From an uncultured Tenacibaculum sp. (GTDB lineage: Bacteria; Bacteroidota; Bacteroidia; Flavobacteriales; Flavobacteriaceae), in contig CAKZVD010000059.1 in assembly GCA_937922085.1 (NCBI GenBank), positions 1-64,000 on the forward strand: a stretch of 64,000 bases of DNA, given 5' to 3'. The translations under genes and the position numbers were made by a program. Shown in pieces: positions 1 to 64,000 of this stretch. A model generated the notes under the pieces. That model ran no database searches. It saw only the letters and a program-made list of their open reading frames with translations, and was not told the DNA's origin. Each line of letters starts with the position of its first letter. Positions within the stretch are counted from its first letter, which is position 1.

Positions 1-69
1 TTAGTCTCGACATTGGTTTTAATCATTAGAAAAATAGGTCAGATCATCTTTCTAAGATACTAAAAATCA

Positions 70-849
70 ATGTCTTTTCCTATTAAAAACAAACCTAAAT
101 CACTTATTGTCAAAGATTTGTTTTTTTGTCATGTACTTAGCAATTATATATATAATAAAGACCATCTTTTTTGTTTTACCCCCTATCAACCTTTTTTATT
201 TAAAGAAAAAACTAAAACAAAAGGTTTGGTTATTAATTTTCATTCAGATTTTTTCTGCATTCTAAAACATCATGAAGAAGTAGCTTGTAATAGTGTCTTA
301 TTTAATAATATTTATAACGAACTTTTTGTAGTTATTGATGAGTCTACAAAAACGACTATCCGCTTTTTTATTAATGAAATAATTAAGGAAATTGAAAAAA
401 GTGAAGTTGCCATGAACGAATCTGTTATATCTTATTTAAAACTTATTCTTATTAATGCAACCAGATTAAAAAACGTTCAAAAAAATATAACAGCAACAGA
501 ATCTGAAGAAGAAAATTTCATTTCTCAAAAACTAAAAGATTTAATAGAGCTTCATTTTAAAGAGAAACATTCTCCTAAAGAATATGCAGAAGAATTACAT
601 ATTAGCCCTAAAGCTTTGGGTAAAATAGTTAAAAAGTATTACAACAAAACACTTACCTCTCTTATTTCTGAAAGAATTATTATTGAAGCCAAAAGAGAAT
701 TGTATTTAACTTCTAAAACTGTACGTGAAATTTCATTAGATCTTGGTTATGATGATGAGTTTTATTTTAGTCGTTTTTTTAAAAAGAATACCAATATATC
801 TCCTAGCTTATATAGAAAAACAGTTGGCTTTGCAAAAGCTGAAATTTAA
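70..849 (+). CDS. AraC-family transcriptional regulator
   Basis: Probable DNA-binding transcription factor. The last ~100 residues (about 155-250) form a typical AraC double helix-turn-helix: a first helix pair around SPKEYAEELHISPKALGKIV, and a second around VREISLDLGYDDEFYFSRFFKK, ending in the family signature NISPSLYRK. The first ~150 residues look like the cupin-type sensing domain of short AraC proteins (ends of strands rich in F, H, N), but the ligand is not predictable. Length (259 aa) is normal for the group. The ATG follows a short AT-rich leader. Its 3' end overlaps the convergent second AraC gene by 4 bp. No obvious target operon lies next to it within the window. Confidence 0.88.
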   Translation: MSFPIKNKPKSLIVKDLFFCHVLSNYIYNKDHLFCFTPYQPFLFKEKTKTKGLVINFHSDFFCILKHHEEVACNSVLFNNIYNELFVVIDESTKTTIRFFINEIIKEIEKSEVAMNESVISYLKLILINATRLKNVQKNITATESEEENFISQKLKDLIELHFKEKHSPKEYAEELHISPKALGKIVKKYYNKTLTSLISERIIIEAKRELYLTSKTVREISLDLGYDDEFYFSRFFKKNTNISPSLYRKTVGFAKAEI

Positions 850-1961
850 TTATTATAATTCTTCTTTATATATTCGCTAGGTGTGGTACCACACACAACT
901 TTAAACGATTTATTAAAAGTAGATTTAGAATTAAAACCAACATCTATTGCCAATGCAAACAAAGTAGATTTTATATGTTCATTTTCTTTTATCAATTCTA
1001 AAAATGCTTTTATTCTATATTCATTTATAAATTCATAAAAATTTTTCTGGTATACCTTATTTAATAACCAAGATAAATTATTAGTTGTAGTTCCTAAAGT
1101 TTTAGAAAGTGCAACTAAACTAATTGTAGATTTTAAATAGATTTTTTTTTCTTTTAATTCAATATCCAATTTTCTTTTTAATTCATTAATTTCACTTTTA
1201 CTTAATCTATCAGGTACATTTATTTTAGGTTGAGATACCTCTACTCTAAAAATTTCAGGCTGTGTTAAACTATAAAAACCTATAACATAAAACAACCCTC
1301 CTATAGAAATCCACATTAAATTATAATTCAAATAAACATAATACTTGTAAAAAAAATAACTACTTACAAAACTAATAAACCATAAAACTGTAAAAATTGT
1401 TAGTGAGATTAAAATACAATACACAAATTTATTTATTTTTTGATCTGTAGCATATTGTTCTTCTTTTTGTTTTTTATACAATGTAAGTAACTGAAATGAT
1501 TTTATTACATAAAAAAGAATTAATAGAATACCCGATAATTCTATCGTTAAAAAAGGAATGAACAGTTTATTTGACATATATAATGCCTTATAAGATTCTT
1601 TTGTTTGCGTTAACAACCATAAAAAATATCCTGAGTATATTAATAGTGGTATAAAGTGTGTGAACTTTAATTGATATGTTTTTCCTTCTTTAAAGATCAA
1701 CCTTCTTATATAACAGTATAGCAAAGGTCCAAATACATAAATTGTCATATCAATTAACGCTCCTAAGCGCCAAAAAAGAGTATTTGTATAATATGCAGTT
1801 GCTATTCTAGTTATTAATATAATACTTGCTATTAGCAATATTATAGATAGCATTTTATTTGCTTGTTTATTTTTATTTGGTAATAGTTGAATGGCTATTA
1901 ATAAAAAAATTCCTTGACTTAATATTACAATTAAAAGGATATTAACAATTATGGGAGACAT
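846..1961 (-). CDS. AraC-family regulator with N-terminal multi-pass membrane domain
   Basis: Membrane-anchored AraC-type regulator. Residues 1-235 contain about seven hydrophobic segments, starting ILLIVILSQGIFLLIAIQLL. Residues ~265-368 form the AraC DNA-binding region (SLVALSKTLGTTTNNLSWLLNKVY, then ALAIDVGFNSKSTFNKSFK and TTPSEYIKK). This architecture is common in Flavobacteria, where the membrane part is thought to sense an envelope or small-molecule signal; here that is inference. It is convergent with the preceding AraC gene (4-bp tail overlap). It is separated from the lipoprotein gene upstream by a hairpin terminator. Signal and targets unknown. Confidence 0.85.
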   Translation of the reverse strand: MSPIIVNILLIVILSQGIFLLIAIQLLPNKNKQANKMLSIILLIASIILITRIATAYYTNTLFWRLGALIDMTIYVFGPLLYCYIRRLIFKEGKTYQLKFTHFIPLLIYSGYFLWLLTQTKESYKALYMSNKLFIPFLTIELSGILLILFYVIKSFQLLTLYKKQKEEQYATDQKINKFVYCILISLTIFTVLWFISFVSSYFFYKYYVYLNYNLMWISIGGLFYVIGFYSLTQPEIFRVEVSQPKINVPDRLSKSEINELKRKLDIELKEKKIYLKSTISLVALSKTLGTTTNNLSWLLNKVYQKNFYEFINEYRIKAFLELIKENEHIKSTLFALAIDVGFNSKSTFNKSFKVVCGTTPSEYIKKNYNN

Positions 1962-1996
1962 AATAAATGTATTTACAAACTATATTAAATATAATG

Positions 1997-2024
1997 AAAA
2001 GAGAATTTCATGAAATTCTCTTTT
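1997..2024 (-). terminator. Perfect 28-nt palindromic hairpin, probable terminator
   Basis: AAAAGAGAATTTCA is followed directly by its exact reverse complement, giving a 14-bp stem. It sits just downstream of the minus-strand lipoprotein gene (stop at 2048) and upstream of the next minus-strand gene. It probably ends the lipoprotein transcript. Confidence 0.6.
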
Positions 2025-2047
2025 ACACGATTTTAAATAATAAAAAA

Positions 2048-2509
2048 TTATTTTCTCAATACTAATTTCCCTTTTTCATGTTTTCCTTCACAATCATTTC
2101 CATCAAAATCAATTATTAATTCTTTATTATCAAATGTACCTGTTCCTTCAAATGTACCATTACAATTTTTAATTTTATCATTATAAATAAACTTTGTTAC
2201 ATTCCCATTAGATACTTTAAAGTTAATAACTCCATCATTAATTCCACTATTACAACAGGTAACAAAAACTGTTGTAAAGAAAAACTCTCCTGTATATTCT
2301 CCTTCTTTATTTTTTTTGATTTTTGCTGAAATTGGAATTTCATCATACTTCTTATTTAAAGAAGGTAACTCTGAAGTCCAATGTCCAACAAATTTTTCTA
2401 TAGGAAACTCCTCTTCTTTAACAGAATCATTCATTGTTTTGTCTTCTGAACAGGAACACATATTAATACTTAGTAAAAGTATAATAGATACTAAAAGTAA
2501 TTTTTTCAT
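2048..2509 (-). CDS. Small lipoprotein, unknown function
   Basis: A 153-aa exported lipoprotein. The N-terminus is a classic type II signal peptide (KKLLLVSIILLLSINMCSC) with the lipidated Cys near residue 18-20, followed by a short charged linker. The rest (VGHWTSELPSLNKKY, then strands ending in GTGTFDNKELIIDFDG) looks like a small beta-rich lipocalin-like or barrel fold, as in many flavobacterial lipoproteins that begin with a G-x-W motif. Two Cys pairs (TCCNSG; NCNGTF) may form disulfides. It is monocistronic and bounded by a hairpin downstream. Function not recognised. Confidence 0.7.
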   Translation of the reverse strand: MKKLLLVSIILLLSINMCSCSEDKTMNDSVKEEEFPIEKFVGHWTSELPSLNKKYDEIPISAKIKKNKEGEYTGEFFFTTVFVTCCNSGINDGVINFKVSNGNVTKFIYNDKIKNCNGTFEGTGTFDNKELIIDFDGNDCEGKHEKGKLVLRK

Positions 2510-2705
2510 GATATATTTAGTTTTGAATTACATATCTCAAAGAAAAACTCTTTCAACTATTCAAAAGAGTTTCTGTATACATTTACACTCTTTTTATTCT
2601 ATTTTAATTATTATTAAATAACATATAGATAATTTTATATATTGTCTTCGAATACAACATACCTAAATTTAAATTATTACTTCATAGTATAAGTATACCA
2701 CAAGA

Positions 2706-3464
2706 ATGAATACTTTAAAAAAAACTGAACAAGAATATTATACAATTCTAAATCAACAAGAATTCGATAAATCTAAATTAGATTATACTATTTTAGAAAA
2801 ACATACACCATTTTTAAATCAAATGGCACAAGTTAAAAATAGTGGTTTAACTGTATTTGATTTAAATAAAAAAGAACATGTTTATAGTTCTTTTAACTTA
2901 ACTAATTTATTTGGTTATGATTTAAATAAAATTGATACTAATTATTATAATTCAAGGGTACATGCTGAAGATTTAATTTCATTAATGAATGTTGGTATTC
3001 TCGTTTTAAGGAAATTATATGAACTTCCTATTAAAGAACGAAAAGATTATAAGCTACAAAATGAGTACCGTATTTTAAATTCGCAAAATAAGTACATTCG
3101 AATCATAGAACAATTTCAAGTACTTGAATTAGATAATAGAGGTAATTTTTGGCTAGCACTAAGTACTATGGATATTTCTCCTCATCAAGAAGATTATGAA
3201 GGCATAAGAAGCCAATGGATTCACTTAGAATCTGGTGAAATTAACTTAGTAGAAATTAAAAAAAATAAAAGCGATAAACTTTCTAATAGAGAAAATGAAA
3301 TTTTATCTTTTGTTAATGATGGTTTACTTAGTAAAGAAATATCTGAAAAATTATCTATCAGTTTACATACTGTTAATACACACAGGCAAAATATTTTAAA
3401 AAAACTGGGGGCTAATAGTTCTATTGAAGCAATTAAGTTTGCTAGGAATTTAAAATTAGTCTAA
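2706..3464 (+). CDS. LuxR-type regulator with N-terminal PAS-like domain
   Basis: Transcription factor of 252 aa. Residues ~185-250 are a LuxR/GerE helix-turn-helix: LSNRENEILSFVNDGLLSKEISEKLSISLHTVNTH, then RQNILKKLGA. Residues ~30-160 resemble a PAS/PAC sensor (GLTVFDLNKKEHVYSS, then an RI..FQVLELD..GNFWLALSTMDIS strand pair). Proteins of this architecture are frequent in Flavobacteria as one-component regulators; the signal is unknown. A short hairpin follows the stop codon. The TonB receptor gene downstream has its own -7 element, so co-transcription is not required. Confidence 0.83.
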   Translation: MNTLKKTEQEYYTILNQQEFDKSKLDYTILEKHTPFLNQMAQVKNSGLTVFDLNKKEHVYSSFNLTNLFGYDLNKIDTNYYNSRVHAEDLISLMNVGILVLRKLYELPIKERKDYKLQNEYRILNSQNKYIRIIEQFQVLELDNRGNFWLALSTMDISPHQEDYEGIRSQWIHLESGEINLVEIKKNKSDKLSNRENEILSFVNDGLLSKEISEKLSISLHTVNTHRQNILKKLGANSSIEAIKFARNLKLV

Positions 3465-3470
3465 TTAAAA

Positions 3471-3486
3471 TACTGATAAATCAGTA
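3471..3486 (+). terminator. Short inverted repeat after the LuxR-type gene
   Basis: TACTGAT-AA-ATCAGTA, a 7-bp stem starting 7 nt after the stop, followed by an AT-rich run. Weak terminator or processing site. Confidence 0.35.
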
Positions 3487-3509
3487 TAGTATATTTTTAC
3501 TCACAGCTC

Positions 3510-3517
3510 TAGCTTTG
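3510..3517 (+). promoter_or_regulatory. Bacteroidetes -7 element (TAGCTTTG) for the TonB receptor gene
   Basis: TAnnTTTG is the known Bacteroidetes sigma-A -7 consensus. This match lies 31 nt before the ATG at 3549, a normal leader length. Confidence 0.5.
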
Positions 3518-3548
3518 TTTCATCTCATAATTGTAAAAATAATTAAAG

Positions 3549-5891
3549 ATGTTGCTTAAAAATATATTGTTTTTTATCCTGTTTTTTTCCTGTTTAACAT
3601 TTCTTCATTCCCAAAAAATTACTCAAAATATTAAAGGTAAAATTATAGATAAAGATTCTAAACAATCACTACCTAATGCCTCAATCATAATTTTAGATAC
3701 AAATCCAATTATTGGAGTTTCTTCAGATTTAGAAGGTAATTTTATTATTAAAAATGTGCCTTTAGGAAGATATGATTTAAAAATTTCTTTCATTGGATAT
3801 GAAACAATTATTAAGCCCGAAATAGTAGTTACTTCTGCTAAAACAGTAATTCTAAATATTTCACTTACCGAAAATTTAAATTCTTTAGATGAAGTTATTA
3901 TTACTCCTAGAGTTACTAAAAACAAACCAATTAATAAAATGGCTTCTGTTAGTGCTAAAATGTTAAGTATTGAGGAGGCTAATAGATATGCAGGTGGTTT
4001 TGATGACCCTGCTCGTTTAGCAGCCTCTTTTCCTGGTGTAGCTAGTAGTACCAATAATAATGCTATTGTTGTTAGAGGGAATGCACCTAAATTTTTACAG
4101 TGGAAAATTGAAGGAGTTGAAATACCTAATCCCAATCATTTTGCTAATTTAGGAGTATTTGGAGGTGGCGGAATAACTGCCTTAAGCAGTAACCTTTTAG
4201 CGAATTCTGATTTTTTTACAGGCGCCTTTCCTGCTGAATATAATAACGCTATTTCTGGTGTTTTTGATATTCGAATGAGAAATGGAAATGATGCTGAATT
4301 TGAACATAGTTTTGAGGTTGGTGTTATTGGAATTGATTTTGCATCTGAAGGGCCTATTGGTAAAAAAGAAAATGCTTCTTATTTGGTTAATTACAGATAT
4401 TCTACCTTAGGTCTTATTTCTTCTTTATTACCAGAAGAGTCTCAAGGCACAAATTATCAGGATTTATCATTTAAGATAAAAATACCTACTAAAAAAACTG
4501 GGCATTTTTCTATCTGGGGAATTGGTTTAATCGATCGATCAGGTAGCAATCCTGAAACTAATATTGAAAAGCAAAATTATTATAGCGACATTGAAAAGCA
4601 AAATGTAAACCAGTTCATGGGAGCATTTGGAATAAACCATAGATTGATTTTTAAAAATTCTGCTTATTTAAATTCTACTTTAGCGGTTAGTACCAATGGT
4701 ATCGATTTAAAAACAGACAGACTTAACTCCTCTTCTATATTACAACCTTACAATAAAATAAACAACACCAATAATAACATTACATTTAAAACTTTTTTAA
4801 ATAAAAAATTTAGTTCTAAACATACTAATAAAACAGGAATTACAATAAGAGGTTTAAATTATAATTTAAGTTTAAAAGAGAATAATAACCTTACTAATAA
4901 TTTAAATACTTTAGTTTCAGAAAATGGCTCTAGTGCTTTAATTTCTACCTATTCTAACTCTTCTTTTTCATTAAAAAAATTAAAACTTAATATTGGTATT
5001 AACACTCAATTTTTCACCCTTAATAAACAAACAACTATTGAACCTCGTATTGGAGCAAGCTACCAATTAAACAGAAATAATAAAATTAGTTTTGGTTATG
5101 GGTTGCATAGTAGAATTGAAGATTTAAACATCTATTTGGCAAATACCATAAACTCTCCATTAACACAAGCCAATAAAAGTTTAGATTTTTCTAAAGCACA
5201 TCATTTAGTATTGGCATATGATTGGAATATTACTAAAAAAACACATTTAAAAATTGAACCTTATTTTCAACAATTATTTAATATTCCTATTATAAAAAAC
5301 ACTACCTCTTCTCTACTAAATTTACAAAATGATTGGTTCATTAATGATACTTACACTAATTTAGGTGAAGGTAAAAATTATGGTATAGATTTAACTTTAG
5401 AACAATATATAAACAAAGGTTTTTATTATTTAGTTTCTGCTTCTCTATTTAATTCTAAATATAAAACAGATACCAATATTTGGTATAATACTCGGTTTAA
5501 TAAAAACTATCTCTTAAACTTTTTAGCTGGTAAAGAATTTAAAATAGGCAGTAAAAAACAAAATTCACTTGGTATAAATCTAAGATTAAGTATTCAAGGA
5601 GGTGATCGACATTCGATGATTGATAAAACAAATTCAATTCTTGAAAGAGATGTTGTTTATAATGAAATCGATCCTTTTTCTGAACAAGCAAAAAGTTCTT
5701 TCATTACTCATTTTACAGTAAATTACGAGTGGTACAAAAATAGAAGCACGCAAAAACTATCCTTAAAAATATTAAATGCTTCAAATTATAAAGAATTTCT
5801 AGGACATCGATATAATATTAAAAATAATACTGTAGAAGAGCATAGAGAAGCTTTAATAATCCCTAATTTAAGTTATAAAATTTCTTTTTAA
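3549..5891 (+). CDS. TonB-dependent outer-membrane receptor with CarboxypepD_reg-like domain
   Basis: Outer-membrane receptor of 780 aa for energised uptake of an unknown substrate. After a signal peptide (LLKNILFFILFFSCLTFLHSQ), residues ~23-110 are a carboxypeptidase-regulatory-like Ig fold (IKGKIIDKDSKQSLPNASI, FIGYET) ending in SLDEVIITPR. Next come a plug (residues ~140-250: FPGVASSTNNNAIVVRGNAP, FTGAFPAEYNN) and a 22-strand barrel. The C-terminus ends in a beta strand with terminal F (LSYKISF), as expected for BAM substrates. No SusD partner follows; two lipoproteins downstream may be its surface partners. Substrate unknown. Confidence 0.88.
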   Translation: MLLKNILFFILFFSCLTFLHSQKITQNIKGKIIDKDSKQSLPNASIIILDTNPIIGVSSDLEGNFIIKNVPLGRYDLKISFIGYETIIKPEIVVTSAKTVILNISLTENLNSLDEVIITPRVTKNKPINKMASVSAKMLSIEEANRYAGGFDDPARLAASFPGVASSTNNNAIVVRGNAPKFLQWKIEGVEIPNPNHFANLGVFGGGGITALSSNLLANSDFFTGAFPAEYNNAISGVFDIRMRNGNDAEFEHSFEVGVIGIDFASEGPIGKKENASYLVNYRYSTLGLISSLLPEESQGTNYQDLSFKIKIPTKKTGHFSIWGIGLIDRSGSNPETNIEKQNYYSDIEKQNVNQFMGAFGINHRLIFKNSAYLNSTLAVSTNGIDLKTDRLNSSSILQPYNKINNTNNNITFKTFLNKKFSSKHTNKTGITIRGLNYNLSLKENNNLTNNLNTLVSENGSSALISTYSNSSFSLKKLKLNIGINTQFFTLNKQTTIEPRIGASYQLNRNNKISFGYGLHSRIEDLNIYLANTINSPLTQANKSLDFSKAHHLVLAYDWNITKKTHLKIEPYFQQLFNIPIIKNTTSSLLNLQNDWFINDTYTNLGEGKNYGIDLTLEQYINKGFYYLVSASLFNSKYKTDTNIWYNTRFNKNYLLNFLAGKEFKIGSKKQNSLGINLRLSIQGGDRHSMIDKTNSILERDVVYNEIDPFSEQAKSSFITHFTVNYEWYKNRSTQKLSLKILNASNYKEFLGHRYNIKNNTVEEHREALIIPNLSYKISF

Positions 5892-5980
5892 AACGAATAT
5901 TTATAATTTCAAAAAACAGTTAATGTAAATTTTAACTTTTTTCACTGAATACAGGGGAGAGTTATCATTCTTTAAAGACA

Positions 5981-5988
5981 TAGTTTTG
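5981..5988 (+). promoter_or_regulatory. Bacteroidetes -7 element (TAGTTTTG)
   Basis: TAnnTTTG match 30 nt before the ATG at 6018. It suggests the lipoprotein pair has its own promoter as well as any read-through from the receptor gene. Confidence 0.45.
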
Positions 5989-6017
5989 TAAAAAAAAAGC
6001 CTAAAAAGCATCAAAAA

Positions 6018-7223
6018 ATGAATACTAAAATATTATTTTTTAAATTTAAATCAATTCAATTATTAATCGTATTTACATTATTGTTTTTTGCTTGTAATGA
6101 TGATGATACTTCTACTATTCCTAATATAAATATTGATCTTGAACAAGCAAAACTAAATGATTTCCCTTTAGAAGAAATTAACTATTTAGACATAAATATT
6201 AAAAATCCCATTATAGAAAATAATAAAGAAATTACTAAAGGGGAAATAATTATAAAATTACCCCATAATACTAACTCTTTAGCTTTAACGCTTAAAAGTG
6301 TAAACATTAATACTTCTAATTTTATTATTTCTCCTAATGTAGGTACAAAAATTCTTTTTTCTGAAACTGAATTTGTTACTTACAAAATAACTTCAAAAAC
6401 AGATTCTGAAAAAAGTTTAACTTATAAAATTAAGATAATACTTGAAGAAGCTCCTAAAGAGGAAGCTCTTCACTTAATTAATTTTGAATTACTGGATGTA
6501 AATCATAGTAATAAACCTTATACAAATATTGATTTAACTACAAAAGCAACATTACAAACTGTAGATTCTCTTGCTTTTTGTTTATTTCCTGTACCTGTAA
6601 ATTATTCTAAATTAACACGACCAGGTATAACTTATAAAGGATCTAAAATTGAATATCGCGTAAATAATAATGATTTTAAAGAATATCCTATTACAACAGG
6701 TGCAGAGATAGATTTTTCGTACCCAAATACAGTAGATTTTAAAATTAGTAATGCTGATAACTCTAAATTTAAAACGTACAGAATAATTGTAGATACTGAG
6801 TATCCAATAGTTTTTTCAGATCAAATAAATCCAATTTCTAATAATATTACTGTTCCTAATTTAAAAATTGGTAATACATATAATGGAGTTGGTATAGCCA
6901 CTTGGACAAACATGGGGAACTATCCTATGTCAAACATGAGCCCTAATGAATACACTAATACTACAGGCCCTGTTTCTAACTTAAATATTTTTACGACTAC
7001 ATTATCTAGTACTGGAGGAACTATAAACCCTGGTGAAGAAGGTACTTTAAATATTGTAATTACGAATACTCCTTTAATAGGCGTGTATAAATCTACCGCT
7101 GAATTTCATCTTAATTTTAATCAAAATACGTGGAAAATAGTTAATTCACCAATAGACGACTATATATTAAATGCTGGTTATAAAAAATTTCATTTAAATA
7201 TAGAAGGAACTATTACTAATTAA
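6018..7223 (+). CDS. Surface-type lipoprotein with Ig/cadherin-like repeats
   Basis: 401-aa exported lipoprotein. The signal peptide ends in a lipobox (LLFFACNDDDTS), and the acidic residues after the Cys match the Bacteroidetes lipoprotein export signal, so surface exposure is plausible. The body is beta-rich. It holds at least two repeats in which a strand ends FVTYKITSKT.SEKSLTYKI or TVDFKISNADNSKFKTYRI, similar to the cadherin-like/DUF5018-type sandwich domains of Bacteroidetes. A Thr/Asn/Gly-rich C-terminal domain follows. It lies directly after a TonB receptor and may help present substrate to it; this is inferred from position only. Confidence 0.7.
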   Translation: MNTKILFFKFKSIQLLIVFTLLFFACNDDDTSTIPNINIDLEQAKLNDFPLEEINYLDINIKNPIIENNKEITKGEIIIKLPHNTNSLALTLKSVNINTSNFIISPNVGTKILFSETEFVTYKITSKTDSEKSLTYKIKIILEEAPKEEALHLINFELLDVNHSNKPYTNIDLTTKATLQTVDSLAFCLFPVPVNYSKLTRPGITYKGSKIEYRVNNNDFKEYPITTGAEIDFSYPNTVDFKISNADNSKFKTYRIIVDTEYPIVFSDQINPISNNITVPNLKIGNTYNGVGIATWTNMGNYPMSNMSPNEYTNTTGPVSNLNIFTTTLSSTGGTINPGEEGTLNIVITNTPLIGVYKSTAEFHLNFNQNTWKIVNSPIDDYILNAGYKKFHLNIEGTITN

Positions 7224-7275
7224 TAATAGTAAATACATTGAAAAAAAAGCCTTTAAATTTATAAAAAACTAACAT

Positions 7276-7353
7276 AATCAAACTACAAAAAAGAATAACA
7301 TGAAAATCAACAACAATCAATCTACAAAAAAGAATAACATGAGAATTAACAAC
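7276..7353 (+). repeat. Tandem 39-bp duplication spanning the leader and start codon
   Basis: Two adjacent 39-bp units (7276-7314 and 7315-7353) differ at three positions. Each contains CTACAAAAAAGAATAAC followed by an ATG. The unit length is 13 codons, so both ATGs are in frame with the lipoprotein gene. The duplication has copied the ribosome-entry region and the first codons. Confidence 0.9.
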
Positions 7354-7767
7354 AAAAAATTAAATTTTATATTAATAGCTATTGGACTCACATTTATGAA
7401 TTGTACTGAAAACAATCAACCACAAATTAATGATATGTCTCCAGAAATTTTAATTATAAGTCCTATACCTAATCAAGAGTATGTTGCTGAATGGGGAGGT
7501 GCATGGCCAAAAGGAGAACCTGTAACTTTAGAAGCTAATGGAACCGATGATATAGAAATAAATACTATCATAATTGTAGTTACAAATAGTAATGGAGATG
7601 TTGTATTTGAAAAAACTACTGATAACACATCTAATAATAAAACAGCGTTTACCGTATCTGAAAAATATATTGCTCAAGATCCAGATACTTATACTGTTGT
7701 GTATACAGCTATAGACTCTAATGGTAATAAGGCTACTTCAATTTCTAGGTCTTTTATTTATAATTAA
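7300..7767 (+). CDS. DUF4625-like lipoprotein
   Basis: 155-aa lipoprotein by the upstream ATG, or 142 aa from the second ATG at 7339. The second start gives a compact signal peptide (NNKKLNFILIAIGLTFMNC) with Cys lipobox, so it may be the original start. The first adds 13 residues created by a tandem 39-bp duplication. The mature part is one Ig-like sandwich: SPEILIISPIPNQEYVAEWGG, GEPVTLEANGTDDIEINTI, DTYTVVYTAIDSNGNKATS. This closely matches the DUF4625 pattern of Bacteroidetes lipoproteins that accompany TonB receptors. It is followed by a strong terminator, so the receptor-lipoprotein set ends here. Molecular role unknown. Confidence 0.75.
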   Translation: MKINNNQSTKKNNMRINNKKLNFILIAIGLTFMNCTENNQPQINDMSPEILIISPIPNQEYVAEWGGAWPKGEPVTLEANGTDDIEINTIIIVVTNSNGDVVFEKTTDNTSNNKTAFTVSEKYIAQDPDTYTVVYTAIDSNGNKATSISRSFIYN

Positions 7768-7809
7768 AAATAATCTATTCCTCCAAATCTCTTTTTTTAT
7801 ACTAATCTT

Positions 7810-7854
7810 AGCACATTTACGCCCCCCATACTTTTTCGTAAATGTGCTTTTTTT
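7810..7854 (+). terminator. Rho-independent terminator
   Basis: AGCACATTTACG and CGTAAATGTGCT form a 12-bp stem around a C-rich loop and run into T7. It ends the transcript of the receptor-lipoprotein set. Confidence 0.9.
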
Positions 7855-7975
7855 GTATTATAAGTAATTAAATTATAAAAAAATAATTTTAGCTTATTAC
7901 ATATAATAAACAATTTAAAATCAGAATTTAGTAATTCAAAAAACAGAAGTACGAAACTAATTCGAATGTAAAAAT

Positions 7976-8437
7976 ATGAGTCCAAAAGAAAATCTTCAAA
8001 AATTAAATATTAAACTTCCAGAAGTATCAACACCAGGAGGAAATTACGTTTCGGTTAATATTCGAGAAAGTATCGCTTATATCGCTATTCAATTTCCTAT
8101 TTTAAATAAAGAATTTTTATATCAAGGCCGTTTAGGTAATGAAATTTCAACAGAACAAGGTTATAAAGCAATGGAATTATGCGCTTTGAACGTTTTGGCA
8201 CAAGTAGAAGAAAAAATAGGGTTTGATAAAGTTATAGGTTTAAATCATATTGATGCTTATTTTCAAGCTGAATCGAATTGGGATGAGTCACCAATTATAG
8301 TAAATGGAGCATCAGACTTATTTGTTAAAATTTTAGAAGAAAAAGGGAAACATTCAAGAGCAATTTTTGGAGTTGAAAAGCTACCAAGAAATTTTAGTGT
8401 TGGATTAACTGTTACATTCACTGTTAAAACAGAATAA
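7976..8437 (+). CDS. RidA/YjgF-family protein (YoaB-like branch)
   Basis: A 153-aa member of the RidA (YjgF/YER057c/UK114) superfamily, whose archetype hydrolyses reactive enamines/imines made by PLP enzymes. Seen here: the N-terminal strand region, FLYQGRLGNEISTEQGYKAMELCALNVLAQVEEKIG, and the C-terminal block GKHSRAIFGVEKLPRNFSVGLTVTF. It is slightly longer than RidA proper (~128 aa) and fits the longer atypical branch. The Arg equivalent to RidA Arg105 is not clearly conserved at the usual GVaxLPxxxxVE site (here ..LPRNFSVG..), so deaminase activity should not be assumed. Monocistronic and cytosolic. Confidence 0.8.
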   Translation: MSPKENLQKLNIKLPEVSTPGGNYVSVNIRESIAYIAIQFPILNKEFLYQGRLGNEISTEQGYKAMELCALNVLAQVEEKIGFDKVIGLNHIDAYFQAESNWDESPIIVNGASDLFVKILEEKGKHSRAIFGVEKLPRNFSVGLTVTFTVKTE

Positions 8438-8453
8438 TTATAAAGCTAAAATA

Positions 8454-9257
8454 TTATAAATTCCATTCGAATATGTCATAGGGCAAATGAAATAATTTGG
8501 TTTTCCCTATCTCTTTTATTTCAACCTTATCTTCAAATGCATGAATCAATAAATCTTCTTTATCTATTTTACCTATAACACCTTTATCTTCATATAAAAC
8601 GGATACTTGAAATCCGAAATGAAGAAGTACTCCTGGCTTAATATTTTGAGTCTTATTTAAATATTTATAAATCTTTTTAGGTCCACAATATGGAATTTCA
8701 TATCCCCATCTCCTCATACCATAAATGGCTAACTCTGCACAATCTGTACCTATACATAAATCTGTTTGATGTCCATAGTCTGAAATCGTTTTAGGCGGTA
8801 TTATAAATGGTAGATTCAGTAATTCAGTTAAAACACCAGTATAAGAATTATTTTCTCTTACTATTATTTGAACAATGTTATTATGCTCAAAATGTATTGG
8901 CTTTTTTGATTTTAAAGAAGTTATAGAAGTTTTAAACCTTCCATAATAGTAGGTTCCAGGAGATAAATTAGAAAAGGTTATAATTTTATTATGTTCATTT
9001 TTTTCTACTTCATTTACATTATAGAAAATCTCCTTTATTGTATGTATTCCTTCTGATAAATTATCGTATTCTTTTAATACTGGCTTAATTTCAACCCATT
9101 TCCCAGCATTTTCTGTTGTTAATGTTACTTTCTCTCCTTTAGTAATCTTTATTGTTGATTCATAAATAGGAGAAGAATTATTAACACTAATTAATATTTT
9201 AGAGTCTATTGGTTTTATACTAAAAAGTAGAGATGCTATGTAAAAAACTAATTTCAT
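8454..9257 (-). CDS. Exported protein, possible NlpC/P60-like papain fold
   Basis: A 267-aa exported protein with a short signal peptide (KLVFYIASLLFSIKPIDS). Residues ~20-130 are beta-rich, with an Ig-like end at SNLSPGTYYYGRFKT. The C-terminal half has a Cys-containing helix start, LCIGTDCAELAIYGMRRWGY, then a hydrophobic strand LLHFGFQVSVLYED and a second His at LLIHAFEDKVEI. The order Cys on a helix, then His on a strand, resembles NlpC/P60-type amidases and papain-like folds (compare DCSGLV...HVGIY...IHA). This fold call is inference. The start codon overlaps the upstream gene's stop by 4 bp (ATGA), indicating translational coupling. Confidence 0.55.
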   Translation of the reverse strand: MKLVFYIASLLFSIKPIDSKILISVNNSSPIYESTIKITKGEKVTLTTENAGKWVEIKPVLKEYDNLSEGIHTIKEIFYNVNEVEKNEHNKIITFSNLSPGTYYYGRFKTSITSLKSKKPIHFEHNNIVQIIVRENNSYTGVLTELLNLPFIIPPKTISDYGHQTDLCIGTDCAELAIYGMRRWGYEIPYCGPKKIYKYLNKTQNIKPGVLLHFGFQVSVLYEDKGVIGKIDKEDLLIHAFEDKVEIKEIGKTKLFHLPYDIFEWNL

Positions 9258-10543
9258 TTATACCCTAAAAGAAATAGTTCAGAAATACAAGTATCATTAT
9301 ACGTCGTTCCTCTATAAACTTCTAAAATGGTAATGGTTATTTTTCTCATTTTAAAAATAGCTTCACCATAATCACCTATTATAGCACTTAAATGATAAAA
9401 ATTTCGAGAATTTATTTGTTCATATTTTTTATCTTCAAATGTAAATTCTTTATTAATTACTTTCGTTTTTTCTTTATCATAATAATCAACATAATCTATT
9501 TTCACTTTTATCTTTTTTAAACGATTATTTTTCTTAAAAACCTCTGCATTTTTAGAATACCCATTTATTAAACAAATAGCCGCTAAATTATAATTATCAA
9601 ATTCTATTTCAATCTTCTCTCCTATTCCAGCTCCTTTTTTACCTTCTGCCCATGCAGTATTAAAATTAGTGTCAAATAAATTTTCCTTCCCATAATCTCC
9701 TTTCAATTTAGAAGAAACTTTCACTTTTTTTATATGCTTTTCAGGTATCTTATGTTTTAATACATATTCTGAAAATTTTTCAGATTTATTTTCATAGGAA
9801 ATATACAAAGGGAGTGCATTTTTTAAATCAAAATTATTTTTAGTTAAATTATAAATTCCTTTATTCTTTGATAAAGAAAGCCCTTTAACATTCACCTTTC
9901 CTCCATGAGCTATAATTTTAGAAGCATCTACCTCTATATTCATTGATTCTACTGAGCCATTCCCCCATTTATGTGCGGGGGTAAAATCATAAATGAATTT
10001 TCTTTCATCATAATTTTCAAAAAAACTTTTACTTGTTGCCCAATCTATAAAACTATTCTTAACCTTATAACTAACTGCTAATTGTATTATTTCTTCTTTT
10101 TCTATAGAGAATTCTACCACATACCATCTTCTTTTTACAGAAACCTCATTCTCTTTAAAGTCTTTAACTTCTGATTTAAATTCTGAAAGATCTGTTTGAC
10201 TTTTTAAAGGCAAGGCATTTTCATTCATGCTAAACTTAATATCAATCAAAAAATCTTCTCCTTCTTCTCCCCAGTGAGAGTTTGCAAGTAATTCTATAGG
10301 AAAACCATATGTGATTCCTTTTTTATAGGAACTTTTATTTTCAAGAATATAATTTACAGTTACTAAACTATAATCTCCATCTAATTTAATTTTAAGATTT
10401 TCCTTAATCAATTTAATATCTGCGTATTTCATTAAAACAATATCTCCTGTTTTATAAAATACAGATCCATCTATAGGGCCACCATTTGCAAAAGTTTTAA
10501 GAATGATACTTAAAAATAGTAACGTAAAAAGCTTTTTCATCAT
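9254..10543 (-). CDS. Exported DUF4424-like protein with NADase-type glycan-binding (discoidin-like) domain
   Basis: 429-aa exported protein. After a signal peptide (KKLFTLLFLSIILKTFA), residues ~20-250 match the DUF4424 pattern: an N-terminal GD.VLMKYADIKLIKENLKIKL strand pair, a VNYILENKSS strand and a FPIELL turn. Residues ~275-415 look like the discoidin-fold NADase-type glycan-binding domain, with NLFDTNFNTAWAEGKKGAGIGE, then LINGYSKNAEVFKKNNRLKKI. Together this suggests a periplasmic or surface glycan-binding protein. A TATGTTTG -7 element lies 23-30 nt upstream, and the downstream partner overlaps by 4 bp. Functional role unknown. Confidence 0.72.
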   Translation of the reverse strand: MMKKLFTLLFLSIILKTFANGGPIDGSVFYKTGDIVLMKYADIKLIKENLKIKLDGDYSLVTVNYILENKSSYKKGITYGFPIELLANSHWGEEGEDFLIDIKFSMNENALPLKSQTDLSEFKSEVKDFKENEVSVKRRWYVVEFSIEKEEIIQLAVSYKVKNSFIDWATSKSFFENYDERKFIYDFTPAHKWGNGSVESMNIEVDASKIIAHGGKVNVKGLSLSKNKGIYNLTKNNFDLKNALPLYISYENKSEKFSEYVLKHKIPEKHIKKVKVSSKLKGDYGKENLFDTNFNTAWAEGKKGAGIGEKIEIEFDNYNLAAICLINGYSKNAEVFKKNNRLKKIKVKIDYVDYYDKEKTKVINKEFTFEDKKYEQINSRNFYHLSAIIGDYGEAIFKMRKITITILEVYRGTTYNDTCISELFLLGYK

Positions 10544-10565
10544 TTTTAAATAGTTGTTATAATTA

Positions 10566-10573
10566 CAAACATA
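10566..10573 (-). promoter_or_regulatory. Bacteroidetes -7 element (TATGTTTG, minus strand)
   Basis: TAnnTTTG match 23 nt before the ATG at 10543. It gives the DUF4424 pair a promoter separate from the GbsR cluster that ends at 10579. Confidence 0.5.
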
Positions 10574-10578
10574 AAAAA

Positions 10579-11286
10579 CTATAATTTATTCTTTCCTTCT
10601 ACCGAAATTTCTGAGCCTTCTAATAACATAATTGAAGTTGGTGTTACCTCTCTCAAAAATTCAAAATTGGTTCCATAAGTTGCTTTAAAATCTATTTCAA
10701 TGTTTGAGTTTATTACTGGGTAATATTCCCATTTAGGGTGTCTTACCTCATACTCTGTCGTTTTTGTAGCTGTCTCTTTTGCATAGCCCCAATAATGTTC
10801 AGAAATAAATTCTATTACTGAGTTTTCTTCTATACTCATAGGTTTGTTCTCTGCTTCTACTTCAATTAAGTTCCATTTTTTATTCTTTTTCCATTGATAA
10901 CCAACTTTTAAATTTTCTTCTCCAATTTCCCAAGAGTGCTTCATTGGTAATGTTTCATAATTTTCATTGTAAATGGTATTGGCTATAAAAGTAATTGCTG
11001 GTTTTGGTACAATCTCTTTAATAAAAACGACTCCACGTTTTACTTCTCCATTTACAGTTCGCTTAACATAAAATCGAAGATTTACCTCTTCAAAGTTAAT
11101 ATGAAATGGTACTTTAAACCCTAATAATTTTGTGTTTTTAAACATAAAACCTACCACACTTACATAACATTTACCTTCAAAAAAATCGAGTTCTGTACCA
11201 TAAGGAACATACTGTTTTAATACCTCCGGATCTATCTCATAGTTTACCATGATTAATTTTCTCCATGCTGCTTTTAAAAAACTCAT
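10579..11286 (-). CDS. DUF2071 (YqjF-family) protein
   Basis: 235 aa, full-length match to the DUF2071/YqjF family. It opens with the signature FLKAAWRKLIMVNYEIDPEVLKQYVPYGTELD, continues with CYVSVVGFMFKNTKLLGFKVPFHINFEEVNLRFYVKR, and ends in a hydrophobic strand region. Members are soluble, about 230-250 aa, with an acetoacetate-decarboxylase-like fold by family knowledge; no reaction is established. It is the last gene of the GbsR cluster and overlaps the upstream ICMT-DCC gene by 4 bp, so the two are coupled. In many bacteria DUF2071 genes sit with DCC and SRPBCC genes, as here. Confidence 0.88.
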   Translation of the reverse strand: MSFLKAAWRKLIMVNYEIDPEVLKQYVPYGTELDFFEGKCYVSVVGFMFKNTKLLGFKVPFHINFEEVNLRFYVKRTVNGEVKRGVVFIKEIVPKPAITFIANTIYNENYETLPMKHSWEIGEENLKVGYQWKKNKKWNLIEVEAENKPMSIEENSVIEFISEHYWGYAKETATKTTEYEVRHPKWEYYPVINSNIEIDFKATYGTNFEFLREVTPTSIMLLEGSEISVEGKNKL

Positions 11287-12554
11287 ATTTCTTTTTTATT
11301 TATTTTACATGTAATATTCTCAGAATCTTCAGAAAATCCTAATGCATCTACAATTGCTTGTAAAATGAAACTAATTACAGGAAATCGCATAAACCAACCT
11401 ATACTTGCATATCCTAAATGAATATGCTCTAATGCATGTGCTATAGCCTTTACACTTTTATACTCTTCTCCTGAAGTATGTATATAAGTTACTTGTGTTA
11501 ATTCTTTTCCTGTATAATTCTCTGAATACTTTATATTTAAATTGATGCTACCTTGTTTTTCAAACCATTCTTTAATTCCTTCACACTGGTTACAATCTTT
11601 TTTAAAATAGATAATTCCTTCTGGAAACGTTTTAGGTTTCCATTGAAAATACCAACTAGGTACATTTTTTTTATAGGTATTCCACTTACTCCCAAAACGT
11701 TCTTTCATATCTTCATATTCTTGTCCGTTAGAAACACCTATTGTATAAGCAATAGATATTAAAACTCCTGATAGTAATAAATAAGATTCATGGTATATAG
11801 AAAGCGGAATAAACAATATTGTAAACGACCATTGAATCGGATTTTTTATATAGGCATACACACCTGTTGTTACTAATAGTTTTGTTTTATCGTACGGAAA
11901 AGGGGTTCCATTTCCTTTCTCTACCAAATCAATTACTCCCATAAATGAAGGAAAAGCTATAATACATATAATTTGAAACCATAACATTGAAAAACTACTA
12001 AATTCAAAAGTACCTGTTTCATATATTTTTATGCTAAAAGGAACTACAATGGTTAAAAATAATGACATCGTTGCTACTTGTAACAAAGCTCTTATAGCTA
12101 ACTGTTTTTTTTCATAACTAAATTTCCCCCATAGATAACTAGGTAAAAAAACAAGTAGAATTAATAGAAACTCTCCTATCACCCAATTTGAATTCAATTT
12201 TAATATTTCAACCTTTTCTATATATGGCATTGCTAATAAATCAATCCAAAGTAACGACGCTAATAATATCAATAGATATTTTCCTTTAAAAATGTAAAAA
12301 GGAAGCAACCAAAAAAACAACCAAATAAAGAGAATATCATATGGCATTTTTATACTATTTATTTCTTTAAAGTGCCATAAATCAAGTTTTACACAGTAGT
12401 AGTTACCTATTGGTAGTGAAAACAACATCCAAATAAAACTATAAAACAACCCCCAATTCAATTTCTCAGATTGTTTTTGTTTTAGAAAAAAAGCTGTGAG
12501 TAACACAAATATAATTGCGACTAAAACAGTTCGTATTTGAGGCATTGTAATCAT
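11283..12554 (-). CDS. ICMT/PEMT-like membrane methyltransferase fused to a DCC (DUF393) domain
   Basis: 423-aa membrane protein with two parts. Residues 1-300 have about eight to nine hydrophobic segments and end in an isoprenylcysteine/phospholipid-methyltransferase-like block: LLVTTGVYAYIKNPIQW, then EYEDMKERFGSKWNTYKKNVPSWY. Residues ~312-415 are a DCC thiol-oxidoreductase-like domain (GIIYFKKDCNQCEGIKEWF, then IHLGYASIGWFMRFPVISFILQAIVDALG) with a CNQC motif. The fusion suggests lipid or isoprenoid modification linked to a thiol redox step, but this is inference. It abuts the upstream SRPBCC gene with no gap and overlaps DUF2071 downstream. Confidence 0.75.
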   Translation of the reverse strand: MITMPQIRTVLVAIIFVLLTAFFLKQKQSEKLNWGLFYSFIWMLFSLPIGNYYCVKLDLWHFKEINSIKMPYDILFIWLFFWLLPFYIFKGKYLLILLASLLWIDLLAMPYIEKVEILKLNSNWVIGEFLLILLVFLPSYLWGKFSYEKKQLAIRALLQVATMSLFLTIVVPFSIKIYETGTFEFSSFSMLWFQIICIIAFPSFMGVIDLVEKGNGTPFPYDKTKLLVTTGVYAYIKNPIQWSFTILFIPLSIYHESYLLLSGVLISIAYTIGVSNGQEYEDMKERFGSKWNTYKKNVPSWYFQWKPKTFPEGIIYFKKDCNQCEGIKEWFEKQGSINLNIKYSENYTGKELTQVTYIHTSGEEYKSVKAIAHALEHIHLGYASIGWFMRFPVISFILQAIVDALGFSEDSENITCKINKKEI

Positions 12555-13424
12555 TTATTTTACAGTAAAATAAGATTGTATTAAATGTTCATTCATTAAA
12601 TTAATAGCATATTTTTCAAAAGCTTCAAAATACCAAGAAGGTCCTAAATCACAAACAAAATCTGTTGTCCAAACTACTTCTTTTATTCCTGCTCTTTCTC
12701 TTACTTCAACTTTAATTTCTTTATAGGTTAACCAATGATTTATATGCGTATTATCACTTTTAATTTTAAAATAGATCGTGTTTTCTGTTCGTTCTTTTAT
12801 CTCTAAAACTAACTGTCCAACTCCTTTTGTAGAAGACTTAAAATCAATTGTTCTAGTATCACCAATAGCTAATCCTTCTCCTTTACTATGTATCGGTTTT
12901 GGAAATCCAATTTTGAAAAAGGTAGGTAGTTTACTTAAAAAATCAGGATGTTTATTTAATGTCGAAATATTTAATTTAGTATCTATTTGTTTAACTGTTT
13001 CTATTGAATGTGTTTTTTCTTCACCCACATAATCTAAAGGATTAAACAATACAAGAAATAAAGGTATTGTAATAAGTGAATACGTTTTATTTTTATCTTT
13101 TTTATCTAAATATTCATAACCCCACACTAAAACAGCTGTTACTGCGTAAAAAAGTGGCGCCATAAATAAAATACAAACAAAACCTTCTCCTAAAAAGATT
13201 CCACTTATTAATAAAAAGATTGTGATTGTTAAAAATGCAACTCCGTACGCAGATTTTGGCTTTTTAGAATATCTAATAATTAATATGGTTATTAATGTAG
13301 GTATTCCAATAAACAATAAAGATGTTTGTTCTAAAGAATTATCTCCTAATAATCGAAATGCAATACTTGCTATTGCAATTACTAATACAATTAAGTATAA
13401 GGTTGCTTTTTTATTCTCTTTCAT
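12555..13424 (-). CDS. Membrane protein with C-terminal SRPBCC-like domain
   Basis: 289 aa. Residues 1-125 hold four hydrophobic segments (starting ATLYLIVLVIAIASIAFRLLG). Residues ~150-285 look like a SRPBCC/polyketide-cyclase ligand-binding domain: FFKIGFPKPIHSKGEGLAIGDTRTI, a strand run VVWTTDFVCDLGPSWYF, and a long C-terminal helix FEKYAINLMNEHLIQSYF. Such domains bind lipids or hydrophobic ligands. The gene overlaps the upstream small membrane protein by 14 bp and directly precedes the ICMT-DCC gene, so it belongs to the same operon. No exact family recognised. Confidence 0.62.
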   Translation of the reverse strand: MKENKKATLYLIVLVIAIASIAFRLLGDNSLEQTSLLFIGIPTLITILIIRYSKKPKSAYGVAFLTITIFLLISGIFLGEGFVCILFMAPLFYAVTAVLVWGYEYLDKKDKNKTYSLITIPLFLVLFNPLDYVGEEKTHSIETVKQIDTKLNISTLNKHPDFLSKLPTFFKIGFPKPIHSKGEGLAIGDTRTIDFKSSTKGVGQLVLEIKERTENTIYFKIKSDNTHINHWLTYKEIKVEVRERAGIKEVVWTTDFVCDLGPSWYFEAFEKYAINLMNEHLIQSYFTVK

Positions 13425-13809
13425 TTTTATTTATTTTATAAATCTGTTCGGTTATATAGGTAAAAAACAATGAAAGAATAATAGGTATTAATACTAAAAC
13501 ATATCCTAGAAAATCTATCTTAAATGGAATCGATTCTGCTACAAAATATAAGACAAAGCATATCACAATATATATACCTACCGAATTAGTATATCTATTT
13601 AATTTTTTAAGATTTACAGTATCCTTTTTTACTATTAAAGGAGATATAATAAGTGCTGCTATTATTTGAAAAGCTCCTAAAAAAATTGCCAACATTGCCG
13701 CATAAAAAAAATATTCTCTTATTAAAGTAAACCCTATTAAAATTAGACTTACAAACAACAACATTACCAATCTATTTAGCCATGTTATAATTAAAATTGT
13801 TTTTTCCAT
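13411..13809 (-). CDS. Four-helix membrane protein, paralogue family in GbsR cluster
   Basis: 132 aa, four hydrophobic segments. It shares a pattern with the 116-aa and 126-aa proteins of the same cluster: NRLVMLLF near the start, LAIFLGAFQIIAALI in helix 2, a YF-rich helix 3, then LIPIILSLFFTYITEQI before a charged tail. All three seem to be copies of one family with no name that I recognise. Its position between the SRPBCC genes points to a shared membrane role. Overlaps the next gene by 14 bp. Confidence 0.65.
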   Translation of the reverse strand: MEKTILIITWLNRLVMLLFVSLILIGFTLIREYFFYAAMLAIFLGAFQIIAALIISPLIVKKDTVNLKKLNRYTNSVGIYIVICFVLYFVAESIPFKIDFLGYVLVLIPIILSLFFTYITEQIYKINKNERE

Positions 13810-13827
13810 TTAGTTTCTTTCAATAAA

Positions 13828-14304
13828 TTATGTATATAAAATCTCTTTCCATTTATCTGTTTCTGCATACTCTTTAATAGTATCGTTTCTCAATTTAAGA
13901 AAACCCTTCATATATTTTTCTAAAAATAGAAAATCTACAAACTTGCCTAAAAAACCTAGTGGTGAATGATACTCTAAAACATCTACCAAAGTAGTTGTAT
14001 TATCTTTATATGAAAAATAGTGTTCATGTTTAAAACTTTTAAAAGCGCCAGATACCATTTTATCTGCAAAATACTCTGACTCTCTACAACCTGTTACTTT
14101 AGAAGTGAAATTTTGATAAACTCCTAAATGTTTTGCTCGCCAAGTAACTGTTTCATTTAATTCTATAAGACCTGTTGTTCTACCCGCTATTGCTTTTTCA
14201 TTGGTTTCTTTTGTTGACTCCTTATGTAACTCTATACTTCTAGAAAGATCAAATACTAGCTTTTTAGCTGCTTTAATTTTTGTAAATAATACGATTGTTG
14301 GCAT
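13828..14304 (-). CDS. SRPBCC-family ligand-binding protein
   Basis: Soluble 158-aa SRPBCC protein of the type often annotated as cell-division-inhibitor/CDP-paratose-epimerase-associated. It begins PTIVLFTKIKAAKKLVFDLSRSIELHKES. The middle contains GLIELNETVTWRAKHLGVYQNFTSKVTG, and it ends in the DFLFLEKYMKGFLKLRNDTIKEYAE helix. I use the ATG at 14304. The ORF-track start at 14364 adds 20 residues that do not fit the family and overlaps the upstream gene. In Flavobacteria this protein typically neighbours a TIGR01777 epimerase, which is the adjacent gene here. Ligand unknown. Confidence 0.82.
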   Translation of the reverse strand: MPTIVLFTKIKAAKKLVFDLSRSIELHKESTKETNEKAIAGRTTGLIELNETVTWRAKHLGVYQNFTSKVTGCRESEYFADKMVSGAFKSFKHEHYFSYKDNTTTLVDVLEYHSPLGFLGKFVDFLFLEKYMKGFLKLRNDTIKEYAETDKWKEILYT

Positions 14305-14357
14305 CTTTTTATTTTTTAAAATGTGAAAATTTATATGAATAGATTTATACCTATCAA

Positions 14358-15257
14358 TTAACATTCCATAGTAAACTCTTTAAACTCTTTTGTATTAAAT
14401 TTAAATCCTAAGCCTAATAGTTTCTCAGGATATACATTTCTACTTTTTAATAATAATTCCGTTTCTGTTCCTATAAAAACTGCTCCTATTTTTAACATCC
14501 ATTTTGGTGCATTTAATCCGAAAGGGATTTTTAACTTCTTTCTCAATTCTTTTTGAAAAGCTTTATTTTTTATTGGGTTGGGTACGCAAACATTATATAT
14601 CCCTTCTTCTTTATCAATTAAAAAATTAATTGCTTTTATATAGTCTTCTTCTGTAATCCAACTTATAAACTGATTTCCCTTTCCTTGCTTTCCTCCTAAA
14701 CCAAATTGTGTCATTCTTTTCATTATAGGAAAGGCTCCTCCTTTATTTCCTAACACTATAGAAGTTCTTGTAATTATTTTCTTTGTTTTTGGTAATTCAT
14801 AATTATTAAAAACTTGTTCCCATTTTTTACACACATCCATAGAAAAATCAATTCCTGTTTCTCCATTATTCTCTGTCATTAATTTCTTTTCTGAATGTCT
14901 GTAAATAGTCGCTGAAGAAGACTGGATAAATACTTTAGGTGGAAAAACTAACTCTTGTACTACCTCACATAATAAAGCGGTACTCTGCAATCTACTCTGA
15001 TAAATTTCTTCTTTGTTCTTTTGAGTGTATTTACAGTTTACTGATTTACCTGTTAAATTAATTAACACATCTGTGTTCTCTAATAAAGTAGACCAATATC
15101 CTTTCGTTTTTCCATCCCATTGTATGTAATTAACGTTTTCTACATTTAACTTTTGCCTCCTTGTTAAAATGTAAATTTGATTCTCTTTTCTTTTCTTATA
15201 AAATTCGGTAAGCAACTCTCCCAAATATCCAGTTCCTCCAGCGATTACTATTTTCAT
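14358..15257 (-). CDS. TIGR01777-family epimerase/NAD(P)-binding SDR protein
   Basis: 299 aa from the ATG at 15257, where the Rossmann strand starts (KIVIAGGTGYLGELLTEFY, a GGxGxxG dinucleotide-binding motif). The track's longer start adds 14 unrelated residues. Later blocks are INLTGKSVNCKYT, QSSSATIYRHSEK, WEQVFN, RTSIVLGNKGGAFPIMKR and the family hallmark FISWITEEDYIKAINFLID. Members are of unknown substrate (YfcH-like). It is co-directional with SRPBCC and DCC genes, a common neighbourhood for this family in marine Bacteroidetes. Confidence 0.87.
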   Translation of the reverse strand: MKIVIAGGTGYLGELLTEFYKKRKENQIYILTRRQKLNVENVNYIQWDGKTKGYWSTLLENTDVLINLTGKSVNCKYTQKNKEEIYQSRLQSTALLCEVVQELVFPPKVFIQSSSATIYRHSEKKLMTENNGETGIDFSMDVCKKWEQVFNNYELPKTKKIITRTSIVLGNKGGAFPIMKRMTQFGLGGKQGKGNQFISWITEEDYIKAINFLIDKEEGIYNVCVPNPIKNKAFQKELRKKLKIPFGLNAPKWMLKIGAVFIGTETELLLKSRNVYPEKLLGLGFKFNTKEFKEFTMEC

Positions 15258-15324
15258 AATTTTGTTATTTAAAACAAGGAAATAAGTTTGCCTTGTCACT
15301 ATTCTTTTAAAATTTCTTTCTTTT

Positions 15325-16143
15325 TTATCCTATTAATAATAGTAATACAATCATTCTATAGGCTACCCATGTATATGATAAATAACTTGGTAACGCTAAC
15401 AATTTTACTCTTCTTTTATGTTCAAAAAACATTAATAATACAACTCCTCCAAATGAGCATAAAATGAATAGTTGAGGTAACCCTATAATTGCATTTAATA
15501 GTAGTATTTGAAATAGACCAATACAACCTATTAACGAAACCGTCATTAAATTCCCTATATAATTTATACTTCTTTTGATGCCTTTTTGAACTAAAAACAT
15601 TCCTTGAAAAGCAATTTGACCAGCCGCAATCATCAATTCAATTTTAAAATTAGCAATTGGCATACTCGTTATTAAGCTTGAAAAATTGAATAGCGTATAA
15701 GCAGTAACTAACACAGAAAAAAAAATAAATAAAAACCTATATTTAATATTAAAACTAGGATTACATTCCAACACATTCACTTCTTTCTTTTCTGATGGAA
15801 TAATTACTTTTCTATTGTATGAAACAAATGAATACAACTTTTTAAGACCAAAATATACGAATGACGTCTTCCCTATTTTTTCAACTACCGGAAAAGAGTT
15901 CCCTATCACTTTTAGTAAGCTATCTATACCATAAATTACATTTTCATTTTTAGTATCTACTAAAGCTATTTCATTCGTTGCTCTTTTTACATCTATAAAT
16001 TTCAACTCCTTTTTAGTCAGGTTTTCAAATGGTTTTCTTCCATTTCTATCTAACATCTCTGTTTTTATAAAGCCATTCGTATAAAAATTACACAACGGAC
16101 ATTCGGTATCGTATAGTAAAGTATGATTGTTAAGTGTGTTCAT
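15325..16143 (-). CDS. DCC-family (DUF393) protein with C-terminal membrane domain
   Basis: 272 aa. Residues ~8-115 are a DCC thiol-oxidoreductase-like domain with the family opening LLYDTECPLCNFYTNGFIK (CPLC motif), a conserved IYGIDSLLKVIG strand-helix, and FGLKKLYSFVSYNRKVI at the end. Residues ~130-272 have about five hydrophobic segments. This is the second DCC protein of the cluster; the other is fused to a methyltransferase domain. DCC proteins are predicted thiol-disulfide oxidoreductases, but none has a well-defined partner here. A 67-nt gap before the downstream epimerase gene contains a 6-bp inverted repeat. Confidence 0.8.
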   Translation of the reverse strand: MNTLNNHTLLYDTECPLCNFYTNGFIKTEMLDRNGRKPFENLTKKELKFIDVKRATNEIALVDTKNENVIYGIDSLLKVIGNSFPVVEKIGKTSFVYFGLKKLYSFVSYNRKVIIPSEKKEVNVLECNPSFNIKYRFLFIFFSVLVTAYTLFNFSSLITSMPIANFKIELMIAAGQIAFQGMFLVQKGIKRSINYIGNLMTVSLIGCIGLFQILLLNAIIGLPQLFILCSFGGVVLLMFFEHKRRVKLLALPSYLSYTWVAYRMIVLLLLIG

Positions 16144-16173
16144 AATTTCTTTAATTTTCTTTTATACTTTAAT

Positions 16174-17052
16174 TTATTTCTTTGCAGAAACGATATAGTA
16201 TCCAAAATCTTGTAAGCATAAACTCGTTAATAGTGCATAATATGAACCCTTCATATTATCTATGCTTTCTTTTTTTAAAGGTTCATTTTTAAACCACTTT
16301 TTTAAAATAAATCCACAAATCATAAATGGAACATGTAAAACAGAAGGAGCTACACGGTACCAAATATTTTTTATTACCACCTCTTTAAATCCAACTTCTT
16401 CTAACTCTTTTTTTACCCTTTTAATATTACCTAGCCTTTCTAAACTCCAACATTTAGATAAACCTTTATGCACTTTTTTAGATAAGAAATTCATCTTTCC
16501 TTCTTCTGTTTTACAGAAAGCATCTGCTATAATTAATTTAGAATTAGGATTTAAAATTCTATATGCTTCTTCTAAGGTTTCTTTTGAACATCCTGAATGA
16601 CAAAAACTTTCAATAGCCATTGCTCCATCAAATTTATTTTCAGAAAACTGTGTATTTCTATAATCTCTATTTTTTATAATTGCTCTCTTATTATTTATAA
16701 ACTTATTTCCTTCTTTCTCTTGAAATGTAGAAAGAGTGCAACCAGTGATTGATAAATCAGGAAATTTATTTACTCCATACCTCATCGTTCCTCCAATACC
16801 GCAACCAAGATCTATAATATGTGCTTTCTTATTTTTAATTTCTAACATTGAAAACAACTGATTATTCATTTCATTTAACATCGTATCCCTTTTAAAAGGA
16901 TTCGTTTTAAATGGAATATAATAACCAAAATGCATGTTTAAATCTTTGCTCCATAATTGATAATCTTCTGTTGCTTCATTATAAAGTTGCATCACTCCTT
17001 CTTCATTTGTTTTCTCTTTAATGTCTTTTCGTAGTTTTAAAACTGTTTCCAT
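16174..17052 (-). CDS. Class I SAM-dependent methyltransferase
   Basis: 292 aa with a clear Rossmann methyltransferase core. Motif I is HIIDLGCGIGGTMRYG (about residues 77-92). Further motifs are AIIKNRDYRN, FDGAMAIESFCHSG, and the post-I segment LEEAYRILNPNSKLIIADAF. The layout, including a Gly-rich motif I and a helper helix before it, resembles tocopherol- or sterol-type small-molecule methyltransferases. The C-terminal part contains a hydrophobic stretch (VLHVPFMICGFILKKWF), suggesting membrane contact and a lipid-like substrate (inference). A palindrome shared with two other genes of the cluster lies 25-42 nt upstream of the start, suggesting direct control by the GbsR-type regulator. 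Confidence 0.82.
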   Translation of the reverse strand: METVLKLRKDIKEKTNEEGVMQLYNEATEDYQLWSKDLNMHFGYYIPFKTNPFKRDTMLNEMNNQLFSMLEIKNKKAHIIDLGCGIGGTMRYGVNKFPDLSITGCTLSTFQEKEGNKFINNKRAIIKNRDYRNTQFSENKFDGAMAIESFCHSGCSKETLEEAYRILNPNSKLIIADAFCKTEEGKMNFLSKKVHKGLSKCWSLERLGNIKRVKKELEEVGFKEVVIKNIWYRVAPSVLHVPFMICGFILKKWFKNEPLKKESIDNMKGSYYALLTSLCLQDFGYYIVSAKK

Positions 17053-17076
17053 ACTTTTAAGCTTTAAATTTTAAAT

Positions 17077-17094
17077 TTTCAGAAATTTTTGAAA
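17077..17094. promoter_or_regulatory. Candidate GbsR-type operator, site 1
   Basis: TTTCAGAAATTTTTGAAA, an 18-bp near-palindrome 25 nt before the methyltransferase start at 17052. It is one of three copies of the same motif in this cluster. Confidence 0.6.
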
Positions 17095-17114
17095 GTTTGT
17101 TTTTAAATTTTTTT

Positions 17115-17465
17115 TTACTCTTCTAATTTTAATTTTTCTAAATAAAAAGTGAAACTAAAGGCTAAAACTAATGGAAGACCCAAAAAAATCACTTCTCTTA
17201 AAAAATCGATTCTACTACTATTTCCTAAAGAATATCGCCAAAAAATAAAATAAAGAGCCAGTAATGTTAAGTAACTTAAAACAAACGTCTTTTCTTCTTT
17301 ATTTAGTTCTCTCCATTTTAAAAGCTCTGTTAAGCAAGACAATGATTGAAATAAACCTAGAGGAATAGCTAACAAGGCTGCAAATACTAAAAATTCGCGA
17401 TTAAAGATTCCTACAAGTAATAACAAAGAAAAGAGTATCATTAAAAATCTATTTATATATTTCAT
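17115..17465 (-). CDS. Four-helix membrane protein, paralogue family in GbsR cluster
   Basis: 116 aa, four hydrophobic segments. Shared family pattern: NRFLMILFSLLLL at the start, LLAIPLGLFQSLSCL in helix 2, YLTLLALYFIFWRYS in helix 3, and a VLAFSFTFYLEKL end. It is a paralogue of the 126-aa and 132-aa proteins in the cluster. A copy of the 18-bp palindrome sits 3 nt before the start codon, so a bound regulator would cover the leader. No known name. Confidence 0.62.
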   Translation of the reverse strand: MKYINRFLMILFSLLLLVGIFNREFLVFAALLAIPLGLFQSLSCLTELLKWRELNKEEKTFVLSYLTLLALYFIFWRYSLGNSSRIDFLREVIFLGLPLVLAFSFTFYLEKLKLEE

Positions 17466-17467
17466 AT

Positions 17468-17485
17468 TTTCAGAAATTATTGAAA
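17468..17485. promoter_or_regulatory. Candidate GbsR-type operator, site 2
   Basis: TTTCAGAAATTATTGAAA, followed by GTTTA. It directly precedes the start codon of the 116-aa membrane protein (17465). Same 18-bp length as sites 1 and 3. Confidence 0.6.
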
Positions 17486-17546
17486 GTTTATATCTGTTTT
17501 TTAATCTAGCATTGATATAATTTAATTGACAAAAAAAATCGATTAT

Positions 17547-17927
17547 CTAGCTATTTAATATTTTATCATTAGTAAGTATATGTAAATACTCTATTATTAT
17601 TGTAAATAATAATGTTAATAAGATTGGAATGGTTATTGGATGTATAAAATTAGTGATATGATTAAATACACTATATCTAGAAATAAGAAAATAGAGCAAT
17701 AGAATAACTAAATAACTTCCTAAACCTATTTTAATATTTAAACTAAAATTATTCCAAAAACGCAAAAAAAATAAAGCAGTAATAATATGAAAAGCGCCTA
17801 AAATAAGCGTAAGAAATAATTGAAAAAAAACCATATATTTCGATGTATATTCAAAAATAAATAACAATGCTGCTCCAAAAACTAAAAACCTATTTACAAG
17901 TATGATTACATTAATTGAATTTTTCAT
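17547..17927 (-). CDS. Four-helix membrane protein, paralogue family in GbsR cluster
   Basis: 126 aa, four hydrophobic segments with the same ordered motifs as its two paralogues: VNRFLVFGAALLFIF, LTLILGAFHIITALFFL, YLVILLLYFLISRYS, and TIPILLTLLFTIIIEYL. It starts 8 nt after the regulator gene's stop, so it is likely co-transcribed with it and is the first target gene of the cluster. Function unknown; a small integral-membrane role is all that can be said. Confidence 0.62.
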   Translation of the reverse strand: MKNSINVIILVNRFLVFGAALLFIFEYTSKYMVFFQLFLTLILGAFHIITALFFLRFWNNFSLNIKIGLGSYLVILLLYFLISRYSVFNHITNFIHPITIPILLTLLFTIIIEYLHILTNDKILNS

Positions 17928-17935
17928 TATTATTT

Positions 17936-18442
17936 TTACTTTTTAATCATTTTAGTAAAACTAGATAACAACCAATGTTCATCTGCTTTAATTGCTTTAT
18001 CTAAAATATTATTTACTGTAGAAGTAACAGAAGATAAATCTTGCATTAACTTTTTAAATTGCTCAGCTTCTTCAGACTCTTCTTTAACATCGTTTTGTAA
18101 TTCTTCTAATACTTTTATAACAGGCTCTATTTCTCTTTTCTTTCTTTCTTTAGTTACTTGTTTAAATAATTCCCAGATATCTTTATCAGCTACAAAAAAT
18201 TCTTTACGCTCCCCTACTACAAATTCTTTTCGTACAATTCCCCAATCAATTAATGCGCGAACATTCATATTTACATTACCTCTAGATATTTTTAAAGTAT
18301 CCATTATATCTTCAGCAGACAAAGGTTCTATAGAAACTAATAACAACGCATGTACCTGTGCCATCGTTTTATTAATTCCCCAACTTGTTGCTAAACTACC
18401 CCAAGTTTGTATGTATTTTAATTTTGCTGCTTCTAATTCCAT
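17936..18442 (-). CDS. GbsR/MarR-type transcriptional regulator
   Basis: 168 aa. Residues ~10-95 match the GbsR family winged helix: LKYIQTWGSLATSWGINKTMAQVHALLLVS, then PLSAEDIMDTLKISRGNVNMNVRALIDWGIVRKEF. The C-terminal half is a long charged helix pair (EIEPVIKVLEELQNDVKEE) for dimerisation. GbsR-type proteins are repressors that bind palindromes. A matching palindrome lies 29-46 nt upstream, over the probable -33 region, with a TATCTTTG -7 element between, so autoregulation is likely. It heads the 11-gene minus-strand cluster and is divergent to an ECF sigma gene. Effector unknown. Confidence 0.88.
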   Translation of the reverse strand: MELEAAKLKYIQTWGSLATSWGINKTMAQVHALLLVSIEPLSAEDIMDTLKISRGNVNMNVRALIDWGIVRKEFVVGERKEFFVADKDIWELFKQVTKERKKREIEPVIKVLEELQNDVKEESEEAEQFKKLMQDLSSVTSTVNNILDKAIKADEHWLLSSFTKMIKK

Positions 18443-18446
18443 GCCT

Positions 18447-18454
18447 CAAAGATA
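18447..18454 (-). promoter_or_regulatory. Bacteroidetes -7 element (TATCTTTG, minus strand) of the GbsR-type gene
   Basis: Lies 5-12 nt before the ATG at 18442, so the leader is very short. The palindrome at 18471-18488 falls where the -33 element would be. Confidence 0.5.
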
Positions 18455-18470
18455 TACATAATTTCTAAAC

Positions 18471-18488
18471 TTTCAAAAATTATTGAAA
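18471..18488. promoter_or_regulatory. Candidate GbsR-type operator, site 3 (autoregulatory)
   Basis: TTTCAAAAATTATTGAAA in the divergent region between the regulator and the ECF sigma gene. Flanking bases AAAC match those of sites 1 and 2 on the opposite strand. Confidence 0.6.
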
Positions 18489-18562
18489 ATTAAATATTTT
18501 ATTTTTTTCATTTATCTTGTAATACTTTTAATTCTCGGTTTACTAATCAATAAAATACAATT

Positions 18563-19051
18563 TTGAGCAACGATTTTTATATCACATCTATTTTACCTCA
18601 TGCAGGCATTATTATTAAGATATGTAGAGCTTATACAGATTCTCAAGAAGATTTTGAAGATTTCTATCAAGAAGCATGTTTACAGGTTTGGAAAAGTAAA
18701 GATGCCTTTCAAGAAAAATCTAAATGGTCTACATGGGTATATAGAGTTACCTTAAATGTTTGTTTAACATTAGCTAAGAAAAACAAAAGAAGAGGTTATA
18801 ATGTAGAAATCACGAATCAACGAGAAAACGCAGAAAACAATAGTGCTTTCGAAGATGAGGATTTAAACTTGTTATATGCTGCTATTAAAAAGCTTTCAGA
18901 AATAGATAGAACTATCATTTTATTGCATTTAGAAGAAAACCCAAATAAAGAAATTGCTGTAATTATTGGAACTAGCGCTAACAATATTGCAGTACGTATT
19001 AACAGAATTAAAAAACAATTAAAAATATTATTAGATGGAAAAATCAATTGA
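18563..19051 (+). CDS. ECF-type RNA polymerase sigma factor
   Basis: 162 aa. Region 2 covers residues ~10-75 (HAGIIIKICRAYTDSQEDFEDFYQEACLQVWKSKDAF, then SKWSTWVYRVTLNVCLTLAKK). Region 4 covers ~108-155 (LSEIDRTIILLHLEENPNKEIAVIIGTSANNIAVRINRIKKQLK). The start is TTG at 18563, as no ATG gives full region 2. The next gene overlaps by 17 bp and encodes a membrane protein that may be its anti-sigma factor. The gene is divergent to the GbsR-type regulator, and the shared operator region could affect both. Confidence 0.88.
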   Translation: MSNDFYITSILPHAGIIIKICRAYTDSQEDFEDFYQEACLQVWKSKDAFQEKSKWSTWVYRVTLNVCLTLAKKNKRRGYNVEITNQRENAENNSAFEDEDLNLLYAAIKKLSEIDRTIILLHLEENPNKEIAVIIGTSANNIAVRINRIKKQLKILLDGKIN

Positions 19052-19643
19052 AGACATATGGACTAAAGGTTTTACAGGTTCAAAAGAATTAGTAACTCCT
19101 AAAATATCAAACCTTTACAATCAAAAATCTAAATTATTATTAGAAAAAATTAAAAAAACATATAGAGCAGATAATAATAGTATACTTCCCCTAGCTCTTT
19201 TATTTGGAATTGGGTTTAGTATTTATGGCAAATATTTATTGGTCATTTATGGTGTCTTTTTATTAATCAGTTTATACTTTTTTAATAGAAATTTATTAAA
19301 GTCTCTAGAAAATGTTCAAGTAACAAATAACACTTATGAGTATTTAACTTCATATCGTAAAAAAGTAAATGAAATTATGGCTACAACCACTCGGTTATTA
19401 GGTTTTTTATTTCCATTAGCTATAATACCAGCTGTTTGGTTATTCTTTAGAGATACAGATGTATATATGACACTTATTAATAAAGTAACTACTTTAAAAC
19501 TTGGCTTAGTTATTTCTGGTATTGCCTTATTATTTAGTATACTATCTATATCTGTTTATAAGATTACAACAAAGATTCTATATGGTAATTATTTAAATAA
19601 ATTAGATGCTATAATTGATGACTTAGAAGATTTAAACAACTAA
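19035..19643 (+). CDS. Membrane protein, possible anti-sigma partner
   Basis: 202 aa with four hydrophobic segments (ILPLALLFGIGFSIYGKYLLVIYGVFLLISLYFF; LLGFLFPLAIIPAVWLFF; LGLVISGIALLFSILSISVYKI). The N-terminal ~35 residues are charged and cytoplasmic (KSIEDIWTKGFTGSKELV), which could bind the sigma factor. It overlaps the sigma gene by 17 bp, so co-translation is expected. The arrangement sigma plus membrane protein fits ECF sigma/anti-sigma pairs, but the canonical zinc anti-sigma motif (HxxxCxxC) is absent, so the role is inferred from position. Confidence 0.62.
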   Translation: MEKSIEDIWTKGFTGSKELVTPKISNLYNQKSKLLLEKIKKTYRADNNSILPLALLFGIGFSIYGKYLLVIYGVFLLISLYFFNRNLLKSLENVQVTNNTYEYLTSYRKKVNEIMATTTRLLGFLFPLAIIPAVWLFFRDTDVYMTLINKVTTLKLGLVISGIALLFSILSISVYKITTKILYGNYLNKLDAIIDDLEDLNN

Positions 19644-19962
19644 CTTTTAAAGTATTTATTATTATAAAAAAGGTTCAGCGTATCTAATTGTAACGTTTAT
19701 GATTTATAATTTAGATATAATGTTGAACCTTTTTAAGATATCATTCTGGGTTTAAATCCCTTATATTTAGATGAAAAACTTAATTATATTTTAGAAGTTA
19801 TAGAATTTAGGAGTTATTCTCAATATTTTGAAAATCTCTTTTAACTCCTTAACTTCTCTCTTTGATACTATTTTTAGTCTTCTTTAAGCAAAATCAACCC
19901 CTTAGGTTTCAGCCAATGGTAGTTTAGTTTAAAACTAATTAGATTTAATTTTTATTTTGTAA
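19644..19962. other. 319-bp intergenic region with two inverted repeats
   Basis: No ORF with coding character is seen. It holds a long imperfect hairpin (19666-19734) just after the sigma/membrane pair, and a second inverted repeat AGGAGTTA...TAACTCCT (19809-19849). The rest is AT-rich. A small RNA or old mobile-element remnant is possible but not supported further. Confidence 0.5.
19666..19734 (+). terminator. Long bipartite hairpin, probable terminator
   Basis: Outer arms AAAAAAGGTTCA and TGAACCTTTTT, and inner arms TATCTAA and TTAGATA, give a two-part stem ending in a T run. Likely ends the ECF operon. Confidence 0.55.
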
Positions 19963-20373
19963 TTAATTGGAAATTTTCTTAGGCCATTTCCAAGCATAAT
20001 AAACAATTAAAAAAGTAATAATACTTTCTAAGAACGCCAGAAACACATAGAAAATATACCATTCAACCATTGAATTTACGCCTATAAATAACATCATTAG
20101 TGTAAACAAGCTTCCAAAAACAATATTTAAAAATCGATTTATTTTAGGTTTCAGAATTATTGATGCTCCAACCATTATCGAAGAAATTGCCAAAATTATT
20201 GATGCTATTAATAATTTCGTAGGGCTATCTAAAACATTCTCTCCCGTTATTAAACTATTTATTTTACCTGGTGTGTACAATTCAAAATAGTCTCCATATA
20301 AATAACAGAAAGTTACAGAAGCCCACAATGAGGCCAATTTAATTTTGACGTTTACTTTTGGGTTTTCTAACAT
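19963..20373 (-). CDS. DUF6326-like integral membrane protein
   Basis: 136 aa with four hydrophobic segments. The N-terminal block NVKIKLASLWASVTFCYLYGDYFELYTPGKI and the central TKLLIASIILAISSIMVGASIILKP closely match the DUF6326 family, whose members are ~130-140 aa and of unknown function. The C-terminus FLIVYYAWKWPKKI is basic, so it probably faces the cytoplasm. It stands alone, with a 296-nt upstream region facing the divergent hydrolase gene. Confidence 0.75.
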   Translation of the reverse strand: MLENPKVNVKIKLASLWASVTFCYLYGDYFELYTPGKINSLITGENVLDSPTKLLIASIILAISSIMVGASIILKPKINRFLNIVFGSLFTLMMLFIGVNSMVEWYIFYVFLAFLESIITFLIVYYAWKWPKKISN

Positions 20374-20602
20374 TAGAATTTGATTTTTTTGATTTAAAAG
20401 TAAGACGATTCATTTGTAATTTTGTTACCTGCGATTATTATACAATCGATAATAAAACAATCAGTTACCTCCTACTTATCTAAAAAATTATTCATTTATT
20501 AAAAAATAGATTAAAAGTGCCTAATTCGTTTTTATTCTTAAATTTTCAAAAAACTATAATAATATTATTGCGCCTTACTTTTTTAAAACTATTAATTTAG
20601 AT

Positions 20603-20610
20603 TAATTTTG
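20603..20610 (+). promoter_or_regulatory. Bacteroidetes -7 element (TAATTTTG) before the hydrolase gene
   Basis: TAnnTTTG match about 60 nt before the TTG start at 20670. The predicted transcript would begin near 20617, close to a 17-codon open frame (20615-20668). Confidence 0.4.
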
Positions 20611-20669
20611 TAAAATGAGTTCTGAAATTATTTCAGGTTCTAAATTAAATAAAAGGAATACTCTATAAA

Positions 20670-21518
20670 TTGACAAACATTAGAAAAATTCATATTGAAA
20701 CACCAATAGGTCATTCTATAGCTATTAATCAGTTCATAGTTAAAAACACTAATAACATTGCTGTTATATGTTCTGCCACAGGTGTTTTACAAGGCTATTA
20801 TGCTAAGTTCGCTTCTTATTTAAACAAAAACGGTTTTACGGTATATACTTTCGATTATAGTGGAATTGGATTATCAAAAAAAGAAAGTCTCAAAACTTTT
20901 GATAGTACCCTTTCTAATTGGGCTGTTAATGATATGGAAAGTGTTTTTAAATATGTAAAAAAACAACATCCAACACAAAACATTCACTGTATTTGTCATA
21001 GTATTGGTGGACAGTTATTAGGATTAGCTCCTAGCAATAAAATATTTAAGAATATTATATTGGTTACAGTTCAAAATATAAACCATAGCATGTGGAAGGG
21101 TTTTGGTAAAATTCAAATGTTTGTAAACTATCACCTTTTAATTCCTATTATAACAACTTTATTTGGTTACTTACCAAGTAAAAAATTTATGAAAATGGAA
21201 AATTTACCTAAATCTATGGCTTTAGAATTTGCTAGTTGGGGACGAAAGAAAAATCATGTTTTTCATTACAAAAAAAAAGAAGAGCTATTTCATCATCAAA
21301 TAAAAGGAAATATAACCTCTTATAGTACAGAAAATGATAATTTTGCTCCTGAAAAAGCTGTTGACTGGATGACTCAAAAGTATGTGAATGCAAATAGAAC
21401 TCGAAAACATTTAGTTGCAAAAGAATATCATGTTAAAAACATTGGGCATTTTGGCTTTTTTAAATCAAAATATGAAAATTCAATATGGCAAGAATTCTTG
21501 TCAGATTTAAACACATAA
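20670..21518 (+). CDS. Alpha/beta hydrolase
   Basis: 282 aa, serine-hydrolase fold. The nucleophile elbow is CHSIGGQ (GxSxG variant with Cys in the first place). Preceding strand blocks are IAVICSATGVLQGYYAKFASYL and GFTVYTFDYSGIGLS. A likely acid is at TENDNFAPEKAVDWM and the likely catalytic His at NIGHFGFFK, giving a Ser-Asp-His triad. This matches the S33-type or YheT-like predicted hydrolases of Bacteroidetes; substrate unknown. The start is TTG, which fixes the first strand at the usual distance. It is followed with no gap by the TrmH-type gene, so they are co-transcribed. Confidence 0.83.
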   Translation: MTNIRKIHIETPIGHSIAINQFIVKNTNNIAVICSATGVLQGYYAKFASYLNKNGFTVYTFDYSGIGLSKKESLKTFDSTLSNWAVNDMESVFKYVKKQHPTQNIHCICHSIGGQLLGLAPSNKIFKNIILVTVQNINHSMWKGFGKIQMFVNYHLLIPIITTLFGYLPSKKFMKMENLPKSMALEFASWGRKKNHVFHYKKKEELFHHQIKGNITSYSTENDNFAPEKAVDWMTQKYVNANRTRKHLVAKEYHVKNIGHFGFFKSKYENSIWQEFLSDLNT

Positions 21519-22031
21519 ATGAAACAACTAAATCACGAAGAAATAACCAATAACAATCAAAAATTTCCAATTACTATTGTTTGCGATGCTATACGTACTC
21601 CAGAAAATATTGGAATGTGTTTCAGAATTGCTGAAAGTTTTGGTGTTTCAAAAATATATTTACACGAAAATTCGCCTACTATAGAAAACAGAAGTGTTAA
21701 GCGAACAGCCAGAAATACTTTTAATGAAATCAGTTTTGAACAATATCATAATTTTTCACAAACTATAGATACATTAAAGAAAGAAGGAAATTCAATTATT
21801 GGTATTGAAATTACTGATCAAAGCATAAATATTCAAGATTTTGATTTTAAAAATCATAAAAAAATCGTTTTACTTTTGGGGAGTGAACGACACGGAATTA
21901 AAAATATTGATTTAGTAGATGCTACTATTTCTATTCCTATGTATGGAAGAAATTCTAGTATGAATGTAGTTCATAGTTTGGCTATTACATTATATGAAGT
22001 AACGAATCAGTTATCAGTAATTAGTAATTAG
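21519..22031 (+). CDS. TrmH/SpoU-family RNA 2'-O-methyltransferase
   Basis: 170 aa, SPOUT methyltransferase. Motif 1 is TPENIGMCFRIAESFGVSKIYL, motif 2 is KIVLLLGSERHGIK, and motif 3 is IPMYGRNSSMNVVHSLAITLYE; these form the SAM-binding trefoil knot. Compact single-domain members methylate tRNA or rRNA ribose; the exact target cannot be told. It directly follows the hydrolase gene. The 3' end runs into four copies of the 7-mer AGTAATT, which supplies the stop codon. Confidence 0.87.
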   Translation: MKQLNHEEITNNNQKFPITIVCDAIRTPENIGMCFRIAESFGVSKIYLHENSPTIENRSVKRTARNTFNEISFEQYHNFSQTIDTLKKEGNSIIGIEITDQSINIQDFDFKNHKKIVLLLGSERHGIKNIDLVDATISIPMYGRNSSMNVVHSLAITLYEVTNQLSVISN

Positions 22032-22043
22032 TAATTAGTAATT
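22016..22043. repeat. Four tandem copies of the 7-mer AGTAATT
   Basis: The 7-mer repeats overlap the last codons and stop of the TrmH-type gene. Because 7 is not a multiple of 3, copy-number change would alter the last residues of the protein. Confidence 0.8.
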
Positions 22044-22066
22044 AGTAAAATTATATTTTTTAATTA

Positions 22067-22666
22067 ATGAAAAAACACTTTTACATTATATTATTATTAT
22101 TTCCTTTATTAATTCAATCTCAAGAATTTATTAAAGGTAAATTAATTACATCCCAAAGTTTTAAAAATAAATTTCCTTTAATTTTAGCAAGTATAGATGG
22201 TTTTATTGAAAGAAAAGTACTTGATGATAATGGTTCATTTCAACTAAGAATTGAAAAAGAACAACCAGAATATACTATCCATTTTAATATAAATGATAGT
22301 ATTGTTAAAACATATATTTTTAAACATTCTTGGACAAAAAGGAAGCGATTTAAATTAATTTCTTTTAGCAAAAAATGTGATATTACTATAAAAAATGCTA
22401 TTGAAGATAGAAAAAACGACTGCCTGAAATTATACGTTTATCAAGAAGAAGAACTAACAGAAGAAGATCTTAATATTCAACTAAAATATAATTTTACCTA
22501 TATTTTAATTACCAATGAAGATATTCTTAATTTTGATTGTTATAAAAAATATAATCATACTGCCTTGAGATGCTTTATACTAGACAAAGATCTTTCTAGA
22601 AATATCATAAATAAAAATACAATTGGTATAGGCAATGCCATCATTAATGGCCCTTGCCTTAAATAA
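22067..22666 (+). CDS. Exported protein, unknown function
   Basis: 199 aa with a signal peptide (KKHFYIILLLFPLLIQSQ) and a beta-rich first half (EFIKGKLITSQSFKNKFPLILASIDGF; YTIHFNINDSIVKTYIF) resembling the small Ig-like start domains of Bacteroidetes. The second half is Cys-containing (DCLKLYVYQEEE; NFDCYKKYNHTALRCFIL). No domain I can name. It ends 14 nt before ferrochelatase and may be co-transcribed with it, but a heme role is not implied by sequence. Confidence 0.55.
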   Translation: MKKHFYIILLLFPLLIQSQEFIKGKLITSQSFKNKFPLILASIDGFIERKVLDDNGSFQLRIEKEQPEYTIHFNINDSIVKTYIFKHSWTKRKRFKLISFSKKCDITIKNAIEDRKNDCLKLYVYQEEELTEEDLNIQLKYNFTYILITNEDILNFDCYKKYNHTALRCFILDKDLSRNIINKNTIGIGNAIINGPCLK

Positions 22667-22680
22667 AGACTAAATAAATA

Positions 22681-23700
22681 ATGAAAGGAGTTTTATTAGT
22701 AAACTTAGGATCACCAGATAGTACAGATCCAAAAGACGTAAAAAAATACTTAGGTGAATTTTTAATGGATGAAAGAGTGATCGATGTTCCGTATTGGTTT
22801 CGTTCTTTTTTGGTTAAAGGAATTATACTTAATACACGACCAAAAAAATCTGCTGCTGCCTATAAAAAAATATGGTGGAAAGACGGTTCTCCATTAATTG
22901 TATTATCTGAAAGATTACAAAACAAAGTGCAAGCAAAAACAGAATTACCTGTTGCTTTAGCGATGCGTTATGGATCAATGTCTTTAAAAGGTGGTCTACA
23001 AGAATTATATGATAAAGGAGTAAAGGATGTTTTATTAATTCCTTTATATCCTCAATTTGCAATGGCAACCACAGAAACAATTGTTGTATTAGCAGAGGAA
23101 TTACGAAAAGAATTCTTCTCAGACATGAAAATAACAGATGTTCCTGCTTTTTATAAAAAACCAGAATACATTAAAGCGTTATCTAATAGTATTAAAGAAT
23201 ACTTAGCAGATAAGGATTATGATCATTTATTGTTTTCTTATCATGGTGTACCTGAACGTCATATTCGCAAATCCGATATTACAAAATCACATTGTAAAAT
23301 AGATGGTAGTTGTTGTAATACTCCCTCACCTGCTCACGAGTTTTGTTATCGTCATCAATGCCTTCAAACTACAAAAAATGTAATTAATGAATTAGGTTTA
23401 GATGAGAACACCGTTTCAACGTCTTTTCAGTCTCGTTTAGGTGTCGATCCTTGGTTACAACCTTATACAGATAGAACTATTGTAAAAAAAGCAGAGAAAG
23501 ATGGTGTTAAAAAACTAGCAATAGTAACTCCTGCTTTTGTTTCTGATTGTTTAGAAACATTAGAAGAAATAGCTATGGAAGGAAAAGAAGAATTTTTAGA
23601 AGCTGGTGGAGAAGAATTCTATACCGTTCCTTGTATTAACGATAGTAATGAATGGGTAGACGTTTTAACTAACTGGATTACTAATTGGGAACAAAAATAA
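22681..23700 (+). CDS. hemH: Ferrochelatase
   Basis: 339 aa. Inserts Fe(II) into protoporphyrin IX, the last step of protoheme synthesis. It shows the family start KGVLLVNLGSPDSTDPKDVKKYLGEFL, the metal/porphyrin site block LLFSYHGVPERHIR (SxHGxPxR with the catalytic His), and TSFQSRLGVDPWLQPYTD in the C-terminal half. It has a Cys-rich stretch CKIDGSCCNTPSPAHEFCYRHQC, seen in many Bacteroidetes enzymes. No terminator is evident after it. A HemJ-like membrane protein two genes downstream suggests a small heme group of genes. Confidence 0.95.
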   Translation: MKGVLLVNLGSPDSTDPKDVKKYLGEFLMDERVIDVPYWFRSFLVKGIILNTRPKKSAAAYKKIWWKDGSPLIVLSERLQNKVQAKTELPVALAMRYGSMSLKGGLQELYDKGVKDVLLIPLYPQFAMATTETIVVLAEELRKEFFSDMKITDVPAFYKKPEYIKALSNSIKEYLADKDYDHLLFSYHGVPERHIRKSDITKSHCKIDGSCCNTPSPAHEFCYRHQCLQTTKNVINELGLDENTVSTSFQSRLGVDPWLQPYTDRTIVKKAEKDGVKKLAIVTPAFVSDCLETLEEIAMEGKEEFLEAGGEEFYTVPCINDSNEWVDVLTNWITNWEQK

Positions 23701-23746
23701 ATCATTAATTGATAAAAAAGTAACACTCTTTTAACCTTGAAACATC

Positions 23747-23754
23747 TATATTTG
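23747..23754 (+). promoter_or_regulatory. Bacteroidetes -7 element (TATATTTG) for the LipL32-like gene
   Basis: TAnnTTTG match 23 nt before the ATG at 23777. Confidence 0.55.
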
Positions 23755-23776
23755 CCGCTAACTAAATAAATATAAA

Positions 23777-24469
23777 ATGAAAAACAATTTGAAAAAGATT
23801 GTAGCTGTAGTAGCTGTAGCAATCGTATCTGTAGGTAGTATTACTGCTCAAAAGAAACTAGGTAAATTTGGTGGTTTAACTCAGAAAAAAATAGCTTTCA
23901 AAAAAATTAGAGTGCCTTATACTGATGTAGTTTCTTACAAAGGTTTTGTAAAGCCTGGTAATGAAGATGAAGTAAAGAATGGGAAGAAATTCTATTATTT
24001 ATATGTATGGGTTCCTGCTGTTGCTCCAGAATTAGGAGTAAGAATGGTTTCCCCAGTTGGAAAAAACAATCCAAAAAACGCAATTGTTTCTGCAGATTTT
24101 GAAGCGAACAAAGATTCTAAAGATTATTTTGACACATATATAACTTTAGAACGTTCGGATATTGTTACAAAAGGTTCTATTACTGAAGACAAAGTAAAAA
24201 ATGCAAAATGGTTTACACTTGCTAAAAATGATGATAGTGGAGAAATGCCTAAGTTACCTAGTGGAGCTAGATATAATTCATTATTAAGATATAAAAGTAA
24301 AGTTGGTGATCCTTTAAAAGCGTTAACTGCTGGTTTATATAGAATTGGTTTTACTACTTTTAAAAGAGGAGAAGTAAAAGGTTCTTTTTTAGCTCAAATA
24401 GGAGCGCCTGTAAAACTTCCTGGAGTTATCGTTGCTAAATCTATTGCTGAATTAAATAAGCAGATGTAA
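23777..24469 (+). CDS. LipL32-family surface/secreted protein
   Basis: 230 aa. Compared from memory with Leptospira LipL32, the core blocks correspond in order: YKGFVKPGNED with YYGYVKPG; YYLYVWVPAVAPELGVRM with YYLYVWIPAVIAEMGVRM; YFDTYITLER with WFDTWIRVER; RYNSLLRYKS with KYNSLTRIKI; and LYRIGFTTFKRGEVKGSFLA with [20 protein letters not shown]. The signal peptide (VAVVAVAIVSVGSITAQ) has no lipobox Cys, so unlike LipL32 this protein is probably secreted or periplasmic rather than lipidated. It has its own promoter and a strong terminator, so it stands alone. LipL32 binds extracellular matrix in Leptospira; whether this one does is unknown. Confidence 0.82.
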   Translation: MKNNLKKIVAVVAVAIVSVGSITAQKKLGKFGGLTQKKIAFKKIRVPYTDVVSYKGFVKPGNEDEVKNGKKFYYLYVWVPAVAPELGVRMVSPVGKNNPKNAIVSADFEANKDSKDYFDTYITLERSDIVTKGSITEDKVKNAKWFTLAKNDDSGEMPKLPSGARYNSLLRYKSKVGDPLKALTAGLYRIGFTTFKRGEVKGSFLAQIGAPVKLPGVIVAKSIAELNKQM

Positions 24470-24499
24470 CATCATTATTGTTATAAAAACATTAAATTT

Positions 24500-24537
24500 G
24501 AGACCCTAAAACACAAAGTTTTAGGGTCTCATTTTTT
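24500..24537 (+). terminator. Rho-independent terminator
   Basis: GAGACCCTAAAAC and GTTTTAGGGTCTC form a 13-bp stem with a 5-nt loop, followed by AT6. It ends the LipL32-like transcript. Confidence 0.93.
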
Positions 24538-24540
24538 ATT

Positions 24541-25128
24541 ATGAATTTTGATTATATAAAATCTTTACATATCATTTTTGTTGTAACATGGTTTGCTGGT
24601 CTTTTTTATATTGTTCGTTTATTTATATATCATACAGAAGCGGAAAAAAAAGAAGAACCTGCTAAAGAAATATTACAAACTCAATACAAATTAATGGAAA
24701 AACGATTATGGTACATAATCGCATGGCCTTCTGCTATTTTAGCAAGTATCTTTGCTTTTTGGATGCTTTATGAACGACCATGGTATTTAAAAGAATCTTG
24801 GATGCATGTAAAATTAGCCTTTGTATTAGCCCTATATTTTTATCATGGAGCTTGTCATTCTATATTCAAACAATTACAAAATAATGTAATAAAATATAAT
24901 CCTTTTAAACTTCGAATTTGGAATGAAGTAGCCACTATTATTTTATTTGCTATTGTATTTCTAGTGGTTTTAAAAAATGCAATTAATTGGATTTGGGGAG
25001 TTGTTGGTATTGTATTAATATCTGTACTACTTATGATGAGTATTAAACTTTATAAGAGTATAAGAAATAAGAAAAAATGGGATACTTATGAAAAAGAACT
25101 TCTAAATAATAAAGAAAAAGAAATATAA
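24541..25128 (+). CDS. HemJ-like/CopD-family membrane protein
   Basis: 195 aa with five hydrophobic segments. It matches the HemJ (UPF0093) protoporphyrinogen IX oxidase pattern: DYIKSLHIIFVVTWFAGLFYIVRLF with the conserved first His, then a RLWYIIAWPSAILAS helix and the second His block ESWMHVKLAFVLALYFYHG. Family members bind heme and convert protoporphyrinogen to protoporphyrin, the step before ferrochelatase, which is encoded two genes upstream. That makes the assignment likely, though many such genes are annotated only as CopD-like. The gene starts directly after the terminator of the LipL32-like gene. Confidence 0.75.
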   Translation: MNFDYIKSLHIIFVVTWFAGLFYIVRLFIYHTEAEKKEEPAKEILQTQYKLMEKRLWYIIAWPSAILASIFAFWMLYERPWYLKESWMHVKLAFVLALYFYHGACHSIFKQLQNNVIKYNPFKLRIWNEVATIILFAIVFLVVLKNAINWIWGVVGIVLISVLLMMSIKLYKSIRNKKKWDTYEKELLNNKEKEI

Positions 25129-25148
25129 ACATCTCTTGTAAAATTCAT

Positions 25149-25156
25149 TACATTTG
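25149..25156 (+). promoter_or_regulatory. Bacteroidetes -7 element (TACATTTG)
   Basis: TAnnTTTG match 31 nt before the ATG at 25188. It is the promoter of the first small lipoprotein gene. Confidence 0.5.
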
Positions 25157-25187
25157 TAATACATTAATTTTAAATCCCCAATAATTT

Positions 25188-25676
25188 ATGAAAAAAGTAC
25201 TTTTACTTTCATTCGTTTTCCTATTTTTTTTAGCCTGTTCATCTAATGATTCTGAGATGGAATTAGATGAAGATGGACAAGAACAAGTAGATGGAGACAA
25301 TAATACAGATGATAATGATGGTTCTGGTGACGACAATGATAATTCTGATGGAGATACAACTTCAGATAAAGAACCTTTAATTGGTACGTGGACTTATTAT
25401 TTAGCTAATGATAAAACTGTAGTTAATGATTGTTTACAAAAAACTACTTATGTTTTTAACGAAGATAGTTCATATACATACACAGAATACAGTATAGTGA
25501 ATGGTGAATGTCAAGAAAGTACTCAAAATAATCAAAGAGGAGAATGGACCGCTAAAGGAAATAGCATGTATGAATTAAGAAGACATGGTTATACTTCAGG
25601 TGCTGTTGGTGAAATTAAATTTGAAAATGACAATAAAAATATGATTATTGCCGGTTATACTTATAAAAGAAATTAA
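25188..25676 (+). CDS. Lipocalin-like small lipoprotein with acidic linker
   Basis: 162 aa. Lipoprotein signal VFLFFLACSS (Cys at residue 17). A long acidic Asp/Asn/Gly-rich linker of about 40 residues (DDNDGSGDDNDNSDGD) is followed by a domain beginning PLIGTWTYYLANDKTVVNDCLQKTTYVF. This G-x-W start, a Cys pair and a WTAKGN strand are shared with the three neighbouring lipoproteins. The fold is lipocalin-like by pattern. It is the first of a set of four tandem relatives in the region; binding partner unknown. Confidence 0.7.
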   Translation: MKKVLLLSFVFLFFLACSSNDSEMELDEDGQEQVDGDNNTDDNDGSGDDNDNSDGDTTSDKEPLIGTWTYYLANDKTVVNDCLQKTTYVFNEDSSYTYTEYSIVNGECQESTQNNQRGEWTAKGNSMYELRRHGYTSGAVGEIKFENDNKNMIIAGYTYKRN

Positions 25677-25701
25677 TTTTAACTTTTAAATTACTTTTAA
25701 A

Positions 25702-26076
25702 ATGAATAGAGTTCTAATTTTATCGTTATTACTATTTACATTGTTTTCTTGTTCAAATGATGATGATACTGAAAACAGTAATGATCCTATACTTGGAAAA
25801 TGGTTTCTTTTCTCTGTAAATAACACAGAAGTTTCTGATTGTGAAAAAAAATCTTCTATTGAGTTTAAAAGTAATGGTGTATTTATTTCTGATACATTTC
25901 AAGTAGCCGGAACTAATGGGACAGATTGTTTAAACATTAATATAATCGAAAATAGATGGGAAAATAAAGGTGATAATCTTTATTCTTATAATAACCTTGA
26001 ATCTGTAATAGATTTTTCTTCTGATGGAACTTCTTTTACTGTAACTAGTGGAAATTTAGTTTACAAAAAGAATTAA
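25702..26076 (+). CDS. Lipocalin-like small lipoprotein
   Basis: 124 aa. Signal LILSLLLFTLFSCSNDDD with an acidic lipoprotein export signal after Cys. The domain starts DPILGKWFLFSVNNTEVSDCEKKSSIEFKSNG and ends FTVTSGNLVYKK; strands and Cys spacing match the gene 25 nt upstream and the next one downstream. It is co-directional with the first and ends at a strong hairpin, so the two form a short operon. Function unknown. Confidence 0.68.
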   Translation: MNRVLILSLLLFTLFSCSNDDDTENSNDPILGKWFLFSVNNTEVSDCEKKSSIEFKSNGVFISDTFQVAGTNGTDCLNINIIENRWENKGDNLYSYNNLESVIDFSSDGTSFTVTSGNLVYKKN

Positions 26077-26097
26077 ATTTCAGATAAAGCATTCTTT

Positions 26098-26136
26098 AAA
26101 AACAGATATAAACTTTTAGTTTATATCTGTTTTTTA
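26098..26136 (+). terminator. Rho-independent terminator
   Basis: AACAGATATAAACT and AGTTTATATCTGTT form a 14-bp stem with a 3-nt loop, followed by T6. Confidence 0.92.
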
Positions 26137-26296
26137 TTGACTAAAATTATATGGTTTTCTTCATTTCACAATTTTAAAATAATAGCACTCCTCCTACTTA
26201 TAAACAACATGTTCATAAAACAAATACCGATTCTTAGGTATTGTATTAAATGACCTTTAAAAATACTTTTGATTTAAATTATAAAAACATTTAAAC

Positions 26297-26707
26297 ATGA
26301 AAAAAGTATTATTTTTTACATTATCACTCTTTATGTTATTTTCTTGTAGTTCTGAAGAAGGTGATATGGAAGGAGATGGATCAGTAAACCCTTCTGATCC
26401 TCTTATAGGTGTTTGGAATTTAAACTCTATTATAGGAAAGGATGGAACAGAATTTGCTGATAAATGTGATAAGATGGAAGAAACCAATTTTAAAAGTAAT
26501 GGTACACTAACTTCCACTTTGTTTGAACTTAATACAGATACAAACAATTGTGATAACTCAGAAACTATAAGCAGCAATTGGAAAAACAATGGTAATAATA
26601 CCTATACCTTTGGTCAAGGAGAATGGCTCATTAGTTTTTCTAATAATAATAAAACACTCAGTTTTAAAGATAATGATACAACATTAACTTATTCGAAGAA
26701 AAATTAA
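26297..26707 (+). CDS. Lipocalin-like small lipoprotein
   Basis: 136 aa. Signal VLFFTLSLFMLFSCSSEEGD with lipobox Cys. A short acidic linker leads to PLIGVWNLNSIIGKDGTEFADKCDKMEETNFKSNGTL, then ISSNWKNNGNNTYTF, the same domain as in the two genes upstream. It has its own upstream region (220 nt) and its own terminator, so it is probably monocistronic. It is the nearest complete gene upstream of the alpha-amylase gene; no functional link is evident. Confidence 0.68.
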   Translation: MKKVLFFTLSLFMLFSCSSEEGDMEGDGSVNPSDPLIGVWNLNSIIGKDGTEFADKCDKMEETNFKSNGTLTSTLFELNTDTNNCDNSETISSNWKNNGNNTYTFGQGEWLISFSNNNKTLSFKDNDTTLTYSKKN

Positions 26708-26727
26708 TAATACTATCTAGATTAACC

Positions 26728-26762
26728 AGATGAGTTCGACTAAAGTAGAGCTCATCTTTTTT
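26728..26762 (+). terminator. Rho-independent terminator
   Basis: AGATGAGTTC pairs with GAGCTCATCT (one G-T pair) and runs into TTTTTT. Confidence 0.85.
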
Positions 26763-26890
26763 CTTTTACCTTCTTAAATATTATCTTTTTAACATGAATC
26801 TTTAATTATCAAAACACTAACATATCTATAAAATTATTATCTAATTACTAAAAAAATATCTTTAAAATTTTCATTTTAACTATTTATTAA

Positions 26891-26908
26891 CACGAAATCG
26901 ATTTCGTG
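26891..26908. promoter_or_regulatory. Perfect 18-bp palindrome, LacI-type operator candidate
   Basis: CACGAAATCGATTTCGTG. The central ATCGAT with flanking inverted arms resembles LacI-family operators. It lies 107-124 nt before the alpha-amylase start. A LacI-type regulator is encoded at 60708-61709, but a link is unproven. Confidence 0.55.
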
Positions 26909-26957
26909 AATATCTAAACCTTTCTGTTTAAAATCTATGTGATATTTTAGATTACAA

Positions 26958-26985
26958 AATCGTTTTAGATACATCTAAAACGATT
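26958..26985. promoter_or_regulatory. 13-bp inverted repeat before alpha-amylase start
   Basis: AATCGTTTTAGAT, AC, then ATCTAAAACGATT. It lies 30-57 nt before the ATG at 27015 and could be a second operator or a leader hairpin. Confidence 0.5.
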
Positions 26986-27014
26986 AATAATTAACCCTTA
27001 TTAAATATTTTAAA

Positions 27015-28721
27015 ATGAAAAAAATCAGCTTAATGCTGTTCGTTTTTCTAACATTCTTATCTTGTCAAGAAGAAGAATTAGAAAACCTTTCTAACAAAGA
27101 AAAAACATCTATTGTAACAGCTTCGAGATTAACATCTTCATTACCAGGGAATGCTGAACAAGGAGCTATGTTACATGCTCACACTTGGTCCTTTAGTGGT
27201 ATTGAAGGCGCAATTCCTCAAATTGCAGCTGCTGGATTTAATTCTGTTTAAGTTTCTCCTGTGAACAAAACAAAAGGTAACAGTCCTTGGTGGATACTAT
27301 ACCAACCCTGTGATTTAAATATTGGTAATTCAGTTTTAGGATCTGAAGATCAATTTAGAAGTATGTTTCGAACAGCAGAAAACTATGGTGTAAAAATTAT
27401 CGTGGATGTTGTTCTAAATCATGTTGGAGATAATGGTACTTCTAATAATTGGGCTAATGAATTAGATCCTGCTTTAAAAAGAAGAGAATATTTCCATTCA
27501 AATGGAAGCATTAATAACTTTCAAGATAGATGGCAATTAACCCAGCAAGATTTACTAGGGTTACCTGATTGGAATACACAAAGAGGTGACGTGCAACAAT
27601 TACACATTAATTTTTTAAATAAATGTATTAGTGCTGGTGCAGATGGTTTTCGTTTTGATGCAGCAAAGCATATGGAAACTAGCGGTGGTGAAGATGGTGA
27701 TTGGAGAGGTAATTATTGGGAAAATGTATTAGGAGCATTAAATAATAAAAATAATTTATATCTTTTTGGTGAAGTATTACCAGATAATGCTGATAACGAT
27801 GAGCAGTATTTAAGATATTATGATTTAACTGCTTATGGTTACGGAGGAACTTTACGTAATGCTGTTAGAAATAACGATGCTACTAATGTTCAAAATATTT
27901 GGCACGGAAACCATACTTTAAGTCCAGATAAATCACTCGTATATATTGAAAACCATGATGATTATGAACATAATGATGGAAATTCTAGAGCATTAAATAC
28001 TTGGCAACGTAAAATGGGATATGCCATTGCTGCAGCAAGAGCTGATGTAACTCCTCGTTTACTTGATAGACCAGGTAATGAAGATGTTTGGAAAAATGCT
28101 GATGTTGCTTTAATTAATCATTTTCATAATGCAATGGTAGGAAAAGGAGAATATCTAAGAACTCCTAGAAAAGAAACATTAGTTGTAGATAGAGGTGATT
28201 CAGGAACTGCCATAATAAATCTAGGAGGAGAATTTAACATTAGTTCTCAAACAAATTTAAGATCTGGTACCTATAATGGTGAAGCGGGTACTTTTAATGT
28301 TTCTGGAGGTACAATTACTGGAAATGTAAAAGGAGGAGCTATTGTAGTTTTATATAATGGGATTAGTTATGGAAATAATAATACAGGTAACGGTAGCCCT
28401 GGAAATGGTGGAGATCCTGGTAATGGAGGAAACCCTGATGGAGATAATGGCGGAAACGGATCAAAAACAACAATTTATGTGCATTTTGATGCTGGTTGGG
28501 GTAATTCATTATCTATACGTGGTAATACTTCTCCTTTAAATTGGAACTCTGGTATTCAAATGACTAATGTAAATGCAAATACTTGGAAATTTGCAACTGA
28601 TGCAATATCACAAGGACAAAATTTTGAGTTTAAGGTATTAATAAATGATAGTACTTGGTCTTCAGGTAATAATTTTTCTGGTAGCGGTGGACAAGTTATT
28701 GATGTATCTCCTAACTTTTAA
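27015..28721 (+). pseudogene. Secreted GH13 alpha-amylase lipoprotein interrupted by one in-frame TAA
   Basis: One 568-codon frame split by a TAA at 27249-27251. The frame reads AAGFNSV, stop, VSPVNKTKGNSPWW; the equivalent place in GH13 amylases is usually a Gln, and CAA to TAA is a single change. Upstream is a lipoprotein signal (LTFLSCQEEE) and the start of the barrel (LHAHTWSF). Downstream are all GH13 sites: region I DVVLNHVGD, region II GFRFDAAKHM with the nucleophile Asp, region III FGEVL with the acid Glu, region IV YIENHDD. A Gly/Asn-rich linker and a C-terminal starch-binding-like domain (TTIYVHFDAGWGNSLSIRG) follow. If translated from a GTG after the stop (27261), export would be lost. 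It may be a real pseudogene or a sequence error. Confidence 0.85.
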
Positions 28722-28740
28722 AAACTAATATAATTCTTTA

Positions 28741-28771
28741 AAAAGATTACCTTTTTAGGCAGTCTTTTTTT
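28741..28771 (+). terminator. Terminator after alpha-amylase
   Basis: AAAAGATTACC and GGCAGTCTTTT form an 11-bp stem with one mismatch and one G-T pair, followed by T7. Confidence 0.7.
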
Positions 28772-28804
28772 ATTTTCCCCCTACTTTCTTTAATACAAAA
28801 AACT

Positions 28805-29196
28805 ATGAAAAAGTTTATTTATTTTTTTCTTATTATTCATTTTACTTCTTGTTCTAACGAGTCTCAAGAAAATTCAAATGATGATCAAATTATAGGAAAA
28901 TGGCAATTGTTTAATAGTATTGAAAGTGGTATAGATGTAACCAATAATTGTTTAAAAAATCTGAATTTACTTTTACTGATAATAATAAAGTAAATGGAGA
29001 AGTTATAATAGAAAATAATAACAATTGTGTTTCTGATGATGGAGTTCAAACGGGATCTTGGTCTAGAAATGGAATTTCTAATAATTATAATATATTTTTT
29101 TCTTCTAGATCAAATGTTCTCGAAATAACGTTAATAAACGATCATACATTTATAGCTAATGAAGATGATGTTGTAACAACTTATAAAAAATTATAG
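28805..29196 (+). pseudogene. Fourth lipocalin-like lipoprotein, -1 frameshift in an A6 run
   Basis: The first 52 codons encode a lipoprotein signal (FFLIIHFTSCSNES) and the family start DQIIGKWQLFNSIESG, then NNCLK. From there the coding continues in the -1 frame (KSEFTFTDNNKVNGEVIIENN ... GSWSRNGISNNYNIFF) to a stop at 29196. The junction is tg T TTA AAA aat, with an A6 run at 28954-28959. One missing A would explain it, but TTTAAAA is also a classic -1 slippery heptamer read in the right phase. The protein restored by -1 slippage would be about 130 aa, matching its three relatives. The status (error, decay, recoding) is unresolved. Confidence 0.8.
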
Positions 29197-29204
29197 TACT
29201 TATT

Positions 29205-29822
29205 TTATCCTTTGATAGATTGCTCAAATGGGATCCTGTTAACTATACTTCTACCCAAAGTAATTTCATCTGCATATTCTAACTCATCCCCTACTGAAAT
29301 TCCTCTAGCAATTGTAGAAGTAGTTACTTCATATTTTTCTATTTGTTTAAAAATATAAAAATTTGTAGTATCTCCTTCCATAGTAGAACTTAAAGCAAAA
29401 ATTAACTCTTTTACTTCTTTTTTTTTCACCTTCTCAACTAACGATTCTATTTGTAAATTTTGAGGACCAATGCCATCTATAGGAGAAATCTTCCCCCCTA
29501 AAACATGATATAATCCTCTAAATTGTCCTGTATTTTCAATAGCCATTACATCTCTAATATCTTCAACTACACAAACAATTTCTTCATTTCTATTAGTATT
29601 ACTACAAATATCACATAATAACGTATCTGAAATATTATGACATTTTTTACATGATTTTACCTCATTCCTAAGCGAATTCAAAGCCTCTGTAAGGTATTTA
29701 GTATTCTCTTTAGGTTGTTTTAATAAATGTAAAACCAAACGAAGTGCAGTACGCTTACCTATTCCTGGCAACCTACTTACTTCATTTACTGCATTTTCAA
29801 GAAGTTTAGACGAAAAATTCAT
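29205..29822 (-). CDS. recR: Recombination protein RecR
   Basis: 205 aa, full length. Works with RecF/RecO to load RecA at gaps. Helix-hairpin-helix at residues ~5-40 ([21 protein letters not shown]). Four-Cys zinc finger at ~54-72 ([16 protein letters not shown]). Toprim domain from ~78 ([38 protein letters not shown]). The C-terminal [24 protein letters not shown] is the conserved end. A TAATTTTG -7 element lies only 6-13 nt before the ATG. It stands alone, divergent to pepD. Confidence 0.96.
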
Positions 29823-29827
29823 AACTG

Positions 29828-29835
29828 CAAAATTA
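29828..29835 (-). promoter_or_regulatory. Bacteroidetes -7 element (TAATTTTG, minus strand) of recR
   Basis: Plus-strand CAAAATTA, 6-13 nt before the recR ATG at 29822, so the transcript would have almost no leader. Confidence 0.4.
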
Positions 29836-29923
29836 CGATAATCTAGAAGAAAGAACCCAAAAAAGAACTAAAGACTTATATCTCTTTATTCTTTATTCTC
29901 TACTTTAAAAATCTTAAAAAACG

Positions 29924-29931
29924 TACCTTTG
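29924..29931 (+). promoter_or_regulatory. Bacteroidetes -7 element (TACCTTTG) of pepD
   Basis: The track's TTG start at 29929 falls inside this promoter element, so it cannot be translated from a transcript starting here. The ATG at 29953 is the supported start. Confidence 0.65.
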
Positions 29932-29952
29932 AAATATCAAATTACAATTTTA

Positions 29953-31416
29953 ATGAGCTCAGAAATAAGAAATATAGAACCTAAAGCTGTTTGGAATCAT
30001 TTTGCAGATTTAAACGCAGTTCCTCGTCCTTCAAAAAAAGAAGAACGTGTAATTCAATTTATGGTTGATTTTGGTAAGAAACTAAATTTAAAAACTATAG
30101 TTGATAAAGTTGGAAATGTTATTATTACCAAGCCTGCTACTACAGGAATGGAAAATAAAAAAACCATTGTAATGCAAAGTCATTTAGATATGGTACATCA
30201 AAAAAATTCAGATACCAATTTTGATTTCGATACTGAAGGAATAAAAATGTATATCGACAAAGATTGGGTAAAAGCTGATGGTACTACCTTAGGAGCAGAT
30301 AACGGACTCGGTGTTGCTTCTATTATGGCTATTTTGTCTTCAACGAATATTCCTCACCCTACTATTGAAGCTTTATTTACCATAGATGAAGAAACAGGTA
30401 TGACAGGTGCAATGGGATTAGAAGGAGGCTTATTAACTGGAGAAATCTTATTGAATTTAGATACAGAAGAAGATGATGAAATTGGTATTGGTTGTGCTGG
30501 TGGTGTAGATATTACTGCTACGAGAATCTATACTCCAGAAGAAACGCCTAAAAACACAATAGCTTTTGAGATTTCTGTTACTGGATTAAACGGAGGACAT
30601 TCAGGAATGGATATTCATAAAGGTTTAGGTAACGCAAACAAAATTATGAACCGTTTATTATTTGATGGTTTCACTAATTTTGGCTTACGTATTGCAGAAA
30701 TTAATGGAGGTAGTTTACGTAATGCTATTCCTAGAGAAAGTTTTGCTACTATTACTATTGATAGTGTTTCTAAAGAACCTTTCTTATTTGAATTAAGCCA
30801 ATTAATTAATGAAATAAAAACTGAGTTTTCTTCTTTAGAACCTAATTTAACTATTGAATTAAACGAAATTGAATCACCAAAAAACGTGATGGATTTAGGT
30901 GTTCAAATAGGTCTTATTAAAGCTATTTACGGTTCATTAAATGGGGTATATCGTATGAGTCCGGATATAGAAGACTTAGTAGAAACGTCTAATAATGTTG
31001 CTCGAGTTATAGTTAAAGACGGAAGGATTAAAATTGGATGTTTAACTCGTTCTTCTTCAGAAACGAATAAGTGGGATTTAGCAAATTCATTACGTGCTGT
31101 ATTTGAGTTAGCAGGTTTTGAAGTTGAATTTTCTGGTACATACCCAGGTTGGTTACCAAATAAAGATTCTGATATTTTAAAAGTTTTAAAAAACTTATAC
31201 ATAAAAATGAATAATTCTGAACCACATGTTGCAGCGTGTCATGCAGGTTTAGAGTGTGGTATTTTAGGTCAAAACTATCCTGAAATGGATATGATTTCTT
31301 TTGGACCTAATATTCGTGGTGCACATTCACCAGATGAACGTGCTCAAATTTCGTCTACACAAAAATTTTGGGATTTTTTATTAGAGATATTGCAAAATAT
31401 ACCTGAAAAGAAGTAA
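29953..31416 (+). CDS. pepD: Beta-Ala-His (aminoacyl-histidine) dipeptidase, M20C family
   Basis: 487 aa from the ATG at 29953. Cytosolic metallodipeptidase cleaving Xaa-His dipeptides. Metal and catalytic sites of the M20 family in order: VMQSHLDMVHQK (metal His and catalytic Asp), GADNGLGVASIMA (bridging Asp), DEETGMTGAMGLEGG (general-base Glu). A dimerisation insert carries LNGGHSGMDIHKG, and the C-terminal site is ISFGPNIRGAHSPDER with a metal His. Length fits PepD (about 485 aa). The promoter and a perfect palindromic terminator bracket it, so it is monocistronic. Confidence 0.93.
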   Translation: MSSEIRNIEPKAVWNHFADLNAVPRPSKKEERVIQFMVDFGKKLNLKTIVDKVGNVIITKPATTGMENKKTIVMQSHLDMVHQKNSDTNFDFDTEGIKMYIDKDWVKADGTTLGADNGLGVASIMAILSSTNIPHPTIEALFTIDEETGMTGAMGLEGGLLTGEILLNLDTEEDDEIGIGCAGGVDITATRIYTPEETPKNTIAFEISVTGLNGGHSGMDIHKGLGNANKIMNRLLFDGFTNFGLRIAEINGGSLRNAIPRESFATITIDSVSKEPFLFELSQLINEIKTEFSSLEPNLTIELNEIESPKNVMDLGVQIGLIKAIYGSLNGVYRMSPDIEDLVETSNNVARVIVKDGRIKIGCLTRSSSETNKWDLANSLRAVFELAGFEVEFSGTYPGWLPNKDSDILKVLKNLYIKMNNSEPHVAACHAGLECGILGQNYPEMDMISFGPNIRGAHSPDERAQISSTQKFWDFLLEILQNIPEKK

Positions 31417-31436
31417 TTCCTTTTTAACATAATATA

Positions 31437-31472
31437 AAAAGCCTCATCTTAAATTTAAGATGAGGCTTTTTT
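31437..31472 (+). terminator. Rho-independent terminator
   Basis: GCCTCATCTTAAA is followed directly by its reverse complement TTTAAGATGAGGC and T6. Very strong. Confidence 0.95.
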
Positions 31473-31663
31473 ATTTCAAATAAACTTTCAAATCAGTTAA
31501 TTATTTTAATTCATTTTTATCAAAATCAATAGACACTATTTGTTTAAATTAAAACTATTAATTGAATACTGTTTTCTCTAAAATCCACTAATAATTACTA
31601 TTAATTTAAAACTTAAAAAACATGATATCTTTTTTTTTAACAGTTTTATTAGATTTATAATTA

Positions 31664-31671
31664 TATATTTG
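31664..31671 (+). promoter_or_regulatory. Bacteroidetes -7 element (TATATTTG) of duplicated operon copy A
   Basis: TAnnTTTG match 42 nt before the ATG at 31713. Confidence 0.5.
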
Positions 31672-31712
31672 AGTAACCAACTTAAAACTTTTAAAATCTA
31701 AACTTGCTATCA

Positions 31713-32399
31713 ATGAGAAAAATGCTATCAACCATTTTTTTATTGTTGACTACTTCTGTTCTATATAGTCAAGATAAAAATATTGACAACCTATTCTACT
31801 CTTCTTTTGATAATATTATTGGGCAAAGAAACACTAAACTTAGTTATGGCTTCGTTTTTAAAGAAAAGTATCGAAAAAGATTCAAAGACAATCATAATTT
31901 TTTTTTAAACGATCAGTTTAAGAAAGGAAATATTCATTATAGAGGGGAACTTTTTTATAATATTGGATTAAAATATGATTTAGTTGAAGATCTTTTAATT
32001 CTTAAAATATCTAATAACGAACAACTTATTTCTGTTATACCTGAAAAAAAGAATGTTCTATATTTTCTATTAGATAATTTAAAATTTGTACATACTAAAA
32101 AACTTGGATTTTTAGAAGAAGTAATTGAGACCAAGAATTTTTCTATCTTTAAAAAGCATAAAAAAAATGTAAAAGAAAACAAAGATGAAAAATTTATCTA
32201 TCACACTTTTAAACAAATAACTCAACATTTTATTTTATATAAAAAGAATTACTATTCCATAGAATCTAAAAGAGATTTTATAAGAATATTTCCTAATCAA
32301 AAAAAAGCTATCAATAAATTTTTTAAATCAAATAAATTTTTATTAAAAAATGATTACAAAAATTTTATTGTAAAACTTATTAATCAACTTCAGTCTTAA
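31713..32399 (+). CDS. Exported protein of duplicated operon, copy A
   Basis: 228 aa from the ATG at 31713; the track's TTG start nine bases earlier is not needed. Signal peptide LSTIFLLLTTSVLYSQ. The mature protein is basic and Lys/Phe-rich, with the core LSYGFVFKEKYRKRFKDNHNFF, KYDLVEDLLILKISN, and an end KNFIVKLINQLQS. It is clearly paralogous to the first gene of copy B (NTKLSYGTAYKERYIKK, KYDLVNDIAILKIS). I do not recognise the family. It lies 21 nt before the STN-TonB receptor gene, so it is the first gene of the operon. A periplasmic accessory role is only a guess. Confidence 0.6.
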   Translation: MRKMLSTIFLLLTTSVLYSQDKNIDNLFYSSFDNIIGQRNTKLSYGFVFKEKYRKRFKDNHNFFLNDQFKKGNIHYRGELFYNIGLKYDLVEDLLILKISNNEQLISVIPEKKNVLYFLLDNLKFVHTKKLGFLEEVIETKNFSIFKKHKKNVKENKDEKFIYHTFKQITQHFILYKKNYYSIESKRDFIRIFPNQKKAINKFFKSNKFLLKNDYKNFIVKLINQLQS

Positions 32400-32420
32400 T
32401 TTTAAATAATAAAATCAGTT

Positions 32421-35144
32421 ATGAAAAAAAATTTACTAATTTTATTAATGTTCTTCTTTTTATCCGTTTCGTCTCAAGAATTAATTTCTTTAGAAATTAA
32501 AAATTTAAACAAAAAAGAAATTATAAAATTAATAGAAAAAAAAACAGATTATCATTTCTTTTTTCTAGATGATTGGTTTGATCGAGAAACAATTACTACT
32601 TCATTTGATAATCTTAAAATTGAACAAGTTTTAAACACTGTTTTTAAAGGTAGTACTATAAATTTTTTTCTTTTAAACAAAAAAAATATTGTTTTAACAA
32701 ATAATAATCTAATAAAGAAGAGTGTTTATGAAGATGATATAAAAGAAAATAATTTTACTAATAATGACATTCCTGTTCTAATTGACTCTAAAATAAACTC
32801 TAAAAATCAAATAAAGAAAATAGGTAAAGAAAAAATATTAAAACAAGAGGAGTATACTTTATCAGGTATTATTATAAATTATAAAACGGGTAAACCTATT
32901 GAAGGTGTTACCATTTTTGAGCGAAAAAAGAATATTTACACAACTACGAACAATAAAGGGTTTTACAAAATTAAGCTTCCGTATGGTAAAAACACTATAG
33001 AAACATCTTTCGTTGGCTTTGATAATCAAACAGAAAGCTTAATAATTTATAACAACGGTAAATTAAATCTTTCTATAAATGAAAAATCTGAGCAATTAGA
33101 TGAAGTTGTTATTGATGCTAATAGGAATAGAAATGTAAAACAAACAATCGCTGGTATTACACAAATTAAAGCTCAAGAAATAAAAAGGATACCTCTAGTT
33201 TTAGGGGAAAGAGATATTTTAAAAGTCGCAATAACCTTACCTAGTATAAAGTCAACAGGAGAAGGATCTGAAGGAGTAAATGTTAGAGGAGGAAAAGTTG
33301 ATCAAAATTTATTCCTGCTAGATAATGGTGTTATATATAACCCTTCTCACTTCTTAGGCTTATTCTCTGCCATAAACCCATTCACGACCAATGACTTAAA
33401 AATATACACAGGAAATATCCCAGCAGAATATGGAGGAAGGCTTTCTTCTGTTTTTGATATAAAAACTAATGAACCAAATACAACAAAGTTTACAGGAGAA
33501 GCGTCAATAGGGCCTGTTACGGGTAATATTAATGTAGATATTCCTATTGTAAAAGAAAAATCTGGCCTTATTTTAGGAGTAAGAAGTACTTATTCTGATT
33601 GGATTTTAGGACTTCTTGATAATCAAGAAATTGAAAACAGCAGTGTCTCTTTTTTTGATGTTATTGCTAAATACAAACACTCTTTTAACGAAAAAAACAA
33701 TTTAAAAGTTACTGGTTATTATAGTCAAGATCAATATCAAATTGCCTCTGATACTATAAATAAATATGGAAATTCTTTAGTTTCTTTTAATTGGCAACAC
33801 AAATTCAATGAAAAAAACAGAGGTAATTTAATCCTTTCAAACAGTGGTTATACTTTTGATATTGACTATGAAAGTGAGACTACTAATAAAGGTTTTAACT
33901 TGAAATATCGAATTAATGAAACAGATTTAAAGCTTAATATGAAATATGATCATTCAGCTACTCATAGTTTCAATTATGGTTTAGAATCAAAACTATACAA
34001 TATTAACCCTGGCTCAATAATCCCTAATGGAGATGCATCTACTGTCGTTCCTCTTACAATTCCAAAAGAAAAAGCACTTGAAAATAGTTTATTTGTTTCT
34101 GATGAAATAAAAGTAAATAAAAAACTTAATTTTAATGTTGGTTTGCGATTTAATCAATACCTAGCTTTAGGTCCTTCTGAGCAAAGAGTTTATGAAAACG
34201 GTGTCCCTAAAAATGAAACTTCTTTAGTTAATACAGTTCAATATGAAAATAATGATATATTAAAAACATATCATGGTTTAAGTTATAGACTATCTGGAAG
34301 ATATTCTTTTGATAAAAGTTTTTCATTAAAAGCTAGTTATAATAAATCTTTTCAATACATACATCGACTAAACAACAATACTACTGCAACTCCTATTGAT
34401 ACTTGGAGACTTTCTGATTCAAATATAAAGCCACAAGAAGGAACTCAAGTTTCATTTGGTCTTTTTAAAAACATAGATGGAAACAATTATGAAATAAGCT
34501 TAGAAAGCTATTACAAAAGGTATGAAAATTTACTAGATTATAAAGTTGGAGCAAATTTATTATTAAATGAGAATATTGAAACTGAAATATTACAAGGGAA
34601 AGGAAAGTCTTATGGTGTAGAGTTTTTAGTTAAAAAAAACAAAGGGAAATTAAACGGTTGGCTAGGCTATAGTTATTCAAGATCTCTTATTCAGTTAAAT
34701 AGTAAATTCACTGAAGAAACAGTAAATAATGGAGTGTTTTTCCCTACAAATTACGATAAACCTCATGATTTTAGCGCTGTTTTAAATTATAAATTTACAA
34801 AAAGATATAGTTTTTCTACTAATTTCACTTATCAAACAGGAAGACCAATTACCTATCCAACAGGAAAATACACCTTTCAAGGTACTGAATTCTTAACTTA
34901 TAGTAATCGAAATCAATTTAGAATACCAGATTATTATAGGCTAGATATTGGTATTAATATTGAAGGAAATCATAAAATAAAGAAATTTGCACATAGTTTC
35001 TGGAATATCTCTATTTATAATGTTCTAGGTAGAAATAATCCTTATTCAGTATATTTTGAAACTGTAAATGGAAATGTAAAAGCTTTTAAAAGTTCAATTT
35101 TCTCTATCCCTATCCCTACAATAACTTATAACTTTAAATTCTAA
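32421..35144 (+). CDS. STN-containing TonB-dependent receptor, copy A
   Basis: 907 aa outer-membrane receptor. Signal peptide (KKNLLILLMFFFLSVSSQ). Residues ~22-95 are a secretin/TonB short N-terminal (STN) domain: LEIKNLNKKEIIKLIEKKTDYHFFF, DNLKIEQVLNTVFKG, IVLTNNN. Residues ~150-225 are a CarboxypepD_reg-like fold (TLSGIIINYKTGKPIEGVTI) ending QLDEVVIDA. Then the plug (ITLPSIKSTGEGSEGVNVRGGKVDQNLFLLDN, GNIPAEYGGRLSSVFD) and barrel, ending in F. STN domains usually signal to a FecR-type anti-sigma factor, but none is encoded here. Receptor plus DUF4249 lipoprotein is a known Bacteroidetes pairing; substrate unknown. Confidence 0.9.
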   Translation: MKKNLLILLMFFFLSVSSQELISLEIKNLNKKEIIKLIEKKTDYHFFFLDDWFDRETITTSFDNLKIEQVLNTVFKGSTINFFLLNKKNIVLTNNNLIKKSVYEDDIKENNFTNNDIPVLIDSKINSKNQIKKIGKEKILKQEEYTLSGIIINYKTGKPIEGVTIFERKKNIYTTTNNKGFYKIKLPYGKNTIETSFVGFDNQTESLIIYNNGKLNLSINEKSEQLDEVVIDANRNRNVKQTIAGITQIKAQEIKRIPLVLGERDILKVAITLPSIKSTGEGSEGVNVRGGKVDQNLFLLDNGVIYNPSHFLGLFSAINPFTTNDLKIYTGNIPAEYGGRLSSVFDIKTNEPNTTKFTGEASIGPVTGNINVDIPIVKEKSGLILGVRSTYSDWILGLLDNQEIENSSVSFFDVIAKYKHSFNEKNNLKVTGYYSQDQYQIASDTINKYGNSLVSFNWQHKFNEKNRGNLILSNSGYTFDIDYESETTNKGFNLKYRINETDLKLNMKYDHSATHSFNYGLESKLYNINPGSIIPNGDASTVVPLTIPKEKALENSLFVSDEIKVNKKLNFNVGLRFNQYLALGPSEQRVYENGVPKNETSLVNTVQYENNDILKTYHGLSYRLSGRYSFDKSFSLKASYNKSFQYIHRLNNNTTATPIDTWRLSDSNIKPQEGTQVSFGLFKNIDGNNYEISLESYYKRYENLLDYKVGANLLLNENIETEILQGKGKSYGVEFLVKKNKGKLNGWLGYSYSRSLIQLNSKFTEETVNNGVFFPTNYDKPHDFSAVLNYKFTKRYSFSTNFTYQTGRPITYPTGKYTFQGTEFLTYSNRNQFRIPDYYRLDIGINIEGNHKIKKFAHSFWNISIYNVLGRNNPYSVYFETVNGNVKAFKSSIFSIPIPTITYNFKF

Positions 35145-35147
35145 ATT

Positions 35148-36356
35148 ATGAAAATGAAAAAAAATAATTTATGGTCTTATTTTATAATATTAATACTAAT
35201 AAGCTGTGTTGAATCTTTTGAAATTGAAAATATTGTTTTTGAAGGAAATTTAGTAGTTGAGGCAACTTTAACAAATGAATTTAAAAATCATACTATTAAA
35301 TTATCAAGAACTATAGCTATTGATTCAACAGGTATAAGTCCAGAAAAAAACGCACTTGTGTCTATTATAGATGAATTAAATACAACTTACAATTTTCAAG
35401 AAAATGAGAACGGTATTTATACATCTATTACTCAATTCTCTGCAGAATCTAATAAAAAGTATACATTAAATATTGAGACAAATAATGGAAAAAAATACAC
35501 TTCTACTCCAGAAAAATTACCATTAACTTCGGAAATAGAAAGTATTTTTATAGATGTAGAAGAAAACGATTTAGGAGAACCTGAAGCTATCATAAAAACA
35601 AACAGTAATAGTTCTAATATTGAAGGTCAATATTATCGTTATGAATATGATGAAACTTTTAAAGTTAAAGCTCCAGTATGGCGAACAAAAAAAATCAATA
35701 TTATTTCTGATACCCCCCCATATCAATTTGAAATAATTTCTAAACCCCCAGAAGAAGGAATTGGTTTTTGTTATGGAACTAAAAGCTCAAAAAATATTAT
35801 TTTAACGGAAACTAAAACATTATCCCAAGATAAAGTTTTAGAATTTCCTGTAAGATATATTCTTTTAGAGAATTACCTTATAGGTATACGATATAGTATA
35901 TTTTTAAAACAATATGTTTTAAATAAAAACACCTATGATTATTACCTTTTATTAAATAAGTTTTCAGACCCTGATGACATATTTTCACAAACACAAGTTG
36001 GAAATATCCCTAGTAATATTTCCTCTAATTTAGGAGAAAAAGTAATTGGCTTTTTTGAAGTTTCTACAATTTCAAAAAAAAGAATTTTCTTTAACCGAAG
36101 TGATATTACATCTGTAGCAACATACACTAACTATAATAGTGTTAATGAATGTACTAATTCTTTAATTCAACCAGAAATAACTAACTCTCGTGGAGACTCT
36201 CCTTTATTAACACGTTTAAAAACTCATGTTTATCAAGGAACACCAAATGCTCCAGTACCTCCCCCTCCTAATATGCCCTACATATTAATTTCAAAAGTAT
36301 GTGGTGAATGTACTCATATTGGACCGCCTCTTAAACCAGATTTTTGGATTGATTAA
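35148..36356 (+). CDS. DUF4249 lipoprotein, copy A
   Basis: 402 aa. Lipoprotein signal YFIILILISCVESFE with Cys at ~20. The family body is shown by EGNLVVEATLTNEFKNHTIKLSRT, ENEQ-type linker YNFQENENGIYTS, KKYTLNIETNNGKKYTSTPEKLPL, and the Y-rich YYRYEYDETFKVKAP. The conserved C-terminal GECTHIG...PDFWID is shared with the other two copies. DUF4249 proteins sit beside STN-TonB receptors in Bacteroidetes and are probably surface lipoproteins that cap or feed the receptor (inference). It starts 3 nt after the receptor gene. Confidence 0.88.
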   Translation: MKMKKNNLWSYFIILILISCVESFEIENIVFEGNLVVEATLTNEFKNHTIKLSRTIAIDSTGISPEKNALVSIIDELNTTYNFQENENGIYTSITQFSAESNKKYTLNIETNNGKKYTSTPEKLPLTSEIESIFIDVEENDLGEPEAIIKTNSNSSNIEGQYYRYEYDETFKVKAPVWRTKKINIISDTPPYQFEIISKPPEEGIGFCYGTKSSKNIILTETKTLSQDKVLEFPVRYILLENYLIGIRYSIFLKQYVLNKNTYDYYLLLNKFSDPDDIFSQTQVGNIPSNISSNLGEKVIGFFEVSTISKKRIFFNRSDITSVATYTNYNSVNECTNSLIQPEITNSRGDSPLLTRLKTHVYQGTPNAPVPPPPNMPYILISKVCGECTHIGPPLKPDFWID

Positions 36357-36365
36357 AAAAATTAA

Positions 36366-38051
36366 ATGATGATTAAAAAATTAATATTTACATTCGCTCT
36401 AATTACATACTTAATAGGTATTTCTCAATCAAATTCAGATTTTTTATCTAAAAATTTTGATAAACTACCTCAAGAAAAAATTCATTTACACTACAACAAT
36501 GATTTTTTACTTACAGGTGAAACATTGTATTATAAAATATATTGCTTAAATAACAATAAGACCAATAATACATTTAGTAAATATAGTAAAGTAGCATATA
36601 TAGAACTTATTAATTCAAAAAATGAAAAAGTAATTATACATAAAGTTAATCTAATTAATGGATCTGGATATGGAGATATTTTTATTGATACAAAATTAAA
36701 GTCCGGAACATATAAATTAGTTTCATACACACAATGGATGAGGAACCAACAATCTTTTTTTGAAAAAGATATTGTAATTATTAATCCATTCATTAAAAAA
36801 ATAGAAAGTAGCAATAAACCAACTACTAAAATTAACAAACTTAAAATATCACCTAATAGTTTAAAAGAACAAAACTCTATACTCTCTAATCCTCTAAAAA
36901 AAGTATATTCGACAAGAGAAAAAGTTTCCTTAGCTTTTTTTAATGATTCAACGAAATATCAAGGAATCTTTTCAATATCTGTAAAAAAGAAAGATGATAC
37001 TAATTTAGATTTAAACACACTTCCTTCTGTTTCTTTAAGTAAAACAAATAATTTTTATCTACCAGAATTAAGAGGAACCTTAATACAAGGAAAGATAAAC
37101 TCTAAAACACCAAATAAAAACATTTCAAATATAAAACTAGCTTTATCTATAAAAAATAGTGCTTTTTTAACTCAAACTGCAACTACTAATAATCTTGGCG
37201 AATTCTATTTTAATGTACCTAATTTAAACACAAATAAAGTTTATATTCAAATTTTAGATGAACAAAAGTCTAATTTTGAAATTACTTTGAAAGAAAATAA
37301 AGGAATAGAAAAAAACTTTAAAAACTTTAAAAACTTTACTCTTAACAAAGAACTTACAGAGGTAATTAAATATAGAAGCAATTATTTACAAGTAGAAAAC
37401 GCATATTATACTGTTAAAAAAGATTCTATTGTAAATTCTGTAGTAGAAAAAATGCTATTAAATGAAAAAATAAAAACATATAAATTAGATGATTACAAAA
37501 GATTTAAATCTATGGAAGAAACTTTTATAGAAATAATAGATGTTGCCAGAATTTTTAAACGAAATGAAGAAGCCATGATTAAAGTTATTGATGAACAAGC
37601 TTCTGAAACATTAAGTTATTTACCATCTTTACTTATAGTAGATGGGCATATTTTATACAATCATACTCCTTTTATAGATTTTGACACTCGAAATATTAAT
37701 AAAATAAATATTATTAAAAATAAATATTATTATGGTAATGCAATTTATCAAGGAGTTGTAATTATAGAAACATTTAAGGGAGATTATTTCCCTACTACTA
37801 AAGATTTAAAAGAATTTAATGTAACACAAGTACAACCACAAAAAAAATATTTCTTTCAGAGACATGACATAAGTAATAAAAGGATTCCTGATTTTAGAAC
37901 ACAATTATATTGGCACCCTAATTTAAATACTATTCAAAAAGAAATTACTTTTTACACTTCTGATGTAACTGGTGATTTTGAAATTGACTTTCAAGCATTC
38001 TCTAAAAAAGGGAAATTAATTCATGTAAAAAGGACATTTTCTGTTAAATAA
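36366..38051 (+). CDS. MG2-like exported protein, copy A
   Basis: 561 aa with a signal peptide (KKLIFTFALITYLIGISQS). The N-terminal part has the macroglobulin MG2-like opening common in Bacteroidetes surface proteins: EKIHLHYNNDFLLTGETLYYKIYCLN, then SGTYKLVSYTQWMRN. A second beta domain begins LIQGKINSKT. The C-terminal region holds LDDYKRFKSMEETFIEII, SLLIVDGHIL, and an end VTGDFEIDFQAFSKKGKLIHVKRTFSV. Many relatives are longer and carry a TonB-plug-like C-terminus, and this one may keep part of it. Role unknown; it is coupled to the receptor operon. A hairpin follows its stop. Confidence 0.75.
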   Translation: MMIKKLIFTFALITYLIGISQSNSDFLSKNFDKLPQEKIHLHYNNDFLLTGETLYYKIYCLNNNKTNNTFSKYSKVAYIELINSKNEKVIIHKVNLINGSGYGDIFIDTKLKSGTYKLVSYTQWMRNQQSFFEKDIVIINPFIKKIESSNKPTTKINKLKISPNSLKEQNSILSNPLKKVYSTREKVSLAFFNDSTKYQGIFSISVKKKDDTNLDLNTLPSVSLSKTNNFYLPELRGTLIQGKINSKTPNKNISNIKLALSIKNSAFLTQTATTNNLGEFYFNVPNLNTNKVYIQILDEQKSNFEITLKENKGIEKNFKNFKNFTLNKELTEVIKYRSNYLQVENAYYTVKKDSIVNSVVEKMLLNEKIKTYKLDDYKRFKSMEETFIEIIDVARIFKRNEEAMIKVIDEQASETLSYLPSLLIVDGHILYNHTPFIDFDTRNINKINIIKNKYYYGNAIYQGVVIIETFKGDYFPTTKDLKEFNVTQVQPQKKYFFQRHDISNKRIPDFRTQLYWHPNLNTIQKEITFYTSDVTGDFEIDFQAFSKKGKLIHVKRTFSVK

Positions 38052-38062
38052 TTTGAATACTT

Positions 38063-38100
38063 AAATTGATGTTTTTCTAAGTTTAGTAAAACATCAATTT
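38063..38100 (+). terminator. Terminator after copy A
   Basis: AAATTGATGTTTT and AAAACATCAATTT form a 13-bp stem with a 12-nt loop. Ends operon copy A. Confidence 0.75.
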
Positions 38101-38182
38101 GTATTTTAAGATTATACTTATTTCCTTTAAAAAGAAAAAGCTTTTTACCTAGTATAAGAATTGATAATATTATTTTTAGAGA

Positions 38183-39034
38183 TTAACTGTTAGTTATTAA
38201 TTCTGTTTGATAAATTCTATTCCCTACGATCATTTTCGTAATCAAGTTGTTGAATATTGTCGCCTTGCTCTGTGATCGATTTATTCTAAAACAGAATTAG
38301 TTAAAATACCTATTAAGATTATCATTACTAACTCAAGAATAGGTTGTTCATATCCAAGATTTAACTTGGTGTATTATTGTGTTGGAGCGCTTTGAATTCC
38401 CCCCTTATTACTTTCTATTTGAGTTATGTTAAAAACTTTAGCTTCTAATCTGATGTGATTTACAAAGATGTACTGTAGTGATTGAGTTAAAAAACTCTCT
38501 ATTTTCATAGCGTACATTCTTTTTACTTTTCCGTCTTTACTAAGCTGAACGTCTGTTACGGCTTTCCTTTTCTTGTTATCATAACTTCTTACCTCCTTAC
38601 CTGCACCTTTACTCCCAAGAACAAATTAATCAACATGTATCTCTCTATCCATTTGGTTATTTCCACTGGAAAACATCACTTCTCTTAATTTGAGCATAAC
38701 TAATCTAGTTGTTTTTTCGGTTACCCCCATAACGAACTCCCATATAACTTACTCATAAACTCTTTGTAGATGTCGCCATCTCAAAACAAATAAAAAATGC
38801 TTTTCAAACACCTAATTTAATCTTATGAAAAACCTTTCTTCTGTGGCTGATTCTGTGTGTCTACAAATATTACATTGTATATAAAAATCAGCATGAGATT
38901 GACAAGCTATATGATTACATCTAGTGTATTTAAACACTGTTCTTATTTTATTTGAGCTAATATCCCTTACAATCTTCATCTATCTAGAACTGATCAGAGA
39001 ACTCTAGAAGATTTCGCCTCTTGAAAATATCCAT
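38183..39034 (-). mobile_element. Decayed IS1595-type (ISXO2-like) transposase gene
   Basis: No open frame survives and the ORF track shows none, but the minus strand decodes piecewise as a full-length transposase of about 284 codons. From the ATG at 39034: MDIFKRRNLLEFSDQF; a zinc-finger part RCNHIACQ...CNICRHTESATEERFF; the catalytic-core part EIHVD-stop-FVLGSKGAGKE followed by RSYDNKKRKAVTDVQLSKDGKVKRMYAMKIE and SLQYIFVNHI; and the C-terminal HQVKSWI, NRYFN, FCFRINRSQSKATIFNNLI. Several stops and frame changes break it. The family match is from recalled ISXO2/IS1595 patterns (VDE...G motif). Terminal inverted repeats and a target duplication were not found. It lies exactly between the two operon copies. 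Confidence 0.82.
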
Positions 39035-39073
39035 ATTTTCATATCTTTATTAATGATTTAAGATACGTATTTA

Positions 39074-39099
39074 AATATTGACCTGTATAGGTTAATATT
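39074..39099. promoter_or_regulatory. Imperfect inverted repeat upstream of copy B
   Basis: AATATTGACCT, GTAT, then AGGTTAATATT, with one mismatch between the 11-bp arms. It lies about 113 nt before the first gene of copy B. No equivalent was seen before copy A. A possible operator. Confidence 0.4.
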
Positions 39100-39211
39100 A
39101 TTTTATCTTTTTATAGTCAAAAAACTAAAAATCAAAGTTTTTTTATTTTCTCTTTTAAATAATTCTTACTTTGCTTATAATATTCCCAATCAACCAAATT
39201 TAAATAGAAAA

Positions 39212-39901
39212 ATGAAAAAGCTACTACCTCTCTTTTTTATCTTAATTTTATACAACTATATTTTCTCTCAAAAAGATAATACTAACAAACTTTTTTATTC
39301 TCTTTTTGATACTTCTATAAGTAATGTAAATACCAAACTTAGTTATGGTACTGCTTATAAAGAAAGGTATATAAAAAAAACTCAAAAAAACCATAACTTT
39401 TTTAGAACAAGTAAATTTAAAAAAGGAAGTATCAATTATAGAAATGAATATTTTTATGATGTTGCTATAAAATATGATTTAGTAAATGATATTGCCATTT
39501 TGAAAATTTCAAACTTAGATCAACATATCTCTATAGTTCCAGAAAAAAACCTTATTAAAAGTTTTCAAATAGATGAAATTTCTTTTGTAAACACTAATAA
39601 ATATGGTTTTTTAGAAGAAATATTAGTTCAAAAAGAGTTTTCAATTTTAAAAAAACATCAAAAAACTAGTAAAGAAAACATCGATGATAATTATGTTTAT
39701 CATACTTTCAAAAAGAAAAAAGATCAATTTGTACTTTTCTACAAAAGTAATTACTACCCTATAAATTCTAAAAGTGACTTTAAAAAGATATTTCCAGAAA
39801 AGAAAAAAATAATATCAAAAATTTTTAGTAAGAATAAATCTTTGTTAAAAAATGATTTCAAAAATTTTGTATTAAAACTCATTAATGGTATTCAAGCATA
39901 A
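39212..39901 (+). CDS. Exported protein of duplicated operon, copy B
   Basis: 229 aa with signal peptide LLPLFFILILYNYIFSQ. It is the paralogue of the first gene in copy A: TKLSYGTAYKERYIKKTQKNHNFF, IKYDLVNDIAILKISN, GFLEEILVQKEFSILKKHQK, and the end KNFVLKLINGIQ. Family unrecognised. It ends 5 nt before the receptor gene. The two copies are similar throughout but with many substitutions, consistent with divergence after duplication. Confidence 0.6.
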   Translation: MKKLLPLFFILILYNYIFSQKDNTNKLFYSLFDTSISNVNTKLSYGTAYKERYIKKTQKNHNFFRTSKFKKGSINYRNEYFYDVAIKYDLVNDIAILKISNLDQHISIVPEKNLIKSFQIDEISFVNTNKYGFLEEILVQKEFSILKKHQKTSKENIDDNYVYHTFKKKKDQFVLFYKSNYYPINSKSDFKKIFPEKKKIISKIFSKNKSLLKNDFKNFVLKLINGIQA

Positions 39902-39906
39902 TACAA

Positions 39907-42645
39907 ATGAAAAGAACAACCAAAAATAAATTATTTACTATATTAATTACTTTAATGATCATACCTCTATTTTCTCAAAATGAGGATAAAGAAATAACTC
40001 TTGAAATTAATAATTTAAATAAAAAAGAAATTATAAATTTAATAGAAAAAAAAACTAATTATCATTTCTTTTTTCTTGATGAATGGCTTGATCAAAAGCG
40101 CATCACTACATCTTTTAAAAAAGTTAAAACTGAAAGAATACTAGAAGCCATTTTTAGTGATAGTAATATTAATTATTTTATTCTAAGTGATACAGAAATT
40201 ATTTTAACTAATGGAAGTTTAATACAAAGAAACACTAATAGAAAAATAGCTAATGAAGAATACACGGATGCTCCTATTTTTGTGGATTCACAATCGAATT
40301 TTACAAACGGTATTATAAAAATTGGAAAGGAACAAAAGGTTAAACAAAAATTTTATAATTTATTTGGAATCATCAAAAACGGAAACACCGGTGAACCTAT
40401 TGAAGGTGTAACTATTTTTGAAAAAAAGAAAAATGTTTACGCTGTTACAAATAATAAAGGGATTTACAAGTTAAAGCTTCCTTACGGAGAAAGTGATTTA
40501 GAAACTACTTTTGTAGGCTTTGAAAAATTAACAAAAAAAATTATTATTTATAATAATGGCCGTTTAAACTTTTTTATAAATGAAAAATCAGAAAAGCTAG
40601 ATGAAATTGTTATTGATGCTAATAATAGTAGAAATATAAGACAGACTATAGCTGGTATTAATCAAATTAAAGTACAAGAAATAAAAACAATTCCTACAAT
40701 TTTAGGAGAAAGAGATATTTTAAAAGTAGCAACTACCTTACCATCAATTAAATCTGCAGGCGAAGGTTCTGAAGGAGTAAATGTAAGAGGCGGTAAAGTA
40801 GATCAAAATTTATTTTTACTTGATAATGGTGTCATCTACAATCCAACTCATTTTTTAGGATTATTTTCAGCTGTTAATCCGTTTACTACAAATAATTTAA
40901 AAATATACACTGGTAATATTCCTTCAGAATTTGGAGGGAGATTGTCTTCTGTTTTTGATATTAGTACCAATAACCCAAACACAAAGAAATTTTCTGGAGA
41001 AGCTTCTATAGGTCCAGTTACCGGTAATATTAGTGTTGATATTCCTATTATTAAAGAAAAATCTGGACTTATACTAGGAGCTAGAAGTACCTATTCTGAC
41101 TGGATGTTAGACATTATAAATGAGGAGAAACTGAATAATAGTAGTGTATCTTTTTTTGATTTCATTGCTAAATATCGACATACTTTTAATGATAAAAATT
41201 CATTAAAAATAACGGGATATTATAGTGAAGATTCTTATCAAATTTCTTCAGATACAATTAATAAATACGGAAATAGAATGGTGTCATTAAATTGGAAACA
41301 CCAGTTTAATGATAAAAATAGCGCCAATATTATTCTATCTAACAGTAATTATACTTTTGATATAGATTATGAAAATAATGATACTAATAACGGATTTAAT
41401 CTCAAATACCAGATAAATGAAACCGATTTGAAATTAAAAATGTTATACGATTATTCTGATAAACATAAATTCAATTACGGATTAGAATCAAAATTGTATA
41501 ATATTAATCCTGGAGCAATACTTCCTAATAATGACGCCTCTAGTTTTACTCCTTTAACTATAGAAAAAGAAAAAGCGCTTGAAAGTAGTTTGTTTGTTTC
41601 TGACGAAATAACTTTAAATAAAAAACTAAATATAAATTTAGGCTTACGATTTAATCAATACCTAGGTTTAGGTTCTTCTTCAGAAAGAATTTACCAAACA
41701 AATTCTATAAAAGATGAAACAACTCTACTAAATACTATTGAATATGGTAACAATGAAATATTTAAAACATACCATGGTTTAAGTTACCGATTATCTGGTA
41801 GATATTCATTTGATCAAAATTTATCATTAAAAGCTAGTTATAATAAATCTTTTCAATACATACATCGATTAAACAATAATACAACTGCTACTCCAATAGA
41901 TACTTGGAGACTTTCAGATTCAAATATAAAACCTCAAGAAGGAACACAACTATCACTTGGACTTTTCAAAAATATTGATGGTAATAAGTATGAACTGAGT
42001 TTGGAAAGCTATTATAAAAAATATAAAAATTTATTAGATTATAAAGTTGGAGCAAACTTATTGTTAAATGAAAACATTGAAACAGAAGTTATTCAAGGTA
42101 ACGGAAAATCTTACGGAATAGAATTTCTTCTCAAGAAAAAGAAAGGTCGTTTAAATGGCTGGATGGGATATAGCTATTCTAGATCTCTTATTCAGTTAAA
42201 TAGTAAATTTGATGAAGAAAGAGTTAATAATGGTCTTTTCTTTCCTACTAACTATGACATTCCTCACGATTTTAATGCCGTTTTTAATTATAAGTTTACC
42301 GAAAGATATAGTCTATCTGCAAATTTCACATACCAAACAGGAAAGCCAATTACATACCCTACAGGAAAATATATTATTGATGATATTGAAGTTTTAACTT
42401 ATAGTAGCCGAAATCAATTTAGAATACCAGATTACTACAGAATGGATATCGGGTTAAATATTGAAGGAAATCATAAAATTAAAAAGTTTGCACATAGTTT
42501 TTGGAATATTTCAATTTATAACGTTCTAGGAAGAAATAATCCTTATTCTGTTTTCTTTGAAAGTATAAATGGAAATGTAAAAAGCTTTAAAAGCTCTATT
42601 TTTTCTGTTCCCATTCCTACAATAACTTATAATTTCAAATTTTAA
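39907..42645 (+). CDS. STN-containing TonB-dependent receptor, copy B
   Basis: 912 aa. STN domain at residues ~30-105 (LEINNLNKKEIINLIEKKTNYHFFF; VKTERILEAIFSDSN). CarboxypepD_reg-like domain from ~155 (NLFGIIKNGNTGEPIEGVTIFE), then DEIVIDANNSR. Plug (LPSIKSAGEGSEGVNVRGGKVDQNLFLLDNG; GNIPSEFGGRLSSVFD) and barrel ending PTITYNFKF, identical to the end of copy A. Differences concentrate in the STN, linker and some barrel loops, as expected if substrate or signalling differs. No FecI/FecR pair lies next to it. Confidence 0.9.
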   Translation: MKRTTKNKLFTILITLMIIPLFSQNEDKEITLEINNLNKKEIINLIEKKTNYHFFFLDEWLDQKRITTSFKKVKTERILEAIFSDSNINYFILSDTEIILTNGSLIQRNTNRKIANEEYTDAPIFVDSQSNFTNGIIKIGKEQKVKQKFYNLFGIIKNGNTGEPIEGVTIFEKKKNVYAVTNNKGIYKLKLPYGESDLETTFVGFEKLTKKIIIYNNGRLNFFINEKSEKLDEIVIDANNSRNIRQTIAGINQIKVQEIKTIPTILGERDILKVATTLPSIKSAGEGSEGVNVRGGKVDQNLFLLDNGVIYNPTHFLGLFSAVNPFTTNNLKIYTGNIPSEFGGRLSSVFDISTNNPNTKKFSGEASIGPVTGNISVDIPIIKEKSGLILGARSTYSDWMLDIINEEKLNNSSVSFFDFIAKYRHTFNDKNSLKITGYYSEDSYQISSDTINKYGNRMVSLNWKHQFNDKNSANIILSNSNYTFDIDYENNDTNNGFNLKYQINETDLKLKMLYDYSDKHKFNYGLESKLYNINPGAILPNNDASSFTPLTIEKEKALESSLFVSDEITLNKKLNINLGLRFNQYLGLGSSSERIYQTNSIKDETTLLNTIEYGNNEIFKTYHGLSYRLSGRYSFDQNLSLKASYNKSFQYIHRLNNNTTATPIDTWRLSDSNIKPQEGTQLSLGLFKNIDGNKYELSLESYYKKYKNLLDYKVGANLLLNENIETEVIQGNGKSYGIEFLLKKKKGRLNGWMGYSYSRSLIQLNSKFDEERVNNGLFFPTNYDIPHDFNAVFNYKFTERYSLSANFTYQTGKPITYPTGKYIIDDIEVLTYSSRNQFRIPDYYRMDIGLNIEGNHKIKKFAHSFWNISIYNVLGRNNPYSVFFESINGNVKSFKSSIFSVPIPTITYNFKF

Positions 42646-42650
42646 TCGTT

Positions 42651-43865
42651 ATGAAGAAGTACATCCTATTTTTCTTTTTATTCTTACTTATACTCATCAC
42701 CAAGAGTTGTATAGAGCCTTTTGAAATTGATACTATTGCTTTTAAAGAAAACATTGTAGTTAAAGCTATACTAACAGATGAAGTAAAAAATCATTCTGTA
42801 AAACTATTTCAAACTATTCCTATCGATTCTACAAAAACTATTCCTGTAAAAAATGCTAGAATATCAATTATTGATGATGCAGGAAATACTTATAATTTTC
42901 AAGAAACTGAAGATGGTATTTATACCTCTACTTTTCAGTTTGCAGCACAACCTCTAAAATCATATACTTTAAATATTGAAACTATAGAAGGAATAAGATA
43001 TAAATCAACCCCAGAAAAACTACCATTAAAATCAGAAATAGACGATCTTAATTTTAGTATAGAACTTAATAATGCTGATATTCCTGAACTTGTTATTAAG
43101 GCTAATAGCATTCTTTCAAATAATGAAGGTCAATTTTACAGGTATGAATACGATGAAACTTTTAAAATTAAAGCAAGATATTGGAGCCCTCGAAAAATTA
43201 TAATGGTATCGGATAATCCTTTTAGATTTGAAACAGTTTTAAAAGATCCAAATATTTATGGTAAAGGGTTTTGTTATGGAAATCAAAAATCTAAAACAAT
43301 TTTAATTACTGAAACAAAATCGTTATCAGAAGATCGGGTTTCAAATTTTCCTATTCGATTTATTCCTTTAGATAGTTATATTATAGGAGTAAGATATAGC
43401 CTACTTTTAAAACAATATGTAATCAATAAGAAAACATATGATTATTATGAACTTTTACATAAGTTTTCTGATTCTAATAACATATTTTCTCAAGTACAAT
43501 TAGGAAACATACCTAGTAATATTAAACTAGAAACAAACATCATAGAACATAAAATAGATGGTTTTTTTGAAGTTTCTTCTGTTACTACAAAAAGGTTTTT
43601 TATCAACCGTGAAGATATAACTGAAACCAGTTTTACTAATTATGTTAAACCTTCTGTTTGTAATAATGATCAACCAAATCCATTTATTGTTAATGAATTT
43701 GGAGAGTCACCTCTCTTAGAACATCTAGAGAACGGATACATTTATTTTAACCCTGTAAATATTAATCCTCCTCCTTCAACACACCCATATTTATTAATAG
43801 GGAAGGAATGTGGAGATTGTTCTAGACATGGAAATCCTATTGCTCCAGATTTCTGGATCGATTAA
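42651..43865 (+). CDS. DUF4249 lipoprotein, copy B
   Basis: 404 aa. Lipoprotein signal LFLLILITKSCIEPFE. Body: ENIVVKAILTDEVKNHSVKLFQTIPIDSTKTIPVKNARISI, YRYEYDETFKIKARYWSPRKI, and C-terminal ECGDCSRHGNPIAPDFWID with a CxxC. It resembles the third, broken copy at 45622 more than copy A, sharing for example SVKLFQTIPIDSTKTIPVK. It starts 5 nt after the receptor and ends 14 nt before the MG2-like gene. Confidence 0.88.
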   Translation: MKKYILFFFLFLLILITKSCIEPFEIDTIAFKENIVVKAILTDEVKNHSVKLFQTIPIDSTKTIPVKNARISIIDDAGNTYNFQETEDGIYTSTFQFAAQPLKSYTLNIETIEGIRYKSTPEKLPLKSEIDDLNFSIELNNADIPELVIKANSILSNNEGQFYRYEYDETFKIKARYWSPRKIIMVSDNPFRFETVLKDPNIYGKGFCYGNQKSKTILITETKSLSEDRVSNFPIRFIPLDSYIIGVRYSLLLKQYVINKKTYDYYELLHKFSDSNNIFSQVQLGNIPSNIKLETNIIEHKIDGFFEVSSVTTKRFFINREDITETSFTNYVKPSVCNNDQPNPFIVNEFGESPLLEHLENGYIYFNPVNINPPPSTHPYLLIGKECGDCSRHGNPIAPDFWID

Positions 43866-43879
43866 AACACTATCAATCA

Positions 43880-45541
43880 ATGAAAAAAATAATATTCATC
43901 ATAATAACATTCCTCTTTACAAGGAGCTTTTCTCAATTAAACTATGCTTTAATTTCTGAAAATATTGAAAGACTTCCTAAAGAACAAATACATCTACATT
44001 ACAATAATGAATTTTTGCTTACTGGAGAAACACTATACTATAAAGCATACTGCCTAGATGATACTGATAAATTTTCATCTTATAGTAAAATCGCTTATCT
44101 TGAATTAAAGTCTTCTAATAATAAAACTATCATCAAACAAAAGATAAATTTAAAAAACGGTGGTGGTTCTGGTGATTTTTTCATTAATACAACTATAAAA
44201 ACTGGGGTTTATAAATTATTATGCTATACACAATGGATGAAAAACTATAAAAGTTACTTTGAAAAAAATATTTTTATACTAAATCCTTCTTCTTATAAAT
44301 TAACCAATAAAACTACTTCTAAAAAAGTATCTCCAATTTTACCTCCTCTAAACAATAGTAACTTAGTTTTAACTAAATCTACCTATAAGAAAAGAGAAAA
44401 AGTTACTTTAAATCTTAAAAAAATTAGTTCTAAATATCAAGGTGATTATTCTATTTCTATTAAACGAAAAAACAACTTTCATCTTCCTTTAAATAAAAGC
44501 ATTTCAAATTTTAAATTAAAAAATAAAACTCCTAAAAACATTTTCTACTTACCAGAACTTAGAGGTGCTTTAATTCATGGAAAAATAAACGCTAGAGATT
44601 CTTCTAATATTTCTGGTTTAAGAATAGCTTTATCTATCAATAGTAATCACTTACCTTTAATAGCTACAACAAATAATTCTGGTGAATTCTATTTTAATAT
44701 AACAAATTTAAATGCCAATAAAATTTATATTCAAATTCTCGAATCTAATAGCTCTAATTACGAAATAAAAATAATAGAAAATGAAAATCTTAAACAAAAA
44801 GACTTCAACTACCCTACTATTAAGCTTAATCAGAAAATAATAAATGATATTGAAAATAGAATTCTATACTCACAAATAGAAAATGCGTATTACTCAGTTA
44901 AAAAAGACACTTTACTAACATCCCAAATTAAAGATTTCTTATTAGAAAATAAAAAGACTACCTATAAATTAGATGATTATAAAAGGTTTAAAACTCTAAA
45001 AGAAACTTTAATTGAAATAATAGAAAAAATAAATATCTCTAAAAAGAATAATCAATATACAATTTCAATACAAACAACAAATGCTATTGAAACAAGTAAT
45101 ATTAGTAACATACCTTCATTACTTATTGTAGACGGACACATTATAAACAATCTTAAAAATTTTATTGACTTTGATTCTAGAAAAATTAACACTATTTCAA
45201 TTATTAATGATAAGTATTTTTACGGGTATTCTATGTACAAAGGAATTATTTATATAGAAACTTTTAAAAAGAATTACTTTCCTAATTATAAAGAAATAAA
45301 GGAGTTTAAAGTAACAGAAATGCAACCTCAAAAAAAATATTTTTTTCAAAGACATGATATAGAGAATAAAAGAATTCCTGATTTTAGATCTTTTTTATAT
45401 TGGAATCCTAATATAAATACAACTCAAAAAGAAATTACATTCTATACTTCAAATGTAATTGGTGATTTCGAAATTGATTTACAAGGGTATTCTAAAGAAG
45501 GAAAGTTAATTCATTTAAAACAAACATTTTCTGTTCAATAA
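43880..45541 (+). CDS. MG2-like exported protein, copy B
   Basis: 553 aa, signal peptide KKIIFIIITFLFTRSFSQ. Same domain order as copy A: EQIHLHYNNEFLLTGETLYYKAYCLD, GVYKLLCYTQWMKN, LIHGKINARDSSNISGLRIALSI, LDDYKRFKTLKETLIEII, SLLIVDGHII, and a conserved end FYTSNVIGDFEIDLQGYSKEGKLIHLKQTFSV. Exported by the general pathway; an outer-membrane or surface location is likely from context. No enzyme motif seen. Confidence 0.75.
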   Translation: MKKIIFIIITFLFTRSFSQLNYALISENIERLPKEQIHLHYNNEFLLTGETLYYKAYCLDDTDKFSSYSKIAYLELKSSNNKTIIKQKINLKNGGGSGDFFINTTIKTGVYKLLCYTQWMKNYKSYFEKNIFILNPSSYKLTNKTTSKKVSPILPPLNNSNLVLTKSTYKKREKVTLNLKKISSKYQGDYSISIKRKNNFHLPLNKSISNFKLKNKTPKNIFYLPELRGALIHGKINARDSSNISGLRIALSINSNHLPLIATTNNSGEFYFNITNLNANKIYIQILESNSSNYEIKIIENENLKQKDFNYPTIKLNQKIINDIENRILYSQIENAYYSVKKDTLLTSQIKDFLLENKKTTYKLDDYKRFKTLKETLIEIIEKINISKKNNQYTISIQTTNAIETSNISNIPSLLIVDGHIINNLKNFIDFDSRKINTISIINDKYFYGYSMYKGIIYIETFKKNYFPNYKEIKEFKVTEMQPQKKYFFQRHDIENKRIPDFRSFLYWNPNINTTQKEITFYTSNVIGDFEIDLQGYSKEGKLIHLKQTFSVQ

Positions 45542-45621
45542 ATTAAACAACATCTCTAACAAACAGACAATTATAATACTAAAAGATAAAAACATCTATC
45601 ATATTATAATTTTAAAACATT

Positions 45622-46820
45622 ATGAAAAAACATATAATTCTTTTCATTCTATGCATAATTATGTTAATTAAAGGTTGTATTGAACCTTTTGAGATTGTTA
45701 ATACTACATTTACTAAAAATATAGTTGTTAAAGCAATATTAACGAATGAAATAAAAAAGCATTCAGTAAAATTATTTCAAACCATTCCTATAGATTCTAC
45801 AAAAACTATTCCTGTGAAAAATGCCATTGTAAGGATTATTGATGACACAGGAATTACTTATAATTTTCAAGAAACTGAAGATGGTATTTATACTTCTACT
45901 TCTCCATTTGCTGCGCAACCTGTAAAATCCTATATTTTAAAAATTAAAGCTATAGAAGGTATCGAGTATAGTTCAACACCAGAACAACTCCCCTCAACTT
46001 CTGAAATAAAAAATCTTAGTTATAAGATAGAAATTAATGATTCAAATATTTCAGAACTAGTTATTAAAGCAAATAGTAAACTATCAAATAATGAAGGTCA
46101 ATATTATAGATATGAATATGACGAAACCTATAAAATTAAAATACCTTATTGGACACCGCGAAAAATTATAATTGTGTCTGCAGTCCCCCTTATGAGTTCA
46201 AATTAGTTCAAAAAGATCCAAACGAACATGGTATAGGCTTTTGCTATGGAAATCAAAAATCTAAAAAAGTTCTTATTACCGAAACAAAATCATTATCTGA
46301 AGATCGTGTTCGTGGTTTTCCTGTTAGAGCTATTCCTTTAGATAGTTATGTTATTGGTATGCGGTATAGTCTTCTTTTAAAACAATATGTTATTAATAAA
46401 AAAACGTATGATTATTACGAGTTGTTGGGTAAATTTTCTGACTCCAACAATATATTTTCTCAAGTTCAACTAGGTAATATACCGAGTAATATTAAATCAG
46501 AAATAAACCCTATAAAAAATAAAGTAGATGGTTTTTTTGAAGTTTCTTCAGTAACTACTAAAAGATTTTTTATTAATCGTGAAGATATAACTACCCCTCA
46601 TTATACCAATTATGTAACTCGTGCTTTTTGTAATGATAGACCAATTCCTGTTCCTGTAGATCAATATGGGAACTCACCTCTTCTAAAACTATTAGAAGAT
46701 GGTTATATTTTCTTTGATATTCCTCCTTCTAGTTCCTTTCCATATATATTAATAGGAAAAGAATGTGGAGATTGTTCTAGGTTTGGGAAACCTATAGCTC
46801 CTGATTTTTGGGTTGATTAA
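45622..46820 (+). pseudogene. Third DUF4249 lipoprotein copy, frameshifted in a C5 run
   Basis: The first part (45622-46206) encodes the lipoprotein signal (FILCIIMLIKGCIEPFE) and the DUF4249 body up to ..YWTPRKIIIVSAVP. It then goes out of frame into LMSSN and a stop. The second part (from 46149 in the -1 frame) continues PYEFKLVQKDPNEHGIGFCYG to the conserved APDFWVD end. Adding one base in the C run at 46185-46189 restores a full ~400-aa protein. It is most like copy B. It lies 80 nt after the MG2-like gene without receptor or MG2 copies of its own, so it looks like a duplicate of only the lipoprotein gene. Confidence 0.85.
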
Positions 46821-47011
46821 ATATTATAAAAAACTAAATAAACTATACTCAAAAAAGAAGTAATTTAGATATTAAACACAATTAATATTTTAATCATTTG
46901 TTTTCAATAACTTTCTAAAAAAAGTAAATCAACTCCCCTAAAAATAATTTTCTATTAAGTTAATTAAAAATCTAAAAATTTAATGGTACTTTTTTGTTTA
47001 CATTTATAGTC

Positions 47012-47596
47012 ATGAATTTTTTAGCCCATTTATACTTATCTCCTAACAATACAGAAATAATGATTGGTAATTTTATTGCTGATCATGTGCGGGGTAATAA
47101 ATTCAATCATTTACCAGATAACATTCAGAAAGGTATTCAATTACATCGAAAAATAGATACGTTTACAGATGCTCATGAAACAGTCAGAATTAGTAAACGC
47201 CGATTACATGAACGATATGGTCATTATGATGGGGTAATTATTGATATTTTTTACGATCACTTCTTAGCTAAAAATTGGAGTAATTACTCACAAATTCCAT
47301 TAGATATTTTTTCACAAAGTGTGTATAAAATGCTACATGATAATATTGCTATTTTACCAGAAAAAACGAAAGAAATTCTTCCTTATATGAAACAATATGA
47401 TTGGTTATATAACTATCAATTTATTAACGGAATGAAAGATGTGTTAAATGGAATGAATAGACGTACTAAAGGTAAATCTCAAATGAATTTAGCCATTGAA
47501 GATTTACAGCTATATTATACCGACTTAGAAAATGATTTTAACAGTTTTATTATTGAAATTAATAATTTTATTCAATTAGAGATTCCTAAATTATGA
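47012..47596 (+). CDS. acpH: Acyl-carrier-protein phosphodiesterase
   Basis: 194 aa from the ATG at 47012, which places the conserved start NFLAHLYLSPN at residue 2; the track's start adds six residues. AcpH removes the 4'-phosphopantetheine from ACP. The HD-like metal motifs are present: MIGNFIADHVRGNKF, QLHRKIDTFTDAHETVR, YDGVIIDIFYDHFLA. Length fits the family (about 195 aa). The stop overlaps the ggt start by 4 bp, so the two are co-transcribed. Confidence 0.88.
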   Translation: MNFLAHLYLSPNNTEIMIGNFIADHVRGNKFNHLPDNIQKGIQLHRKIDTFTDAHETVRISKRRLHERYGHYDGVIIDIFYDHFLAKNWSNYSQIPLDIFSQSVYKMLHDNIAILPEKTKEILPYMKQYDWLYNYQFINGMKDVLNGMNRRTKGKSQMNLAIEDLQLYYTDLENDFNSFIIEINNFIQLEIPKL

Positions 47597-49275
47597 GAAT
47601 ACGTATCTTACTACTACTTCCTTTATTCTTTTTAATAAAATGTAAAACAAAAATACCAGAAATTGGTGTTACCAGTGAAAAAGCAATGGTGGTTTCTGCG
47701 CGCGAAGAAGCTTCTAAGATTGGTATCGCTATTTTACAAAAAGGAGGAAATGCTTTTGATGCTATGGTAGCAACAGAATTAGCTTTAGCAGTTGCCTATC
47801 CATATGCTGGTAATCTTGGCGGTGGTGGATTTATGGTTTACAGAAAGAATAATGGCGAAATAGGTGCACTTGATTATAGAGAAAAAGCTCCTTTAGCTGC
47901 TACTCATAATATGTATTTAGACTCTATTGGTAATGTTATTGAAGGGAAAAGTATATTAGGAGCTATGGCAGTTGGTGTTCCAGGAACCATTGCTGGAGTT
48001 TTTGAAGCTCATAAAAAATTTGGTTCATTAGCTATTAAAGATATTATACAACCAGTAATAAATTTAGCTAAAAAAGGGGTGATAGTTACCGAAAAACAAG
48101 AAAAAAGGATAAAAAAACACCAACCAAACTTTTTAAAAGTAAACAAAAACCCCATTTTATTCGATAAAGCATGGAAAGAAGGAGATACCATAAAGTACAA
48201 TGCGCTCGCAAAAACTCTTATTAAAATTCAACAAAACGGACGCGATGAATTTTACAAAGGTGAAACTGCAAAAAAACTAGCGCAATTTATTCAACAGAAT
48301 GGTGGAATTATTACAGAAGAAGATCTTGCAAACTATAAAGCAAAATGGAGAACTCCTATTACTTTTAAATACGATGATTTAAAAATTATATCTATGGCTC
48401 CTCCATCTAGTGGTGGTATTTGCTTAGCTCAAATAATGAAAGCTATTGAACCTTATGACATAGATGTTTATGGTCATAATTCAGTAAAAACAATTCAGAC
48501 AATTACAGAAGCAGAAAGAAGAGCATATGCCGATAGAAGTCATTTTTTAGGAGATCCTGATTTTGTTAAAATTCCTATCAAAAAATTAATTAGTGAAGAA
48601 TATGCTACAGAAAGAATGTCAAATTTTTCATTTGAAACACCTACCTCATCAACAGCTATATCACATGGTACTGTTAATTTTTTAGAAAGTACAGAAACTA
48701 CCCACTACTCTATCGTAGATCAATTTGGTAACGCTGTTTCTGTAACAACTACACTAAATGCTGCTTATGGTTCTAAACTATATGCTTCTGAATTAGGTTT
48801 CTTTTTAAATAATGAAATGGATGATTTTAGTAGTAAACCTGGTGTTCCAAATATGTTTGGACTTATTGGTGCAGAAGCGAATAAAATTGAACCTGAAAAA
48901 AGAATGTTAAGTTCTATGACTCCAACTATTGTTGAAAAAGACAATAAACTATTTATGGTAGTAGGTACTCCTGGCGGTTCAACGATTATTACTTCTGTAT
49001 TGCAAACTATTTTAAATGTTCATGAATATAAAATGGGAATGCAAGAAGCCGTAAATCAACCTCGTTTTCATCATCAATGGTTACCTGATGATATTAAAAT
49101 GGAACCTAATGGTTTTTCAAAAGATGTGAGAGTCAAACTAAAACAATTAGGATATATATTAGACGAAACTAACTCTCCCGTTATTGGTAAAGTAGATGCT
49201 ATTCTAGTATTACCTAGCGGAAAATTAGAAGGTGGTGCAGATCATCGTGGAGATGATAAAGCTATCGGTTTTTAA
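47593..49275 (+). CDS. ggt: Gamma-glutamyltransferase (glutathione hydrolase)
   Basis: 560 aa precursor, exported as a likely lipoprotein (LLLPLFFLIKCKTK). GGT cleaves gamma-glutamyl bonds of glutathione and related peptides in the periplasm. Family marks: EEASKIGIAILQKGGNAFDAMVATELALAV, GNLGGGGFMVYR, the self-cleavage site with the catalytic Thr at STETTHYSIVDQFGNAVSVTTTLN, and the C-terminal SMTPTIVEKDNKLFMVVGTPGGSTI. It starts inside the acpH stop codon overlap (ATGA). A normal full-length enzyme. Confidence 0.94.
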   Translation: MRIRILLLLPLFFLIKCKTKIPEIGVTSEKAMVVSAREEASKIGIAILQKGGNAFDAMVATELALAVAYPYAGNLGGGGFMVYRKNNGEIGALDYREKAPLAATHNMYLDSIGNVIEGKSILGAMAVGVPGTIAGVFEAHKKFGSLAIKDIIQPVINLAKKGVIVTEKQEKRIKKHQPNFLKVNKNPILFDKAWKEGDTIKYNALAKTLIKIQQNGRDEFYKGETAKKLAQFIQQNGGIITEEDLANYKAKWRTPITFKYDDLKIISMAPPSSGGICLAQIMKAIEPYDIDVYGHNSVKTIQTITEAERRAYADRSHFLGDPDFVKIPIKKLISEEYATERMSNFSFETPTSSTAISHGTVNFLESTETTHYSIVDQFGNAVSVTTTLNAAYGSKLYASELGFFLNNEMDDFSSKPGVPNMFGLIGAEANKIEPEKRMLSSMTPTIVEKDNKLFMVVGTPGGSTIITSVLQTILNVHEYKMGMQEAVNQPRFHHQWLPDDIKMEPNGFSKDVRVKLKQLGYILDETNSPVIGKVDAILVLPSGKLEGGADHRGDDKAIGF

Positions 49276-49327
49276 TCTACTTAAAGAATAATTATCCTAG
49301 ACTAATACTTTTATAAAAACCTCAATT

Positions 49328-50347
49328 ATGAATCTAAAAAAAGAAATAATTAACGCTACTTCAGAATATTTTGAAGACAATCTTGATTTCTTAAAACTAT
49401 CTAATACTTCAAAAAAGTATAAAAGTATTTTGGAGAAAATTAGTGATCAAAATATGGATATTGAAAAAGGTAGAAATGATATTTATTTTGACAACGGAAA
49501 AGCCTTAGGCACCTTATGGGCAGCTCTTTGCTTAGATGACATATCTAGAACAAGACAATTCATTAGAGGTATAGATAAGGCTATTAAAGATAAAATTCAT
49601 TCTCAAAAACCATTACATATTTTATATGCCGGTACAGGTCCTTATGCTACTCTAATCTTACCTTTTATTTTTAGATATTCTAACCAAGATATAAAATACA
49701 CTTTCCTCGAAATAAACCCTTTTAGTTTTAAAATGTTACAAAAACTAATTTTAAAATTGGGTTTAGAAGATTATGATATCACTTTAGTTAATGAAGATGC
49801 CACCAAGTATCAAATAGATCCTAAAAATGAACCTGATATTATTATTAGTGAAACCATGCAAAATGCTTTGGTTAAAGAGCAACAAGTTCCTATTTTCTTA
49901 AACTTAATGAATCAAATAAAAAGGGATGTTATATTTATACCTGAAAAAATTGAGCTTTCTATTGGCTTCAATAAAGCTGGAGTATCAATAGAAGCACCTA
50001 AAGAAGAACGCTTTCATAAAGAGATAGCTGTATTTGAAGTTAGTAAAGAAGCTGTTTTTCCTTTAAATCAAGTAAAAAAACAAACTGTAGAAGAATTTTC
50101 TTTTGAAAAAAAACAAATTGTAATCGAAAATGAAAAACTAAAAGGGTTTAATCATTTATTAATGATTACAGAGATTCAGGTGTATAAGGACGAAAAAATT
50201 AAGATAAATGATAGTGGACTAACAACTCCTATATTCATTAAAGATATTCCAGAAAATTTAAAAAGTTCCATTGTAATTGATACACAATACCAAATTTCTT
50301 CTGAACCTAAATTGGATTATAAAATAACTTTTTCAGATACGTTATAA
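49328..50347 (+). CDS. SAM-dependent methyltransferase, PRMT-like
   Basis: 339 aa. The first ~95 residues are helical. From ~95 the Rossmann SAM site is LHILYAGTGPYATLILPFIFR (motif I), TFLEINPFSFKMLQKL (acidic loop), VNEDATKYQ, and PDIIISETMQNALVKEQQVP. The motif S-E-T-M with flanking acidic residues recalls the double-E loop of protein arginine methyltransferases (SEWMG). The C-terminal ~120 residues are beta-rich (FNHLLMITEIQVYKDE), like a PRMT barrel. Substrate unknown; it could also modify a small molecule. It is 52 nt after ggt with no clear promoter. Confidence 0.65.
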   Translation: MNLKKEIINATSEYFEDNLDFLKLSNTSKKYKSILEKISDQNMDIEKGRNDIYFDNGKALGTLWAALCLDDISRTRQFIRGIDKAIKDKIHSQKPLHILYAGTGPYATLILPFIFRYSNQDIKYTFLEINPFSFKMLQKLILKLGLEDYDITLVNEDATKYQIDPKNEPDIIISETMQNALVKEQQVPIFLNLMNQIKRDVIFIPEKIELSIGFNKAGVSIEAPKEERFHKEIAVFEVSKEAVFPLNQVKKQTVEEFSFEKKQIVIENEKLKGFNHLLMITEIQVYKDEKIKINDSGLTTPIFIKDIPENLKSSIVIDTQYQISSEPKLDYKITFSDTL

Positions 50348-50433
50348 GTAGTTGTGAAACTTTGTTTTTATTCTTGTAAGAGACTAGCACAATAATTCTG
50401 AAACCAACACTTTTTATACAAATTCAATAATGT

Positions 50434-50441
50434 ATCTTTGC
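50434..50441 (+). promoter_or_regulatory. Bacteroidetes -7 element (TATCTTTG) of smpB
   Basis: TAnnTTTG match 21 nt before the smpB ATG at 50462. Confidence 0.55.
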
Positions 50442-50461
50442 TTTAAATTGTTGAAGATTTT

Positions 50462-50920
50462 ATGCAGAAAAAAATTAACATAAAAAATAAAAAAGCTCGT
50501 TTTGAGTACGAAATAATAGATAAATATACCGCAGGTATACAATTAACAGGTACCGAAATAAAATCTATACGTCAAAGTAAAGCGAGAATAACAGAGAGTT
50601 TTTGTGAATTTAATGATCGTGGAGAACTGTTTGTTATCAACATGTATATTGAAGAATATGCTTTTGGTAATCATTACAATCACAATCCTAAAAGTGAAAG
50701 AAGACTGTTATTAAATAAACAGGAGTTAAAAAAATTAGCCAGAGAAGTAGAAGCTAAAGGAAATACAATTGTTCCTTTACGATTATTCTTAAATGAAAAT
50801 GGTTGGGCTAAGTTAGAAGTTGCTTTAGCTAAAGGTAAAAAAACGCATGATAAGCGTGAAACAATGAAAGACCGAGATAATAAACGTGATTTAGCACGTA
50901 TTAAAAAGAATTTTGGATAA
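50462..50920 (+). CDS. smpB: SsrA-binding protein SmpB
   Basis: 152 aa, full length. Binds tmRNA and brings it to stalled ribosomes for trans-translation. Seen: NKKARFEYEIIDKYTAGIQLTGTEIKSIRQSKARITESFC, FVINMYIEEYAFGNHYNHNP, RRLLLNKQELKKL, PLRLFLNENGWAKLEVALAKGKKTHDKRETMKDRDNKRDLAR, and a basic tail. maf follows with no gap, so the two share a transcript. No ssrA gene is visible in the window. Confidence 0.97.
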   Translation: MQKKINIKNKKARFEYEIIDKYTAGIQLTGTEIKSIRQSKARITESFCEFNDRGELFVINMYIEEYAFGNHYNHNPKSERRLLLNKQELKKLAREVEAKGNTIVPLRLFLNENGWAKLEVALAKGKKTHDKRETMKDRDNKRDLARIKKNFG

Positions 50921-51502
50921 ATGCTAACACAAAAACTATCTAAATTTAATATTATACTTGCTTCTGGTTCTCCTAGACGTCAACAATTTTTTAAAGATTT
51001 AAAATTAAATTTTGAAATACGTTTAAAAGAAATCGAAGAAATATTTCCTGAAGACTTAAAAGCTGAAGAAATCACAGATTTTTTAGCTGATCTAAAATCA
51101 AAACCTTTCGATGGAGAATTAACCAACAATGATTTATTAATTACTTCAGATACTATTGTCTGGTTAAAGAATAAAGCTTTAGGAAAACCGAAAGATTACA
51201 ATGATGCTTTCACTATGCTAGAAAGTTTATCTAATAAAGAACATCAAGTAATTACTTCTGTTAGTATTAAAAGTAAAAACTTTCAGAAAATTATTAATGA
51301 TACTACGAATGTTTCTTTTAAAAAACTAACAAAAGAAGAAATCGATTTTTATATAACCAACTATAAACCTTATGATAAAGCAGGGGCTTATGGAATTCAG
51401 GAATGGATTGGTAAAATAGGGATTAATAAAATTGAAGGTAGTTACTTTAATGTTATGGGCTTACCCGTACATAAATTATATAAAGAATTAATGAATTTAT
51501 AG
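50921..51502 (+). CDS. maf: Maf-family nucleotide pyrophosphatase
   Basis: 193 aa. Hydrolyses non-canonical or modified nucleoside triphosphates (dTTP/UTP type in this branch). N-terminal signature [16 protein letters not shown]. The catalytic part [30 protein letters not shown] carries the conserved Asp and the KP, followed by HQVITSVSI and [36 protein letters not shown]. Starts right after smpB and ends before the transketolase promoter. Confidence 0.92.
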
Positions 51503-51522
51503 TTTCTTTTTGCTTAAAAGAT

Positions 51523-51530
51523 TATTTTTG
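51523..51530 (+). promoter_or_regulatory. Bacteroidetes -7 element (TATTTTTG)
   Basis: Lies after the track's TTG start (51510) and 22 nt before the ATG at 51552, so the ATG is the supported start of the transketolase half. Confidence 0.5.
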
Positions 51531-51551
51531 GGCAGAATTTACAACACAACA

Positions 51552-52502
51552 ATGAAAAAATATACATTTACAGAAAAAAAAGACACCCGCTCTGGCTTTG
51601 GTGATGGTTTAACTGAGTTAGGGAAAACAAACCCTAATGTGGTTGCTTTATGTGCTGATTTAACAGGTTCATTAAAAATGAATGAATTCGAAAAAAATCA
51701 TCCAGAACGTTTTTTTCAAGTAGGAATTGCAGAAGCTAATATGATGGGTATTGCTGCTGGTTTAACCATAGGTGGAAAAATACCATTTACAGGAACCTTC
51801 GCTAACTTTTCAACAGGTCGTGTATATGATCAAATTAGACAATCTATAGCTTATTCTAATAAAAATGTAAAAGTTTGTGCTTCTCATGCTGGTTTAACTT
51901 TAGGTGAAGATGGTGCTACACACCAAATTTTAGAAGATATTGGGTTAATGAAAATGTTACCTGGTATGACAGTTATTAATACTTGTGATTATAACCAAAC
52001 AAAAGCAGCTACTATTGCTATTGCAGAATATGATGGTCCTGTTTACTTACGTTTTGGTAGACCAAAAGTTCCTGTATTTATGCCTACTGATAAATTTGAA
52101 ATTGGAAAAGCCGTAAAATTAACAGAAGGAACAGATGTAACTATTGTTGCTACTGGTCATTTAGTTTGGGAATCATTACAAGCTGCTGAACAATTAGAAA
52201 AAGAAGGTATTAGTGCTGAAGTAATTAATATTCACACTATTAAACCTTTAGATGAAGAGGCTATTTTAGCTTCTGTTGCTAAAACTAAATGTATTGTTAC
52301 TGCTGAAGAACATAATAAATTTGGTGGTTTAGGTGAAAGCGTTGCTCGTTGTTTAGCTACAAACAATCCTACTCCTCAAGAATTTGTTGCTGTAAACGAT
52401 AGTTTTGGAGAATCTGCTACACCCGCAGAATTAATGAAAAAATATAAAATTAATGACGAAGCAGTAGTTGAAGCTGCAAAGAAAGTTATTAAAAGAAAAT
52501 AA
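51552..52502 (+). CDS. Transketolase, C-terminal subunit
   Basis: 316 aa from the ATG at 51552. This is the pyrimidine-binding and C-terminal half of transketolase, as in two-subunit enzymes. Seen: [63 protein letters not shown] (with the ThDP-activating Glu), [35 protein letters not shown], and the C-terminal [20 protein letters not shown]. The N-terminal thiamine/Mg half is not next to it; only maf lies upstream. Transfers two-carbon units in the non-oxidative pentose phosphate route when joined with its partner. Confidence 0.9.
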
Positions 52503-52546
52503 ATTGACTATTAAAACGTTTTAATTTAAGTAAATATTAAAAAACC

Positions 52547-53191
52547 ATGAAAAAACTAATTTTATCTCTATGCTTATTTTTAGCTGCTAGCCAGTTAGTA
52601 CAAGCGCAATTAGACTTTGGTATTAAAGCTGGGGTTAATTATAATTCTGATTCATTTCAAAATATCAACGATGTTACCAACGACATACTTGAAGATCAAA
52701 CAAAAAGTAAAACTGGTTTTCATGGTGGTATTTGGTTAAGAGCTAAATTACCTATTGTAGGATTATATATTCGTCCTGAATTAGTGTATACTGCCTTAAA
52801 AAGTGAACTTACTGCTAATGATGCGTCTAATACTAAGGCTTCTTATGATTTTCAAAAAATTGACATTCCGATTTTATTAGGTAAAAAAATATTTAAGATT
52901 GCTTACATACATGCAGGTCCTTCTTTTCAATATATTTTAGATGGTGATTTAGATTTTGATACTGTTGGTGCTGTTGTTGATAATTTTGAAACTGAAGTAG
53001 ATGGATTTACGGTAGGTTTAAATATAGGTGCAGGTATTGAATTAGGTAAACTAGGATTAGAGGTTCGTTGGGATAGAAGTTTTTCTGATACTGAATCTGA
53101 AATAATATCTAGAGCAGCAGGAAGTTCTACTACTTCTAAATTTGATACAAGAGTAAACCAGATTATTGTTGGTTTATCATATAGATTTTAA
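52547..53191 (+). CDS. PorT-like outer-membrane beta-barrel protein
   Basis: 214 aa, signal peptide KKLILSLCLFLAASQLVQAQ. The start of the mature protein (LDFGIKAGVNYNSDSFQN), the YIRPELVYTALKSE and IDIPILLGKKIFKIAYIHAGPSFQYIL strands, and the terminal VNQIIVGLSYRF are typical of the PorT/outer_membrane_beta-barrel family of 8-stranded barrels, ending in F for membrane insertion. Not specifically the type IX secretion PorT. Followed by a strong terminator. Confidence 0.85.
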   Translation: MKKLILSLCLFLAASQLVQAQLDFGIKAGVNYNSDSFQNINDVTNDILEDQTKSKTGFHGGIWLRAKLPIVGLYIRPELVYTALKSELTANDASNTKASYDFQKIDIPILLGKKIFKIAYIHAGPSFQYILDGDLDFDTVGAVVDNFETEVDGFTVGLNIGAGIELGKLGLEVRWDRSFSDTESEIISRAAGSSTTSKFDTRVNQIIVGLSYRF

Positions 53192-53210
53192 TAAGAAATA
53201 ATTTTATATA

Positions 53211-53245
53211 AAAAAACACGATGATTAAATCATCGTGTTTTTTGT
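53211..53245. terminator. Bidirectional hairpin terminator
   Basis: AAACACGATGATT and AATCATCGTGTTT form a 13-bp stem with A and T runs on both sides. It serves the barrel gene (+) and possibly the WW-LysM gene (-). Confidence 0.92.
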
Positions 53246-53262
53246 TTTTATATCTTTTACTA

Positions 53263-53817
53263 TTATTTAATTTGTAATTTTTGTCCCACAAAAATAGCAT
53301 TCGAACTTAAGTTATTCTTTCTTTTTAAAGTAGTTAAATTAACTTTATACTTCTTAGAAATACTATATAATGTATCTCCTGATTGAACTATATGATAATC
53401 TGTAACCACCTCTTCATTACTAGTTTCATTATCATAAATAACATTTTGATACTGTTCTTTAATTTTTTCTTGCCTATACCCTATTACAATTTCATCTCCT
53501 ATTTCTATTGAATCAAAATTAACTAAGCTATTTAATCGATATAACTCTGATAAGTGCTTATTATATTTTCTTGAAATACTACTAAGTGTTTCTCCTTTCT
53601 TAACTTTATGTGTAATGGTAGGGTCATATTCTACAACTTTTTTAGGTACACTAGCAACTGTTTTAGGCAAAACATAAGATACGTCTCCTGTTACTAAATT
53701 CATATAGGCTGTTTGCCCTTCAAGCAATATTTTATCCCAACCTTCTGGTAGCTTTTTATCCTGACAAAAAACTGTTAAGTTTAATAATAATGCTAAAAAC
53801 AAAGTAATTTGTTTCAT
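53263..53817 (-). CDS. WW-like domain plus two LysM domains, exported
   Basis: 184 aa with signal peptide ITLFLALLLNLTVFCQ. Residues ~23-50 read LPEGWDKILLEGQTAYMNLVTGDVSYVLP, which matches a WW domain (LPxGW, then G..Y.N..T.., then P), except that the second Trp is Tyr. Two LysM repeats follow: ~70-113 (HKVKKGETLSSISRKYNKHLSELYRLNSL) and ~140-183 (YHIVQSGDTLYSISKKYKVNLTTLKRKNNL). LysM binds peptidoglycan or glycan, so a cell-wall-associated periplasmic protein is likely. WW domains are rare in bacteria; the call is by pattern and needs checking. Confidence 0.75.
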   Translation of the reverse strand: MKQITLFLALLLNLTVFCQDKKLPEGWDKILLEGQTAYMNLVTGDVSYVLPKTVASVPKKVVEYDPTITHKVKKGETLSSISRKYNKHLSELYRLNSLVNFDSIEIGDEIVIGYRQEKIKEQYQNVIYDNETSNEEVVTDYHIVQSGDTLYSISKKYKVNLTTLKRKNNLSSNAIFVGQKLQIK

Positions 53818-53933
53818 AAAAACCCCTCTTTTTTCAGCAATTTAAAAAAATTGAACTTAAATTTCAATAAATCTTGTGCTATTTTAGTCTCTTCTTTAAC
53901 TAATTCCTAAAGGAATCCACTAAATTGTATGAT

Positions 53934-54548
53934 TTAAAAATAGTCGTCTCTAATTTTTGGTAATTCTAATTTATAAACAACAGATAAGGTTCTTACACTA
54001 ATAATAACTATTGCAGATATTACAAATACTATATTTTCTTGAAAATTAAAATGTTTTAATGTTAAGTATACTAAACCTCCCAATAAACAAGCTGAAGCAT
54101 ATATTTCTTTTTTAAAAATCAAAGGTACTTTTCTTGTTAATACATCTCTTATTACTCCTCCAAAAACAGCAGAAACCATTCCCATAATTAAAGCTACTAT
54201 AGCTGGTAGTTCATAACTTAAGCCTTTTTGAATTCCTAATAAAGTAAACACACTAATTCCTATGGTATCGAATAAAAAAAAAGTCTTACGCAGAGGTTCT
54301 ATTTTTTTCTTAAATAAGAATGTAAATGCTACTGCAATAAAAATAGTCCAGATATAGTTTAGATCACCTATCCAATTTATTGGATGCGCATTAATTAAAA
54401 CATCTCTTAACATCCCTCCTCCTACTGCTGTTACAAAAGCTATAATTATAACACCAAATAAATCAAACTTTTTTTTAGAAGCAACTAATGCACCACTAAT
54501 AGCAAAAGCAAAAGTTCCTAAAATATCTAAGATATATATGATATTCAT
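53934..54548 (-). CDS. TRIC/UPF0126-type cation channel protein
   Basis: 204 aa with seven hydrophobic segments and two repeated halves. The family marks are DILGTFAFAISGALVASKKKFDLFGVIIIAFVTAVGGGMLRDVLIN, repeated as IPAIVALIMGMVSAVFGGVIRDVL, each with the conserved GG..RD. Bacterial TRIC-like proteins are trimeric K+/cation channels by structural work on relatives; the YicG name is also used. It starts 15 nt after the helicase stop, so it is probably co-transcribed. Confidence 0.87.
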   Translation of the reverse strand: MNIIYILDILGTFAFAISGALVASKKKFDLFGVIIIAFVTAVGGGMLRDVLINAHPINWIGDLNYIWTIFIAVAFTFLFKKKIEPLRKTFFLFDTIGISVFTLLGIQKGLSYELPAIVALIMGMVSAVFGGVIRDVLTRKVPLIFKKEIYASACLLGGLVYLTLKHFNFQENIVFVISAIVIISVRTLSVVYKLELPKIRDDYF

Positions 54549-54563
54549 AGATAGTTATCTCTG

Positions 54564-55676
54564 TTATTTTTTAATAAACTTAATATTTAATTTCTTTTGT
54601 ATTTGATGTATGTTTTCTAATTCATTTGGTAAAATAAAAGCCTGAGAAATACCTTTATTCCCTGCTCTTGCTGTTCTACCACTTCTATGCGTATAATATT
54701 CTAATTGTTCAGGAAGTTGATGATGCAATACAAAATTTAAATTTTGTACATCAATACCTCTTGCTGCAACATCGGTAGCTATTAAATATTGTAGGTTCTC
54801 ATTTTTAAAAGCTCTCATTACCTTATCCCTCTCAATCTGCTTCATATCTCCTTCTAAAACTCCAACTGTAAATCCTTCTTCTTGCAATTCATTCGTAAGC
54901 TTTCTTGCTCCTGCTTTAGTTCTTGCAAAAATAATTCCTCTTTCATTATGTCTCCCTTCTAAAAAAGAAATAATTGCTGCAGTTTTTTTAGGAATGGTAG
55001 TCAATGAATAATAATGTGTTATGTTTTCATTAACCACAGAAGCTGGGTTAATTTCTACTCGTTTAGCATTTATATTCATATAGCTTTTAACGATACGTTT
55101 AATTTCATCTGGCATTGTTGCAGAAAACAACCAAGTATTTCTTTCTCCTGAAGTATATTTTAAAATTCTATTAATTTCTAATTTAAATCCCATGCTCAAC
55201 ATTTCATCAGCTTCATCTAACACCAATGTTTTAATGTTTTTTAAATCAATTTCTCCTCGTTCTATTAAATCGATAAGTCTTCCTGGCGTTGCTACAACTA
55301 TATGCGTAGTCCTTTGTAAATTTTTAATCTGCCTTTCTATTCTTTCACCTCCATAAACACCTTCTACAAATATTTTTTTATCTACATATTTTGTAAACTT
55401 AAATAGTTGTTTTTTTATTTGCTGAACCAACTCTCTTGTTGGTGATAAAATTAGCGCTTGAATAGTATTTGACTCTGGTTTTATTTGATGTAAAATAGGC
55501 AATCCAAATGCCGCAGTTTTACCGGTTCCTGTTTGTGCTAAACCAATAAAATCAGTTTTTTCTTGTAATAAAAAAGGAATAGTTCTTTCTTGAATTTCTG
55601 TAGGTTTTTTAATTCCTAACTCATTCAATCCTTTTACAAAATCTTTGCGAATACCTAAAGCAGAAAATGTTGACAT
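54564..55676 (-). CDS. DEAD-box RNA helicase (RhlE/DeaD type)
   Basis: 370 aa, compact helicase core with no C-terminal extension. Motifs in order: Q motif FVKGLNELGIKKPTEIQERTIP, Walker A AQTGTGKT, PTRELVQQI, VATPGRLIDLIE, DEAD in LVLDEADEMLSMGF, SAT in FSATMPDEI, and the domain-2 motifs IIFARTKAGARKL and HRSGRTARAG. Unwinds RNA duplexes with ATP. A TATCTTTG -7 element lies 18-25 nt before the ATG. Specific member cannot be told. Confidence 0.93.
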   Translation of the reverse strand: MSTFSALGIRKDFVKGLNELGIKKPTEIQERTIPFLLQEKTDFIGLAQTGTGKTAAFGLPILHQIKPESNTIQALILSPTRELVQQIKKQLFKFTKYVDKKIFVEGVYGGERIERQIKNLQRTTHIVVATPGRLIDLIERGEIDLKNIKTLVLDEADEMLSMGFKLEINRILKYTSGERNTWLFSATMPDEIKRIVKSYMNINAKRVEINPASVVNENITHYYSLTTIPKKTAAIISFLEGRHNERGIIFARTKAGARKLTNELQEEGFTVGVLEGDMKQIERDKVMRAFKNENLQYLIATDVAARGIDVQNLNFVLHHQLPEQLEYYTHRSGRTARAGNKGISQAFILPNELENIHQIQKKLNIKFIKK

Positions 55677-55693
55677 ATAATTCTTTTAAAATG

Positions 55694-55701
55694 CAAAGAT
55701 A
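55694..55701 (-). promoter_or_regulatory. Bacteroidetes -7 element (TATCTTTG, minus strand) of the helicase gene
   Basis: Plus-strand CAAAGATA, 18-25 nt before the ATG at 55676. Confidence 0.5.
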
Positions 55702-55710
55702 GACGACTTA

Positions 55711-56109
55711 TTAAAGTGGTGATAATAAATTTACAATACTTTCTGTAATCCTTGTTGGTCTAAAAGTTTTTCCATTCAATAAACACCATGTTGTTTCTGC
55801 CTTTGCTATTAATTTTTCTCCTTTATAAATAGCTACATGTCTTATTGACTTTACACCACCTGTCTCTCCTACCCATGTAGTTAATTTGATTTCATCATTT
55901 AAAGTTGCTTCTCCTAAATAATTAATTTCATGTCGTATTACAACCCAAATTAAATTCTTATAATCATTGTTTTTTGTGAGTTCTTTCCAATGTAATTTTG
56001 CAATATCTTGCACCCATTGTAAGTAGACCACATTATTCACATGATTTAATTCATCAATTTCTTCTTTAACAACCTTTCTTTTAATTGAAAAATTTTCATT
56101 TAAATTCAT
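55711..56109 (-). CDS. Hotdog-fold acyl-CoA thioesterase (4HBT type)
   Basis: 132 aa from the ATG at 56109. The track's start (56121) is inside the -7 element. Features: EIDELNHVNNVVYLQWVQDIAKLHW with the conserved catalytic region DxxxHVNN, then VIRHEINYLGEATLNDEIKLTTWVGETGG. This matches the acyl-CoA thioesterase/YbgC-like branch. Cytosolic. Substrate chain length not predictable. Divergent to the MATE transporter gene. Confidence 0.87.
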   Translation of the reverse strand: MNLNENFSIKRKVVKEEIDELNHVNNVVYLQWVQDIAKLHWKELTKNNDYKNLIWVVIRHEINYLGEATLNDEIKLTTWVGETGGVKSIRHVAIYKGEKLIAKAETTWCLLNGKTFRPTRITESIVNLLSPL

Positions 56110-56114
56110 AGTAA

Positions 56115-56122
56115 CAAACATA
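56115..56122 (-). promoter_or_regulatory. Bacteroidetes -7 element (TATGTTTG, minus strand) of the thioesterase gene
   Basis: Only 6 nt before the ATG at 56109, so the transcript would begin at or within a few nt of the start codon. Confidence 0.5.
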
Positions 56123-56172
56123 CATAACTAATCGTATTATTTTGTTTCTTTGTTTACTAATTAAACTTCCCG

Positions 56173-57543
56173 ATGAACAAAATTGCTAACGAGCTATCTA
56201 CAGAAAAAGTAAGTTCCTTATTATTAAAACAATCTATTCCAGCTTCTATAGGTATTCTTGTAATGTCTATTAATATGATTGTAGACACTATTTTTGTTGG
56301 TCAATGGATTGGGGTTTTAGCCATTGCAGCAATTACAGTTGTATTGCCTATTAGTTTTTTAATTTCTTCTATGGGAATGGCAGTAGGTGTTGGAGGAAGT
56401 TCTATCATTTCTATCGCTCTAGGAGCTAATAATATTGAAAAAGCAAAAACTATTTTTGGTAATCAAATAAGCCTTACAGTAATTATTTCTTTAATTTTAG
56501 TAGCAATTTGTATCTTATTTGAAACTTCGGTTTTAACTCTATTTGGTGCAAATGGAGATATTATAATACCTGCAATCCCTTATTTTAGAGTTATTATAAT
56601 TGGAGCCCCATTTTTAGCTTTTGCTATGATGGGAAATCCAATAATAAGAGCATTAGGCAAACCAAAATATGCTATGGTTGCTTTAATTTTACCTGCTATT
56701 GCTAATATTATACTCGATATTATTTTTATCAAAGTATTAGGCTGGGGAATGTTTGGTGCTGGTTTAGCTACTGCTTTAGCTTATGCTGTTTGTGGAATTT
56801 TTATTGTTGGTTTTCTTTTTTCTAGTAAAAGTGAATTAAGAATAGGAGTTAAATACTTACAATTACAAAAAAAATTAGTTAAAGAAATAACTTCACTAGG
56901 AAGTGTTACTTTAGTAAGACAGGCTACTTCTAGTATTTTAATTATCGTTCTAAATTATTCTTTATTTAAGTATGGTAATGAAACTTCTGTTGCCATATTT
57001 GGAATCATTAACCGATTAATGATGTTTATATTTTTTCCTATTTTTGGTATTGTACAAGGGTTTATTCCTATAGCTGGGTATAATTATGGTGCTGAATTAT
57101 TTGACAGAGTAAAAGATGTTTTAAAAACAGCTATCAAATATGGAACTATATTATGTTCAATTATCTTCGTTTGTATATTTCTTTTTAATAATCAAATGAC
57201 AGCTATTTTTACTACCGACAAAACTTTATTAACAGAAACACCAAAGGCTTTATTAACCTGTCTTTTAGCTACTCCTTTTATTGCTTTTCAATTAATAGGA
57301 TCTTCTTATTTTCAAGCAGTTGGTAAGGCTACCCCTGCCTTAATATTAACACTACTAAGACAATCTATTTTTTTAATTCCTTTTATTATTATTCTACCTA
57401 TCTTTTTTGAGTTAAAAGGAATTTGGTTTGCTTTTCCTATTTCTGATATATTAGCTACCATCGTAACTTACTTTTTTCTAAAGAAAGAAATTAAAAACCT
57501 TAATCAATCAAACTCTCCCCATTCAGATTCGTCGTTAAAATAG
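56173..57543 (+). CDS. MATE-family multidrug/toxin efflux transporter
   Basis: 456 aa with 12 hydrophobic segments in two homologous halves. Typical blocks: LLLKQSIPASIGILVMSINMIVDTIFVGQWIGVLAIAAITVVLPI, MGMAVGVGGSSIISIALGANN, and the mid-loop GNPIIRALGKPKYAMVALILPAIANIILDIIFI. The second half repeats the layout, starting FGIINRLMMFIFFPIFGIVQGFIPIAGYNYGA. Exports organic cations in exchange for Na+ or H+. It overlaps the convergent DUF2461 gene by 44 bp at the 3' end. Confidence 0.93.
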   Translation: MNKIANELSTEKVSSLLLKQSIPASIGILVMSINMIVDTIFVGQWIGVLAIAAITVVLPISFLISSMGMAVGVGGSSIISIALGANNIEKAKTIFGNQISLTVIISLILVAICILFETSVLTLFGANGDIIIPAIPYFRVIIIGAPFLAFAMMGNPIIRALGKPKYAMVALILPAIANIILDIIFIKVLGWGMFGAGLATALAYAVCGIFIVGFLFSSKSELRIGVKYLQLQKKLVKEITSLGSVTLVRQATSSILIIVLNYSLFKYGNETSVAIFGIINRLMMFIFFPIFGIVQGFIPIAGYNYGAELFDRVKDVLKTAIKYGTILCSIIFVCIFLFNNQMTAIFTTDKTLLTETPKALLTCLLATPFIAFQLIGSSYFQAVGKATPALILTLLRQSIFLIPFIIILPIFFELKGIWFAFPISDILATIVTYFFLKKEIKNLNQSNSPHSDSSLK

Positions 57544-58174
57544 AACTCATTAAATTAAAAAATGGTCGTAATGCTATATAGGATTCATTTATTCTTTCTA
57601 AAAAGTTGGGAGACAAGACTTCTTCATCTGTAAAATTTTGAACAGCTATGAATCCTTTTTTTCTAATTAAATCAATATCTGGATGTGTTTTATCAAAACC
57701 TTTAGGTGCTGTTTTCAATTCTTCTCCTTCAAATTTACCTCCAAAATGTTTTACAAAATTAGCATCATTAATCACTTCCCTAAACTCTGAAGCGTCTATT
57801 TCTATCTCTTTTCTAATTCTTAATAAATCTTCTTTATTAGGATCCCAAAAGCCACCTCCTAAAAAACTTTCTCCTGGTTTTAATCTTAAATAATATCCAC
57901 CTCTTAAATGAGCTCCTTGTCTAGAAAAAGAACCTGCAAAATGTGTTTTATATGGAGTTTTATCTTTTGAAAAACGAACATCTCTATAAATTCTAAACAA
58001 TTTATGTTTTTCAATTTCATCGTGTTCTTCTAAATTCTTTTGTACTTCTGCATAAAACTCCTTTACTGTATTCTGAACAGTAGTAAACTCATTTTTATGT
58101 TCTGCAAACCACTCACGGTTATTGTTAAGAGCTAAATCATTTAAAAATTTAAACGAAGATTTTTGAAATTGCAT
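57500..58174 (-). CDS. DUF2461-family protein
   Basis: 224 aa from the ATG at 58174. The track's start (58237) lies upstream of a TACATTTG -7 element and gives 21 unrelated residues. Full-length DUF2461 pattern: QKSSFKFLNDLALNNNREWFAEHKNEF, the conserved FRIYRDVRFSKDKTPYKTHFAGSFSR, GGYYLRLKPGESFLGGGFWDP. A soluble protein found widely in bacteria, without a known activity. Its 3' end overlaps the MATE gene by 44 bp on the other strand. Confidence 0.9.
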   Translation of the reverse strand: MQFQKSSFKFLNDLALNNNREWFAEHKNEFTTVQNTVKEFYAEVQKNLEEHDEIEKHKLFRIYRDVRFSKDKTPYKTHFAGSFSRQGAHLRGGYYLRLKPGESFLGGGFWDPNKEDLLRIRKEIEIDASEFREVINDANFVKHFGGKFEGEELKTAPKGFDKTHPDIDLIRKKGFIAVQNFTDEEVLSPNFLERINESYIALRPFFNLMSSILTTNLNGESLID

Positions 58175-58224
58175 TGGTGTTTTAGTTTTTGATTTAAAAT
58201 GGATAAAGAGTATATCTATTTGTA

Positions 58225-58232
58225 CAAATGTA
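58225..58232 (-). promoter_or_regulatory. Bacteroidetes -7 element (TACATTTG, minus strand) of the DUF2461 gene
   Basis: Plus-strand CAAATGTA. It excludes the track's start at 58237 and supports the ATG at 58174. Confidence 0.6.
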
Positions 58233-58329
58233 TACATTCATACTTCTGCTAAAAATAAACAAAATAGTTTTATAAACGTCTTTGCAAAGATCATAATTAA
58301 CTCGAATATTTAAACACAAAAACTCTTTT

Positions 58330-58542
58330 ATGATTGAAACAATTTTAAGTTTAGGAAAAATATTAAGTAAAACTGAGAAAAACCGAATTAAAGGAAAACA
58401 ATTACCAGCTCCTACAGAATACAATTATTGTTGTGTTGGTAGTTCGTATGAATGGCTCGAAATGTATCCACATTTAAGCTATTACACTTGTTTTAACATT
58501 GTATGTACTGATAATTCACATTCAGATAACAATGCTCATTAA
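58330..58542 (+). CDS. Bacteriocin-like precursor peptide with variant (GK) leader end
   Basis: 70 aa. The leader IETILSLGKILSKTEKNRIKGK matches the flavobacterial double-glycine leader of the next gene (NSILTLGKTLNKIEQQTIQGG) position by position, but the usual GG at the cleavage point is GK here. The core is Cys-containing (YNYCCVGSSYEWLEMY..YYTCFNIVC, four Cys) and ends in a polar tail with three His. It may be a secreted or modified natural-product peptide. No transporter, modification enzyme or immunity gene lies beside it. Confidence 0.72.
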   Translation: MIETILSLGKILSKTEKNRIKGKQLPAPTEYNYCCVGSSYEWLEMYPHLSYYTCFNIVCTDNSHSDNNAH

Positions 58543-58674
58543 TTAAATATCTGTTAGGAAAAATATTTTAATTTATAAATAAGTAATACTCTTTTCGCGA
58601 AAGAAAGACATACACCTTGAATGTCTTAAAATGATCAAGGGTTTAACTAAATTATTTAACACTATTATTAAATC

Positions 58675-58857
58675 ATGAAAAATTCAATTTTAACTTTAGG
58701 AAAAACTCTAAATAAAATAGAGCAACAAACAATTCAAGGAGGAAGAGGAACATCTAGAAGAAAATATTGTAAAACTCTAAGAAAATTACTTTTAGGAGGT
58801 GGATTTCAAGGAGATTATAACGATGGGCACGATGCTTATAATAAGCATTGTAATTAA
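58675..58857 (+). CDS. Double-glycine-leader bacteriocin-like peptide
   Basis: 60 aa. Leader KNSILTLGKTLNKIEQQTIQGG with a canonical GG cut site for a C39-peptidase ABC exporter, then a basic core GRGTSRRKYCKTLRKLLLGGGFQGDYNDGHDAYNKHCN of 37-38 residues with two Cys. The second gene of a pair; the two leaders are homologous while the cores are unrelated in sequence. A bidirectional hairpin follows. Exporter probably encoded elsewhere (inference). Confidence 0.75.
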   Translation: MKNSILTLGKTLNKIEQQTIQGGRGTSRRKYCKTLRKLLLGGGFQGDYNDGHDAYNKHCN

Positions 58858-58894
58858 TGTAAATTATCTCTAATAAAAAAAAGAAATACTTAAC

Positions 58895-58928
58895 AAATTA
58901 GCTCAATATGATCATATTGAGCTAATTT
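58895..58928. terminator. Perfect 34-nt palindrome, bidirectional terminator
   Basis: AAATTAGCTCAATATGA is followed directly by its exact reverse complement. It separates the peptide gene (+) from the convergent EamA gene (-), whose stop lies 4 nt away. Confidence 0.93.
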
Positions 58929-58931
58929 ATT

Positions 58932-59849
58932 TTATTTAGGTTTAGTTATTGCCCTATTTTTAGAAACCCTTTTTCTAGAAGTTATAAAATAGACTCCTGT
59001 AAGTAATACTATAGAAGCTATAATAGATTGATTGGTTAATTGTTCATCTAAAAAATACCATCCTAATAATAAAGCTATTATCGGATTTACGTAAGCTGAT
59101 GTAGCTACTTTTTCTGGCGAAATTACTTTCAATAAATAATTAAAGGCTGTAAAAGCAACAATACTACCAAACAATATTAAAAGTATCATCGATATTTTTA
59201 CTTTGTAACTAATATTAAATAATGTGGTCATGTCTTCTTTAAAAATAAGACTCCAAAAAAACAATAAAAAACTCCCAGTAATCATTTGATAACCTGTACT
59301 TACAAAGAAGTTCTTAGGTAAATTAGCTTTAGATACAAATACGCTACCATAACTCCAACTTAAAACACAGGTTAAGATCATAAATATTCCTAAAACCATT
59401 CCTTCAGAAGTTGCTATTTCTTTTTGACTTACCAAAAGATACATCCCTATAATACCCAAAACTACACCTATTATAGATTTTTTTTGCATGCGTTTACCAT
59501 CTATCAATCGCAATAAAAACAATACAAACAAAGGTTGAGTGGATGCTAAAAGAGCAGCAAAACCTGTGTCTACATATTTTAAAGCCCAAACAAATACCCC
59601 ATTTCCGTACACTAAGAATAAGAAACCAGCTATCAAAGTGTTTATAAACTGTTTTTTAGTAATCTTTAATGGCTGTTTTAATAATTTGGCTATTATCATA
59701 ATTAAAATTCCAGCTACTCCAAATCGAATAGAAGCTAACAATAAAGGTGGAATTTCTGATACCGATATTTTATTTAATACGTAGGTAGATCCCCAAATAA
59801 TATATATTGAAAAAAAAGAAACAATTATAAGTAGTTTAGATTTATTCAT
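58932..59849 (-). CDS. EamA-family (DMT) transporter
   Basis: 305 aa with ten hydrophobic segments in two EamA repeats. Start: IIWGSTYVLNKISVSEIPPLLLASIRFGVAGILIM; mid: WALKYVDTGFAALLASTQPLFVLFLLRLIDGKRM; second repeat: ILTCVLSWSYGSVFVSK, ending TSAYVNPIIALLLGWYFLDEQLTNQSIIASIVLLTGVYFI. Members move amino acids, nucleotide precursors or other small metabolites; the substrate is not clear. Monocistronic. Confidence 0.92.
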   Translation of the reverse strand: MNKSKLLIIVSFFSIYIIWGSTYVLNKISVSEIPPLLLASIRFGVAGILIMIIAKLLKQPLKITKKQFINTLIAGFLFLVYGNGVFVWALKYVDTGFAALLASTQPLFVLFLLRLIDGKRMQKKSIIGVVLGIIGMYLLVSQKEIATSEGMVLGIFMILTCVLSWSYGSVFVSKANLPKNFFVSTGYQMITGSFLLFFWSLIFKEDMTTLFNISYKVKISMILLILFGSIVAFTAFNYLLKVISPEKVATSAYVNPIIALLLGWYFLDEQLTNQSIIASIVLLTGVYFITSRKRVSKNRAITKPK

Positions 59850-59976
59850 TTGGTTGATTTTAATGTAAAAATAAACCTCTTAATTTTATTTTCAATACTT
59901 TTTATATTTTAAAATTCTGTTTTAATCTTAAATAATTTAAACATTGTAAATTGCTTATTTTATAATCAATGATAAT

Positions 59977-60672
59977 ATGCTATTAGAAGTTTGTGTTAAT
60001 TCTTTTGAATCTGCCATAAATGCAGAAAAAGCAGGTGCAGATAGAATAGAAATTTGTTCCGAATTAAATGTCGGGGGGATTACTCCTTCCTATGGTTTAT
60101 TAAAATTAATTACTTCAAAACTGACTATAGATACTTTTGTTCTTATACGTCCTCGGAGCGGAAATTTTGTTTATTCTGAACAAGAGTTTCAAATAATGAA
60201 GGAGAATATTCTTCTTAGTAAAAAAATGGGCTGCAAAGGAATTGTTTCTGGAATACTCAATATAGATAATACAATAGATGAAAAAAGAACTAAAGAATTA
60301 ATTGGACTTTCTTCACCACTACCTTTTACTTTTCATAGAGCTTTTGATCTTGTAAAAAAACCAGAGATAGAAATTCAAAAATTAATACAGTTAGGTGCTA
60401 ATAGAGTTTTAACTTCTGGTAAAGCAATGACTGCGGAAAAAGGTTTAAAATTATTAAAAGAAATCAATAAAAAACATCACAAAAATATCATCATACTACC
60501 TGGGGGTGGTATTTCTCCTTTAAACGCTAAATTATTTAAAGATCAAGGTTTTTTAGAAATTCATTCTTCTGCTTCTAAAAAAATTAATATTGAAAATAAT
60601 TACTTTGGTAATGCTACACAAACTATTTCGGATAGCAGTATTATTAAAAAGATAATAACTCAAATACGCTAG
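59977..60672 (+). CDS. cutC: CutC-family protein
   Basis: 231 aa, TIM-barrel. Full match to the CutC family: LLEVCVNSFESAINAEKAGADRIEICSELNVGGITPSYGLL, VLIRPRSGNFVYSEQEF, PFTFHRAFDLVKKPEIEIQKLIQLGANRVLTSGKAMTAEKGL, and IILPGGGISPLNAKLF. Historically tied to copper tolerance, but the exact biochemistry is uncertain and the link has been questioned in E. coli. Ends with a hairpin; convergent with the LacI-type gene. Confidence 0.93.
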   Translation: MLLEVCVNSFESAINAEKAGADRIEICSELNVGGITPSYGLLKLITSKLTIDTFVLIRPRSGNFVYSEQEFQIMKENILLSKKMGCKGIVSGILNIDNTIDEKRTKELIGLSSPLPFTFHRAFDLVKKPEIEIQKLIQLGANRVLTSGKAMTAEKGLKLLKEINKKHHKNIIILPGGGISPLNAKLFKDQGFLEIHSSASKKINIENNYFGNATQTISDSSIIKKIITQIR

Positions 60673-60700
60673 GTTAATTATTGTAAATAATAACCTTTTC
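60671..60700. terminator. Hairpin between cutC and the LacI-type gene
   Basis: AGGTTAATTATT and AATAATAACCT pair with one bulged base, followed by TTTT. Confidence 0.7.
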
Positions 60701-60707
60701 TAATTAT

Positions 60708-61709
60708 CTATTCTTTTATTCTCGTTGTTTCTCTATTATATAATGTAGATTTTATAATTATTTCTTCAGGTTTTTCATTTTCATTTTTTAATTTATTCAA
60801 TATCATCTTAGCAGCAGTTCTTCCTATCTTTTTCCCATGCTGATTAATCGTTGTTAAACTCGGTGTTAAATTTTCTGAAATTGTTTTACCAGCATATCCT
60901 ATTAAAGAAATTTTTCCGTTATCAAGTAATTTTTCTTTTTTACCAACTTTAAATGATGCTAAGGAAGCTTCTTCATCTAAAGCTATTATAGCATCAATAG
61001 ATTCTTCTTTTAATTTCTCTCTTAACGCTTTTTTAATTACCTCTACAGTACCTTCAATAATAATTGGTTTATGATATTCATTAATAGCATCTGTATATCC
61101 TTTAATTCTTAGCTTTCCAACGCTTAAATTATTTATTGTTGATGTTAATGCTATATTTTTTCTTCCATTAAACTGTAATTCTTTTACCGCATTTAAAACA
61201 GCATCATAATCATCTACTAAAACCTTATCACAAGGTATTGTATTTACAACACGATCAAACATTAATAAATGAACTTTATCTTTTACATTTTCTAAATGAG
61301 AATAATCTTGTAATACTTGAGTCTCTTCAGAAACAGCTATAATTATTGCTTCAACAAAACCATTTGCCAAAGAGAGTACTGATTGTACTTCTTTCTCATG
61401 AGATTCATTGGTAATACTTATAATTATATTGTAATCTGTTTTTGCTATTACATTTTCTATACCTCTTAATACTCTAGCTAAAAAAAAGTTTTTTAAACTT
61501 GGTAGTATTACTCCGATAGTATTTACTCTACCAGATTTAAGGTTCATAGCTGTTCTATTTGGTTTATAGTTATATTCTTTTGCAGCCTCTCTAACTCTCT
61601 TCTTAGTAATTTCACTTATTTCATAACTATCATTTAAAGCTTTTGATACAGTAGAAATCGATACTTTTAATATTTTAGATAATTCTTTTAGTGTTATACT
61701 TTTCTTCAT
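60708..61709 (-). CDS. LacI-family transcriptional regulator
   Basis: 333 aa. Winged HTH at residues 1-55: SITLKELSKILKVSISTVSKALNDSYEISEITKKRVREAAKEYNYKPNRTAMNLKSG. The rest is a periplasmic-binding-like effector domain, starting NTIGVILPSLKNFFLARVLRGIENV and ending LTPSLTTINQHGKKIGRTAAKMILNKL. It usually controls sugar or polysaccharide genes. No sugar-use operon lies beside it in the window, but an alpha-amylase with LacI-type palindromes is at 27 kb. Its effector is unknown. Confidence 0.92.
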   Translation of the reverse strand: MKKSITLKELSKILKVSISTVSKALNDSYEISEITKKRVREAAKEYNYKPNRTAMNLKSGRVNTIGVILPSLKNFFLARVLRGIENVIAKTDYNIIISITNESHEKEVQSVLSLANGFVEAIIIAVSEETQVLQDYSHLENVKDKVHLLMFDRVVNTIPCDKVLVDDYDAVLNAVKELQFNGRKNIALTSTINNLSVGKLRIKGYTDAINEYHKPIIIEGTVEVIKKALREKLKEESIDAIIALDEEASLASFKVGKKEKLLDNGKISLIGYAGKTISENLTPSLTTINQHGKKIGRTAAKMILNKLKNENEKPEEIIIKSTLYNRETTRIKE

Positions 61710-61901
61710 TTATGTAAAATTTCTTAGTCCCCCAAAATAACAAACTAAAAATTTAATTTCATTATACTTCTAAATATTTTCTTTTGAAAGCTTCTCTATT
61801 TTTTAATGATGAAACTAAAAAACTAGTTTTTAGTAATAATTTTAGCAGTAAAAATGCATTTTATATTTTAGTATATTTACTTTATAAATATAAAGTTTAA
61901 A

Positions 61902-62426
61902 ATGAGGAAAGACCAAATTAATCAATTAATCGAGGAAAAACATTTAGATTTATTTAATTGGATTGAAAAACAACCTGCGGAAAAATGGATTGAAGGGCCC
62001 AAAGAAAAATGGACTACAGGACAACAGATTGTGCATTTGGTTGATTCTATTAAAAAATTGAATCAAGCCATGAGTTTGCCTAAGTTTTTACTCAAATTAA
62101 AATTTGGAAAATCAAATAGAGAAACAAGAAATTATGATCAAATAATAAAAAAATATCAAGATAAACTTGTTAAATATAAAGAAGAAGCAAAGCAATTTAA
62201 TGCTCATATTACCAAACCTTCTTTAAAAGAAAAAACAAAATTACTTGCCAAACTTTAAATTCAACAAAAAAAGTTACAACATAAAACCAATCTGTGGAAA
62301 GATAGTGATCTAGACACTGTTATTCTTCCTCATCCTCTTATGGGAAAAATGCCTGTTAGAGAAATTATTATGTGGACAGCTTACCATACTGAACATCATA
62401 CTAAAGATTTAATTGAAAACTACTAA
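61902..62426 (+). pseudogene. DinB-family protein interrupted by one in-frame TAA
   Basis: A 175-codon frame (174 aa plus stop) with TAA at 62256-62258. The N-terminal part starts RKDQINQLIEEKHLDLFNWIEKQPAEKWIEGPKEKWTTGQQIVHLVDSI and carries the first metal-site His. After the stop the frame goes on: IQQKKLQHKTNLWKDSDLDTVILPHPLMGKMPVREIIMWTAYHTEHHTKDLIENY, with the conserved HPLxGKMxxRE and YHTEHH that supply the other His ligands. DinB-fold proteins are metal-binding four-helix bundles. A single base change, possibly CAA to TAA, would explain the break. A truncated 118-aa product would lack the metal site. Confidence 0.82.
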
Positions 62427-62435
62427 CGAAAATGC

Positions 62436-62443
62436 TATATTTG
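62436..62443 (+). promoter_or_regulatory. Bacteroidetes -7 element (TATATTTG) of ffh
   Basis: TAnnTTTG match 27 nt before the ATG at 62470. Confidence 0.6.
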
Positions 62444-62469
62444 TGCCTCTAAAAATGTAGCAGACACCA

Positions 62470-63798
62470 ATGTTCAATAATTTAAGTGAAAAATTAGACA
62501 AAGCGTTACATACGCTAAAAGGTCATGGTAAGATTAATGAAGTTAACGTAGCTGAAACTTTAAAAGAAGTACGTAGAGCTTTATTAGATGCCGATGTAAA
62601 TTTTAAAATAGCAAAAGAATTCACCAATTCTGTTAAGGATAAAGCAATGGGAGAAAACGTTTTAACAACGTTAAACCCAGGGCAATTAATGGTAAAACTT
62701 GTTAAAGACGAGCTTACCAAATTAATGGGTGGAGATACTGTAGGTATTAACTTAGGTGGTTCTCCTACTGTTATTTTAATGTCAGGTTTACAAGGATCTG
62801 GTAAAACTACTTTTTCTGGTAAACTTGCTAACTTTCTAAAAACTAAAAAAACTAAACAAGTTCTTTTAGTTGGATGTGATGTTTACAGACCAGCCGCTAT
62901 TAATCAATTAAGAGTGGTAGGTGAACAAATTGGTGTTGAAGTATATGCGGAAGAAGGAAATAAGAATCCTGTAGAGATTTCTGAAAATGCAATTAAGCAC
63001 GCTAAAGCAAATAATAAGAATGTAGTAATCATTGATACCGCTGGTCGTTTAGCTGTTGACGAAGAAATGATGACCGAAATTTCTAACATTCATAAATCTG
63101 TTAAACCACAAGAAACTTTATTTGTGGTAGATTCTATGACTGGGCAAGATGCTGTTAATACTGCTAAAGCCTTTAACGATGTTTTAAATTTTGATGGTGT
63201 AGTTTTAACAAAACTAGATGGTGATACTCGTGGTGGAGCTGCTCTTTCTATTAAATCTGTTGTAGATAAACCAATTAAATTTATTGGTACTGGTGAAAAA
63301 ATGGACGCTATTGACGTTTTTCACCCAGATCGTATGGCAGATCGTATATTGGGAATGGGAGATGTTGTTTCTTTAGTAGAACGTGCTCAAGAACAATATG
63401 ATGAAGCCGAAGCAAGAAAACTTCAAAAGAAGATTGCAAAAAATCAGTTTGGGTTTGATGATTTCTTAAGTCAAATTCAACAGATCAAGAAAATGGGTAG
63501 CATGAAAGATTTAGTAGGAATGATTCCTGGAGCTGGTAAAGCTTTAAAGGACATTGATATTGATGATGATGCTTTTAAAGGAATAGAATCTATTATTCAT
63601 TCTATGACCCCTGGTGAAAGAACTAAACCAACCATTATAAACGCCAGTAGAAAGAAGAGAATTGCTAAAGGGTCTGGTACTTCCGTTCAAGAAGTAAACC
63701 AACTAATGAAGCAATTTGATCAAATGAGCAAAATGATGAAAATGATGCAAGGCGGTGGCGGAAAACGTATGATGCAAATGATGCGAGGCATGAAATAA
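62470..63798 (+). CDS. ffh: Signal recognition particle protein Ffh (SRP54)
   Basis: 442 aa, full length. GTPase that targets membrane proteins to the translocon with 4.5S RNA and FtsY. N domain at 1-90. G domain motifs: VILMSGLQGSGKTTFSGKLA, GCDVYRPAAINQLRVVG, IDTAGRLAVDEEMM, VVLTKLDGDTRGGAALSI. M domain from ~320 with the Met-rich binding part KMMKMMQGGGGKRMMQMMRGMK. Own promoter and terminator. Confidence 0.97.
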   Translation: MFNNLSEKLDKALHTLKGHGKINEVNVAETLKEVRRALLDADVNFKIAKEFTNSVKDKAMGENVLTTLNPGQLMVKLVKDELTKLMGGDTVGINLGGSPTVILMSGLQGSGKTTFSGKLANFLKTKKTKQVLLVGCDVYRPAAINQLRVVGEQIGVEVYAEEGNKNPVEISENAIKHAKANNKNVVIIDTAGRLAVDEEMMTEISNIHKSVKPQETLFVVDSMTGQDAVNTAKAFNDVLNFDGVVLTKLDGDTRGGAALSIKSVVDKPIKFIGTGEKMDAIDVFHPDRMADRILGMGDVVSLVERAQEQYDEAEARKLQKKIAKNQFGFDDFLSQIQQIKKMGSMKDLVGMIPGAGKALKDIDIDDDAFKGIESIIHSMTPGERTKPTIINASRKKRIAKGSGTSVQEVNQLMKQFDQMSKMMKMMQGGGGKRMMQMMRGMK

Positions 63799-63802
63799 AA
63801 AC

Positions 63803-63832
63803 AAAAAGAGAAGTTACACGCTTCTCTTTTTT
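63803..63832 (+). terminator. Rho-independent terminator after ffh
   Basis: AAAAAGAGAAG and CTTCTCTTTTTT around a 7-nt loop, with a T run. Confidence 0.93.
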
Positions 63833-63867
63833 ATTTAAATAACACAACAACACACTAACAACAACAA

Positions 63868-64000
63868 ATGGTATTACTCGACGGAAAAAAAACTTCAGCG
63901 GATATTAAAGAAGAAATCGCTTTAGAAGTTGGTGAATTAAAAAGAAATGAAAAAAAAGCACCTCATTTAGCAGCAATCATTTTAGGAAATGATGGAGCTA
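63868..64000 (+). CDS. folD: FolD, methylene-THF dehydrogenase/cyclohydrolase, 5' part
   Basis: Partial; the frame runs off the window end. The 44 visible residues start VLLDGKKTSADIKEEIALEVGEL, followed by APHLAAIILGNDGA, the typical start of FolD (binding of methylene-THF). FolD makes 10-formyl-THF from methylene-THF. Too short for the ORF track. The ATG is 35 nt after the ffh terminator. Confidence 0.88.
   Translation, partial: MVLLDGKKTSADIKEEIALEVGELKRNEKKAPHLAAIILGNDGA

Follow-up and report, generated by a model that had tools for sequence, protein, structure and literature searches.

B. subtilis GbsR, a GbsR-type MarR protein, is a choline-sensing repressor of gbsAB and opuB (PMC7396694). 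Its operator is an A/T-rich inverted repeat located 3' of the transcription start, a position from which it has been shown to act as a roadblock at both gbsAB and opuB (PMC7396694), and autoregulation affects gbsR. B. subtilis OpcR represses opuB and opuC from an operator that overlaps the -35 region, and CydE of Alishewanella is a GbsR-type repressor with a local target, cydAB (cited in PMC6207618). The template structure for the GbsR family is that of Mj223 (1KU9), from Methanocaldococcus jannaschii. A survey of GbsR-type proteins reported that their gene neighbourhoods in Bacteroidetes give no coherent pattern (PMC6207618).

The locus described here lies in a 64,000-nucleotide stretch of an uncultured Tenacibaculum sp. 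genome (contig CAKZVD010000059.1), hereafter the window, in which a GbsR-type regulator gene (17936-18442, minus strand) and two genes 3' of it are each preceded by a copy of one palindrome. We read the three palindromes as operators through which this regulator would repress its own gene and impose a roadblock downstream, and assign this reading a probability of approximately 0.87. The locus resembles that of B. subtilis GbsR, with which it is likened by description, in the type of protein, the A/T-rich inverted-repeat operator, the proposed autoregulation and the placement of its downstream sites, and resembles that of OpcR in that the regulator-proximal site overlaps the -33 box as the OpcR operator overlaps -35. 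It differs from both in its targets: the choline/betaine genes controlled by GbsR (gbsAB/opu) are absent from the window cluster and from the recurring families of the 121 regulator loci compared below, the osmoprotectant importers controlled by OpcR are served by another promoter type, and GbsR half-sites are described as four base pairs apart. CydE has the same GbsR-type character and local target, whereas cydAB genes occur neither in the window cluster nor in the recurring operon families of its relatives. Switches of this kind are familiar; what appears to be unreported in the literature searched is the regulon with its operator and its reach across the phylum, and searches on the site sequences and the gene toolkit gave nothing relevant there.

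The regulator and its three palindromes

The regulator is a 168 residue protein, encoded by a single copy gene, with a predicted N-terminal MarR-type winged helix-turn-helix (helices 25-36, 43-50 and 54-66; wing strands 70-73 and 82-85) followed by long predicted C-terminal helices (90-118, 124-152), which may correspond to the helical dimerization domain of GbsR-type proteins. It scores above the cut-off for MarR_2; its best profile is CudC (E 1.6e-15), yet this match falls below the equivalog cut-off; and the best match in PDB, making it the closest solved relative, is Mj223 both by profile (E 1.7e-22) and by predicted fold (E 5.6e-10). On account of these matches the protein is, by profile and fold, filed as GbsR-type, in agreement with the GbsR/MarR-type assignment of an earlier first-pass annotation of this DNA, and not as a choline sensor. 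Several aromatic residues, candidates for the cage that binds choline or betaine near the linker in the subfamily, occur at 74-93; among them, W90 and F93 give way to other residues in many of the distant homologues. The recognition helix, SRGNxxMN (SRGN-x-x-M/T-N), is near-invariant across all homologues, which fits the constant half-sites described in the next section.

The first-pass annotation had also placed 18 bp palindromes at 17077, 17468 and 18471, in non-coding gaps and each 5' of a gene start. All three are present as exact matches to TTTCANNAATTNNTGAAA, with zero mismatches to TTTCARWAATTWYTGAAA, every copy in the gap 5' of a minus-strand gene. Operator 1 (18471-18488; TTTCAATAATTTTTGAAA on the minus strand) is the regulator-proximal copy and lies 28 bp 5' of the regulator start at 18442. 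Operator 2 (17468-17485, minus strand; TTTCAATAATTTCTGAAA), which has counterparts in relatives, lies 2 bp ahead of the start of a 116-aa membrane protein gene (17465), and operator 3 (17077-17094, minus strand; TTTCAAAAATTTCTGAAA) lies 24 bp ahead of a methyltransferase start (17052) in an A/T-rich context, TAAAAAAA(A)TTT..AAAC, that is common to the downstream sites of relatives. Conserved flanks refine the consensus to 26 bp, AAACTTTCAATAATTATTGAAAGTTT.

Within the window alone the motif is in weak excess: allowing up to 3 mismatches there are 15 matches, compared with 9.7 expected, and 7 of 100 shuffles reach 15. Significance was taken from exact matches and from conservation. The whole 3.67-Mb genome contains three exact matches to TTTCANNAATTNNTGAAA, all in this cluster, and its reversed control contains one; the motif is thus not frequent in unrelated AT-rich gaps, a point on which the first-pass annotation had asked for a check. 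Searches allowing up to 2 mismatches return background (272 matches versus 264 in the reversed control), and the looser pattern TTTCA-N8-TGAAA returns 33 versus 20 for the control, with context read for six near-matches only. Additional targets in the same genome were considered and rejected, because all six of these near-matches (one-mismatch or half-site) fall inside ORFs.

Conservation and linkage of the site

Both the site and its position are kept 5' of the same regulator in more than 100 species across Bacteroidota. Scanning genome contigs for the regulator yielded a first set of 80 loci, which come from Tenacibaculum, Polaribacter, Aquimarina, Chryseobacterium, Moheibacter and Empedobacter; to this set we added loci from 20 more Flavobacteriaceae genera (most regulators 46-58% identical) and 20 from other families and orders. 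With few exceptions, loci of the first set have one site 5' of the regulator and another between the regulator and the next gene. The 20 added Flavobacteriaceae loci carry AAACTTTCAATAATTATTGAAAGTTT or a near form approximately 45 bp 5' of the regulator; in other orders the half-sites are constant and the center differs, as in AAACTTTCAAAATATTTTGAAAGCTT. The site is kept alongside regulators only 41-58% identical, in genera of several orders.

Conservation before the same gene had been proposed as a check, and for the regulator it holds: the exact core TTTCA-N8-TGAAA occurs between -160 and +20 in 113 of 121 loci, with the placement of operator 1 (-45/-46 bp) recurring in relatives, and a second site occurs no more than 160 bp 3' of the regulator in 102 of 121. 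These counts rest on tblastn starts of the regulator, and they are not independent, as the loci are related by descent; the ten core positions are exact by selection in the site tables, so that what counts as evidence is the proportion of loci passing. Outside the regulator region, the core was found 12 times in 1.1 million positions, or approximately 0.002 expected per locus-sized stretch. Six loci encode the same recognition helix with no recognizable operator near the regulator, most of them in GC-richer genomes, and most GC-rich long homologues are without the site. One locus has TTTCAATGATCGTTGAAA at -185.

Linkage of site to regulator was assessed in 151 genomes of the family (one per genus plus one extra), taking E below 1e-40 as a regulator homologue, which 30 genomes clearly possess. 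The exact TTTCARWAATTWYTGAAA site is present in 21 of these 30 (linked in 20) versus 10 of the 121 genomes without the regulator, where it is scattered and sporadic (Fisher test, p about 1e-11, among genomes that are related). The 30 regulator-bearing genomes hold 26 linked exact sites and 2 unlinked ones, which fits the local regulon suggested by the first-pass annotation, and in another genome of the same genus both the regulator and the site are missing.

The same comparison bears on the idea that some other factor co-regulating the cluster binds these sites, with the neighboring regulator a bystander. An ECF sigma gene (18563-19051) does start across operator 1 and is kept there in many Tenacibaculum loci. 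The sites nevertheless track the regulator and not the sigma gene, since the site is retained in Chryseobacterium and other genera whose upstream neighbors differ; regulator-less genomes have few exact sites; and toward the sigma gene no TAnnTTTG occurs at a constant spacing. We consider a bystander role quite unlikely. As far as comparison of genomes can tell, the sites very probably serve as the operator of a GbsR-type repressor that controls its own gene and a regulon confined to a single locus. The original impression of an autorepressor with a local regulon is supported by the sites, their conservation, their linkage and the promoter geometry described below, from which we infer binding and repression.

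Promoter geometry and mode of control

The Bacteroidota promoter consensus consists of a -33 TTTG and a -7 TAnnTTTG, TANNTTTG (PMC6847099). As the first-pass annotation had noted for the third palindrome, operator 1 overlaps the putative -33 region of the regulator: it contains a TTG (18474-18476, minus strand) placed 19 nt from a -7 box, TATCTTTG (18447-18454, minus strand; TTG-N19-TATCTTTG), which itself ends 4 nt before the ATG. Among the 113 upstream sites of relatives, 103 have TAnnTTTG at 18-20 nt after site positions 13-15, and 81 of these have it at exactly 19 nt. At positions 13-15 themselves, TTG stands in 103 of the 113 upstream sites, compared with CTG in 77 of the 102 downstream ones (p 8e-25 with no correction for kinship; the 20 scattered Flavobacteriaceae genera taken alone give p 4e-4), a contrast to be expected if the first site has to double as a -33 box. 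On the simplest reading, either T or C would be tolerated by the protein at the first of these positions, and T would be kept upstream as part of the promoter.

Where a -7 box was recognized, a gap of 4 nt separates it from the ATG in 37 of 37 loci of the Tenacibaculum/Polaribacter group and in 17 of 19 from other Flavobacteriaceae; Chryseobacterium has approximately 25 nt between the two. Because the G of the -7 box lies at -5 (PMC6847099), transcription is predicted to start at the A of the ATG (18442), such that the regulator mRNA is predicted to be leaderless. Leaderless transcripts account for only 5.5% of mapped mRNAs in Flavobacterium psychrophilum (PMC9723704). Control of the divergent sigma gene through the same -33 overlap was considered as well and rejected, because a -7 box is not found at any constant spacing on its strand.

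Under the arrangement we favor, a regulator dimer would bind AAACTTTCAA-N6-TTGAAAGTTT-like sites; on operator 1, a palindrome present over the regulator's own promoter, it would cover the -33 box and exclude RNA polymerase, so that the regulator represses itself and also, by way of read-through, the operon. The two downstream sites would act on ongoing transcription as roadblocks, or else on promoters too weak to recognize, and would lock the membrane-protein and enzyme genes more tightly than the regulator gene until a signal releases the dimer. By analogy with B. subtilis GbsR, a roadblock is the likeliest mode for these downstream sites. Their distance to the next ATG is 2 bp in 20 loci and 15-20 bp in many others, and among the 102 loci with a second site TAnnTTTG occurs at no fixed offset beside it. 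In Chryseobacterium (most of L042-L080) a terminator-like hairpin (AAAGGAT..ATCCTTTTTT) was seen by eye between the regulator stop and the second site, on which account the second operator in this genus would be expected to control a transcript of its own, although a consensus promoter was not seen.

From placement alone, the downstream sites could serve either sign of control, and the regulator might in principle activate its targets from them. A site over -33 suits repression, however, as do sites at start codons that no promoter follows, and those GbsR-type proteins that have been characterized act as repressors (PMC6207618, PMC7396694), so that we regard activation as very improbable. The sites might instead act in RNA, as hairpins ahead of start codons, an idea encouraged by operator 2 stopping 2 bp short of the ATG and by the like placements in 20 relatives. 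For the two downstream sites, however, the hairpins are predicted to reach only -1.8 kcal/mol (z -0.5 and -0.8 relative to shuffles); positions 6 and 13 of the downstream sites are usually A and C, respectively, a mismatch in RNA; and transcription of the regulator is predicted to begin 3' of operator 1, leaving that copy outside the transcript. As its hairpins are no better than shuffles, the RNA reading was rejected, and we find it scarcely credible. Repression by a protein bound to DNA is the reading we retain for all three sites.

Gene row and recurring families

Beginning from the regulator, the minus-strand gene row extends to a DUF2071 protein (10579-11286; E 9.9e-56), the probable far end of the controlled row. 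Between them lie genes that appear to encode a 126-aa small membrane protein directly 3' of the regulator (17547-17927); its 116-aa paralogue (17115-17465); a SAM-dependent methyltransferase (Methyltransf_11/CMAS-like, 16174-17052); a DCC1-like thiol-disulfide oxidoreductase with a membrane part, below the Pfam cut-off (15325-16143); a TIGR01777 NAD-dependent epimerase-like protein (14358-15299, likely start 15257); an SRPBCC/polyketide-cyclase-like protein with a weak Pfam match (13828-14364); a 132-aa small membrane protein (13411-13809), paralogous to those of 116 and 126 aa; a 289-aa membrane protein (12555-13424); and a 423-aa PEMT/isoprenylcysteine methyltransferase-like membrane protein, just below cut-off (11283-12554). 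None of the three small paralogous membrane proteins has a Pfam or NCBIfam match.

Judged by comparison with the other loci, the window layout is a local rearrangement, in part common to one of them (L004), in that the 126-aa paralogue directly follows the regulator, and sites 2 and 3 precede the 116-aa protein and the methyltransferase. A methyltransferase downstream of the site, to which the first-pass annotation drew attention, is not a general feature, being present in only a few loci.

Over the 121 loci the most frequent operon families are TIGR01777 (63), a 115-aa membrane family (60), DUF2071 (54), SRPBCC-like (52), DCC1-like (45) and the 116/126-aa membrane family (36), with DoxX-like, fatty-acid desaturase, PNPOx-like and methyltransferase families less frequent. 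Gene order and choice vary among loci and the family set is largely constant, which suggests one physiological theme; we offer, with little confidence, a cell-envelope or membrane-lipid/redox response as a guess. We would put at slightly less than even odds the fuller proposal of a phylum-wide, single-locus GbsR-type regulon of Bacteroidota, with a fixed operator, a leaderless and self-repressed regulator mRNA, a second operator acting as a roadblock at the start of the target operon or within it, and, as its output, a previously unrecognized envelope or membrane-lipid response drawn from an interchangeable gene toolkit.

The operator supplies the neighborhood pattern that had been missing for Bacteroidetes: it defines the regulon, shows the regulon to be local and shows which families recur, tying together TIGR01777, DUF2071, SRPBCC, DCC1-like, DoxX-like and small membrane proteins, several of them of unknown function. 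What turns out to be an ordinary kind of switch is old, local and well defined, and its 26 bp site is a ready probe for binding tests and for a search for the signal.

Some further features of the locus were observed. Divergent from the regulator, on the plus strand (18563-19643), the ECF sigma gene (Sigma70_r2/r4, possibly with a TTG start) is followed by a gene for a 202-aa membrane protein, possibly an anti-sigma factor, and the pair is kept there in many Tenacibaculum loci. The PEMT/isoprenylcysteine-methyltransferase-like part of the 423-aa protein is seemingly joined to a C-terminal CxxC (DCC-like) part, an arrangement noted in three loci. At the end of the row, a 429-aa protein (9254-10543, minus strand) contains a 'NAD glycohydrolase translocation F5/8 type C' domain (E 8.5e-26).

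Follow-up and report, generated by a model that had tools for sequence, protein, structure and literature searches.

Secreted peptides with a GG-type leader are abundant in Bacteroidota, and the functions of most of them are not established. Those of the PCAT (C39-ABC) systems, such as the bacteroidetocins, the lahA-type clusters and TIGR01847, share with the peptides described here a short leader ending in GG, hydrophobic residues at positions -4 and -12, arrays in which one leader precedes diverse cores, and a C39-ABC exporter accompanied by HlyD (PMC10885120; PMC10352776). For the leader end itself, the C39 motifs given in the literature are GG, GA and GS (PMC10885120). The stretch of DNA analysed in this study (64,000 nucleotides, hereafter the window) corresponds to contig C59 of a 3.67-Mb Tenacibaculum MAG (G000, 67.8% complete), and carries two small genes, P0001 and P0002, the products of which depart from the PCAT systems in several respects. 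Position -7 is Gln here (Lys in P0001) rather than a hydrophobic residue, the leader of P0001 ends in GK, the two genes lie away from any exporter, and neither peptide matched Pfam, NCBIfam or PDB chain sequences.

P0001 is a 70-aa ORF (58330..58542, forward strand) and P0002 a 60-aa ORF (58675..58857, forward strand). As originally predicted, their leaders can be aligned over 23 residues without a gap: that of P0001, MIETILSLGKILSKTEKNRIKGK (58330..58398, forward strand), has Lys at both -1 and -7, and that of P0002, MKNSILTLGKTLNKIEQQTIQGG (58675..58743, forward strand), has Gln at -7 and ends in GG. Both possess Ile at -4 and Leu at -12, and of the two only P0002 shows one of the GG, GA or GS ends at -2/-1. 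The leader profile scored P0002 at 44.1 bits, P0002 itself being part of that profile. Because the profile built without P0001 still recovered this peptide (18.3 bits, E 1e-4 for 1000 ORFs), the likeness between the leaders exceeds chance. The similarity stops at the leader, and the cores are unrelated. The core of P0001 follows the pattern PT-x-Y-x-[FY]-CC-x(6-7)-W-x3-Y-...-C-x(4-5)-C in the core alignment; it does contain the four Cys noticed earlier, but to call it His-rich was an overstatement, as there are three His. The core of P0002 is indeed basic with two Cys, and conforms to [RK]x[YF]C[KA]T..L..GG[GY]QGD....N..C.

In an independent collection, all relatives of the P0001 core came from Tenacibaculum, including T. 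skagerrakense, T. discolor and a sister MAG with the same synteny, and the host is accordingly placed in this genus of the Flavobacteriaceae. Homologues of P0002 were found in the genomes G184, G200, G116, G192 and G114. A search of plasmid DNA returned nothing beyond short chance matches. Judged from these comparisons, neither peptide is spurious: both are conserved and form part of a large GG-leader repertoire, and their assignment to the GG-leader (PCAT-type) precursors is supported.

Within 1 kb on either side, the two genes are accompanied by those for a MatE transporter, a DUF2461 protein, an EamA transporter and CutC; as previously noted, no C39 exporter or modifying enzyme occurs over this distance. 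A palindrome at 58892..58931 (no strand assigned), flanked by A/T runs, separates P0002 from the convergent EamA gene and is likely a bidirectional terminator. In another part of the window (31704-46820), a four-gene unit encoding a small exported protein, a TonB-dependent receptor, a DUF4249 lipoprotein and a further exported protein is present in near-tandem repeats, the final copy of the DUF4249 gene bearing an apparent frameshift at ~46200.

Other copies of the leader and C39 exporters, on which the original prediction hinged, were both found when sought genome-wide. There were 37 matches to P0002 at E<=10 and 56 to the leader profile at E<=0.1, together with three C39 peptidase domains, two of them within full-length peptide-export ABC transporters (C18 and C17). 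Since C39 exporters lie only elsewhere in the genome, processing in trans, which had been proposed from the window alone, appears plausible. P0001 and P0002 can be regarded as dispersed members of a large Tenacibaculum repertoire of secreted GG-leader peptides, for which cleavage and export most likely depend on a C39 peptidase-ABC exporter and its HlyD adaptor acting in trans from another locus. An array on C74 comprises ~17 sibling peptides around an HlyD-type adaptor, and ends in a C-terminal piece of an ABC exporter. The site of this main array (L009 10927-16625; also L146 and L147) is conserved in several Tenacibaculum species, with riboflavin synthase/pdxA genes on one side, a PCAT exporter on the other and the HlyD adaptor inside, and is a hot spot of fast-changing precursor genes.

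The suggestion that the pair might give rise to modified natural products found no support. Lanthipeptide and radical SAM RiPP precursors are linked to a gene for a modifying enzyme, and no such gene accompanies P0001 or P0002; one LanC-like gene was detected on C38, and radical SAM genes occur elsewhere in the genome. The LanB N-terminal model had no match in the genome, but it had none in any control either. As a separate observation, a leader peptide ending in GR (ISGRGPMISC...) is encoded directly 3' of a radical SAM/SPASM-like gene on C21 (L029 8790-10257), and is followed by a second, apparently frameshifted leader copy; this is a candidate modified-peptide locus.

The leader end of P0001 was compared with 219 profile matches in the fetched Tenacibaculum loci, one of which was a false positive. 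Position -1 was occupied by G in 190 leaders and by S in 18, the remaining 10 of 218 having K (3), Q (3), N (2), R (1) or E (1). Position -7 was Q in 200 of the 219 matches and K in P0001 alone; going by these sequences, the clade departs from the LahT rule at this position, Gln being the rule. GK is retained in the orthologue of P0001 in the sister species G184 (90% identical), and the homologue in G200 (55% identical) has a leader ending in GG, on which ground the GK of P0001 is probably derived, yet maintained. The four Cys, the Trp and the PT..Y motif are kept in all members of the P0001 core family. Comparable cases are (i) the core family GGCDIAPPGCPC, in which the leader ends in GQ in three species and in GG in the genome of the window, and (ii) a second GK peptide, in G027, the relatives of which end in GG and GS. 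As far as these families reveal, non-glycine leader ends do recur on intact peptides. G027 itself encodes two GK-ending leader peptides (L084 13027-13248 and 13364-13564), and the one with GG- and GS-ending relatives offers a natural comparison for C39 specificity. The recurrent GK, GQ, GN, GR and GE ends pose a testable question about the strictness of C39 cleavage in the clade.

The original prediction held that the GK end would alter or block processing by a C39 exporter. Lys at -1 is unusual and may slow cleavage, but a block is doubtful. A more radical version of this idea is that P0001 is a decaying pseudogene, in which GK and Lys at -7 have destroyed C39 recognition and the peptide is no longer exported. 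Its leader score is indeed in the lowest tier of the genus survey (rank 212 of 219), and dN/dS between G000 and G184 was 0.44 for P0001 against 0.12 for P0002 and 0.04-0.13 for five neighbouring genes, the value for P0001 resting on 12 nucleotide differences only. On the other hand, the sister species has an intact ORF that keeps the positions of the four Cys, W and YxxxC as well as GK, and other species also have intact cores behind leaders that end in neither G nor S. Since GK is kept along with the four Cys in G184 and such ends are recurrent across the genus, the case for simple decay as the origin of GK is weakened, and we regard the pseudogene explanation as unlikely, albeit one with some evidence on its side.

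The possibility that P0001 and P0002 act jointly as a two-peptide bacteriocin deserves the same scrutiny. Both peptides are present in G184 at the same position as in the window (L148), P0002 differing there by one substitution and a two-residue deletion. The next-closest homologues of both peptides are found in a third species, G200, where they occupy a different locus, next to a YchF GTPase gene; their order is reversed there, and the ~0.4 kb that separates them contains another small ORF. G114 encodes more distant relatives of both within ~2 kb. Nevertheless, G116 and G192 possess P0002-type peptides without a close P0001 partner. By these gene positions, the linkage is real but not obligatory; the notion of a pair holds for the co-occurrence in G184 and G200, and not for an obligate two-peptide unit. 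Adjacent leader peptides are found in class IIb two-peptide bacteriocins as well, but the GxxxG motif is missing from P0001 and seen only in P0002 (GGFQG), no immunity-like gene was recognised beside the two genes, and their upstream regions differ. Joint action as a bacteriocin consequently seems to us quite unlikely, more so than decay of P0001. In G114, the P0002-type gene is placed between two paralogous genes (L139 215-2815), the products of which resemble, by eye, secreted retropepsin-type aspartyl proteases.

What the original prediction missed is a conserved structured RNA element between the two genes, at 58582..58646 on the forward strand upstream of P0002 (cmsearch 73.4 bits, E 4.3e-12), which is the only significant covariance-model match in the window. 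It was spotted by comparing the upstream regions of P0002 homologues, where this block is conserved better than the peptides. The architecture comprises a weakly supported 5' hairpin and an H-type pseudoknot, all strands of which are on the forward strand. In stem S1, AGACAT (58606..58611) pairs with ATGTCT (58621..58626), the consensus being AGACAY/RTGTCT. In stem S2, which forms the pseudoknot, CCTTGA (58615..58620) inside the S1 loop pairs with TCAAGG (58635..58640).

Among 96 copies from outside Tenacibaculum, 96.6% of cells pair and 10 of the 12 pairs change on both sides. S1 is paired in 98.3% of cells, the search model having included this stem; S2 is paired in 94.9%, with two-sided changes at all six pairs, and was absent from both the search model and the selection rule, so that its pairing was not imposed. 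Two-sided changes in these copies numbered 148 against 38.1 in shuffles, and the covariation score was 0.437 against 0.184 shuffled and at most 0.133 in slid versions. The 41 aligned Tenacibaculum copies had 99.0% of cells paired, S1 pairing being partly imposed by a scan that required a GAC...TGTC core, and their covariation score was 0.180 against 0.100 shuffled (0 of 500 as high), every slid version scoring far lower. Pairs were counted on the alignments A6, from which copies with loop 3 one base longer were left out, and A7. Relatedness among the sequences inflates the shuffle-based tests, a weakness of which the slid controls and strand-biased wobble are free. The ratio of G.U to A.C was 33:2 in S1 and 40:7 in S2, and a bias of this kind, as read from the aligned copies, is that expected of an RNA from the coding strand and not of a DNA site. 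The pseudoknot thus displays the conserved structure with compensatory changes that marks cis-regulatory RNAs.

Support is weaker for the 5' hairpin, around UCGCG, in which 79.6% of cells were paired across the family, with a score of 0.330 against 0.230, and the ratio of G.U to A.C in its middle four pairs was 62:16. We rejected the full 6-bp version (P0), which was unsupported in Tenacibaculum and of which the family supports the middle four pairs only. A third hairpin in the interval between the pseudoknot and ATG was also discarded as a general part of the element (6.0 against 5.3 bp shuffled in Tenacibaculum, 5.2 against 5.3 in the family). The single-sequence fold of the window copy was not unusually stable (z -1.33), as calculated by a program that cannot score pseudoknots.

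A scan for the pattern TCGC-GAC...TGTC over all fetched Tenacibaculum loci yielded 77 distinct copies; an intact GG-leader ORF follows 75 of them (74 identified by rule and one by eye), mostly with 63-81 nt from TCGC to ATG. T. skagerrakense and T. discolor are among the species with numerous copies. Across the whole genome of the window's organism, 12 of 12 matches are directly upstream of leader ORFs, as are two weaker ones. The element is carried by a minority of the leaders in this genome (14 of ~50), and a single element may serve many co-transcribed genes of an array. P0001 has no recognisable element upstream, and would probably be expressed separately, from its own start. Some dispersed leader peptides stand singly, each with its own element (L030 on C61, L026 on C89, L025 on C3 and L027 on C1), and such peptides are often near two-component or LytTR-type regulators (C1, C3; L047 in G034).

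When 400 whole Flavobacteriaceae genomes were searched, in one search, with a covariance model containing S1 only, the element was found in 48 genomes and 40 of 237 genera, figures that undercount distant versions since the model was trained on Tenacibaculum. As many as 88 of the 96 copies from other genera precede an intact ORF with a GG, GA or GS leader; random positions drawn from these loci do so in 3.5% of cases. In the copies, the distance from S1 to ATG has a median of 61 nt (5-95%, 58-65). The peptides behind the element span several unrelated leader types. Of the eight remaining copies, about five stand before broken leader ORFs, one before a precursor-like peptide ending in GY and two before other genes. 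The latter two (L211 191-255 and L234 270-311), preceding a 175-aa lipoprotein-like ORF and a membrane protein, may reflect immunity or signalling targets, or chance. We did not find the element in plasmids, phages or viral contigs. From the end of the pseudoknot to AUG, the family average is ~28 nt, and the distance is 34 nt at P0002. This position upstream of related genes is as consistent as would be expected of a cis-regulatory RNA.

The repertoire, the exporter genes, the element, its coding-strand covariation and its fixed position before GG-leader ORFs can all be read directly from the genomes, and on these grounds we consider it quite probable that P0001 and P0002 belong to a dispersed, trans-processed repertoire, and that P0002 lies behind a new 5' cis-regulatory pseudoknot RNA used across Flavobacteriaceae. 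The element would be transcribed within the mRNA, and could tune many unlinked peptide genes in concert, at the level of translation or mRNA stability, according to a common signal that may be a ligand, a protein or a cell state. Such a shared signal acting in trans would let unlinked precursors be made along with their common exporter. The spacer between the pseudoknot and AUG is unstructured and A/U-rich, and flavobacteria do not use Shine-Dalgarno sequences (PMC9723704); together with the constant distance to AUG, these features fit a role in translation initiation or mRNA stability. Translational control appears preferable to other modes of action, because the pseudoknot-AUG spacing is near-constant, a Shine-Dalgarno sequence is lacking and no terminator-like T-run follows the pseudoknot. 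It is attractive to speculate, though only tentatively, that the element is a ligand- or protein-sensing riboregulator representing one new RNA class, by which a single signal governs a large part of secreted-peptide production in Flavobacteriaceae. If this is the case, one RNA regulon joins GG-leader precursors of unrelated classes, whether or not an exporter lies beside them.

Could the same block work as DNA instead? The interleaved repeats might bind a protein in double-stranded DNA, as an operator or as a promoter for an alternative sigma factor. A conserved A-rich stretch and a TCGCGA palindrome do precede S1, the outer positions of the 5' hairpin pair poorly, and no ordinary sigma-A box was seen upstream, the -7 box not being enriched in the 60 nt before the element (5 of 76 against 2.1 expected). 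However, the repeats interleave as A-B-A'-B', an arrangement characteristic of pseudoknots rather than dimer sites, and double-stranded DNA leaves the strand-biased wobble in both stems unexplained. We give a DNA-level function of the whole element a small chance, and note that the 5' box could act as promoter or operator next to what is still a genuine RNA. The same wobble bias, in favouring RNA, also weighs against a recombination or duplication cassette composed of element and leader, in which the structure would serve to shuffle variable cores. Variable cores do contrast with the conserved element and leader, and arrays reach ~20 peptides at one conserved location, as such a cassette would have it. 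Nevertheless, the element accompanies several unrelated leader types in 40 genera and is not merely co-duplicated with one, and the few arrays inspected showed neither an integrase nor a transposase. A cassette is the least credible of the explanations weighed here. A regulatory RNA upstream of the precursor genes remains our preferred reading, under which the element serves as a handle for genome mining that finds precursor genes without adjoining enzymes or exporters, and as evidence that scattered 'orphan' precursors form one regulated set. As a compact pseudoknot in bacteria that do without Shine-Dalgarno sequences, it also offers a mode of control that is directly testable.

By Rfam 15 and the open-access papers searched, the pseudoknot appears to be a previously undescribed RNA element. 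Rfam 15 returned nothing plausible for the region of the window concerned at E<=10, and no family reached the gathering threshold on the window; copies of the element from 20 loci in other genera stayed without a match at E<=1. No description was found in the open-access papers, and its novelty rests on Rfam. Most of the motifs in a 2017 study of 224 RNA motifs are reportedly contained in Rfam. In Flavobacterium psychrophilum, structured 5' transcripts without Rfam matches have been mapped, and the main text of that study does not mention bacteriocin-type targets (PMC9723704).

Among described families, TIGR04149 (GG_sam_targ_CFB), NF047798 (leader_Chryseo) and PF14406 (Bacteroid_pep) are, like the peptides here, GG-leader precursors of Bacteroidota. 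Several peptides following the element in other genera match these models, all below the curated cut-offs, whereas P0001 and P0002 do not match them at all. Flavo-1 RNA (RF01705) is likewise a widespread RNA motif of Flavobacteriaceae, and was not returned by the Rfam scans of the element. The closest counterparts in architecture are the preQ1-I, SAM-II and SAM-V riboswitches, which share with the element a small H-type pseudoknot, an A/U-rich third loop and a location before functionally related genes. None of these was matched in Rfam, and the element differs from them in that its pseudoknot ends about 28-34 nt before AUG and its targets are precursors of secreted peptides, not metabolite genes.
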